Source: Polaromonas sp. YR568
GTDB taxonomy: Bacteria > Pseudomonadota > Gammaproteobacteria > Burkholderiales > Burkholderiaceae_C
DNA length: 33,750 nucleotides
Reading direction: 5' to 3'
Assembly (NCBI GenBank): GCA_945860515.1
Contig: CAMARI010000008.1
Coordinates: forward strand, 1-33,750
A program made the translations under genes and the position numbers. Shown here in pieces: positions 1-33,750 of this stretch. The notes below the pieces were generated by a model. It worked only from the letters and a program-made list of their open reading frames with translations, was not told the origin of the DNA and made no database searches. How positions within the stretch are numbered: position 1 is the first letter of the stretch; each line of letters starts with the position of its first letter.

Positions 1-767
1 CGCTTGCTGCGGTTGACATCGGCAATATTGGTCCGTTCGTGGCTGAGCAAATGCTTGGCATACGTCCAGCCCTTGTTCTCTTCACCAATCAGGTTGTTGG
101 CAGGCACTTGCACGTTGTCAAACCACACCTCATTGACCTCGGCCTCACCGTCGAGCAACACAATCGGCTTGACGCTGACACCCGGCGACTTCATGTCGAT
201 GAGTAAAAACGAGATGCCGGTTTGCGGCTTGCCATCATTGCTGGTGCGTACCAGGCAAAAAATCCATTCGCCGTACTGGCCCAGTGTGGTCCAGGTTTTC
301 TGGCCATTCACAATGTAGTGGTCGCCCACGCGTTCAGCCTTGCATTTGAGGGAAGCCAAGTCTGAACCCGAACCCGGTTCGCTGTAGCCCTGGCTCCACC
401 ACACCTCGCCGCTGGCAATACCCGGCAAAAAACGTTGCTGCTGCTCGGCATTACCAAAGGCCATGATGACGGGCGCCACCATCACCGGCCCAAACGGCAC
501 CACTCGCGGCGCGCCAGCCAACGCACATTCTTCTTCAAACAGATGTTTTTGCACAGCGTTCCAGCCGGGGCCGCCAAACTCTTTGGGCCAGCCGTGACCC
601 AGCCAGCCTTTTTTGCCCAGAATTTTGGCCCAGCGCTGCATGTCCTCACGCGTCTGACGCAGGGCGTTGCGGACCTTGTGCTGGATGTCGGCTGGCAGAT
701 TGGCGTGAACCCAGGTGCGAATGTCTTCGCGAAATTGTTGTTCTTCGGGGGTGAAAGCTAAATCCAT
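1..767 (-). CDS. Acyl-CoA dehydrogenase, N-terminal part (cut by window edge)
   Basis: The ORF track omits this gene because it runs off the left edge. Reading the minus strand from the ATG at 767 gives about 255 residues starting MDLAFTPEEQQFREDIRTWV, the usual opening of flavin acyl-CoA dehydrogenases. The motif GYSEPGSGSDLASL follows at about residues 130-143 and matches the FAD/substrate-binding loop of the family. WTTLGQYGEWIFCLVRT then leads into the middle beta domain. The C-terminal helical domain with the catalytic Glu lies outside the window. The family oxidises acyl-CoA thioesters to enoyl-CoA and passes electrons to ETF. The gene is divergent from purN with 117 bases between the starts. 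The substrate cannot be told; the family is secure. Confidence 0.9.
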   Translation of the reverse strand, partial: MDLAFTPEEQQFREDIRTWVHANLPADIQHKVRNALRQTREDMQRWAKILGKKGWLGHGWPKEFGGPGWNAVQKHLFEEECALAGAPRVVPFGPVMVAPVIMAFGNAEQQQRFLPGIASGEVWWSQGYSEPGSGSDLASLKCKAERVGDHYIVNGQKTWTTLGQYGEWIFCLVRTSNDGKPQTGISFLLIDMKSPGVSVKPIVLLDGEAEVNEVWFDNVQVPANNLIGEENKGWTYAKHLLSHERTNIADVNRSK

Positions 768-884
768 TGATGTCTCCGTGTGTCAGGTAGGCTATCCAAG
801 CTGCTGTTTTTAGCACGAATGCGCTCTTTTGCTTGTCAAAGTCGGGACTTGTTCACATACAGCGTGGTCATAATCTGGCGTGTC

Positions 885-1505
885 ATGACTTCAGTCGCCC
901 CTTCACCCGTTAAAAATATCGTCATTTTGATGTCGGGCACCGGCTCCAACATGATGGCCATTGCCCGCGCTGCGCAACGGGAAAAGTGGCACGACACGCT
1001 GGGGGCCCGCCTGGCATGCGTCATCAGCAACCGGCCTGATGCACAGGGGCTGGCGCTGGCCGCGCAGCTTAGCATCGCCACTCAGGTCATTGACCATCAG
1101 CAATTCAATTCGCGGGAAGCTTTTGATGCGGCCTTGCAAACCGCGGTCGACAGCTACCAGCCCGTTTTAGTGGTGCTGGCAGGGTTCATGCGTATTTTGA
1201 CGCCCGGTTTTGTGGCGCACTATGCGGGCAGGCTGATCAATATCCACCCGTCCCTGCTGCCTGCATTTACAGGGCTTCATACCCACCAACGCGCCATCGA
1301 TGCAGGCTGCGAGGTGACCGGGGCCACAGTGCATTGGGTCACGACCGAGCTTGACCATGGCCGCATCGTCAGGCAGGCAGTGGTGCCCATCCTGCCGGGC
1401 GACACAGCCGACACGCTGGCTGCCCGGGTGCTCAGCCAGGAGCATCTTTTGTACCCGCAAGCGGTGCGACGCTTGTTGCAACAGCTTAGAAAGCCCTCCA
1501 GTTGA
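885..1505 (+). CDS. purN: Phosphoribosylglycinamide formyltransferase (GAR transformylase)
   Basis: PurN transfers a formyl group from 10-formyltetrahydrofolate to GAR, the third step of de novo purine synthesis, in the cytoplasm. From the ATG at 885 the protein is 206 residues, close to the family's usual 200-215. NIVILMSGTGSNM (11-23) is the phosphate-binding loop. INIHPSLLPAF (119-128) supplies N119 and H121, and ELDHGR supplies D157; these match the catalytic Asn-His-Asp triad of the E. coli enzyme with constant offset. The ORF track start at 780 adds 35 residues with no family similarity, so I moved the start. No clear Shine-Dalgarno precedes 885. It is a housekeeping gene unrelated to the catabolic genes that follow. 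Confidence 0.93.
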   Translation: MTSVAPSPVKNIVILMSGTGSNMMAIARAAQREKWHDTLGARLACVISNRPDAQGLALAAQLSIATQVIDHQQFNSREAFDAALQTAVDSYQPVLVVLAGFMRILTPGFVAHYAGRLINIHPSLLPAFTGLHTHQRAIDAGCEVTGATVHWVTTELDHGRIVRQAVVPILPGDTADTLAARVLSQEHLLYPQAVRRLLQQLRKPSS

Positions 1506-1719
1506 CATTGAAGGCTGCCGTCAGGGCTGCTGGCCTGATTGACACATGGCTCTAGCCTGAAAACAAGGAGTCCTGACGGCATAGCGGAAGGTAGCGGCAT
1601 TGTCCTTTTTGCTCATCTATCGCTTTTTCACCAACAGAAAAACTCATTTCCCGCACATCACTTGATACTCTGGCCTAAGCTGCCGACACTTGGACGATCA
1701 AACTCAAAGGACATGAGAC

Positions 1720-2643
1720 ATGGCAAGCACGATAGGATGGATTGGTTTAGGCCGCATGGGCGAGGCTATGGTCAAACGGCTGCTCAAGGCCGGGCACCCG
1801 GTCAGCGTGTGGAACCGCACCGCCACCAAGGCCGAGCCGCTGCTTGAGTACGGTGCCACCATCGCCCCCAGCAAGCTGGCCCTGGCCAGCTGCGATGTGG
1901 TTTTCACGATGGTGTCCACGACGGACGATTTAAAAGAGGTTTTATTTGGCGCTGGCGGCCTGGTTTCAAGCAGCGTCAAGCCCAAAGTGGTGGTCGACAG
2001 CTCGTCCATTTCCCAAGAGGGCTCAGCAGAGATTCGTGCACAACTTGAAGCGCTTGGCGTGGCGTATTTGTGTACCCCCGTGTCCGGCAATGCCAAAGTG
2101 GCCAAGGCGGGCAAGTTGCTCACCGTATCAAGCGGCCCCAAAGCCCTGTACGACCAGGTCGAGCCCTTCTTGCAAGCGATGGCCCGCAAGGTGATGTGGG
2201 TTGGCGAGGGAGAGCTGGCGCGGGTCTGGAAAATCGCGCACAACACCATGTTTGGCGTGGTCATTCAAAACCTGTGCGAGATCACGGTGTTGGCTGAAAA
2301 AGCTGGCATTCCGCGCCATGTGTTTCTGGAAAGCATCAATGACTCGGTGCTGGGTTCAATGTACACCCGCTACAAAACCCCGATGCTGACCAACCTGACG
2401 TTTGACCAGGTGACCTTCACGCCCAAGTTGCTCCTCAAAGACATGGACTTGGGCATGGCAGCCGCCAAAAGTTACGGTGTGGCCATGCCGGCCGCAGCGG
2501 CGACGCGCGAGTCTGTTTCTCGCATGGTGGGGCGTGGCCATGACAACATTGACTTTGCGGTGCTGCTGGCCGAAACAGCCAAAGACGCCGGGCTGGAATT
2601 GAAGTCTGAAAACGTCAAGATGAGCGACGGCCTGGAAAGCTAG
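1720..2643 (+). CDS. NAD(P)-dependent beta-hydroxyacid dehydrogenase (3-hydroxyisobutyrate dehydrogenase-like)
   Basis: This 307-residue protein belongs to the 6-phosphogluconate/3-hydroxyisobutyrate dehydrogenase family, which oxidises 3-hydroxy acids or reduces the matching semialdehydes. The dinucleotide-binding motif GLGRMG sits at 9-14. The catalytic lysine and its partner asparagine are visible at K171 and N175 (WKIAHN). The substrate loop reads PVSGN at 120-124, where most members have PVSGG. A Shine-Dalgarno (AAAGGA) lies 8 bases upstream of the ATG. The stop is two bases before the amidohydrolase start, so the two are co-transcribed. A paralogue with the same loop change lies at 9329. 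Substrate unknown; it could act on a semialdehyde from ring breakdown or from the RutE-like step. Confidence 0.85.
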   Translation: MASTIGWIGLGRMGEAMVKRLLKAGHPVSVWNRTATKAEPLLEYGATIAPSKLALASCDVVFTMVSTTDDLKEVLFGAGGLVSSSVKPKVVVDSSSISQEGSAEIRAQLEALGVAYLCTPVSGNAKVAKAGKLLTVSSGPKALYDQVEPFLQAMARKVMWVGEGELARVWKIAHNTMFGVVIQNLCEITVLAEKAGIPRHVFLESINDSVLGSMYTRYKTPMLTNLTFDQVTFTPKLLLKDMDLGMAAAKSYGVAMPAAAATRESVSRMVGRGHDNIDFAVLLAETAKDAGLELKSENVKMSDGLES

Positions 2644-2645
2644 AA

Positions 2646-3986
2646 ATGGCTCAACGTGTCTTAATAAAAGGCGCAACCATCATCACGATGGATGCACAAG
2701 GTGATTTGCCGCAGGGCGACATATTGGTCACAGGTGACACGCTGACCGAGATCGCGCCCGCCATTCATGCAGATGACGCTGCGGTCGTTGACGGCACGGG
2801 TTTCATCATCATTCCGGGCCTGATCAACGCCCACATGCACACCTGGCAAACAGCGCTGCGCGGCCTGGCGGCCAACTGGACGCTGATGGAGTACTTCCAG
2901 AAGATGCACGCAGGCTTGGCCACCGTTTTTACCCCGCAAGACCTGCACATCGCCACGCTGATGGGCGCGCTGAACCAGATCAACTGCGGCACCACCACGC
3001 TGGCCGACTGGTGCCACAACAACCCCACGCCCGATCACAACGACGCAGCCATCAGCGGCCTGCTTGAATCGGGCATACGCGCTGCGTTTTTTCATGGCAC
3101 CGCCAAGCCTGACCCCAAGCCGGGTCAAACGCCGTTTTGGGAAGTGCCGCATCCACGAGCTGAAGTTGAGCGGCTGCTCAAAGCCCACCAAGGCCAGCCC
3201 CTGTTGAGCGTGCAGGCCGCCGTGCTGGGGCCGCATTACTCCACCTTGAGCGTTGCCATGCATGACTTTGCCATGGCCAAGGACCTGGGGTTGATTGCTT
3301 CACTGCATCAGGGGGGCGGTCCTGCCCGCACGCCAGACGGCTGGGAAAAACTGGAGGCGGCAGGCCTGCTGGGCGACAACATCAATATCGTGCATGGCCA
3401 TGCGCTGACTGACGAGCAGCTCAAACGCTTTTGCGATCTGGGGATGAGCTTTTCAGCTGCAGCTGAAAGCGAAATGAGCCAGGGCCACGGCTTTCCCATC
3501 ACAGGGCGGCTCAAAGCGATAGGCAAAGCACCCTCGCTGGGTGTCGACCTGGAATGTGTGCTCAGCGGCGACATGCTCACACAAGCGCGTGTGGCACTCG
3601 GCATGCAGCGCAGCCTGGACAATTTTGCCTTTCGCGGCGCACATGGCGGCATTCCGCCAACATCGACCATCACCACACGCGAGGCGCTGGCATGGGTCAC
3701 GGTCGAAGGAGCGCGTATGCTTAAAGCATCGCACCGACGTGGCTCGCTGGCAGCCGGCAAGCAGGCCGATCTGGTCATGGTGCGGGCTACTGACCTGAAC
3801 ATGCAGCCGGTACACGATACGGTCAGTACCGTGGTGATGCAAACCAGTTTGTCCAACATTGACAGCGTGATGGTGGCAGGCCAGTGGAAAAAGCGTCATG
3901 GCCAGTTGCTCAATGTTGACTTGAAGCCCAAACTTGCAGCGCTGCAAGCCTCGGGCGAGAAAATCGTGGCGGCTTTGGGGCTGTGA
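2646..3986 (+). CDS. Amidohydrolase, ATZ/TRZ type (cytosine deaminase / chlorohydrolase-like)
   Basis: This is a 446-residue metal-dependent hydrolase of the amidohydrolase superfamily, in the group that contains TrzN/AtzA, guanine deaminase and SAH deaminase. Metal ligands are visible as H63 and H65 (INAHMHTW), H221 (SLHQGG), a His in VHGHAL (250-252) and D301 (GVDLEC); E274 (AAAESEM) is in the place of the catalytic acid. The N-terminal small beta domain (IITMDAQGDLPQGDILV) and the C-terminal closing motif (GSLAAGKQADLVMV) are complete. The family removes amino or halide groups from N-heterocycles or opens cyclic amides. It follows the dehydrogenase by two bases. The exact substrate cannot be read from the sequence; a ring-deaminating or lactam-opening role in the island is inference. 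Confidence 0.87.
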   Translation: MAQRVLIKGATIITMDAQGDLPQGDILVTGDTLTEIAPAIHADDAAVVDGTGFIIIPGLINAHMHTWQTALRGLAANWTLMEYFQKMHAGLATVFTPQDLHIATLMGALNQINCGTTTLADWCHNNPTPDHNDAAISGLLESGIRAAFFHGTAKPDPKPGQTPFWEVPHPRAEVERLLKAHQGQPLLSVQAAVLGPHYSTLSVAMHDFAMAKDLGLIASLHQGGGPARTPDGWEKLEAAGLLGDNINIVHGHALTDEQLKRFCDLGMSFSAAAESEMSQGHGFPITGRLKAIGKAPSLGVDLECVLSGDMLTQARVALGMQRSLDNFAFRGAHGGIPPTSTITTREALAWVTVEGARMLKASHRRGSLAAGKQADLVMVRATDLNMQPVHDTVSTVVMQTSLSNIDSVMVAGQWKKRHGQLLNVDLKPKLAALQASGEKIVAALGL

Positions 3987-4080
3987 TGCGCAGGCGGTTT
4001 TGCTATTGATTTAGGATCTTTTCGCCCACGCCTTCATTGACTTGGAGACCTTTTTTAACAGGTAAATTGGAGACAACATC

Positions 4081-5055
4081 ATGAAAAGAAGACTTTTTGC
4101 GCTATCGACATGGGCTTTGCTGGCTGCCGCGGTATTCGCCAGCGCACCTGTTCATGCCCAGACAGCCGACTACCCGAACAAGGTCATCAAAATCATCGTG
4201 CCGTTTACCGCAGGCAGCGCTACCGACATCATGGCGCGCATTGTGGGTGAGCGCCTGACGGCCAGCATGGGCCAGCCGGTGGTGGTTGAAAACCGGCCCG
4301 GCGCTGGCGGCACATTGGGCGCGGCACAGGTTGCCAAAAGCGAGCCTGACGGTTACACGCTGTTGGTGGTGTCCACCGGCCACGTCGTCAATCCTGCGCT
4401 TTACGGCAACTTGCCCTATGACACGGTGGCCGACTTTGCGGGCGTCACGCCGCTGGCTGCCTTGCCTAATATGCTGGTGGTGGCGGCCAATAGCCCGTTC
4501 AAGACCATGGCCGAGCTGATTGCTGCGACCAAGGCCAAACCTGGTCAGCTTAATTACGCATCTGCCGGCGTGGGCAGTGCAACCCATGTGAATGCTGAAA
4601 AATTTCGGGCCACGACGGGTATGCAAGTCACGCACATCCCGTTCAAGGGCACACCTGAAACCATCGTTGAAGTCAGCGCCGGCCGGGTTGACTTCATGTT
4701 CACGCCGGTGCTGTCGTCCATCCCGTCGATTCGTGAAAACCGGATGCGGGCTCTGGCTGTCAGCACGGCCAAGCGTTCAAGCGCGCTGCCCGATGTACCC
4801 ACGGTGGCCGAAGCAGGCTTGCCAGGCTTCGTTTTTGACTTCTGGATTGGCCTACTGGCACCCGCAAAAACGCCGCGCCCGGTTGTCAACAAGCTCAATG
4901 CCGAAGTGCGCAAAGTCTTGGCACAGCCTGAAGTTCTGGAGCGCCTGAGCAAATTGGGTGCAGAACCGATGCCCATGACGCCAGAGCGTTTTGACAGCTA
5001 TATCAAGGAAGAATTCAACACGCTCGGTACCATCATGAAAGCAGCGCCTAAATAA
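4081..5055 (+). CDS. Bug/TctC-family periplasmic solute-binding protein
   Basis: The 324-residue protein begins with a signal peptide (MKRRLFALSTWALLAAAVFASAPVHA, cut near A26) and continues YPNKVIKIIVPFTAGSATDIMAR, the standard start of the mature Bug domain. ENRPGAGGTLGAAQVAKSEPDGYTLL is the family's second signature. Such proteins bind organic acids, often carboxylates, in the periplasm for tripartite tricarboxylate transporters or for sensing. No TctA/TctB membrane partners are in the window, so it is an orphan, which is common in Burkholderiales. A GGAGA lies 7 bases before the ATG. It sits between the amidohydrolase and the Mo-hydroxylase, so it probably binds the island's substrate or an intermediate (inference). 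Confidence 0.92.
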   Translation: MKRRLFALSTWALLAAAVFASAPVHAQTADYPNKVIKIIVPFTAGSATDIMARIVGERLTASMGQPVVVENRPGAGGTLGAAQVAKSEPDGYTLLVVSTGHVVNPALYGNLPYDTVADFAGVTPLAALPNMLVVAANSPFKTMAELIAATKAKPGQLNYASAGVGSATHVNAEKFRATTGMQVTHIPFKGTPETIVEVSAGRVDFMFTPVLSSIPSIRENRMRALAVSTAKRSSALPDVPTVAEAGLPGFVFDFWIGLLAPAKTPRPVVNKLNAEVRKVLAQPEVLERLSKLGAEPMPMTPERFDSYIKEEFNTLGTIMKAAPK

Positions 5056-5102
5056 ATGACACCCCCATGGTTGCCCACTTCGTGTAGCGCCCTGCCCTCC
5101 GA

Positions 5103-5149
5103 AGGGGCCGCTGCGCCTGCGGCCTGGCAAAGCCAGTTCCGCGGCCCCT
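5103..5149. repeat. Nested GC-rich inverted repeat in the Bug / Mo-hydroxylase gap
   Basis: Perfect 9-base arms AGGGGCCGC (5103-5111) and GCGGCCCCT (5141-5149) enclose a second hairpin, CTGGC-AAA-GCCAG (5124-5136). No T-run follows, so it is not a textbook intrinsic terminator. It could be a dispersed intergenic repeat or an RNA stem limiting read-through from the binding-protein gene into the next operon. Confidence 0.5.
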
Positions 5150-5204
5150 GCTTGAAGGGGTACCGCCCGCTCCAAGGTCCTTTTACGATGGTTATGGTGC
5201 CTTG

Positions 5205-5678
5205 ATGACATCTCGCGAAATTAAGTTAAACCTGAACGGTCGTGTTTGTGCTGTGGACGCCGAAGAAAACACCCCCCTGCTGTATGTGCTGCGCAATGAA
5301 TGCGACTTGAAGGGCACGCGCTTTGGATGCGGGGCTGCGCAATGTGGCTCATGCCATGTGCTGATAGACGGCGTGTCTGTCGCGTCTTGCGACATGCCCT
5401 TGTGGTCTGCAGCGAGCAAGGCCATCGTCACGGTGGAAGGCTTGAGCCAATCCGGTGAATTGAGTGCCTTGCAGCAAGCCTTTATCGATGAGCAGGCTGC
5501 GCAGTGTGGTTACTGCATCTCCGGCATCCTGATCAGCGCGACCGAACTGCTGCAAAAAAACCATCAGCCGACTGAAGCCGATGTGCGTGCTGCACTTGAC
5601 AAGCACCTGTGCCGCTGCGGCTCGCACAACCGCATCGTGCGCGCTGTGCTGCGCGCTGCAAGCAAGGTGGCGGCATGA
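5205..5678 (+). CDS. (2Fe-2S)-binding subunit of a xanthine-dehydrogenase-family molybdenum hydroxylase
   Basis: The 157-residue small subunit carries two [2Fe-2S] clusters. The plant-ferredoxin-like N-terminal domain has C42, C47, C50 and C62 (GCGAAQCGSCHV); the helical second domain has C101, C104, C136 and C138 (CGYCISG and LCRCGSHNR). This pattern and size fit the small subunits of isoquinoline 1-oxidoreductase, nicotinate dehydrogenase and aldehyde oxidoreductases. It carries electrons from the Mo-cofactor of the partner to an acceptor. I use the ATG at 5205 rather than the TTG at 5202. Its stop overlaps the large-subunit start by four bases (ATGA), so translation is coupled. Confidence 0.92.
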   Translation: MTSREIKLNLNGRVCAVDAEENTPLLYVLRNECDLKGTRFGCGAAQCGSCHVLIDGVSVASCDMPLWSAASKAIVTVEGLSQSGELSALQQAFIDEQAAQCGYCISGILISATELLQKNHQPTEADVRAALDKHLCRCGSHNRIVRAVLRAASKVAA

Positions 5679-7819
5679 CGACAACACCGACTCCGGTCAT
5701 TCTCCCCGGCAGTCTGAACGCCAACCGCCTCCTGTCTCAGTGGCTGGCCATCAACCCGGACGGCACGGTCACGGTACGCACCGGCAAAGTGGAGCTTGGC
5801 CAGGGCATTGCCACAGCGCTGGCGCAAATTGTTTGCGAAGAATTGGGTGTGTCTGCCTCGCGCATCCGCATGGTGGCGGCCAGCACCGCGGCCGGCCCTA
5901 ACGAAGGCGTGACTGCGGGCAGCATGTCGGTTCACGATTCGGGGGGGGCGCTGCGACAGGTGTGTGCTGAGGCGCGGGCCATCTACCTGCAAGCGGCTGC
6001 GCTTCAGTTCAATCTTTCTGACAGCAATACCGCCAGGCTCACTGTGGATGACGGCAGCATTCAAACCAGCAGCGGCGAGGCCATCAGCAGCTACTGGACG
6101 CTGGCCAGCCAGGCGCTGCTGGACCGCGAAGCAACTGGCCTGGCCAAGCCTGGAAACGTTGGCCCAACAGCGGCCTTGCAGCGCCTTGACATCCCCGACA
6201 AAGTCACGGGCAGGCCGCGCTTTGTGCATGACATGATGCTGCCCGGCATGCTCTTTGGGAGCGTGCTGCACCCGCCATCGCCCGGTGCAACGCTGTCGGG
6301 CATTGACCTTGCCATTGTTGACGCGCTGCCTGGCGTGGTGGCCACGGTGCGAGACGGCAGCTTTTTAGGCGTGCTTGCGAGTGATGAACACGCCGCCGTC
6401 AAGGCGCTTGCAAAGCTGGCTGCACTGGCCATCTGGCAAGAGCCCCAAACCTTGCCGGACATGCACGACCTGCCTGCTTTTTTGCGTGGGCAGCAGCACG
6501 ACACGATGCTGGTGGGCGAGAAAACGTCTGAGCCAGTAGCGGGCGTCACAAGGAAATTTCAGTCCAGTTACTCCCGGCCTTTCATAGCCCAGGCATCCGC
6601 CGCACCGTCATGCGCTGTCGCGCGTTATAGCCCTGACTTGCTGGAGGTATGGACGCACAGCCAAGGCATTTTTAACCTGCGCACTGACCTATCAACGGTA
6701 TTTGGCCTGCAAGAAGGCCAAGTCAGAGTGCAACACGCAGAAGGCGCGGGCAGCTACGGCCACAACGGCGCTGACGATGTGGCTTGTGACGCGGCGCTGC
6801 TGGCACGCGCCGTGCCGGGCCGCGCTGTGCGTGTTCAGTGGACGCGCGAAGACGAACTCAGCCATTCGCCTTTTGGTGCGGCGATGGCGGTTGACGTCAA
6901 AGCTGAAGTTTCCAGCGACGGCCGTATCGTCGACTGGCAACATGAGGTCTGGTCAAACGGTCACAGCATGCGGCCTGGTCGCAGCAAAACACCCGTGCTG
7001 CTGGCCGCCACCCATTTGGCCAAACCCTATGAGAGACAGGTCGCCATCAACATGCCGCTGGCAAGCGGCGGCGGGTCGGAGCGCAACTCCGTTCCCACCT
7101 ACGACTTTGCCGCATGGCGAGCCATCAGCCACCGCTGCCTGAGTATGCCGATTCGTACCTCTTCACTGCGCTCGCTGGGCGCGCATTGCAATGTTTTTGC
7201 GAGTGAATCGTTTGTTGATGAAATAGCCAGCGGCCTGGGCGTTGACCCGCTTGAGTTCAGACTAAGCCACCTGACGGACCCGCGTGCCAAAGACGTGCTG
7301 AAGGCAGTTGCAGGCATGGCCAATTGGCACAGTTTGAGAAGCACGAAGGTTGAAGGGCGTGGTGTAGGCATCGCCTTTGCCCGCTACAAAAACACCGGTG
7401 CCTGGTGCGCTGTGGTGGCTTTGGTTGATGCAGGACACGAGCTGCGCGTCAAAAATTTATGGATCGCCGTTGACGTGGGCCGCGCTGTGCACATGGATGG
7501 CATCGTTAACCAGATTGAAGGTGGCGCGATTCAGGCGGTCAGCTGGACCCTGAAGGAAGCGGCGCAATTTGACCGCACCCGCATCACCAGCACCACCTGG
7601 GAAACCTACCCGATTTTGCGGTTTTCAGAGGTGCCCGCTATGCAGGTCGAGGTGATAGACAGGCCAGAGCAAAAATCTTTGGGTGCCGGCGAGGCCACCA
7701 ACGGCCCAGTATCGGCAGCAATTGCCAATGCCATTTTTAATGCCCTCGATGTCCGGGTGCGCCACATGCCCTTCACCATGGACGCCATCACCAAAGCCGC
7801 TCTGGCTGAGGAAAGCTGA
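5675..7819 (+). CDS. Molybdopterin-binding large subunit, xanthine dehydrogenase family (isoquinoline oxidoreductase / nicotinate dehydrogenase-like)
   Basis: This 714-residue catalytic subunit hydroxylates a carbon next to a ring nitrogen, or an aldehyde, using water as oxygen donor. GKVELGQGIATALAQIVCEEL (about 35-54) matches the Mo-cofactor-binding GQG region. SLRSLGAHCNVFASESFVDEIA matches the family's central motif, and SLGAGEATNGPVSAAIANA near the C-terminus holds the catalytic glutamate (about E673). There is no twin-arginine signal, so the enzyme appears cytoplasmic. No FAD subunit adjoins, which resembles the two-subunit IorAB type where electrons pass to another acceptor. I took the ATG at 5675; the track start at 5609 lies inside the small-subunit gene. 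The ring substrate is unknown. Confidence 0.9.
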   Translation: MTTTPTPVILPGSLNANRLLSQWLAINPDGTVTVRTGKVELGQGIATALAQIVCEELGVSASRIRMVAASTAAGPNEGVTAGSMSVHDSGGALRQVCAEARAIYLQAAALQFNLSDSNTARLTVDDGSIQTSSGEAISSYWTLASQALLDREATGLAKPGNVGPTAALQRLDIPDKVTGRPRFVHDMMLPGMLFGSVLHPPSPGATLSGIDLAIVDALPGVVATVRDGSFLGVLASDEHAAVKALAKLAALAIWQEPQTLPDMHDLPAFLRGQQHDTMLVGEKTSEPVAGVTRKFQSSYSRPFIAQASAAPSCAVARYSPDLLEVWTHSQGIFNLRTDLSTVFGLQEGQVRVQHAEGAGSYGHNGADDVACDAALLARAVPGRAVRVQWTREDELSHSPFGAAMAVDVKAEVSSDGRIVDWQHEVWSNGHSMRPGRSKTPVLLAATHLAKPYERQVAINMPLASGGGSERNSVPTYDFAAWRAISHRCLSMPIRTSSLRSLGAHCNVFASESFVDEIASGLGVDPLEFRLSHLTDPRAKDVLKAVAGMANWHSLRSTKVEGRGVGIAFARYKNTGAWCAVVALVDAGHELRVKNLWIAVDVGRAVHMDGIVNQIEGGAIQAVSWTLKEAAQFDRTRITSTTWETYPILRFSEVPAMQVEVIDRPEQKSLGAGEATNGPVSAAIANAIFNALDVRVRHMPFTMDAITKAALAEES

Positions 7820-7821
7820 TA

Positions 7822-8724
7822 GTGCTGCTACGCGTCAATATTTTCAACACCTCCAGCAACCTGCCCTTGCTGGCTGCCGTCGACAAAGGTTATTTCGACA
7901 AACGCGGACTGACGATTGAGACTCAAAATACCCCCAATTCAGACGAGCAGCGTGCCGGCCTGTCATCTGGCAAGTTTGAGATTGCCCATGCTGCGGTCGA
8001 CAACGCGGTGGCCATGATTGAAGCAGCTCATGATGTCGTGATTGTGTCTGGCGGGGATGCAGGCATGAATGATTTCATGGTGCGCGACGAGATCCATTCC
8101 ATCCAGGACCTGCGCGGCAAACTGCTGGCTGTTGATGCGCCCAACACGGCTTATGCGCTGGCCGCCAAAAAAATCCTCAAGTTAAATGGCCTGCTTGAAA
8201 ACCGCGACTACACCGTCAAGCTGGCGGGCGGTACCGGCCCCCGCGCAGCCGCCATGGTGGCCGACCCGGAACTGGCTGCGGGCATGATCAACCCGCCATT
8301 TTCGTTGTCAGTGCTGGACAAAGGCCTGAAAAGCCTGGGCTCCCAGTTTGACCTGCTTGGCCCCTACCAAGCCACTGGCGCATTTGTCATGCGGCAGTGG
8401 GCAGCATCGCATGCCGATGTGCTGACAAAGTATCTCGCTGCCTACATTGAAGGTCAGCGTTATGTTATGAACCCAGCCAACCAAACCGAGATGGTGGCGC
8501 TGCTGATGACCCGCTTCAAGCTGACTCAGGACGTTGCAAACGGCACCTATGCTGCGCTGGTCAAGCCTGGCTCCGGGCTGGCGCCAGACGCACGCTTGGA
8601 TGCTGAAGGTTTCAAAGCCATGCTGGCGATACGTGCAGAGATGGAAGGCATGTGGGGCGGCACCCCCCCCGCGCCTGGCAAATACCTTGATTTGACGCAC
8701 TACGACAAGGCACTTCAGGAGTAA
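7822..8724 (+). CDS. NMT1/SsuA-like substrate-binding-fold protein without signal peptide
   Basis: The 300-residue protein has the periplasmic binding fold of the NMT1/THI5 and taurine/nitrate SBP group: LPLLAAVDKGYFDKRGLTIE near the N-terminus, a hinge region DLRGKLLAVDAPNTAYALAAKKILKLNGL, and a C-terminal helical part. From the GTG at 7822, preceded by AGGA at suitable spacing, the protein goes straight into the first strand (LLRVNIFNT), so no signal peptide or lipobox is encoded. It starts two bases after the Mo-hydroxylase stop and is followed after three bases by the AhpD-like gene, so it belongs to this operon. It may be a cytoplasmic binding protein or an enzyme using this fold; that choice is inference. 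Confidence 0.8.
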   Translation: MLLRVNIFNTSSNLPLLAAVDKGYFDKRGLTIETQNTPNSDEQRAGLSSGKFEIAHAAVDNAVAMIEAAHDVVIVSGGDAGMNDFMVRDEIHSIQDLRGKLLAVDAPNTAYALAAKKILKLNGLLENRDYTVKLAGGTGPRAAAMVADPELAAGMINPPFSLSVLDKGLKSLGSQFDLLGPYQATGAFVMRQWAASHADVLTKYLAAYIEGQRYVMNPANQTEMVALLMTRFKLTQDVANGTYAALVKPGSGLAPDARLDAEGFKAMLAIRAEMEGMWGGTPPAPGKYLDLTHYDKALQE

Positions 8725-8727
8725 CCC

Positions 8728-9321
8728 ATGAACGCCCCGCAACGCTTGCCCTACATCGATTTTTCGGCCATCACAGACCCGGCCATGATGGCCGAGTTTG
8801 AGCGCGCTGCACGTGACGGCGCGCCGCGGCCTGAAAGCCATGCCATCCGCGCAAATGTGCCCGCCGTTTTCTGGGCCTTCACCAACGCCTGGAACACCAC
8901 TTTTGTGGACGGCGTTTGTGACCACGCCATCAAGGAGCTGTGCCGCCTGTACGTCTCGCAGGCGGTCAATTGCAACTACTGCGGTAACCAGCGTTCGGTC
9001 AAGGCGCAGGAGCAAGGTTTGCTGGAAGACGACATCAAAGACTTGCTTGATTTTGACAAATCGATTCGTTTTACAGCACGCCAAAAAGCGGCGCTGCGTC
9101 TGGCCGAAGCCATCACCTGGGGCCTTGAATCTACCGACGACCTGTGGCAAGGGCTGTATCACCATTTTGAAACTGACCAGATTGTGGAGCTCGGATTTTT
9201 TATCGGCCTGACAATGGGCCAGCAGCGCTGGAACCGGCTCATCAACATGCAGCACAGCCAGTTCATGGCCGGTACTTCTGGCGGCTTGGCGCCAGGCCTG
9301 GCAGCGCAAAAAGTGGCTTAG
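8728..9321 (+). CDS. Carboxymuconolactone decarboxylase / AhpD-like protein
   Basis: This 197-residue protein has the AhpD-like alpha-helical fold. The redox motif is seen as E70, C82 and C85 in KELCRLYVSQAVNCNYCGNQR, with the same E-(11)-CxxC spacing as AhpD. The histidine normally four residues after the second Cys is replaced by R89. The family includes peroxidase reductants, gamma-carboxymuconolactone decarboxylases and many uncharacterised proteins beside catabolic genes. A Shine-Dalgarno CAGGAG lies just upstream. Its place in the operon between the NMT1-like protein and the second dehydrogenase suggests a part in the pathway or in removing peroxide made by it; neither is shown by sequence. 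Confidence 0.82.
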   Translation: MNAPQRLPYIDFSAITDPAMMAEFERAARDGAPRPESHAIRANVPAVFWAFTNAWNTTFVDGVCDHAIKELCRLYVSQAVNCNYCGNQRSVKAQEQGLLEDDIKDLLDFDKSIRFTARQKAALRLAEAITWGLESTDDLWQGLYHHFETDQIVELGFFIGLTMGQQRWNRLINMQHSQFMAGTSGGLAPGLAAQKVA

Positions 9322-9328
9322 GTAACCG

Positions 9329-10204
9329 ATGAACATTCACATCATTGGCGTCGGGAAAATGGGCTTGCCCATGGCCTGCCATTTTCTAGCTGCCTGGCAT
9401 GTGGTGACTGCCAGTGATGCCGATCCGCAGCGGCTGGCGCTGGCCACTGCCAAGGGCTTGACGCTGGCCGCTGATGCAACAGCCATGTCCACGGCCGACA
9501 TCATCTTTTCGTCTTTGCCACATGACGCCGCATTGATTGCGGTCGCAGCCCAGGTCGCGGTGACTGCGCGCAAGGGCGCAACATTTGTGGACACCAGCAC
9601 GGTGTCGCAACTGGCATCGCGTCAGGTGGCGGGTCTGCTGCAAGAAAGCGGCATCGCCTATTTGCGCACCACCGTGTCCGGCAACAATCACATGGCTGAA
9701 CAGGCTTTGCTCACGGTGATGGCGTCTGGCCCGCGCGCCTCTTACGAAACGGTACTGCCCCTGCTCAAGCTGCTGGGTCCACATCAGTTTTTTCTGGGCA
9801 CTGGAGAAGAGGCTCGCTTGATGAAGCTGGTTGTCAACCTGATGATTGCGCAAACCAGCGCCATGTTGTCCGAAGGCCTTGCACTGGGCCGCAAAGGTGG
9901 CCTGGACTGGCAAGACATGTGGCAGGTGCTGTGTGCCAGTGCGGTGGCGTCCCCCATCCTGAAAGCCAAGTCGGTACAGCTGGCCAAGCGCGATTTCACA
10001 CCGACCTTTACAGTAGAGCAGATGGTCAAAGACCTGACGCTTATTTTGGCTGCCGGGCAAGCGGTGCATGTGCCGCTGCCACAAACCGCCATGACGCTGC
10101 AGCTGATGCACTCTGCTATGGCGCAGGGCGATGCAGGAGATGACTATGCGGCCATCATCAAAACTGTTGAGCGCAGTGCGGGTCTGAGCACTGATCCGTA
10201 CTGA
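9329..10204 (+). CDS. Second NAD(P)-dependent beta-hydroxyacid dehydrogenase, paralogue of the 1720 gene
   Basis: The 291-residue protein is of the 3-hydroxyisobutyrate dehydrogenase family. The dinucleotide motif GVGKMG is at 7-12 and the catalytic pair K166/N170 is in RLMKLVVNLM. The substrate loop reads TTVSGNNHMAEQ (VSGN at 116-119), sharing with the first paralogue the replacement of the usual second glycine by asparagine. Overall the two proteins are clearly different in sequence, so this is not a recent duplication. The gene starts seven bases after the AhpD-like stop and precedes the maleylacetate reductase. Two such enzymes in one island suggest two hydroxyacid/semialdehyde steps or two substrates (inference). 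Confidence 0.84.
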   Translation: MNIHIIGVGKMGLPMACHFLAAWHVVTASDADPQRLALATAKGLTLAADATAMSTADIIFSSLPHDAALIAVAAQVAVTARKGATFVDTSTVSQLASRQVAGLLQESGIAYLRTTVSGNNHMAEQALLTVMASGPRASYETVLPLLKLLGPHQFFLGTGEEARLMKLVVNLMIAQTSAMLSEGLALGRKGGLDWQDMWQVLCASAVASPILKAKSVQLAKRDFTPTFTVEQMVKDLTLILAAGQAVHVPLPQTAMTLQLMHSAMAQGDAGDDYAAIIKTVERSAGLSTDPY

Positions 10205-10220
10205 TGAAGAACTTGACACC

Positions 10221-11282
10221 ATGAAAAGTTTTATCTATAACGGCCAACCCGCACGCGTCGTGTTTGGCGCAGGGAGCTTGCAGCACCTGGCACGTGAGAT
10301 CGACGCACTGGGTGCAAAAAAAGCGCTGGTGCTGTCGACGCCCGAGCAGCAAGCGTCAGCAGAAATGGTTGCCAATTTGTTGGGCAGCCGGGCGGCGGGT
10401 GTGTTTGCCAGAGCCGTCATGCACGTGCCGATAGAAACGGCGCGTGTCGCACTAGACATGGCCAGAGTACTGGGTGCCGATTGCGCGGTGGCGATTGGTG
10501 GTGGCTCTACGACGGGTCTGGGAAAAGCGATCGCGCTTGATTCAGGGCTACCGATTCTGGCGATACCCACCACCTACGCCGGATCAGAAATGACGCCGAT
10601 CTACGGCATCACTGAAGCGGGCATGAAAAAAACCGGCAGAGACCCGCGCGTGGTGCCGCGTGTGGTGATTTATGACCCTGAGTTGACACTGGGTTTGCCC
10701 CTAGCGATGAGCGTGACCAGCGGCATCAATGCCATCGCCCATGCCGCAGAAGGTTTGTATGCAACGGACAGCAACCCGGTCATGAATTTGATGGCCAAAG
10801 AGGGCATGGCCGCCATAGCGCGTGCGCTACCAGCTATTAAAGAAGTCGCAAACGATCTGCAAGCCAGAAGCGACGCGCTGTACGGTGCCTGGCTGTGCGG
10901 CACGGTGTTGGGCAATGTCGGCATGGCGCTGCACCACAAGCTGTGCCACACACTGGGTGGCAGTTTTAATTTACCGCATGCAGAGACCCATACCATTGTG
11001 CTGCCGCATTCGCTGGCCTACAACGCGGCGGCAGCCCCAGATGCCATGCGCGTGATCGCCGAAGCCCTAGGCGGCAGTAGCGCGGCCCAGGCCGTGTTTG
11101 ATCTGGCTAAAAACAATGGCGCGCCCACAGCGCTCAAAGACATTGGCATGCATGAGGTGGACCTGGACAAAGCCGCAGGCATCGCCATGCAAAACCAGTA
11201 CCCCAATCCGCGCCCACTGGAGCGCGTCGCCCTTCGGCAACTGCTGCAAGACGCGTTTGATGGGGTCAGGCCGAATCGGTAA
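10221..11282 (+). CDS. Maleylacetate reductase (iron-alcohol-dehydrogenase fold)
   Basis: The 353-residue protein fits maleylacetate reductase, which reduces maleylacetate to 3-oxoadipate with NAD(P)H, the step after hydroxyquinol or chlorocatechol ring cleavage. MKSFIYNGQPARVVFGAGSL is the typical start, AIGGGSTTGLGKAIAL (91-106) is the dinucleotide-binding motif in the form seen in this subfamily, and AIPTTYAGSEMTPIYGIT follows. HHKLCHTLGGSFNLPHAETH contains the conserved His region. Finding an intradiol dioxygenase 1.1 kb downstream supports the assignment strongly. It is the last gene of the plus-strand run before the convergent LysR gene. I give no symbol because names differ between pathways. 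Confidence 0.9.
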   Translation: MKSFIYNGQPARVVFGAGSLQHLAREIDALGAKKALVLSTPEQQASAEMVANLLGSRAAGVFARAVMHVPIETARVALDMARVLGADCAVAIGGGSTTGLGKAIALDSGLPILAIPTTYAGSEMTPIYGITEAGMKKTGRDPRVVPRVVIYDPELTLGLPLAMSVTSGINAIAHAAEGLYATDSNPVMNLMAKEGMAAIARALPAIKEVANDLQARSDALYGAWLCGTVLGNVGMALHHKLCHTLGGSFNLPHAETHTIVLPHSLAYNAAAAPDAMRVIAEALGGSSAAQAVFDLAKNNGAPTALKDIGMHEVDLDKAAGIAMQNQYPNPRPLERVALRQLLQDAFDGVRPNR

Positions 11283-11324
11283 CAGATCAAAGCAGACTGG
11301 CATGACGGCATTGAACAAATGGCC

Positions 11325-12254
11325 TCAATACACCCCAAATCGCCCCGTCCATTTTCGCTCATAGTCCATCTTGGCAAAATGCTCGGCCATGAAGTCGATA
11401 AAGGTGCGCACCTTGGCTGACAGATGTTTGCGACTGGGGTAGGCCAGGTTGACTTGCAGGCGTGGCAAGTCCCATTCGTCAAGCACTGGCACCAGGCGGC
11501 CAGCCACGATGTCGTCATAAACAATGTATGACGGTTGTACCAAAATACCCAGCCCGTCGAGTGCAGCCACCCTCAGTATCTGGCCGTCATTGGCATCGAG
11601 TACGCCCTTGACGTTCACGGTTGTGATGCTGCCGTCCTTGCTAAAACGCAATTCATTGGGGTTGTTGGCGTGCGTGTAGATCAGCATCTGATGCTGCTGC
11701 AAATCGGCCAATGTTTTGGGGATGCCGTATTGCGCAAAGTAGCGGGGTGATGCCGTCAAAATACGGCGCGTTTCGGCCAGGCGGCGGATCGTGATGTTGG
11801 AGTCTGGCTCAAACTCGCGCGTGCGAATAGCGACGTCAATGTTGTTGTCGATGATGTCCAGATAGCGGTTGGCCGCTTCAATATGCACCGTCACGTTGGG
11901 GTAGCGCTGGGTGTAGTCGCGCAGCAAGGGCGCCACGTGGTGCAACGAAAACGACAGCGATGTGGTGATGCGCAGCACGCCCGTCGGGTTCAGCGACGTG
12001 GCGTTCACGGCGGACTCGGCATCCTTCAGGTCAACCAAAATACCTTTGGCCCTGGAAAAAAACTCCTGCCCGGTTTCTGTCAGGTAAAGGCGGCGCGTAT
12101 TGCGCTCGACCAGCCGCGCGCTCAGTCGCGCTTCCAGGGCTGACAGGTGGCGGCTGGCCGCGGCGTTGGACAAGTCAAGCGCTTCAGCCGCGCGGCTCAG
12201 GCTGCCGGTTTCAGCCACCTGCACAAACAATTCAATTTCAGTCCAGCGATCCAA
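11325..12254 (-). CDS. LysR-family transcriptional regulator
   Basis: The 309-residue protein has the N-terminal winged helix-turn-helix of LysR regulators (MDRWTEIELFVQVAETGSLSRAAEALDLSNAAASRHLSALEARL, residues 1-44) and a C-terminal co-inducer-binding domain starting near GVLRITTSLSFSLHHVAPLL. The family responds to pathway intermediates and usually controls the divergent gene. Here that is the intradiol dioxygenase, with 164 bases between the two starts; a candidate operator is described separately. It is convergent with the maleylacetate reductase. The sequence resembles the CrgA/DmlR-type group more than the classic CatR/BenM group, judging from the RRLYLTETGQEFF segment. The effector is unknown; hydroxyquinol or an upstream aromatic is a guess. 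Confidence 0.92.
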   Translation of the reverse strand: MDRWTEIELFVQVAETGSLSRAAEALDLSNAAASRHLSALEARLSARLVERNTRRLYLTETGQEFFSRAKGILVDLKDAESAVNATSLNPTGVLRITTSLSFSLHHVAPLLRDYTQRYPNVTVHIEAANRYLDIIDNNIDVAIRTREFEPDSNITIRRLAETRRILTASPRYFAQYGIPKTLADLQQHQMLIYTHANNPNELRFSKDGSITTVNVKGVLDANDGQILRVAALDGLGILVQPSYIVYDDIVAGRLVPVLDEWDLPRLQVNLAYPSRKHLSAKVRTFIDFMAEHFAKMDYERKWTGRFGVY

Positions 12255-12307
12255 GTCATGTCTCCTGCGTTGATGCCCGATTGTGGCGCGAAAGGAAAAT
12301 AGTCCGA

Positions 12308-12346
12308 GCCGTTGTTGCGCCGCATGAAAAAGTCATTTACAACGGC
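12308..12346. promoter_or_regulatory. Inverted repeat, candidate LysR operator
   Basis: In the gap between the divergent LysR and dioxygenase genes, GCCGTTGT (12308-12315) is repeated in inverted order as ACAACGGC (12339-12346). A second pair, ATGAAA (12324-12329) and TTTCAT (12351-12356), overlaps it. Position between a LysR gene and its presumed target makes this the likely regulator site, but no binding motif is established. Confidence 0.4.
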
Positions 12347-12351
12347 GCACT

Positions 12352-12379
12352 TTCATAATGCCAAGGCGCCGTCTATATT
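12352..12379 (+). promoter_or_regulatory. Candidate sigma70 promoter for the intradiol dioxygenase gene
   Basis: TTCATA (12352-12357) and TATATT (12374-12379) are separated by 16 bases and lie 40 bases before the GTG start. The -35 match is weak, as expected for a promoter that needs a LysR activator; the inverted repeat lies immediately upstream. This is pattern matching only. Confidence 0.35.
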
Positions 12380-12418
12380 TCTCTCATAAGCTTCGTCACC
12401 CCAACTGAAGGATCCAGC

Positions 12419-13255
12419 GTGCGCAACCTGAACCAGGACACCATTACACAAGCCGTATTGGCCCGCTTGGCAACCACGCCAGATGCCCGTCTGAAAGAAA
12501 TCATGACCAGCCTGGTGCAGCACCTCCACGCGTTTGCGCGCGAGGTCAAGCTGACCGAACCTGAGTGGATGCAGGGCATTGAATTTTTAACCGCAACCGG
12601 GCAGATGTGCGACGCCAAGCGGCAGGAATTTATTTTGCTCAGTGACACACTGGGCCTGTCGATGTTGACTGTCGCCATGAACAATGACAAGCCCCTGGGC
12701 TGCACCGAACCCACGGTTTTTGGGCCCTTTTTTCTGGAAGATGCACCGCGTTTTGAACTGGGCGCCGATGTGGGCGGTGGTGCCAAGGGCGAGCCCTGCA
12801 TGGTGAGCGGCAGCATCAAGGCATTGGACGGTACGCCCATCCCGAATGCCCTGATCAATGTCTGGCAGGCCGATGCCGACGGCAACTACGACGTGCAGTA
12901 TGCGCACCTGGCCAAGCCCCAGGCACGCGGCATCATGAACGCCGACGCCAGTGGCAACTACCATTTCAAAACCATTCTGGCAGAGGCTTACCCCATTCCC
13001 ATCAATGGTCCGGTGGGTGCAATGCTCAAGGCCACCAAAAACCATCCGTGGCGGCCTGCGCACCTTCACTTCATGATCGATGCGCCGGGCTACGAGCGCC
13101 TCATCACCCATGTGTTTCGTGACCATGACCAGTATCTGGACTCCGACGTGGTGTTTGGCGTGCGTCAGTCGCTGGTGGCCGATTGGATCAAGCAGGCCGA
13201 TGGCACCTACAGTCTGCACTATGACTTTGTGCTGAATCCCAAGACCGGCACATGA
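12419..13255 (+). CDS. Intradiol ring-cleavage dioxygenase, hydroxyquinol 1,2-dioxygenase type
   Basis: The 278-residue Fe(III) dioxygenase cleaves a catechol-type ring between the hydroxyls. LTEPEWMQGIEFLTATGQMCDAKRQEFILLSDTLGLSML is the N-terminal dimerisation domain in the form seen in hydroxyquinol dioxygenases. The catalytic domain starts near TEPTVFGPFFLEDAP. The four iron ligands can be placed at Y157 (GNYDVQY), Y191 (AYPIP), H215 and H217 (RPAHLHF), with spacings like those of catechol 1,2-dioxygenase. The product from hydroxyquinol would be maleylacetate, matching the reductase at 10221. The start is GTG with AAGGA six bases before it. Catechol or a substituted catechol remains possible as substrate. 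Confidence 0.9.
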   Translation: MRNLNQDTITQAVLARLATTPDARLKEIMTSLVQHLHAFAREVKLTEPEWMQGIEFLTATGQMCDAKRQEFILLSDTLGLSMLTVAMNNDKPLGCTEPTVFGPFFLEDAPRFELGADVGGGAKGEPCMVSGSIKALDGTPIPNALINVWQADADGNYDVQYAHLAKPQARGIMNADASGNYHFKTILAEAYPIPINGPVGAMLKATKNHPWRPAHLHFMIDAPGYERLITHVFRDHDQYLDSDVVFGVRQSLVADWIKQADGTYSLHYDFVLNPKTGT

Positions 13256-13285
13256 CCAGGACTGGCATATGACGAGGGCTCACGC

Positions 13286-13594
13286 ATGATCAAGCACATC
13301 GTGATGTGGAATATCCGCGGGGATACGCCACTTGCCAAGGCGGCAGCCATTGACAAACTCAAATGCAGCTTTGACGAACTTCGCAGCCTGATACCCGGTA
13401 TTGTCCACATGGAAATAGGCGTGGACAGCAGCCGAATTGACTACGCCTGCGATGTGGTGCTCTACTCGGAATTTGAAAGCCAGGCCGCGCTCGACGCCTA
13501 TGCGTCGCACCCAGAGCACCTGCGCGTCAAGCAAGAATTGGCAGACCTGCGTATTGCCCGCCACCAGGTCGATTACGCGGTAACGACGAATTGA
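13286..13594 (+). CDS. Dabb (stress-responsive A/B barrel) domain protein
   Basis: This 102-residue protein is a single Dabb domain: MIKHIVMWNIR at the start, a central SFDELRSLIPGIVHMEIGVD, then ALDAYASHPEHLRVKQ with the family's typical HPEH segment. Dabb proteins form dimeric ferredoxin-like barrels; some are monooxygenase-like or cyclase-like enzymes acting on aromatic or polyketide compounds, and many have no known function. It lies 30 bases after the dioxygenase and 20 bases before the SnoaL-like gene, so co-transcription is likely. A small catalytic or ligand-binding part in the island is inference. Confidence 0.85.
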   Translation: MIKHIVMWNIRGDTPLAKAAAIDKLKCSFDELRSLIPGIVHMEIGVDSSRIDYACDVVLYSEFESQAALDAYASHPEHLRVKQELADLRIARHQVDYAVTTN

Positions 13595-13614
13595 AAAATG
13601 AACGGAGATAAAGC

Positions 13615-14244
13615 ATGAAAGACAACCTGCAGGATGAGCTGCTGATACGGCAAATGGTCGAGCGCTGGGCGGTCTGGCGTGACGCGGGTGACTGGCAGCG
13701 TTTTGCTACTGTGTGGCACCCGCAGGGCGTGATGATGGCCACCTGGTTTCAAGGCCCCTATGCCGACTTTATTCGCGTGACACAAGAAGGCTGGGCCAAA
13801 GGCGTCAGCATATTGCACTTCCTCGGTGGATCGGCCATTGAGGTGGCGGGCGAGCGCGCCATCGCGCAGACCAAAATGACGATATCGCAGCGCGGCATGG
13901 TAGAGGGCATTAACTCGGGCGAGGCTGGCCCGGTGCTGTGCGATGTGGTGTGCACTGGCCGCTTTTATGACTTTGTGCAAAAACACGAGGGTCAGTGGAA
14001 GTTGCTGCACCGCCAGCCGATTTATGAAAAAGACCGCATTGATCCTGTTGACTCTGCCGCGGTGGTGAAACTGGACCAGCGGGCGCTGGCGGGCTTTCCT
14101 GAAGGCTACCGGCACCTGGCTTACATTCAGACCCACATCGGTTATACCGTCAAGCTTGACATGCCGATGCTCAAGGGCCCGGTGGTTGACGCGCTGTACG
14201 CCAGGGGCGCGCGCTGGTTGGCTGGTGGCGAACTGGAGCGTTAA
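13615..14244 (+). CDS. SnoaL-like / NTF2-fold protein
   Basis: The 209-residue protein starts with a helix LLIRQMVERWAVWRDAGDWQRFATVWHPQGVM that is typical of SnoaL-like (NTF2 superfamily) cone-shaped folds. The strand regions TGRFYDFVQKHEGQWKLLHRQPIYEKDRIDP fit the rest of the domain. Members include dehydratases, isomerases, polyketide cyclases and small subunits of ring-hydroxylating dioxygenases. The C-terminal 60 residues (GFPEGYRHLAYIQTHIGYTVKLDMP) extend beyond the usual domain of about 130 residues. A Shine-Dalgarno CGGAGATAA precedes the ATG, and the stop is four bases before the next gene. No specific reaction can be assigned. Confidence 0.8.
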   Translation: MKDNLQDELLIRQMVERWAVWRDAGDWQRFATVWHPQGVMMATWFQGPYADFIRVTQEGWAKGVSILHFLGGSAIEVAGERAIAQTKMTISQRGMVEGINSGEAGPVLCDVVCTGRFYDFVQKHEGQWKLLHRQPIYEKDRIDPVDSAAVVKLDQRALAGFPEGYRHLAYIQTHIGYTVKLDMPMLKGPVVDALYARGARWLAGGELER

Positions 14245-14248
14245 AACC

Positions 14249-15253
14249 ATGATAACTTTTACAACTCATACCAAGTGGCTCTGCAAAGCACTTTTGACGC
14301 TGCTGGCCTGCGTGGCCGTGCTGCCCCTCTCGTCTATCTCGCATGCGCAGAACGCCTACCCCAACAAAGTGGTCAAAGTCATCGTGCCGCAGCCGCCTGG
14401 CGGCGGGTTTGACTTTGTCGGCCGTTTGTTGGCAGACCGCCTGGGCAAGCAACTGGGACAGGGCTTTGTGGTTGAGAACAAGCCGGGCTCGGGCACGCTG
14501 ATTGGCACTGATTTTGTTGCCAAGTCTGCGCCAGACGGTTACACGCTGCTCACAGGCTCCATTTCCAACATCGCGCTGAATCCGGGGCTGTACCGTAGTC
14601 TGCCTTACGACAGCCTGAAAGACTTTGAAGCGCTGGGCCTGGCCGTCAGCTACAGCTACACGCTGATGGCGCGCAAGGACTTGCCCTTTGCAACGCTGAA
14701 GGACGTTATCGCTTACGCCAAGGCCAACCCCGGCAAGTTGACCTATGCTTCTGCCGGCAACGGTTCAGGCCAGCACGTGTTGCCAGCCGCTTTGTGGCAT
14801 TTGGCAGGGGTCAATATCACCCATGTGCCTTACCGCGGTGCACAGGCAGCCTATGTTGACCTGCTCGGAGGCCGTGTTGATTTGTTTTTTGACCTGGCAC
14901 CCACCGCCCGAGTTCAGGTCGATGCAGGCACCGTCAAAGCGCTAGCTACTTCAGGCGGCACGCGCAACACCATGCACCCAGATGTGCCCACCATTGCCGA
15001 GACCGGCGCTGCCGTGCTGGAGCTGGAGTCATGGTTTGGCTATTTTGCGCCAAGCAAAACGCCGCCCGAGATCGTGGCCCGCCTGCGCACAGAGCTGGCC
15101 CGCGTGATTGCCGCGCCCGACGTTGTGGATACGTTCCGCAAAGCGGGTGGCAAGCCCATGGGTCTGAATCCGGATCAGACAAGGGCACTGGTGCAGCGCG
15201 ACGTGGAACGCTGGACCAAACTGATTCGCGATGCCGATATCAAGGCTGAATAA
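14249..15253 (+). CDS. Second Bug/TctC-family periplasmic solute-binding protein
   Basis: From the ATG at 14249 the protein is 334 residues with a signal peptide (hydrophobic ALLTLLACVAVLPLSS, then SHAQ). The mature start AYPNKVVKVIVPQPPGGGFDFVGRLLADRL and VVENKPGSGTLIGTDFVAKSAPDGYTLL are Bug signatures. The track start at 14156 lies inside the SnoaL-like gene and would bury the signal peptide, so I rejected it. Like the 4081 protein it has no membrane transporter partner here. The two Bug proteins differ in the ligand loop (FTAGSATD versus QPPGGGFDF), so they probably bind different acids. Co-transcription with the SnoaL-like and RutE-like genes is likely from the short gaps. Confidence 0.91.
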   Translation: MITFTTHTKWLCKALLTLLACVAVLPLSSISHAQNAYPNKVVKVIVPQPPGGGFDFVGRLLADRLGKQLGQGFVVENKPGSGTLIGTDFVAKSAPDGYTLLTGSISNIALNPGLYRSLPYDSLKDFEALGLAVSYSYTLMARKDLPFATLKDVIAYAKANPGKLTYASAGNGSGQHVLPAALWHLAGVNITHVPYRGAQAAYVDLLGGRVDLFFDLAPTARVQVDAGTVKALATSGGTRNTMHPDVPTIAETGAAVLELESWFGYFAPSKTPPEIVARLRTELARVIAAPDVVDTFRKAGGKPMGLNPDQTRALVQRDVERWTKLIRDADIKAE

Positions 15254-15280
15254 GATGTCTTCTTCTATAGAAAGTAAACC

Positions 15281-15877
15281 ATGACAACCGATACAAAAAT
15301 TAATCAGGCCAGCCTGGACCAGCTCTTTTTCAAGGCTCGTACGGCCAACGGCTTCATCGACAAAGCTGTGCCTATGGCGCTGCTGCAAGAGGTGTATGAC
15401 ATCGCCAGGATGGGGGCGACCTCCATGAACACGCAGCCGACGCGTTATGTTTTCTTGAACAGCCCGGAGTCGCGTGCTCGCCTGATTCCTGCGCTGTCGC
15501 CGGGGAACGTGGAAAAGACCAAAGTTGCGCCTGTCACGGTCATCGTGGCAACCGATAGCCAGTTTTTTGAACATATGCCGCAAGTCTGGCACGTGCCCAC
15601 CGCCAAAGACATGTTTGCGGGCAATGCCCCACTGGCACAAGGCACGGCCACGCGCAACGGCACGCTGGGTGGCGCTTACTTCATGATCGCTGCGCGCGCT
15701 GTCGGTCTGGACTGCGGACCCATGAGTGGGGTGGACCTGGCCAAAGTCAATGCAGAGTTTTTCCCTGATGGCCGCTTTACCGCCAACTTCCTGATCAACC
15801 TGGGTTATGGCGACGACAGCAAACTGTTTGACCGCAATCCGCGTTTGTCGTTTGAACAGGCCTGCACAGTTTTGTAG
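15281..15877 (+). CDS. RutE-like nitroreductase-family malonic semialdehyde reductase
   Basis: This 198-residue flavoprotein closely follows RutE: LDQLFFKARTANGFIDKAVPMALLQEVYDIARMGATSMNTQPTR at the start, ALSPGNVEKTKVAPVTVIVATDSQFFE in the middle, and GLDCGPMSGVDLAKVNAEFFPDGRFTANFLINLGYGDDSKLF near the end. In the Rut pyrimidine pathway RutE reduces malonic semialdehyde to 3-hydroxypropionate. No other rut genes are in the window, so here it could reduce another small semialdehyde or a nitro/quinone compound. It closes the island's plus-strand run after the second Bug gene. The family call is strong; the exact substrate is inferred. Confidence 0.87.
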   Translation: MTTDTKINQASLDQLFFKARTANGFIDKAVPMALLQEVYDIARMGATSMNTQPTRYVFLNSPESRARLIPALSPGNVEKTKVAPVTVIVATDSQFFEHMPQVWHVPTAKDMFAGNAPLAQGTATRNGTLGGAYFMIAARAVGLDCGPMSGVDLAKVNAEFFPDGRFTANFLINLGYGDDSKLFDRNPRLSFEQACTVL

Positions 15878-15895
15878 AAGGTTTTATCCATTTTC

Positions 15896-16275
15896 TTTGA
15901 TCGGTTCAGACGGGGACTAGGCAACTTTATTGCCAAAGCCAAGGTGCACCGCAAAGCCTCGCGCGAGCTAGTGCTGTCGCGTTTTCCGGCGCTCAAAGTC
16001 AAACTGCACAGCCCGGCGAGCGCGCTGTCCGGCGGCCAGCAGCAAATGTTCGCCATTGGCGGCGCGCTGATGGCACGCCCCGGCTTGCTGTTGCTGGAGG
16101 ATCCCTCTTTGGGCCTGGTACCCAGCATCGTGTTGGACATGTTCAACGCCCCTCGCCAGATCAATGCGCAAGGTATATCGGTGCTGCTGGTGGAGCAGAA
16201 CGTAGCAGTGGCCGAGGGGCTGCCAGCGAGTTGCTCACATGGCCTGAAATCCAGAAAGCCTATCTGCGTGTCTAA
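15896..16275 (+). pseudogene. Decayed livF-like ABC transporter ATPase remnant
   Basis: The frame read as 15944-16294 in the track encodes the C-terminal half of a branched-chain amino acid transporter ATPase: the signature LSGGQQQMFAIGGALMARPGLLLLEDPSLGLVPS followed by INAQGISVLLVEQNVAVAEG. The Walker A half is absent. After VAEG the true C-terminus continues in another frame, ASELLTWPEIQKAYLRV then stop at 16275, so about 30 residues have been lost with a frameshift. The Walker B region reads LLLEDPS instead of LLLDEPS. I judge it a dead relic of an LivFGMHK-type transporter once next to this island. Confidence 0.8.
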
Positions 16276-16322
16276 CCAGCAGCGCAAGACTTGATGGCAC
16301 GGCTTCCGATTAAGATGTTGTC

Positions 16323-17078
16323 TTGAGCTTTCCCATCATCACCGACCCGTTTTTTTACGCGCTGGCCATTCCGGCCGTTCTCTTGCTCGGCATCAGCAAA
16401 AGCGGCTTTGGCACCGGATTTGGTTCCCTGGCTGTTCCCATGATGGCCATGAGCATCAGTGTGCCGCAGGCCGCCGCTATATTGATGCCCGTGCTGCTCC
16501 TGATGGACACACTGAGCCTGGCGGCCTTTCGCAAAGACTTTGACAAGCAACTGCTCAAGTTTCTGGTGCCGTTTGCTTTGCTGGGTACGGTCATCGGCGC
16601 CCTGCTTTTCAAACTGCTGGACACGCACATTGTGGCGGGACTGGTGGGTGCGTTCACGCTGCTGTTTCTGGCGCAGCGCCTGCTGTTCCCACCCCGGCCC
16701 AACAGCCCTCCCCCAGCGCGCTGGCTGGGCGCTTTGCTGACCATCACATCAGGCTTTACCAGCTTTGTGGCGCATGCAGGAGGCCCACCCATCAATGCCT
16801 ATGTCATTCCACTGCGCCTATCGCCTGTCAAGTTCACCGCCACCATGGCGTTCTTATTTTTTGTCGTCAATTTGTCCAAATGGATTCCCTACGCCTGGCT
16901 GGGTCTGCTGGACACGCGCAACATGGCGACGTCTGTGATGCTGCTGCCGCTAGCACCTATTGGTGTTTGGGTCGGCGTGCGGCTGGCACGGCGCATCAGC
17001 GAGGTCCTTTTTTACCGCTTCCTCTACTCCGGCATGTTTTTGACGGGCTGCAAGCTGCTGTGGGATGGGTTTGCCTGA
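16323..17078 (+). CDS. TauE/SafE-family membrane transporter (sulfite/organic anion exporter)
   Basis: The 251-residue protein is an integral membrane protein with about seven or eight hydrophobic segments. ISKSGFGTGFGSLAVPMMAM near residues 24-43 and TSGFTSFVAHAGGPPINAYVIP near 142-163 are the two repeated motifs of the TauE/SafE family, which moves sulfite, sulfoacetate or other small organic anions. The start appears to be TTG at 16323, since the ATG at 16315 reads into a stop after three codons. It follows the livF relic by 47 bases. An export role for an acid made in the island is possible but not shown. Confidence 0.87.
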   Translation: MSFPIITDPFFYALAIPAVLLLGISKSGFGTGFGSLAVPMMAMSISVPQAAAILMPVLLLMDTLSLAAFRKDFDKQLLKFLVPFALLGTVIGALLFKLLDTHIVAGLVGAFTLLFLAQRLLFPPRPNSPPPARWLGALLTITSGFTSFVAHAGGPPINAYVIPLRLSPVKFTATMAFLFFVVNLSKWIPYAWLGLLDTRNMATSVMLLPLAPIGVWVGVRLARRISEVLFYRFLYSGMFLTGCKLLWDGFA

Positions 17079-17562
17079 CAGATCTGGCCAGACAGAGTCA
17101 GGCCATACGGTTTGAGCGCTTTCGCAAAAGCGTTGCCCATACGCCCGTACGGGTCGACAGGAGGGCAATCGCCTTTTTTAGATCGTGCTCGGGAACTGGG
17201 GGTTTCCTAGGGTCGAGCGGCTGGTGCGCAGTGATATGTCGAAGGGTCGGCCTCAAGCGCGCTTTTACGCCGCGCTTGAGTGGCTATACGGCTGGAACGC
17301 TGACGTCTGTCTGTCGCGCCAGATGTTGCCGGAAAACAGCGGGGCCTGAGCCAGTCTTGAGCCAGGCCTGGCAACGGGAGTGGCAGCAAGGGTTTCGTTG
17401 CAAGCGGGTATTGATGCGATTTTGCTTGCGTAAAGCCGACGCTGTAGGGCGGAAAAACACCAATCAAGCTGGCTAAAGCGAAGCTGACAAAAGCAATGGC
17501 GAGTTGCGGCGTGCCGTTACCATAGCGCCAAGCAACGGTTCATTTGTTATAAGGAGTTCGCC
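17079..17562. other. 484-base gap without a recognisable gene, rich in inverted repeats
   Basis: No ORF here has family motifs, and the 16880-17476 ORF is an out-of-frame shadow of the TauE gene running on. Seen structures are CGCTTT-CGCA-AAAGCG (17117-17132), the palindrome CCCGTACGGG (17144-17153), the 10-base pair CTCAAGCGCG/CGCGCTTGAG (17252-17261 and 17271-17280), and GGCCTG/CAGGCC (17343-17348 and 17363-17368). The ParA Shine-Dalgarno AAGGAG is at the end. I see no remnant of a mobile element. Confidence 0.6.
17159..17180 (+). terminator. Weak intrinsic terminator candidate after the TauE gene
   Basis: AGGAGGGCAATCGCC can form a short stem around an AATC loop, partly with G-T pairs, and is followed by a run of six T residues. 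It lies about 80 bases beyond the TauE stop. The stem is short, so confidence is low. Confidence 0.3.
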
Positions 17563-18180
17563 ATGCCAGTCGTCGTGATTGCCAATCCTAAAGGCGGCGT
17601 CGGTAAATCGACGCTTGCCACCCATGTTGCAGGCTACTTTGCAGCCCAAGGCCATGCAGTGATGCTGGGTGACGCCGACAGGCAGCAGTCGTCCAGGCTA
17701 TGGCTGGGGCTGCGCCCACCGGCCGCCCGGCCTATTGCCACCTGGGACGTGAACGCTGATCTGATCGTCAAGCCCCCAAAGGGCACGACCCACGTGGTTC
17801 TGGATACGCCTGGCGGACTACATGGCTGGCGCTTTAAAGACGTCATCAAAATGGCTGACAAAATCATCGTGCCGCTGCAGCCCAGCGTGTTTGATATTTT
17901 TGCCACCCGGGCGTTTTTGGACCAGCTGGCTGAGCACCGCAACGCCGGCAAGATGCAGGTGGGTATTGTGGGCATGCGGGTGGATTCGCGCACGATTGCC
18001 GCTGACAAGTTGCGCGGTTTTGTTGACAGCCTGGGGCTACCGGTGCTGGGCATGGTGCGTGACACGCAAAACTACATTCACCTGGCTGCACGCGGGCTCA
18101 CGCTGTTTGATGTCGCTCCTGGCCGGGTTGAAAAAGACCTGGAGCAGTGGAAAAGTATTTGCCAGTGGCTTGATCAATAA
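17563..18180 (+). CDS. ParA-family partitioning ATPase, orphan
   Basis: The 205-residue protein has the deviant Walker A motif of MinD/ParA ATPases, NPKGGVGKST, at residues 8-17, with the signature lysine at K10. A Walker A' like segment HAVMLGDADRQQSS follows near 31-44 and Walker B as THVVLDTPGG near 76-85. Short ParA proteins of this kind lack the N-terminal DNA-binding domain of plasmid ParA. No parB or centromere-like repeat lies next to it, so it may position a cargo other than DNA or be a chromosomal orphan. A good AAGGAG Shine-Dalgarno precedes the ATG. The MaoC gene starts eight bases after its stop. Confidence 0.9.
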   Translation: MPVVVIANPKGGVGKSTLATHVAGYFAAQGHAVMLGDADRQQSSRLWLGLRPPAARPIATWDVNADLIVKPPKGTTHVVLDTPGGLHGWRFKDVIKMADKIIVPLQPSVFDIFATRAFLDQLAEHRNAGKMQVGIVGMRVDSRTIAADKLRGFVDSLGLPVLGMVRDTQNYIHLAARGLTLFDVAPGRVEKDLEQWKSICQWLDQ

Positions 18181-18188
18181 TTGAGTTT

Positions 18189-18644
18189 ATGAAGACTTTC
18201 CAAACCATTGCAGACCTGGCTAAATGTGTGGGGCAAGAAGTTGCCATCAGCGACTGGCTGACCATTAGCCAGAAGCAGGTTGACCTGTTTGCCGAGGCCA
18301 CAGGAGACCACCAGTGGATTCATGTGGATCCTGAAAAAGCCGCAAACGGCCCTTTTGGTGGACCGATCGCGCACGGGTTTTTAACCTTGTCCTTGATACC
18401 GAAATTTTTTGACACGTCGTTTCATATCGTTGGCTCGCGTATGGGCGTGAACTACGGGCTGAACAAGGTACGGTTTACCTCCCCTGTACCGGTGGGTAGC
18501 CGCCTGCGCGCCCGCATGAAGCTGCTGGCAACGCTGCCAATTGACAACAACGGCGTACAGATGACCTGGGAAATCACCGTGGAGCGAGAAGGTTTCGCAA
18601 AGCCAGTGTGCGTGGCTGAATCGCTGGTGCGGCGCTACCCTTGA
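18189..18644 (+). CDS. MaoC-family (R)-specific enoyl-CoA hydratase
   Basis: The 151-residue hot-dog-fold protein contains the hydratase-2 motif FAEATGDHQWIHVDPEKA with catalytic D40 and H45, followed by GPIAHGFLTLSLIP. Such enzymes add water to enoyl-CoA to give (R)-3-hydroxyacyl-CoA, linking fatty acid oxidation to polyhydroxyalkanoate or other acyl-CoA routes. The length is normal for single-domain members. It is likely co-transcribed with parA. Its last ten bases overlap the convergent trmL gene. Confidence 0.92.
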   Translation: MKTFQTIADLAKCVGQEVAISDWLTISQKQVDLFAEATGDHQWIHVDPEKAANGPFGGPIAHGFLTLSLIPKFFDTSFHIVGSRMGVNYGLNKVRFTSPVPVGSRLRARMKLLATLPIDNNGVQMTWEITVEREGFAKPVCVAESLVRRYP

Positions 18645-19129
18645 CTGGCTGCTGGGCTTCGGTCCGATGTGACGAAGCCGTTTTGCCGCCAAGCCTCAAA
18701 TACCGTGACAGCCACTGCGTTTGACAGGTTCAGACTGCGCTGGTCAGGCTGCATGGGCAGCTTCAGGCGCTGGCTGGCTGCAAACGAGTCGCGCAAGGCA
18801 GCATCCAGGCCCTTGGTTTCTGACCCAAACACCAGCCAGTCGCCGGGCGCAAAAGCCACATCAAACAGGTTACGCGAACCGCGTGTGGTCATGGCAAACA
18901 AACGTGTTGGGTCGGGCTTTTCGTGATCCATAAAGGCCTGCCAGCTGGCGTGCCGCTTCAGCTCGGCATACTCGTGGTAGTCAAGTCCGGCGCGCCGCAT
19001 GTGCTTGTCGTCCATTGAAAAACCCAAGGGCTCAATCAAGTGCAAGCGGCACCCCGTGTTGGCCGCCAGGCGAATGACATTGCCTGTATTGGGCGGAATC
19101 TCGGGTTCAACAAGAACAATATTGAACAT
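18635..19129 (-). CDS. trmL: tRNA (cytidine(34)-2'-O)-methyltransferase
   Basis: The 164-residue SPOUT methyltransferase methylates the ribose of the wobble nucleotide in tRNA-Leu species. MFNIVLVEPEIPPNTGNVIRLAANTGCRLHLIEPLGF is the family start, and the three SAM-knot motifs are seen as NTGNVIR (14-20), VFGSETKGL (100-108) and LPMQPDQRSLNLSNAVAV (124-141). The size matches the minimal TrmL fold with no extra RNA-binding domain. It overlaps the end of the convergent MaoC gene by ten bases and is followed upstream by comF on the same strand, eight bases away, so the two are probably one transcript (comF first). Confidence 0.93.
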   Translation of the reverse strand: MFNIVLVEPEIPPNTGNVIRLAANTGCRLHLIEPLGFSMDDKHMRRAGLDYHEYAELKRHASWQAFMDHEKPDPTRLFAMTTRGSRNLFDVAFAPGDWLVFGSETKGLDAALRDSFAASQRLKLPMQPDQRSLNLSNAVAVTVFEAWRQNGFVTSDRSPAASQG

Positions 19130-19137
19130 GATGAGGC

Positions 19138-19896
19138 CTAAAGGGGGGTGCGGGCCAGCACGATGCCGATGATGCGCGCGGCACCCGCCGTACGCATGGC
19201 CTGGGCCGCGGTAAAAAGCGATGCGCCGCTGGTCATCACGTCATCCACCAGCACGACGCACCGGCCTTTGACGGCTGCCGCGCGCAGCGGGTCGATTTGA
19301 AAAGCGCCTTTGACATTGGCCAGCCTGGCCTCACGCTTCAGCTCGGTCTGGGGGCGGGTGTTTTTAACCCGTAGCAGCAGGCTGCTGTCTACCTGGCCGG
19401 CGCTGCCTGCCTGCCCGGCCAGCTCTTTGGTCAGCAACCAGGCCTGATTAAAGCCGCGCGTTTGCAAACGCTCTTTTGACAGCGGAACGGGCAGGATCAG
19501 GTCAGCTGGTTGCAGGTTTTCAAGCGCCTGACGAACGCCCGGTGCTTTGAGCAACAGATCTGCAAAAAAGGGCGCCCAGCCAGGTTGTTCGCCAAATTTG
19601 TAAGCGCTGATCAGCGCTGACCAGGGGTAGGCGTAGTCGACAGCCACCAGGGTGACGTCGATCGGTGGCGGCTGGCTGGTGCAGTCTATGCAGACATCTG
19701 ATGTGGCCTGCAAACCGGCTGACAAGCCATCGGCCAGGGCGATTGCGCAGCAGCGGCAGCGCGGCCGGTGAAGGGCAAATCGTTGCATGCAGGCTCGACA
19801 TACCGGCGCTGCAGGCCAGCTGCGACAGACGGCGCACTGGCTCGGTAACCGCTTGGTTGGCTTTAAAAAAGGGGTTTGCAAAAGACGTTTGAACAC
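19138..19896 (-). CDS. comF: ComF-family phosphoribosyltransferase-like protein
   Basis: ComF proteins have an N-terminal zinc ribbon and a C-terminal phosphoribosyltransferase domain and take part in DNA uptake or processing. Here the ribbon cysteines are CAVC, CRAC, CRCC and CIDC, and the PRPP loop is VVLVDDVMTSGAS near the C-terminus, with the preceding motif LILPVPLSKERLQTRGFNQAWLL. The ORF runs up to a GTG at 19959, which would overlap the divergent BioC-like gene by 25 bases. I prefer the GTG at 19896 (VFKRLLQTP), which leaves a 38-base gap and a start near the first zinc ribbon as in other members. The start is not certain. Confidence 0.85.
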   Translation of the reverse strand: MFKRLLQTPFLKPTKRLPSQCAVCRSWPAAPVCRACMQRFALHRPRCRCCAIALADGLSAGLQATSDVCIDCTSQPPPIDVTLVAVDYAYPWSALISAYKFGEQPGWAPFFADLLLKAPGVRQALENLQPADLILPVPLSKERLQTRGFNQAWLLTKELAGQAGSAGQVDSSLLLRVKNTRPQTELKREARLANVKGAFQIDPLRAAAVKGRCVVLVDDVMTSGASLFTAAQAMRTAGAARIIGIVLARTPL

Positions 19897-19934
19897 CCGG
19901 TCAATATACTCGGGGCGCACATCACAAAGAACGC

Positions 19935-20837
19935 ATGAAGACAGAGCGCCCACCCACACTTGACCCGACAGCCGTTGCCCGCTGGCAACGCATGGCGCCG
20001 CCCGTATCGCCTTGGCTACATGAGGAAGTGGCCAGCCGGATGCTCGACAGGTTGCAATGGATCAAGTTACAGCCAAAAGCCTGGGCGCACTGGGGTGCCG
20101 TGCGCGGCGGCTTGCAAAACCACCAAAAACTCGTCCAAAAATACTCAAAATCAGAGTGTTTTGTGGTTGAAAGCCAATCAAAACCCACGCAAGCAGCTAT
20201 TAAAAATTTATCAAACTCGTGGTGGCAACCAGCCTGCTGGTTTGGCAAAGCGGCGCGTTTTGAGGCACCGGCACCGGGCAGCGTCGACATGCTGTGGGCC
20301 AACATGGCGCTACATGAAGCCGCCGACCCGCAGGCACTACTGACCAGTTGGCACCACGCTTTGACCGTCGGCGGTTTTTTGATGTTTTCATGTCTGGGAC
20401 CCGACACAGCCATCGAACTGCGCGAGGTGTACCGGCAACTGGCCTGGCCACCTGCCGGACATGAGCTGACCGACATGCACGACTGGGGCGACATGCTGGT
20501 GGCTGGTGGGTTTGCCGAACCCGTGATGGACATGGAGCGCATCACGCTGACCTATGACACCCCGGCGCGGCTGCTCAAAGAGCTCAGAGAGCTGGGGCGT
20601 AACTTTCACCCGGCGCGTTTTGCTGGCCTGCGCGGGCGGGCATGGCGAACCCGACTGGAAGACGCACTGGCCACGCACCTGAAAACAGGGCCTGATGGCA
20701 GGTTGTCGTTGACGTTTGAAGTGATTTACGGCCATGCGCTGAAGGCGCAGCCCAAAGTCAAGGTCAGCGCCTTGAGTTCCATGTCCATACAAGACATGCG
20801 CAGCATGCTGGGTGCGGGCAAGCCGGCACCCACTTAA
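19935..20837 (+). CDS. BioC-like methyltransferase family protein with degenerate SAM motif I
   Basis: The 300-residue protein resembles malonyl-ACP O-methyltransferase BioC, which starts biotin synthesis. The C-terminal half is clear: VDMLWANMALHEAADPQALL, HALTVGGFLMFSCLGPDTAIELREVY, and ELTDMHDWGDMLVAGGFAEPVMDMERITLTY. The N-terminal RWQRMAPPVSPWLHEEVASRMLDRLQWIKLQP also fits. The SAM-binding loop expected next (a DxGCGxG pattern) is replaced by PKAWAHWGAVRGGLQN. It may therefore bind SAM differently or have another role. It is divergent from comF. Confidence 0.8.
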   Translation: MKTERPPTLDPTAVARWQRMAPPVSPWLHEEVASRMLDRLQWIKLQPKAWAHWGAVRGGLQNHQKLVQKYSKSECFVVESQSKPTQAAIKNLSNSWWQPACWFGKAARFEAPAPGSVDMLWANMALHEAADPQALLTSWHHALTVGGFLMFSCLGPDTAIELREVYRQLAWPPAGHELTDMHDWGDMLVAGGFAEPVMDMERITLTYDTPARLLKELRELGRNFHPARFAGLRGRAWRTRLEDALATHLKTGPDGRLSLTFEVIYGHALKAQPKVKVSALSSMSIQDMRSMLGAGKPAPT

Positions 20838-21004
20838 GCCGGACTGTACTGGCCTGAATAAAGGCTTACGGGATGCTCGGGTTTGCTCAGGTTCGTAAGC
20901 TGGCCTTCGGGTAAACCCCTTTATACTTCCACCAGTTTTTTGGGCATGTTCCCACGTCTCAGACAGTCCGCCCGGCCGGCTGTTGTTTTTTTAGTGTCCC
21001 CCCC

Positions 21005-21520
21005 GTGTCGCACCCTTTCGACTCACCCGAATCTTCAGCATTGCGCTTTGCCACCTTGCCGCCAAGCAATGACATCAGCCACCACGGCGTTCAGTGGCTG
21101 CTCAAACGCAATTGTTCTGTGACTCCAGGGCAACTGCTTGGCCTGTTCGCATCACTCAGCGTGGTATCCCTTGGCATTGCCACTTTTTTCTGGATGCAGG
21201 GCGCAACTCTTGTCATGCCTTTTGCATGGGCCGAGTTGATCGCCGTTGGCACCGCTTTTACGGTGTATGCGCGGCATGCAAGAGATGGAGAAAAAATATC
21301 CCTGCAAGGCGGCCAATTGGTAGTGGAGCTCGAAACCGCAGGCCGCGTGCAGCGAGCAGAATTCAACCGTGAATGGGTTCGCGTCGAGCCTAAAGACGGC
21401 GACGGGTCCCTGATCGAAGTATCTGGCCAAGGGCGCTCAGTGCGTGTGGGGCGCCATATCCGGCCAGAGTTGCGGCCCGCGTTGGCCAGGGAAATACGCT
21501 TTGCACTGCGCGGATGCTGA
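21005..21520 (+). CDS. DUF2244-domain membrane protein
   Basis: The 171-residue protein matches DUF2244 proteins, which often sit next to cytochrome c oxidase genes in proteobacteria. After a soluble N-terminus, two hydrophobic segments follow (LLGLFASLSVVSLGIATFFWM and LVMPFAWAELIAVGTAFTVYA, about residues 44-90), then a cytoplasmic tail ending with RSVRVGRHIRPELRPALAREIRFAL, the family's best-conserved region. The start is GTG at 21005 with no strong Shine-Dalgarno. Function is unknown; its place just before coxB suggests a link with the oxidase. The cox promoter overlaps its stop codon. Confidence 0.86.
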   Translation: MSHPFDSPESSALRFATLPPSNDISHHGVQWLLKRNCSVTPGQLLGLFASLSVVSLGIATFFWMQGATLVMPFAWAELIAVGTAFTVYARHARDGEKISLQGGQLVVELETAGRVQRAEFNREWVRVEPKDGDGSLIEVSGQGRSVRVGRHIRPELRPALAREIRFALRGC

Positions 21521-21546
21521 AACTGCGTTGCGACTAACTTTATAAT
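21517..21546 (+). promoter_or_regulatory. Candidate sigma70 promoter for the cytochrome oxidase operon
   Basis: A perfect -10 TATAAT (21541-21546) lies 18 bases after CTGAAA (21517-21522, four of six matches to TTGACA). The predicted transcript would start near 21553, about 57 bases before the coxB start. The -35 overlaps the DUF2244 stop codon. Confidence 0.55.
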
Positions 21547-21609
21547 CAATGGTTTTGTTGAATTGGCAATCCAATAGGTCTGTAGGCCGGTAATTTTGAG
21601 GCATTAAAA

Positions 21610-22821
21610 GTGATCACGATGAATGTACGTAAAACCATGAGCCACCTGACGCAGCGAGCAACGCAGCGTGCAGTCACACTGCTGGCGTTCACAGCAGCAT
21701 GGGTCTCCACAGCCGCCTACGCCGTCAACGACCTGCCGGGCGGCCCGGCTGTACGCCAACTCAACATGCACCCGGCAGTGACCAAAATTGCCGAGGAGCA
21801 ACACTGGCTTCACTGGTTCATGATGATCATCTGTCTGGTGATCTTTGTGGCGGTTTTCGGTGTGATGTTTTATTCCATCTGGAAGCACCGTAAATCGGTA
21901 GGACACAAGGCAGCCAATTTCCACGAATCTGCTGCGGTTGAAATTGCCTGGACCATCGTTCCTTTCCTGATCGTGATCGGCATGGCTTTGCCAGCCACAA
22001 AAGTGTTGGTGGCACAAAAAGACACAACCGCAGCCGACCTCACCATTAAAACGACGGGCATGCAGTGGAAATGGGGCTATGACTATGTCAAGGGTGAAGG
22101 CGAAGGCATTGCTTTTGTCTCGACGCTGGACAACACCCACCGGGTGATGTCCAACAATGGCGGCCCCAAAGCAGGCGAGGCACCGGATGATTACCTTTTC
22201 AAGGTCGACAACCCAATGGTGGTGCCGGTCAACAAAAAAATCCGCATCATCACCACAGCCAACGACGTGATTCACGCGTTTGCCGTGCCTGCTTTTGGTA
22301 TCAAGCAAGACGCGATTCCAGGCTTCGTGCGCGACACCTGGTTTCGGGCAGAAAAAATCGGGGATTACCACGGCCAGTGCCAAGAGCTGTGTGGCAAAGA
22401 GCACGCCTACATGCCAATTCACGTGAAAGTCGTCTCCGCGGCTGACTACAGCGCCTGGGTTGCGGGTAAAAACAAGGAAATGGCGGCCAAGGCAGATGAC
22501 CCATCAAAAGTATGGGCACTGGCCGACCTGAAAGCACGCGGCGAAAAAGTCTATGCAGCCAATTGCGTTGCCTGCCATCAGGCAACTGGTAAGGGCAATG
22601 GTGCCATCAAGGCACTCGATGGCTCAGCAGTCGTGCTTGACACCGACCATGGCAAACAGATTGCCATCCTGCTGAACGGGGCAAACAACGGTGCCATGCC
22701 TGCATGGAAGGCGCTGAGCGACACAGATTTGGCGGCCGTCATCAGTTACACCAAAAACAACTGGTCTAACCAGACGGGTCAGCTGGTGCAGCCCGCTGAA
22801 TTGCAAGCCGCACGTAAATAA
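21610..22821 (+). CDS. coxB: Cytochrome c oxidase subunit II with fused cytochrome c domain
   Basis: CoxB takes electrons from cytochrome c through the binuclear CuA centre. The 403-residue protein has a signal peptide (LAFTAAWVSTAAYA), two membrane helices (about 68-90 and 113-133), and a periplasmic cupredoxin domain with CuA ligands H222, C257, E259, C261, H265 and M268 (GQCQELCGKEHAYM). A C-terminal class I cytochrome c domain follows: heme motif CVACH at 319-323 and a probable axial M363 (GAMPAW). This fusion is typical of caa3-type enzymes and many betaproteobacterial aa3 oxidases. I keep the GTG at 21610 because GAGG lies eight bases upstream; ATG at 21619 is the alternative. Confidence 0.96.
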   Translation: MITMNVRKTMSHLTQRATQRAVTLLAFTAAWVSTAAYAVNDLPGGPAVRQLNMHPAVTKIAEEQHWLHWFMMIICLVIFVAVFGVMFYSIWKHRKSVGHKAANFHESAAVEIAWTIVPFLIVIGMALPATKVLVAQKDTTAADLTIKTTGMQWKWGYDYVKGEGEGIAFVSTLDNTHRVMSNNGGPKAGEAPDDYLFKVDNPMVVPVNKKIRIITTANDVIHAFAVPAFGIKQDAIPGFVRDTWFRAEKIGDYHGQCQELCGKEHAYMPIHVKVVSAADYSAWVAGKNKEMAAKADDPSKVWALADLKARGEKVYAANCVACHQATGKGNGAIKALDGSAVVLDTDHGKQIAILLNGANNGAMPAWKALSDTDLAAVISYTKNNWSNQTGQLVQPAELQAARK

Positions 22822-22910
22822 CCAACAGACGGCATCACCAGCCGTCGAACCAGAAATCACATCAAAAGCGTCAGGCCATCCCGCCTGGTGCCCGGAAAAA
22901 GGAAGTAAAG

Positions 22911-24560
22911 ATGAGTGCAGTACTTGACCCCAAAGGCCACGCTGGTGACCACGCACATGACGCTCACCATGACCACGGTGCCCCCGCAGGCTGGCGTCGC
23001 TGGGTATTTGCGACCAACCATAAAGACATTGGCACTCTGTACCTGCTATTTGCTTTTTTCAATTTGATGTTTGGTGGTGTGCTGGCGCTTGGCATTCGTG
23101 CTGAGCTGTTTCAGCCAGGCTTGCAACTGGTCAACCCGGAGCTCTTCAACCAATTGACCACCATGCACGGCCTGATCATGGTGTTTGGTGCCATCATGCC
23201 GGCCTTTGTGGGTTTTGCCAACTGGATGATTCCGCTGCAAATCGGGGCTGCTGACATGGCTTTTGCGCGACTGAACAACTTCAGTTTTTGGCTCATGATT
23301 CCTGCGGCTTTGATGCTGACCACTTCCTTCTTCCTGCCTGGCGGCGCACCGGCTGCCGGATGGACGCTTTATGCACCGCTGACGCTGCAGATGGGTCCTT
23401 CCATGGACTCAGGTATTTTTGCCCTGCATTTGTTGGGGGCATCTTCCATCATGGGATCGATCAACATCATCGTGACCATTTTGAACATGCGCGCTCCCGG
23501 CATGACGCTGATGAAAATGCCAATGTTCTGCTGGACCTGGCTGATCACAGCTTATCTGCTGATTGCCGTGATGCCCGTGCTCGCTGGAGCCATCACCATG
23601 ACGCTGACAGACCGCCACTTTGGCACCAGCTTCTTCAACCCCGCTGGCGGTGGTGACCCAGTGATGTACCAGCACATCTTCTGGTTTTTCGGTCATCCAG
23701 AGGTGTACATCATGATTTTGCCGGCATTCGGCATCATCAGTCACATCATTCCAGCGTTTTCACGCAAGCGTCTGTTTGGCTATGCATCGATGGTGTACGC
23801 GACCGGCTCGATTGCCATTTTGAGCTTCGTCGTCTGGGCGCACCACATGTTCACCACCGGCATGCCGGTCACAGGCCAGCTGTTTTTCATGTATTCGACC
23901 ATGTTGATTGCCGTGCCCACAGGCGTGAAGGTATTCAACTGGATTGCAACGATGTGGAAGGGTTCGATGACGTTTGAAACCCCCATGCTGTTTGCCGTCG
24001 GCTTTATCTTTGTGTTCACCATTGGCGGCCTGACTGGCGTGATTTTGTCAGTCGCACCAATTGACACGCAACTGCAGGACACTTACTACGTGGTGGCCCA
24101 CTTCCACTACGTGCTGGTGGCAGGTTCACTCTATGCGATGTTCGCCGGCTACTACTTCTGGGCTCCGAAGTGGACAGGCGTGATGTACAACGAGACACGC
24201 GGCAAGATTCACTTCTGGTGGTCATTAATTTCGTTCAACGTCACCTTCTTCCCTATGCACTTTTTGGGTCTGGCCGGTATGCCGCGCCGCTACGCTGACT
24301 ACCCGATGCAGTTCGCTGACTTCAACGCCATTGCTTCGGTGGGTGCGTTCTTGTTCGGTTTTGCACAGCTTTACTTTTTTGTATTCGTGGTGCTACCCGC
24401 CATGCGCGGACAGGGAACGCCTGTGAAGGCCAACCCATGGGTTGACGAAGGCGGCAAGGGCGCTGAAGGGCTAGAGTGGGAAGTTCCCTCACCAGCACCG
24501 TTTCACACCTTTGAAACACCACCTAAGCTGGATGCCACGGCAACCCGCGTGATCGGCTGA
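22911..24560 (+). CDS. coxA: Cytochrome c oxidase subunit I
   Basis: The 549-residue catalytic subunit carries heme a, heme a3 and CuB and reduces oxygen while pumping protons. About twelve membrane helices are visible. HGLIMVFGAIMPAFVGFANWMIPLQIGA holds a heme a ligand, HIFWFFGHPEVYIMILPAFGIISHI holds the CuB His and cross-linked Tyr, VWAHHMFTTGM gives the other two CuB histidines, and VVAHFHYVLVAGSLYAMFAGYYFW gives the heme a3 and second heme a ligands. A Shine-Dalgarno GGAAG lies before the ATG. It is 89 bases after coxB and is followed by the small assembly peptide. Confidence 0.97.
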   Translation: MSAVLDPKGHAGDHAHDAHHDHGAPAGWRRWVFATNHKDIGTLYLLFAFFNLMFGGVLALGIRAELFQPGLQLVNPELFNQLTTMHGLIMVFGAIMPAFVGFANWMIPLQIGAADMAFARLNNFSFWLMIPAALMLTTSFFLPGGAPAAGWTLYAPLTLQMGPSMDSGIFALHLLGASSIMGSINIIVTILNMRAPGMTLMKMPMFCWTWLITAYLLIAVMPVLAGAITMTLTDRHFGTSFFNPAGGGDPVMYQHIFWFFGHPEVYIMILPAFGIISHIIPAFSRKRLFGYASMVYATGSIAILSFVVWAHHMFTTGMPVTGQLFFMYSTMLIAVPTGVKVFNWIATMWKGSMTFETPMLFAVGFIFVFTIGGLTGVILSVAPIDTQLQDTYYVVAHFHYVLVAGSLYAMFAGYYFWAPKWTGVMYNETRGKIHFWWSLISFNVTFFPMHFLGLAGMPRRYADYPMQFADFNAIASVGAFLFGFAQLYFFVFVVLPAMRGQGTPVKANPWVDEGGKGAEGLEWEVPSPAPFHTFETPPKLDATATRVIG

Positions 24561-24579
24561 TTTTCATCGCACATACATT

Positions 24580-24693
24580 ATGTCAATACCTGACCAAAAG
24601 AAAAGTAACCTGCGGCTTGGCTTGATCCTGGCCTCAGTAGCGCTTGTGTTCTTCGCTGGCTTCATGGCAAAAATGGTTTTCTTCGGCCGCTGA
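24580..24693 (+). CDS. Cytochrome oxidase small assembly protein (37 residues, absent from ORF track)
   Basis: Reading from ATG at 24580 gives MSIPDQKKSNLRLGLILASV followed by ALVFFAGFMAKMVFFGR and TGA. This is a short positively charged N-terminus and one membrane helix. Peptides of this form lie between coxA and ctaG in many Burkholderiales and are annotated as a small oxidase assembly protein. The gap to coxA is 19 bases and to ctaG 13 bases, so it fits the operon exactly. Its length is below the track's cut-off. Function is inferred from position; it may help copper loading or subunit assembly. Confidence 0.8.
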   Translation: MSIPDQKKSNLRLGLILASVALVFFAGFMAKMVFFGR

Positions 24694-24706
24694 AAGCGCA
24701 AGAGTC

Positions 24707-25303
24707 ATGGTGATCAAAAGCGAAAACCTCAAAATGGTTAGAAAGCTGGGCGTGATCGTCCTGGCCATGTTTGGCTTTGGTTATGCGCTGGTGCCTATCT
24801 ACAAAGCGATTTGCGAAATGACGGGTATTAATGTGCTGGCTTTGGGGGACAAACAGATCCCCGGAGCAACGCCCACAATGCCGGCTAATACGCAGGTTGA
24901 TTTAACGCGCAGCATTACCGTTGAGTTTGACAGCAATGCACGTGGCCCCTGGCATTTCAAGCCGGCTCAAAACACGCTGAAAGTTCATCCCGGTGAATTG
25001 ACCACGGTGATGTACGAATTCCAAAATACGCAAAATCGCACCATGTCAGCGCAAGCCATTCCAAGCTACGCGCCTGCACAAGCTGGTGCGTACTTCAACA
25101 AGCTGGAGTGTTTTTGCTTTCAGCAGTACACCCTGGCGCCCGGCGAAAAAAAGCAGTGGCCAGTGGCGTTCGTGATTGACCCCAAGTTGTCGAAAGACGT
25201 GCAAACCATCACACTGTCTTATACGTTTTTTGAAGTGGGTGGCCGCACACCTGCTGCACCACAAGCTGTCAACGTTACTGGCAACAAGGCTGCTGGTGTA
25301 TGA
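24707..25303 (+). CDS. ctaG: Cytochrome c oxidase assembly protein CtaG/Cox11
   Basis: CtaG delivers copper to the CuB site of subunit I. From the ATG at 24707 the protein is 198 residues: one N-terminal membrane helix (LGVIVLAMFGFGYALVPIYKAICEMTGIN) and a periplasmic immunoglobulin-like domain. The copper motif CFCF is at 135-138 (KLECFCFQQYTL), and the C-terminal DVQTITLSYTFFEV is conserved. The track start at 24644 lies inside the small assembly gene, so I moved it. Its stop overlaps the next gene's start by four bases (ATGA). Confidence 0.95.
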   Translation: MVIKSENLKMVRKLGVIVLAMFGFGYALVPIYKAICEMTGINVLALGDKQIPGATPTMPANTQVDLTRSITVEFDSNARGPWHFKPAQNTLKVHPGELTTVMYEFQNTQNRTMSAQAIPSYAPAQAGAYFNKLECFCFQQYTLAPGEKKQWPVAFVIDPKLSKDVQTITLSYTFFEVGGRTPAAPQAVNVTGNKAAGV

Positions 25304-25521
25304 AGAAGCCAGACAATGAGCCTGTTCACCAGCGCAAAGGCTCCATTTTCCGGACGGTCAAGGCTGTGATGTGGTCATTTGTCGGGTTGCGCGCTCGCGG
25401 TGACTATGAGCGCGATGTGGCGCAGCTCAATCCCCTGCACATCATCGTCGTTGGCCTTGTCAGCGTGTTTGTTTTTGTGGGTAGCCTGATATTGCTGGCC
25501 ACCTGGGTTGTGGGCAAATAA
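25300..25521 (+). CDS. DUF2970-domain small membrane protein
   Basis: This 73-residue protein has a charged N-terminal half and one C-terminal membrane helix (IIVVGLVSVFVFVGSLILLATWVV). The segment RTVKAVMWSFVGLRARGDYERDVAQLNPLHIIVVG is the DUF2970 signature. Such proteins are usually found in cytochrome oxidase loci of beta- and gammaproteobacteria between ctaG and coxC, as here. Start overlap with ctaG indicates translational coupling. No function is known; a small accessory oxidase subunit or assembly factor is a fair guess. Confidence 0.88.
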   Translation: MKKPDNEPVHQRKGSIFRTVKAVMWSFVGLRARGDYERDVAQLNPLHIIVVGLVSVFVFVGSLILLATWVVGK

Positions 25522-25585
25522 GCCGAATGCCGAAGTTTGAGAAATTGAAGAAATCATTGAGATCAGAAAGAGCAGGAGTTTGAAC

Positions 25586-26467
25586 ATGTCGTCGACCACC
25601 ACTACCGGTACCCCGCACTACTTCGTGCCAGCACCCTCCAGCCATCCTGTGATGGCCTCGATCGGGCTGCTTTTTGTCGTCCTGGGTGCCAGCCAGTGGG
25701 TCAATGGCTCCAGCTGGGGCGTTTACGCGCTGGCGTTCGGCATGGTGGTGTGGTTATTCACTTTGTTTCGCTGGTTCAGCGAATCCGTACGGGAAAGCGA
25801 AGGCGGCTTGTACGGTCACAAAATTGATCTGTCTTTTCGCTGGTCCATGAGCTGGTTTATCTTTTCTGAAGTCATGTTTTTTGGTGCGTTTTTTACCGCG
25901 CTGTGGTGGGCGCGCATGCACTCCGTGCCGGAACTGGGCGGGCTCGAAAACGCATTGCTGTGGCCTGACTTCAAAGCTGTTTGGCCAAGCGTAGCCGCCG
26001 GCGCTACAGCATCACCTGCTGATATTGTTGAGCCCTTTCAAACTGTTGGGCCCTTTTGGTTGCCCACCATCAACACGGCTCTGCTGCTGACATCAGGCGT
26101 GACCATGACAATTGCCCACCACGCCCTGCGCGAAGGCCACCGCGGTAAAACCATCGCTTTCATGTGGACCACGGTGCTGCTGGGTCTGGTCTTCTTGTTC
26201 GTCCAGGGCTATGAGTACGCGCACCTGTATTCTGATTTGAACCTCAAGCTCAATTCTGGTGTCTATGGTTCAACCTTCTACATGTTGACCGGTTTTCATG
26301 GCTTTCACGTGTTTGTCGGTATGTTGATGTTGCTCTTCATCACGCTGCGACTGCAAAAAGGCCATTTCACGGCTGACAAGCACTTTGGTTTTGAAGGTGC
26401 GGCCTGGTACTGGCACTTTGTGGACGTGGTGTGGCTGGGTCTGTATATCCTGGTGTACTGGCTCTAA
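25586..26467 (+). CDS. coxC: Cytochrome c oxidase subunit III
   Basis: The 293-residue subunit III has seven membrane helices and stabilises the catalytic core. HYFVPAPSSHPVMASIGLLFVVLGAS is the typical start, WSMSWFIFSEVMFFGAFFTALWWAR holds the conserved Glu of helix III, and STFYMLTGFHGFHVFVGMLMLL plus WYWHFVDVVWLGLYILVYW form the conserved C-terminus. I chose the ATG at 25586, seven bases after CAGGAG, over the TTG at 25580. A strong terminator follows the stop. Confidence 0.96.
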   Translation: MSSTTTTGTPHYFVPAPSSHPVMASIGLLFVVLGASQWVNGSSWGVYALAFGMVVWLFTLFRWFSESVRESEGGLYGHKIDLSFRWSMSWFIFSEVMFFGAFFTALWWARMHSVPELGGLENALLWPDFKAVWPSVAAGATASPADIVEPFQTVGPFWLPTINTALLLTSGVTMTIAHHALREGHRGKTIAFMWTTVLLGLVFLFVQGYEYAHLYSDLNLKLNSGVYGSTFYMLTGFHGFHVFVGMLMLLFITLRLQKGHFTADKHFGFEGAAWYWHFVDVVWLGLYILVYWL

Positions 26468-26490
26468 GCGGATTGGCGCAAGCCATTAAA

Positions 26491-26520
26491 AAGGCCGCAG
26501 TGTGCGGCCTTTGTTGTTTT
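26491..26520. terminator. Bidirectional intrinsic terminator after coxC
   Basis: AAGGCCGC (26491-26498), a five-base loop and GCGGCCTT (26504-26511) form a perfect 8-base stem. TGTTGTTTT follows on the plus strand, and the A-run before it (TTAAAAAGG) gives a T-run on the minus strand. It ends coxC from one side and the DUF2909 gene from the other. Confidence 0.85.
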
Positions 26521-26543
26521 GCAGAATCGAGTTTTACCGAGTT

Positions 26544-26765
26544 TTATTTGCTGACAGGCAAGCCTGTCGGCTGAATGTAGCCCATCTTCCACGCTATCAA
26601 AATGCACACAAACAGCAGTACTGAAAACCCGATGCGAAAAGCCAGTGCTTTGGCCATGTTGCTGGTTTTCGCCTTTCCGTTGGCACCATCTTTCATCATG
26701 AAAAACAGCGCAGTGGCCAGGCTGGCAAGAATGGCTAAAAAGGCGATGGCTACAAGATATGTCAT
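26544..26765 (-). CDS. Twin transmembrane (DUF2909) small protein
   Basis: This 73-residue protein has two membrane helices, MTYLVAIAFLAILASLATALFFMM and ALAFRIGFSVLLFVCILIAWKMGYI, joined by a short basic loop (KDGANGKAKTSNMAKA). That layout matches the DUF2909 twin-transmembrane family found beside oxidase genes. I use the ATG at 26765; the longer frame begins at a TTG at 26792 inside the divergent SURF1 gene. It is the only minus-strand gene in the oxidase block. Function unknown. Confidence 0.82.
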   Translation of the reverse strand: MTYLVAIAFLAILASLATALFFMMKDGANGKAKTSNMAKALAFRIGFSVLLFVCILIAWKMGYIQPTGLPVSK

Positions 26766-26783
26766 GCGGGGGATTATCGGCTG

Positions 26784-27527
26784 ATGGCTCAACTCTCGCC
26801 CAAGACAAGGTTTTGGTTGCTGACAAGCGCAGCATTGCTGGTGGCTGCGTTGACCTTCTCACTGGGCCAATGGCAAATGAGCCGCGCCGCGCAAAAGCAG
26901 GCGCTGATGCTTGCAATTGAAGGGCAAGGCAACGAATCGATGTTGAACGCTGTAGATCTGGCAACCTTTAAAAACCTGCAGGAGGCGGTGCACAGGCGTG
27001 CCACATTCAAAGGTGTCTGGCGTGCAGATCACACGGTGTTTCTGGACAACCGCCAAATGAACGGCAAAACAGGCCTGGTGGTAGTCACTCCCTTGGTGCT
27101 GGACGGCAGCGGGCCAGTCATTTTGGTCCAGCGCGGGTGGGTCATGCGTAATTTTGAAGACCGCGCCAAGTTGCCCGATATTCAAACACCATCTGGAACT
27201 GTCACCGTCCATGGCCGCATCGCCCCACCCCCTTCCAAGTTATATGAGTTCAAGGGCGTCGATACGTCGCGCATACGGCAGAATATTGGTATTGTTGATT
27301 TCAGCCGCGAAACTGGCCTGCCCTTGATGTCAGTGTCGATGGTTCAAACCGGCCCAGCCAATGAAGGCTTGCTGCGTGAGTGGGCTGCGCCCAATGTGGG
27401 CATTGACAAGCACTATGGCTATGCGTTTCAGTGGTTTGCTTTGAGCGCCCTTGTCGCAGGTCTTTATACCTGGTTCCAAATCATTCACCCGTGGCGCGTC
27501 AAGCGCAAACAAGCACTTCATGCCTGA
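26784..27527 (+). CDS. SURF1-family cytochrome oxidase biogenesis protein
   Basis: SURF1 (Shy1) helps insert heme a into subunit I. The 247-residue protein has the family layout: an N-terminal membrane helix (FWLLTSAALLVAALTFSLGQWQMSRAAQK), a soluble periplasmic domain with FKGVWRADHTVFLDNRQMNGKTGLVVVTPL and VILVQRGWVMR, and a C-terminal helix after NVGIDKHYGYAFQWFALSALVAGLY. The GYAFQWF motif is diagnostic. Its end overlaps the start of the next gene by eight bases. Confidence 0.93.
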   Translation: MAQLSPKTRFWLLTSAALLVAALTFSLGQWQMSRAAQKQALMLAIEGQGNESMLNAVDLATFKNLQEAVHRRATFKGVWRADHTVFLDNRQMNGKTGLVVVTPLVLDGSGPVILVQRGWVMRNFEDRAKLPDIQTPSGTVTVHGRIAPPPSKLYEFKGVDTSRIRQNIGIVDFSRETGLPLMSVSMVQTGPANEGLLREWAAPNVGIDKHYGYAFQWFALSALVAGLYTWFQIIHPWRVKRKQALHA

Positions 27528-28209
27528 TATCAGCTCCGCCTCCAATCCGCCACAAGACAAGCCACTGAGCATGACGGTACACACCGTGCCGGTGCTCGGT
27601 GACAACAGCCCAGACACCAAGGCTGGTCGCTGGAAGATGATTGGCGTGCTGCTGGTGTGTGCCGCACCGGTGATCGCGTCATACGTTACCTACTATGTGA
27701 TTCGCCCTGAAGGCCGGCGCAATTATGGCGAACTGATCACCCCCCAGCGCCCTTTGCCAGCCATCGCTACGCTGGATTTGAACGGCAAGCCAGGCGAGTT
27801 GCCGGCATTGAAAAATCAATGGCTGCTGATCAGTATTGCCAACGCAAACTGCGACACCGCTTGTCAAAATCGCCTGTATTTCCAGCGGCAACTGCGTGAG
27901 TCACTGGGCAAGGAAAAAGTGCGTGTCGACTGGGTCTGGCTGGTGACTGATGCAGCCCCGATTGATGGGCGCCTGAAACCTGCGCTAACTGAGGCGACCC
28001 AACTGCGCGTACCATCGGACAAACTGGCAGAGTGGTTGCCACCGGCGACAGGCCAGCGTCTTGAAGACCACTTGTATGTGGTGGACCCACTGGGCAATCT
28101 GATGATGCGTTTTCCGGCCAACATGGACGCCGCGGGCGCCGCCAAAGCCAAGCGTGATATGGACCGGCTTTTAAGAGCCTCTGGTAGCTGGGACAAAGAA
28201 GGCCGCTAA
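27520..28209 (+). CDS. Sco-like membrane-anchored thioredoxin-fold protein
   Basis: From the ATG at 27520 the protein is 229 residues. One membrane helix (IGVLLVCAAPVIASYVTYYVI, about 41-61) is followed by a periplasmic domain. WLLISIANANCDTACQNRLYFQRQLRESLG contains a CxxxC pair at C111 and C115, and H184 lies in LEDHLYVVDPLGNLMMRFP. Together these are the copper-binding residues of Sco proteins, although the overall sequence is far from the classic SCO lipoprotein at 30319. It sits between SURF1 and ctaA, so a role in CuA assembly or thiol reduction is likely. The track start at 27451 is inside SURF1 and was rejected. Confidence 0.8.
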   Translation: MPDISSASNPPQDKPLSMTVHTVPVLGDNSPDTKAGRWKMIGVLLVCAAPVIASYVTYYVIRPEGRRNYGELITPQRPLPAIATLDLNGKPGELPALKNQWLLISIANANCDTACQNRLYFQRQLRESLGKEKVRVDWVWLVTDAAPIDGRLKPALTEATQLRVPSDKLAEWLPPATGQRLEDHLYVVDPLGNLMMRFPANMDAAGAAKAKRDMDRLLRASGSWDKEGR

Positions 28210-28214
28210 GCAAG

Positions 28215-29411
28215 ATGGATACGCAAGAACTTTACAACCTGAGCCCCGCGCTGCGCCTGATGCTCATGGGCGTAGTCGTCGCCATCGGCCCGCTGGCATG
28301 GGTCTGGCTGAGGAGCCGCAAAGCGCCCACCGCACAGCGTCTGCGCGTGCTCACGCTGGTGACTTTGTTTCTCACCTTTGATCTGGTTATCTTTGGCGCC
28401 TTCACGCGCTTGACGGACTCCGGCCTGGGCTGCCCTGACTGGCCGGGCTGCTACGGCCACGCCAGCCCTGTCGGTGCTGTGCAGCAAATCAACGCTGCAC
28501 AAGCCGCCATGCCAAGCGGTCCGGTAACGCACTCGAAAGCCTGGATTGAGATGATTCACCGCTACCTGGCTACGGGCGTGGGCGTGCTAATTCTTACACT
28601 GGCTGTCACCACTTGGCTAGGGCGTCGCAGGCAACCGCTGCGCAACACGGGACCCAACCAGCTGCGGGCCAAACAGGATGACATCTCGCCTTGGTGGCCC
28701 ACCTTCACATTGCTATGGGTGTGCCTGCAAGGTGCGTTTGGTGCGCTGACGGTAACCATGAAGTTGTTCCCTGCGATAGTCACGATGCACCTGTTGGGCG
28801 GCATGGTGCTGCTGTCCCTGCTCAAAGTACAGAGCGTTCGTTATAGGCAAGCGCTGGACGGGATAGCGCCGGTTGCAATGCAAAAAAATACACTCGCCTG
28901 GATATTCGCCACCTTTGCTCTTTTGTGGGTACAAATTGCGCTGGGCGGCTGGGTCAGCACCAACTATGCCGTATTGGCATGTACCGACTTTCCAGCCTGC
29001 CAGAACTCAATGTGGCCGGCAATGAACTTCCTCGAAGGCTTTACGCTGTGGCGCGAGCTGGGCGCCGGTCGCAATGGTGACAACATCAGCTTTCAGGCTC
29101 TGACGGCGATCCATTACGTTCACCGTTTAAGCGCCTACGTTGTCTTTGTCGCAATGCTAGTGCTGGCCATTAAGCTGTACAAAATTCAAACCATGCGCCA
29201 TATCGGCATGTGGCTTGCTGGCTTGGCGCTGCTACAGGTCGCTACCGGGCTGGGCAATGTGCTGCTTGGCTGGCCACTGGCAGCAGCTGTCATGCACACA
29301 GGCGGCGCTGCTGCTCTGGTCATCGTTCTCACAGGCATCGTCTGCAACAGCTGCAGCGCACCAGGCAGGGCCAGCGCGTCAAAATTCAGCCCAGCCCGAC
29401 TGTTTGTATGA
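28215..29411 (+). CDS. ctaA: Heme A synthase
   Basis: CtaA (Cox15) oxidises the C8 methyl group of heme O to give heme A. The 398-residue membrane protein has about eight helices in two four-helix halves. [22 protein letters not shown] is the signature with the paired Cys, [13 protein letters not shown] and [13 protein letters not shown] carry heme-ligand histidines, and [17 protein letters not shown] and [15 protein letters not shown] hold the others. A Cys pair is also present in the second half ([10 protein letters not shown]). It starts five bases after the Sco-like stop and overlaps ctaB by four bases. Confidence 0.95.
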
Positions 29412-30313
29412 GCATCACCGATATCCTTTTACCTGGGCACGTGCCGTCCAAATTCAGGCAGTTTTATGTGTTGACCAAGCCGCGAGTGGTGCAACTGATT
29501 GTGTTTTGCGCGCTGATTGGCATGGTGCTGGCTGTTCCCGGGGTTCCCGGCTGGGCTGACCTGCAACTGGGGCTGATGGCCTGCATCGGCATCTGGCTGG
29601 TCGCAGGCGCGGCCGCTGCGTTCAATTGCCTGGTTGAGCAGGGCATCGACGCGCGCATGAAGCGCACCGCCATGCGGGCTACTGCACAGGGCCAGATCAG
29701 CAACTGGCTGACGCTGACTTTTTCAGCCGTCCTGTGCACCATTGGCTCGGTCATTTTGTATGTCTGGGTCAATCCGCTGACGATGTGGCTGACCTTCGCC
29801 ACCTTTGTCGGTTATGCCGTTGTTTACACCGTGATTTTGAAACCGCTGACCCCGCAAAACATTGTGATTGGTGGAGCATCAGGCGCCATGCCGCCGGTAC
29901 TGGGCTGGGCCGCCATGACCGGCACTGTCGGCCCAGAGGCGCTGATTTTGTTTCTCATCATCTTTTTATGGACACCGCCGCACTTCTGGGCGCTGGCCCT
30001 GTACCGGGTTGAGGACTATCGCAAGGCTGGCTTGCCGATGCTGCCCGTGACCCACGGGAACGAATTCACCCGACTACAGATTTTTCTGTACACACTGGTG
30101 CTTTTCCCGGCTTGCCTGATGCCGTTTGTGTTTCAGATGAGTGGCTGGCTGTACCTGATCGCGGCAACAGGTTTGAGTTTTGGCTTCAGCTGGTATGGCT
30201 TCAAGCTGTGGCGCAATTATTCAGAAGCACTGGCTCGCAAGACGTTTCGCTTTTCCCTGATTCACCTGTCAGCCCTCTTTGCGGCGCTGCTGATAGACCA
30301 CTACCTTATTTAG
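29408..30313 (+). CDS. ctaB: Protoheme IX farnesyltransferase (heme O synthase)
   Basis: CtaB/CyoE attaches farnesyl to heme B to make heme O, the substrate of CtaA. From the ATG at 29408 it has 301 residues and about nine membrane helices. The prenyl-diphosphate-binding region reads [22 protein letters not shown], and the second conserved loop is [52 protein letters not shown] is the typical first segment. The track start at 29210 lies inside ctaA; the ATGA overlap with the ctaA stop supports 29408. Confidence 0.95.
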
Positions 30314-30318
30314 GTTTT

Positions 30319-30948
30319 ATGCTGATGAACGCTATTCATTCAGGAGCTGCTCGCCCCTTTATTTATTGGGTTAAAGCCATTTTTACGCCTCTTTTCGCGC
30401 TGTTTTTGGTAGCCTGCGCGCCAGACAAGCCGCAATTCAAGAGCATCGACCTGACCGGCGCTGACTATGCCAAAGACTTTGCGCTATCCGATCAAAACGG
30501 CAAAAACCGAAGCATCAAGGACTTTGCGGGCAAGGTGGTGGTGGTTTTTTTTGGTTTTACCCAGTGCCCCGATGTCTGCCCAACGTCGATGACCGACCTG
30601 GCGGGCATCAAAAAGTCACTCGGTGCAGACGGCGACAAGCTGCAAGGCGTATTCATCTCAGTGGACCCCGAGCGCGACACGCCCGAGATTCTCAAAGCCT
30701 ACATGGGCAACTTTGACCCGACCTTTCTGGCATTGCGCCCCAGCGCCGAGCAACTGCCGGTGGTCGCCAAAGACTTCAAGATTTACTACAAAAAAGTGGA
30801 AGGCCGGACCGCCAGCAGTTACAGCATTGACCATTCGGCCGGCAACTACATTTACGACACGCAGGGCCGCCTACGTCTGTACAACCGCTACGGCAGCGGG
30901 GCAGAAGGTTTGACCGCCGACATCCGCTTGCTGCTCAAAGGCAGGTAA
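30319..30948 (+). CDS. SCO1/SenC-family copper chaperone lipoprotein
   Basis: SCO proteins deliver copper to, or reduce, the CuA site of subunit II. This 209-residue protein has a lipobox (FLVAC, lipidated C33) after a hydrophobic stretch, and a thioredoxin-fold domain with the copper ligands C83 and C87 (QCPDVCPTS) and H172 (SIDHSAGNYIYD). GVFISVDPERDTPEILKAYM is the conserved middle motif. ATG 30325 is an alternative start two codons later. It closes the oxidase block, followed by the rpoH terminator on the other strand. Confidence 0.94.
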   Translation: MLMNAIHSGAARPFIYWVKAIFTPLFALFLVACAPDKPQFKSIDLTGADYAKDFALSDQNGKNRSIKDFAGKVVVVFFGFTQCPDVCPTSMTDLAGIKKSLGADGDKLQGVFISVDPERDTPEILKAYMGNFDPTFLALRPSAEQLPVVAKDFKIYYKKVEGRTASSYSIDHSAGNYIYDTQGRLRLYNRYGSGAEGLTADIRLLLKGR

Positions 30949-30957
30949 GTTTCGGCC

Positions 30958-30993
30958 ACAAAAAAGCCATTGCTGTTCTCACGGCAATGGCTT
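30958..30993 (-). terminator. Intrinsic terminator for rpoH
   Basis: Perfect 10-base arms AAGCCATTGC (30964-30973) and GCAATGGCTT (30984-30993) flank a ten-base loop. On the minus strand the stem is followed by TTTTTTG, so it terminates rpoH, whose stop is 23 bases away. It may also help to end the plus-strand SCO transcript. Confidence 0.8.
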
Positions 30994-31015
30994 GTCGGGT
31001 CAGTCGATTGAAGAT

Positions 31016-31984
31016 TTACGCGTAGTCAACCAATACTTTTTTCATCTTCTTCATGGCCGCCACTTCAATCTGGCGAATCCGTTCCGCGCTCACGCCATAA
31101 ACCGCCGCCAAGTCATGCAGCGTCATGCCGCCTGAGCCGTCGTCGTTGACCTTCAGCCACCGCTCTTCGACAATTTTGCGTGAGCGTTCGTCCAGGCCTT
31201 GCAAGGCGGTCGCAATGCCGTCGTTGGCCAAGTTGTCACGGGCATGGGCCTCCATCAGCGCAGTTGGCTCTTGCGCGCTGTCAGCTAAATAGGCAATCGG
31301 GCCAAACGCCTCTTCGCCATCATCGCTGGGGCTCGGGTCCAGCAGTACGTCGCCACCGGACATGCGCTGCTCCATTTCAATGACCTCTTCACGCTTGACG
31401 TTCAGCGATTTGGCCATCTGGCTGATCTGGTCGTCGCTCAGCGTGTCGCGGTGGGTAGCCACGTCCGCATCGTCCTTGTAACCCTGTTTCATCGAGCGCA
31501 GGTTAAAGAAAAGCTTGCGCTGTGCCTTGGTGGTGGCCACTTTCACCATGCGCCAGTTTTTCAAAATGTACTCATGCATCTCTGCCTTGATCCAGTGCAG
31601 CGCATAGCTCACCAGCCGAACACCTTGATCCGGGTCAAAGCGCTTGACGGCTTTCATCAGGCCAATGTTGCCTTCTTGTATCAAATCACCATGCGGCAAG
31701 CCATACCCCAGGTATTTGCGCGAGGTAGAGACGACCAAGCGCAAGTGAGAGAGCACTAACTTCTCCGCCGAGGCCATGTCGTTGGAGTCGCGCAGCTGGC
31801 GTGCAAAGGTTTGCTCCTGCTCCAGTGTGAGCATGGGCAGCCGGTTGACAGCCGAAATATAGGCATCCAAGTTACCCAGAGGCGGCAACAGCGACCAAGG
31901 GTTGGCGCTGGCAACACCCGCAGTACCAGTCAGAACTGGGACAGCCAAGGCAGAGGAAGCGAGCGGATACGAGGCAGAAGACAC
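31016..31984 (-). CDS. rpoH: RNA polymerase heat-shock sigma factor (sigma32)
   Basis: RpoH directs transcription of heat-shock genes. Region 2 is visible as YLGYGLPHGDLIQEGNIGLMKAVKRFDPDQGVRLVSYALHWIKAEMHEYILKNW, the RpoH box as QRKLFFNLR (155-163), and region 4.2 helix-turn-helix as MTLHDLAAVYGVSAERIRQIEVAAMKKMK. The track starts at 32062, but that lies above the promoter. I use GTG at 31984 (322 residues), seven bases after AAAGGAG. The first 30 residues are a Ser/Ala-rich lead longer than in E. coli. A CIRCE operator overlaps the promoter. An HrcA-controlled sigma factor would tie two heat-shock circuits. Confidence 0.94.
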   Translation of the reverse strand: MSSASYPLASSALAVPVLTGTAGVASANPWSLLPPLGNLDAYISAVNRLPMLTLEQEQTFARQLRDSNDMASAEKLVLSHLRLVVSTSRKYLGYGLPHGDLIQEGNIGLMKAVKRFDPDQGVRLVSYALHWIKAEMHEYILKNWRMVKVATTKAQRKLFFNLRSMKQGYKDDADVATHRDTLSDDQISQMAKSLNVKREEVIEMEQRMSGGDVLLDPSPSDDGEEAFGPIAYLADSAQEPTALMEAHARDNLANDGIATALQGLDERSRKIVEERWLKVNDDGSGGMTLHDLAAVYGVSAERIRQIEVAAMKKMKKVLVDYA

Positions 31985-32019
31985 AGTAGAACTCCTTTGG
32001 GAAACTGCATTTAGGCTAA

Positions 32020-32049
32020 ATATTAGCACTCTGTTAGTGCGAGTGCCAA
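32020..32049 (-). promoter_or_regulatory. Sigma70-type promoter of rpoH
   Basis: On the minus strand, TTGGCA (32044-32049) and TAATAT (32020-32025) are 18 bases apart. Transcription would begin near 32012, leaving a leader of about 28 bases with AAAGGAG before the GTG at 31984. This position supports the shortened rpoH start. The CIRCE operator covers nearly the whole promoter. Confidence 0.65.
32023..32049. promoter_or_regulatory. CIRCE operator (HrcA-binding site) upstream of rpoH
   Basis: TTAGCACTC (32023-32031), a 9-base spacer and GAGTGCCAA (32041-32049) match the CIRCE consensus TTAGCACTC-N9-GAGTGCTAA at 17 of 18 positions with exact spacing. CIRCE is bound by the repressor HrcA, usually before groESL or dnaK. 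Here it lies over the -35 to -10 region of rpoH, so HrcA would block its transcription until heat stress. No chaperone gene is in the window. Confidence 0.88.
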
Positions 32050-32217
32050 ACAATAGCTCCAATGGCTTTCATAGGGTGTTGTTAATTGGTAAAAACCCTA
32101 GGAATTAGTCAGATATTGAAATCTAGCCCGTTTTAAGGCGGGTAAAGGCTAGTAGATAACGACGATGTTTGTAGGCCGCAAGAGCTGCCCATGTGGGCCC
32201 CAAGCTGGGCTGGCTGT

Positions 32218-32232
32218 TGGCCCGGCATACGC
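32218..32232 (+). promoter_or_regulatory. Possible sigma54 promoter upstream of urtA
   Basis: TGGCCCGGCATACGC resembles the sigma54 consensus TGGCACG-N4-TTGC, with the essential GG and GC ten bases apart and three mismatches elsewhere. It lies about 119 bases before urtA. Urea uptake genes are often under nitrogen (NtrC/sigma54) control. No clear NtrC sites were seen upstream. Confidence 0.35.
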
Positions 32233-32350
32233 CACCCGGCGTATTTCGCAATCCATCTGAAGTCACCAAAATGAAACCATCGCTGAGCAAAGTCCGGATT
32301 CGGTCCCCGCACAGCGACACGCCACAAAACACCCTACTGGAGAAGCACTC

Positions 32351-33628
32351 ATGCAATACCTGAATTCACGCCGCTTTACCCTCAAAGCGCTCACCGCAGC
32401 CGTGGCCCTGACGGGCTTGTCTGCCCTGCCCTCATATGCCCAGACGGGCGGCACCATCAAAGTCGGCATTTTGCACAGCCTGTCTGGCACCATGGCGATT
32501 TCTGAAACCGTCCTCAAAGACACCGTGCTGATGGCCATTGACGAGATCAATGCCAAAGGCGGCGTCATGGGCAAGAAGCTCGAGCCTGTCATCGTGGACC
32601 CGGCTTCCAACTGGCCCCTGTTCGCTGAAAAAACCAAGCAACTGCTCGGTCAAGACAAAGTCTCCGTGATCTTCGGCTGCTGGACTTCCGTATCCCGCAA
32701 GTCGGTGTTGCCTGTCGTTGAAGAAATGAACGGCCTGCTGTTCTACCCCGTTCAGTACGAAGGTGAAGAGCTCTCCAAAAACGTGTTCTACACAGGTGCA
32801 GCGCCCAACCAGCAGGCCATCCCTGCGGTGGACTACCTGATGAGCAAAGAAGGCGGCGCTGCCAAGCGTTGGGTTCTGCTGGGCACTGACTATGTGTACC
32901 CACGCACCACCAACAAAATCCTGCGCGCTTACCTCAAAAGCAAAGGCGTGAAAGACAGCGACATCGACGAAAAATACACACCGTTTGGCCACTCGGACTA
33001 TCAAACTATCGTGGCTGACGTGAAGAAATTCTCCGCCGGTGGCAAAACCGCCGTGGTCTCCACCATCAACGGTGACTCCAACGAGCCTTTCTACAAAGAA
33101 CTCGGTAACGCCGGCCTCAAAGCCAAAGACGTGCCGGTTGTCGCCTTCTCTGTGGGCGAAGAAGAACTGCGCGGCGTGGACACCAAGCCACTGGTCGGTC
33201 ACCTGGCCGCCTGGAACTACTTCCAGTCGATCAAGAACCCGGCCAATGACGAGTTCATCAAAAAATGGGGCGCTTACGCCAAAGCCAAGGGCATCGCCGG
33301 TCACAAGGACAAGCCTTTGACCAACGACCCGATGGAAGCGACCTACATCGGCATCAACATGTGGAAGCAAGCGGTTGAAAAAGCCAAGTCCACAGACACC
33401 GACAAAGTCATCGCCGCCATGGCCGGCCAGACCTTCAAGGCACCCTCGGGCATCGTCTCCAAGATGGACGAGAAAAACCACCACCTGCACAAGTCGGTAT
33501 TCATCGGCGAGATCAAGGCTGACGGTCAGTTCAACGTGGTTTGGAAGACCCCCGGCCCGGTGAAAGCCAAGCCATGGAGCCCGTACATCGAAGGCAATGC
33601 CAAGAAGCCAGACGAGCCTGCCAAGTAA
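32351..33628 (+). CDS. urtA: Urea ABC transporter, periplasmic substrate-binding protein
   Basis: UrtA binds urea in the periplasm for the UrtBCDE ABC transporter. The 425-residue protein has a signal with a Tat-like SRRFTLK motif, cut near A30 (SYAQT). The mature protein starts GGTIKVGILHSLSGTMAISETVLKDTVLMAIDEINAKGGVMGKKLEPVIVDPASNW, and FGCWTSVSRKSVLPVVEEMNGLLFYPVQYEGEE is the diagnostic UrtA segment that separates it from LivJ-type proteins. NDPMEATYIGINMWKQAVEKA is also typical. GGAG lies upstream of the ATG. The urtB gene would be expected just past the window edge. Confidence 0.96.
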   Translation: MQYLNSRRFTLKALTAAVALTGLSALPSYAQTGGTIKVGILHSLSGTMAISETVLKDTVLMAIDEINAKGGVMGKKLEPVIVDPASNWPLFAEKTKQLLGQDKVSVIFGCWTSVSRKSVLPVVEEMNGLLFYPVQYEGEELSKNVFYTGAAPNQQAIPAVDYLMSKEGGAAKRWVLLGTDYVYPRTTNKILRAYLKSKGVKDSDIDEKYTPFGHSDYQTIVADVKKFSAGGKTAVVSTINGDSNEPFYKELGNAGLKAKDVPVVAFSVGEEELRGVDTKPLVGHLAAWNYFQSIKNPANDEFIKKWGAYAKAKGIAGHKDKPLTNDPMEATYIGINMWKQAVEKAKSTDTDKVIAAMAGQTFKAPSGIVSKMDEKNHHLHKSVFIGEIKADGQFNVVWKTPGPVKAKPWSPYIEGNAKKPDEPAK

Positions 33629-33629
33629 G

Positions 33630-33698
33630 CCCCGCAACGCGCACGCCGTGCGCTGCTGACTGCCCGCGCTGCTGCGTCGAAGGTGCAGCGGTGCGGGG
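33630..33698 (+). promoter_or_regulatory. Nested GC-rich hairpins downstream of urtA
   Basis: Outer arms CCCCGCA (33630-33636) and TGCGGGG (33692-33698) enclose a perfect hairpin GCGCAC-GCC-GTGCGC (33639-33653). Only a short T-run (TTT) follows. It could stabilise the abundant urtA message and reduce read-through into the membrane genes, a usual arrangement in ABC operons. It is not clearly a full terminator. Confidence 0.5.
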
Positions 33699-33750
33699 TT
33701 TCGCCAGTCTTTTGGCTCCCCCGTTCTTATTTTTTGACTGGTTCTGATGT

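Follow-up and report, generated by a model that had tools for sequence, protein, structure and literature searches.

What controls transcription of rpoH, the gene for sigma-32, in this Polaromonas genome, and is it a repressor of heat-shock genes that acts on it? The stretch of DNA analysed (hereafter the window) is an entire contig, 33,750 bases long, in which the initial annotation had placed a CIRCE operator, the binding site for the repressor HrcA, over the rpoH promoter. The features on which the answer depends are listed here by their coordinates in the window.

31016..31984, minus strand: rpoH (sigma-32), GTG start, 322 aa; TIGR02392 equivalog score of 384 bits (cut-off, 323)
31991..31999, minus strand: ribosome-binding site CAAAGGAGT, read in the sequence; the same motif precedes the start codon of relatives
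32013, minus strand: putative transcription start, ~7 bases (+/-2) after the -10 box, placed by promoter geometry
32020..32025, minus strand: -10 hexamer TAATAT, preceded by an extended -10 TGC, from the promoter scan; it shares its first three bases with the end of CIRCE
32023..32049, minus strand: CIRCE operator, 17/18 matches; arms TTGGCACTC and GAGTGCTAA, 9-base spacer GCACTAACA
32034..32038, minus strand: decayed sigma-E -10 box ACTAA, inside the CIRCE spacer; TCTAA or TCCAA in relatives
32044..32049, minus strand: -35 hexamer TTGGCA, from the promoter scan; the same six bases form the outer part of the left CIRCE arm
32055..32061, minus strand: decayed sigma-E -35 box TGGAGCT; TGAACCT or GGAACTT in relatives
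32351..33628, plus strand: urtA, urea ABC transporter substrate-binding protein; TIGR03407, 596 bits

We scanned the window for the CIRCE pattern TTAGCACTC-N9-GAGTGCTAA; this analysis identified a single match, at 32023-32049, with one mismatch (17/18) and the exact 9-base spacing that the initial annotation had reported. The number of sites with up to three mismatches expected in the window is 0.00, and none occurred in 100 dinucleotide shuffles. Read on the rpoH strand, the site is TTGGCACTC GCACTAACA GAGTGCTAA TAT, and the distance from CIRCE and its sigma-70-type promoter to the rpoH start is ~36-38 bases. Across the genome, only two CIRCE sites with at most three mismatches were found, one upstream of rpoH and one upstream of groES, the latter with one arm mismatched at an inner position (TTAGCAGTC); the reversed control pattern gave 0 matches in the whole genome. 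The rpoH start itself is the GTG at 31984, behind AAAGGAGTT, and the rpoH genes of relatives start at the matching position after the same motif. The longer open reading frame would start upstream of the -35 box, at a TTG (32062), and this start had rightly been dismissed as incorrect. The divergent neighbour of rpoH, urtA, lies outside the regulatory element.

A promoter scan, independent of the CIRCE search, identified TTGGCA-N18-TAATAT at 32049-32020, with TG before the second hexamer. This is the promoter that CIRCE had been said to cover, and the span of 32020-32049 given for the combination is right, with the -35 hexamer running from 32049 and the -10 hexamer ending at 32020. In relatives, the left arm of CIRCE likewise supplies the -35 hexamer as TTRGCA, and the extended -10 (TGCTAA+NAT) comes mostly from the right arm. 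The AT that completes the -10 hexamer falls outside CIRCE, at +2 and +3, and was found in 79/81 Comamonadaceae-type loci and in 108/129 loci of the order; the mirrored side, used as a control, gave 0 and 8, respectively. The conserved AT beside the right arm shows operator and promoter to be one element. We predict, with a probability of roughly 0.88, that rpoH carries a combined operator-promoter, in which the arms of CIRCE provide the sigma-70 -35 hexamer and the larger part of the extended -10, and which would be repressed by HrcA.

The element is not peculiar to the window. All 80 of the closest rpoH loci in named genomes, spanning Polaromonas, Variovorax, Rhodoferax, Acidovorax, Limnohabitans, and others, carry CIRCE with 17 or 18 matching positions, allowing A/G and C/T at the position third from each arm's outer end. 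We also sampled 150 genomes of Burkholderiales, among which DNA upstream of rpoH was readable in 128 with hrcA and 17 without, the window genome not being counted. CIRCE (≥15/18) was present upstream of rpoH in 128/128 genomes with hrcA, whereas it was present in 0/17 genomes without it, in which the best score was 13. These 17 genomes come from eight families, and four of those families include members with both hrcA and the site. In the wider class, CIRCE lies ≤400 bp from rpoH in 27/30 genomes with listed sites, and 27 of 30 rpoH loci read have a CIRCE of ≥15/18. Thus, a CIRCE over the rpoH promoter is ordinary for this group and common to essentially every HrcA-bearing relative tested. The proposal of the initial annotation that HrcA controls rpoH is strongly supported by this dependence on hrcA across genomes, together with the unity of operator and promoter, although as a prediction from comparison.

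In most relatives, we identified a second promoter at the same position. A [G/T]GAAC[T/C]T motif upstream of CIRCE is followed 16-17 bases on by TCTNA, and these are RpoE promoter boxes; GGAACTT is the sigma-E -35 as in Escherichia coli (PMC8103513). The group-wide pattern, [GT]GAACTT-N16-TCTNA, is threaded through CIRCE in several registers: GAAC starts at -16/-15, -13, or -11 relative to CIRCE, and the sigma-E -10 bases shift equally, to CIRCE positions 7, 9, or 11 (counted from 0). A strict box pair overlapping CIRCE was found in 60/129 genomes of the order, versus 0.2% when upstream and spacer bases were shuffled, and in 59/81 Comamonadaceae-type loci. When the boxes were scored for co-occurrence in the Comamonadaceae-type loci, 60 had both, 16 had neither, and 5 were discordant (Fisher 4e-12, a value inflated by relatedness). 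A tree-aware test of joint loss counted ~8 changes per box, always in the same direction where both boxes differ; with 3-4 informative independent pairs, none of them opposite (p of 0.125 or more), joint loss of the two boxes on the tree is suggestive only. Conservation within the CIRCE spacer was also considered as a preference of HrcA; we rejected this reading, as the conserved bases move together with the upstream GAAC, always 22-23 bases away from it, and their conservation is lost wherever GAAC is lost.

Based on sequence comparison, both sigma-E boxes have decayed in the lineage of the window, with CIRCE retained. A regular expression for [G/T]GAACTT-like and TCTNA-like boxes 16-17 bases apart found no match in the window, and the window box pair scored 1.0, whereas intact relatives had a leave-one-out median of 20. 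A score of 1.0 is reached by 0.14% of random draws, which places the window above most random sequence, as expected of a remnant. G324, the nearest genome, shares ACTAA with the window and carries GAAGCT, which makes sequencing error an unlikely source of the decayed boxes. A gene encoding RpoE is present in the window genome (L262:1459-2094; 257 bits, above cut-off), and the sigma-E system seems to be present even though its rpoH promoter is eroded. The frame after rpoE could, by position and look, encode an rseA-type anti-sigma factor.

It could be argued that sigma-E is the main control of rpoH here and CIRCE an accessory. The excess of overlapping box pairs in the order over the shuffled control and the presence of rpoE above cut-off are consistent with such an arrangement, as is the in vitro transcription of the rpoH (fam) promoter by SigE of Bordetella bronchiseptica, reported in a paper (PMC3490749) that mentions neither HrcA nor CIRCE. 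However, the window boxes have changed from AAC to GAG and from TCTAA to ACTAA, their score is far below that of intact relatives, and the sister genome shares the decayed -10 box; we consider this arrangement very unlikely for the window.

The reverse configuration also occurs. Two genomes without hrcA, G033 and G104, keep the sigma-E box pair upstream of rpoH, and their CIRCE has decayed; the sigma-E and CIRCE halves thus appear, by comparison, to be kept or lost separately. In both genomes the sigma-E pair adjoins an apparent remnant of the left CIRCE arm. On balance, we lean towards a broader model, in which HrcA-bearing Beta- and Gammaproteobacteria would share a three-input rpoH element of ~45 bp, with the CIRCE arms forming a sigma-70 promoter, the -10 box of a sigma-E promoter at the edge of the left arm or in the spacer, and HrcA repressing both promoters. 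Under this model, E. coli rpoH P3 would be a remnant left after loss of HrcA, and the lineage of the window would represent the opposite loss.

A search of the window genome assembly (2.94 Mb, 86% complete) did not find hrcA. This absence, along with the mismatched inner position in one arm of the groES site, would fit a relic operator, that is, a lineage that has lost hrcA and in which nothing but the sigma-70 promoter function of the sequence is left. Yet hrcA is present in 20/20 members of the genus tested, and the rpoH CIRCE is gone in all 17 genomes of the order that lack hrcA, so an intact 17/18 site predicts that the gene is there. Its location in relatives also accounts for the missing gene: in all 13 genus genomes where hrcA and rpoH share a contig, the distance upstream from rpoH to hrcA is 18.8-39.9 kb, and the window contig stops 1.8 kb upstream of the rpoH start. 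At the single genus locus read, an NAD-kinase-like gene, recognised by eye, stands in divergent orientation to hrcA. NAD kinase was detected in 14/14 control genomes, and the same search did not find it in the window assembly. With NAD kinase also missing, the contig ending short, and hrcA located that far on in relatives, the absence of hrcA is most simply, and probably, a gap in the assembly that took both genes; a relic operator is, in our estimation, slightly less credible still than control mainly by sigma-E. Lastly, the suggestion that the palindrome acts as RNA, as a leader terminator or hairpin with no operator, derives from a terminator scan that flagged a 5-pair stem GCACTAACAGAGTGC followed by TAATATTTAG, but we rejected it as barely conceivable given that 0.5 such matches are expected by chance in the stretch and that the leader RNA folds no better than shuffles (z -0.57), and further because the stem lies upstream of the putative transcription start, the spacer varies freely except at the sigma-E bases, and conservation follows the CIRCE consensus with its exact 9-base spacing and tracks hrcA.

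For the combined operator-promoter, the comparisons show the element itself, its exact overlap with the promoter, its conservation, and its dependence on hrcA across genomes; from these we infer binding of HrcA at rpoH, repression, and release upon heat. An HrcA dimer on CIRCE would cover both sigma-70 hexamers and keep rpoH low at normal temperature. In other bacteria, HrcA needs GroEL to stay active; unfolded protein would titrate GroEL, HrcA would leave CIRCE, and rpoH would be induced together with groESL. In relatives with sigma-E boxes, one HrcA site would gate both sigma-70 and envelope-stress transcription of rpoH. E. coli controls its sigma-32 level mostly post-transcriptionally, and for this reason transcriptional repression may contribute modestly.

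The initial annotation had considered rpoH an unusual CIRCE target, which is not the case in this group, where it is as regular a target as groESL. There is also a precedent, as Rodionov et al. (2004; PMC545781) predicted a CIRCE upstream of rpoH in Geobacter sulfurreducens. As given in the passages of that paper on this species, the operator, spacing, and target gene are the same and groESL is the other constant target; on the other hand, the lineage is distant, rpoH is listed for one species only, and overlap with a promoter is not described in those passages. The CIRCE in the window is a further example of this Geobacter-type rpoH site. The HrcA/CIRCE system of the Bacillus subtilis type (groESL, hrcA-grpE-dnaK-dnaJ) has the same 9-9-9 operator; however, it targets chaperone operons, whereas here the target is a sigma factor gene and the operator arms themselves make up the promoter hexamers. 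Sigma-E boxes lie before rpoH in E. coli (rpoH P3) and in B. bronchiseptica (the fam promoter, PMC3490749), as in most relatives of the window; E. coli is without HrcA, and the window differs from both in its decayed sigma-E boxes.

Among titles and abstracts, with most subscription journals outside the search, none described a CIRCE at rpoH for Burkholderia or Betaproteobacteria. Permina and Gelfand (2003), who dealt with beta- and gamma-proteobacteria, may have included rpoH among the targets of CIRCE. Literature matches to HrcA, RpoE, rpoH, and CIRCE jointly concerned other groups only, within the same limits of coverage. The composite of sigma-E, CIRCE, and sigma-70 and its reciprocal losses may be new, as no description was found in the literature searched.

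If HrcA acts as predicted, control of the sigma-factor heat-shock circuit by the repressor circuit would be the rule for the group and not an oddity of one species, and titration of GroEL would induce the whole sigma-32 regulon, beyond groESL. The nested sigma-E promoter raises the question of whether HrcA gates the envelope-stress input into the cytoplasmic heat-shock response, for which the natural losses of each half are ready-made controls.

Two further loci were observed during these comparisons. One genome (G045) has two rpoH genes, on contigs C43 and C23, each with its own CIRCE overlapping a -10 box. A contig labelled Hyphomicrobiaceae (JAURWC010000093.1) encodes an rpoH 87% identical to that of the window behind a Polaromonas-like promoter; it is probably a mis-binned or mislabelled metagenome contig.
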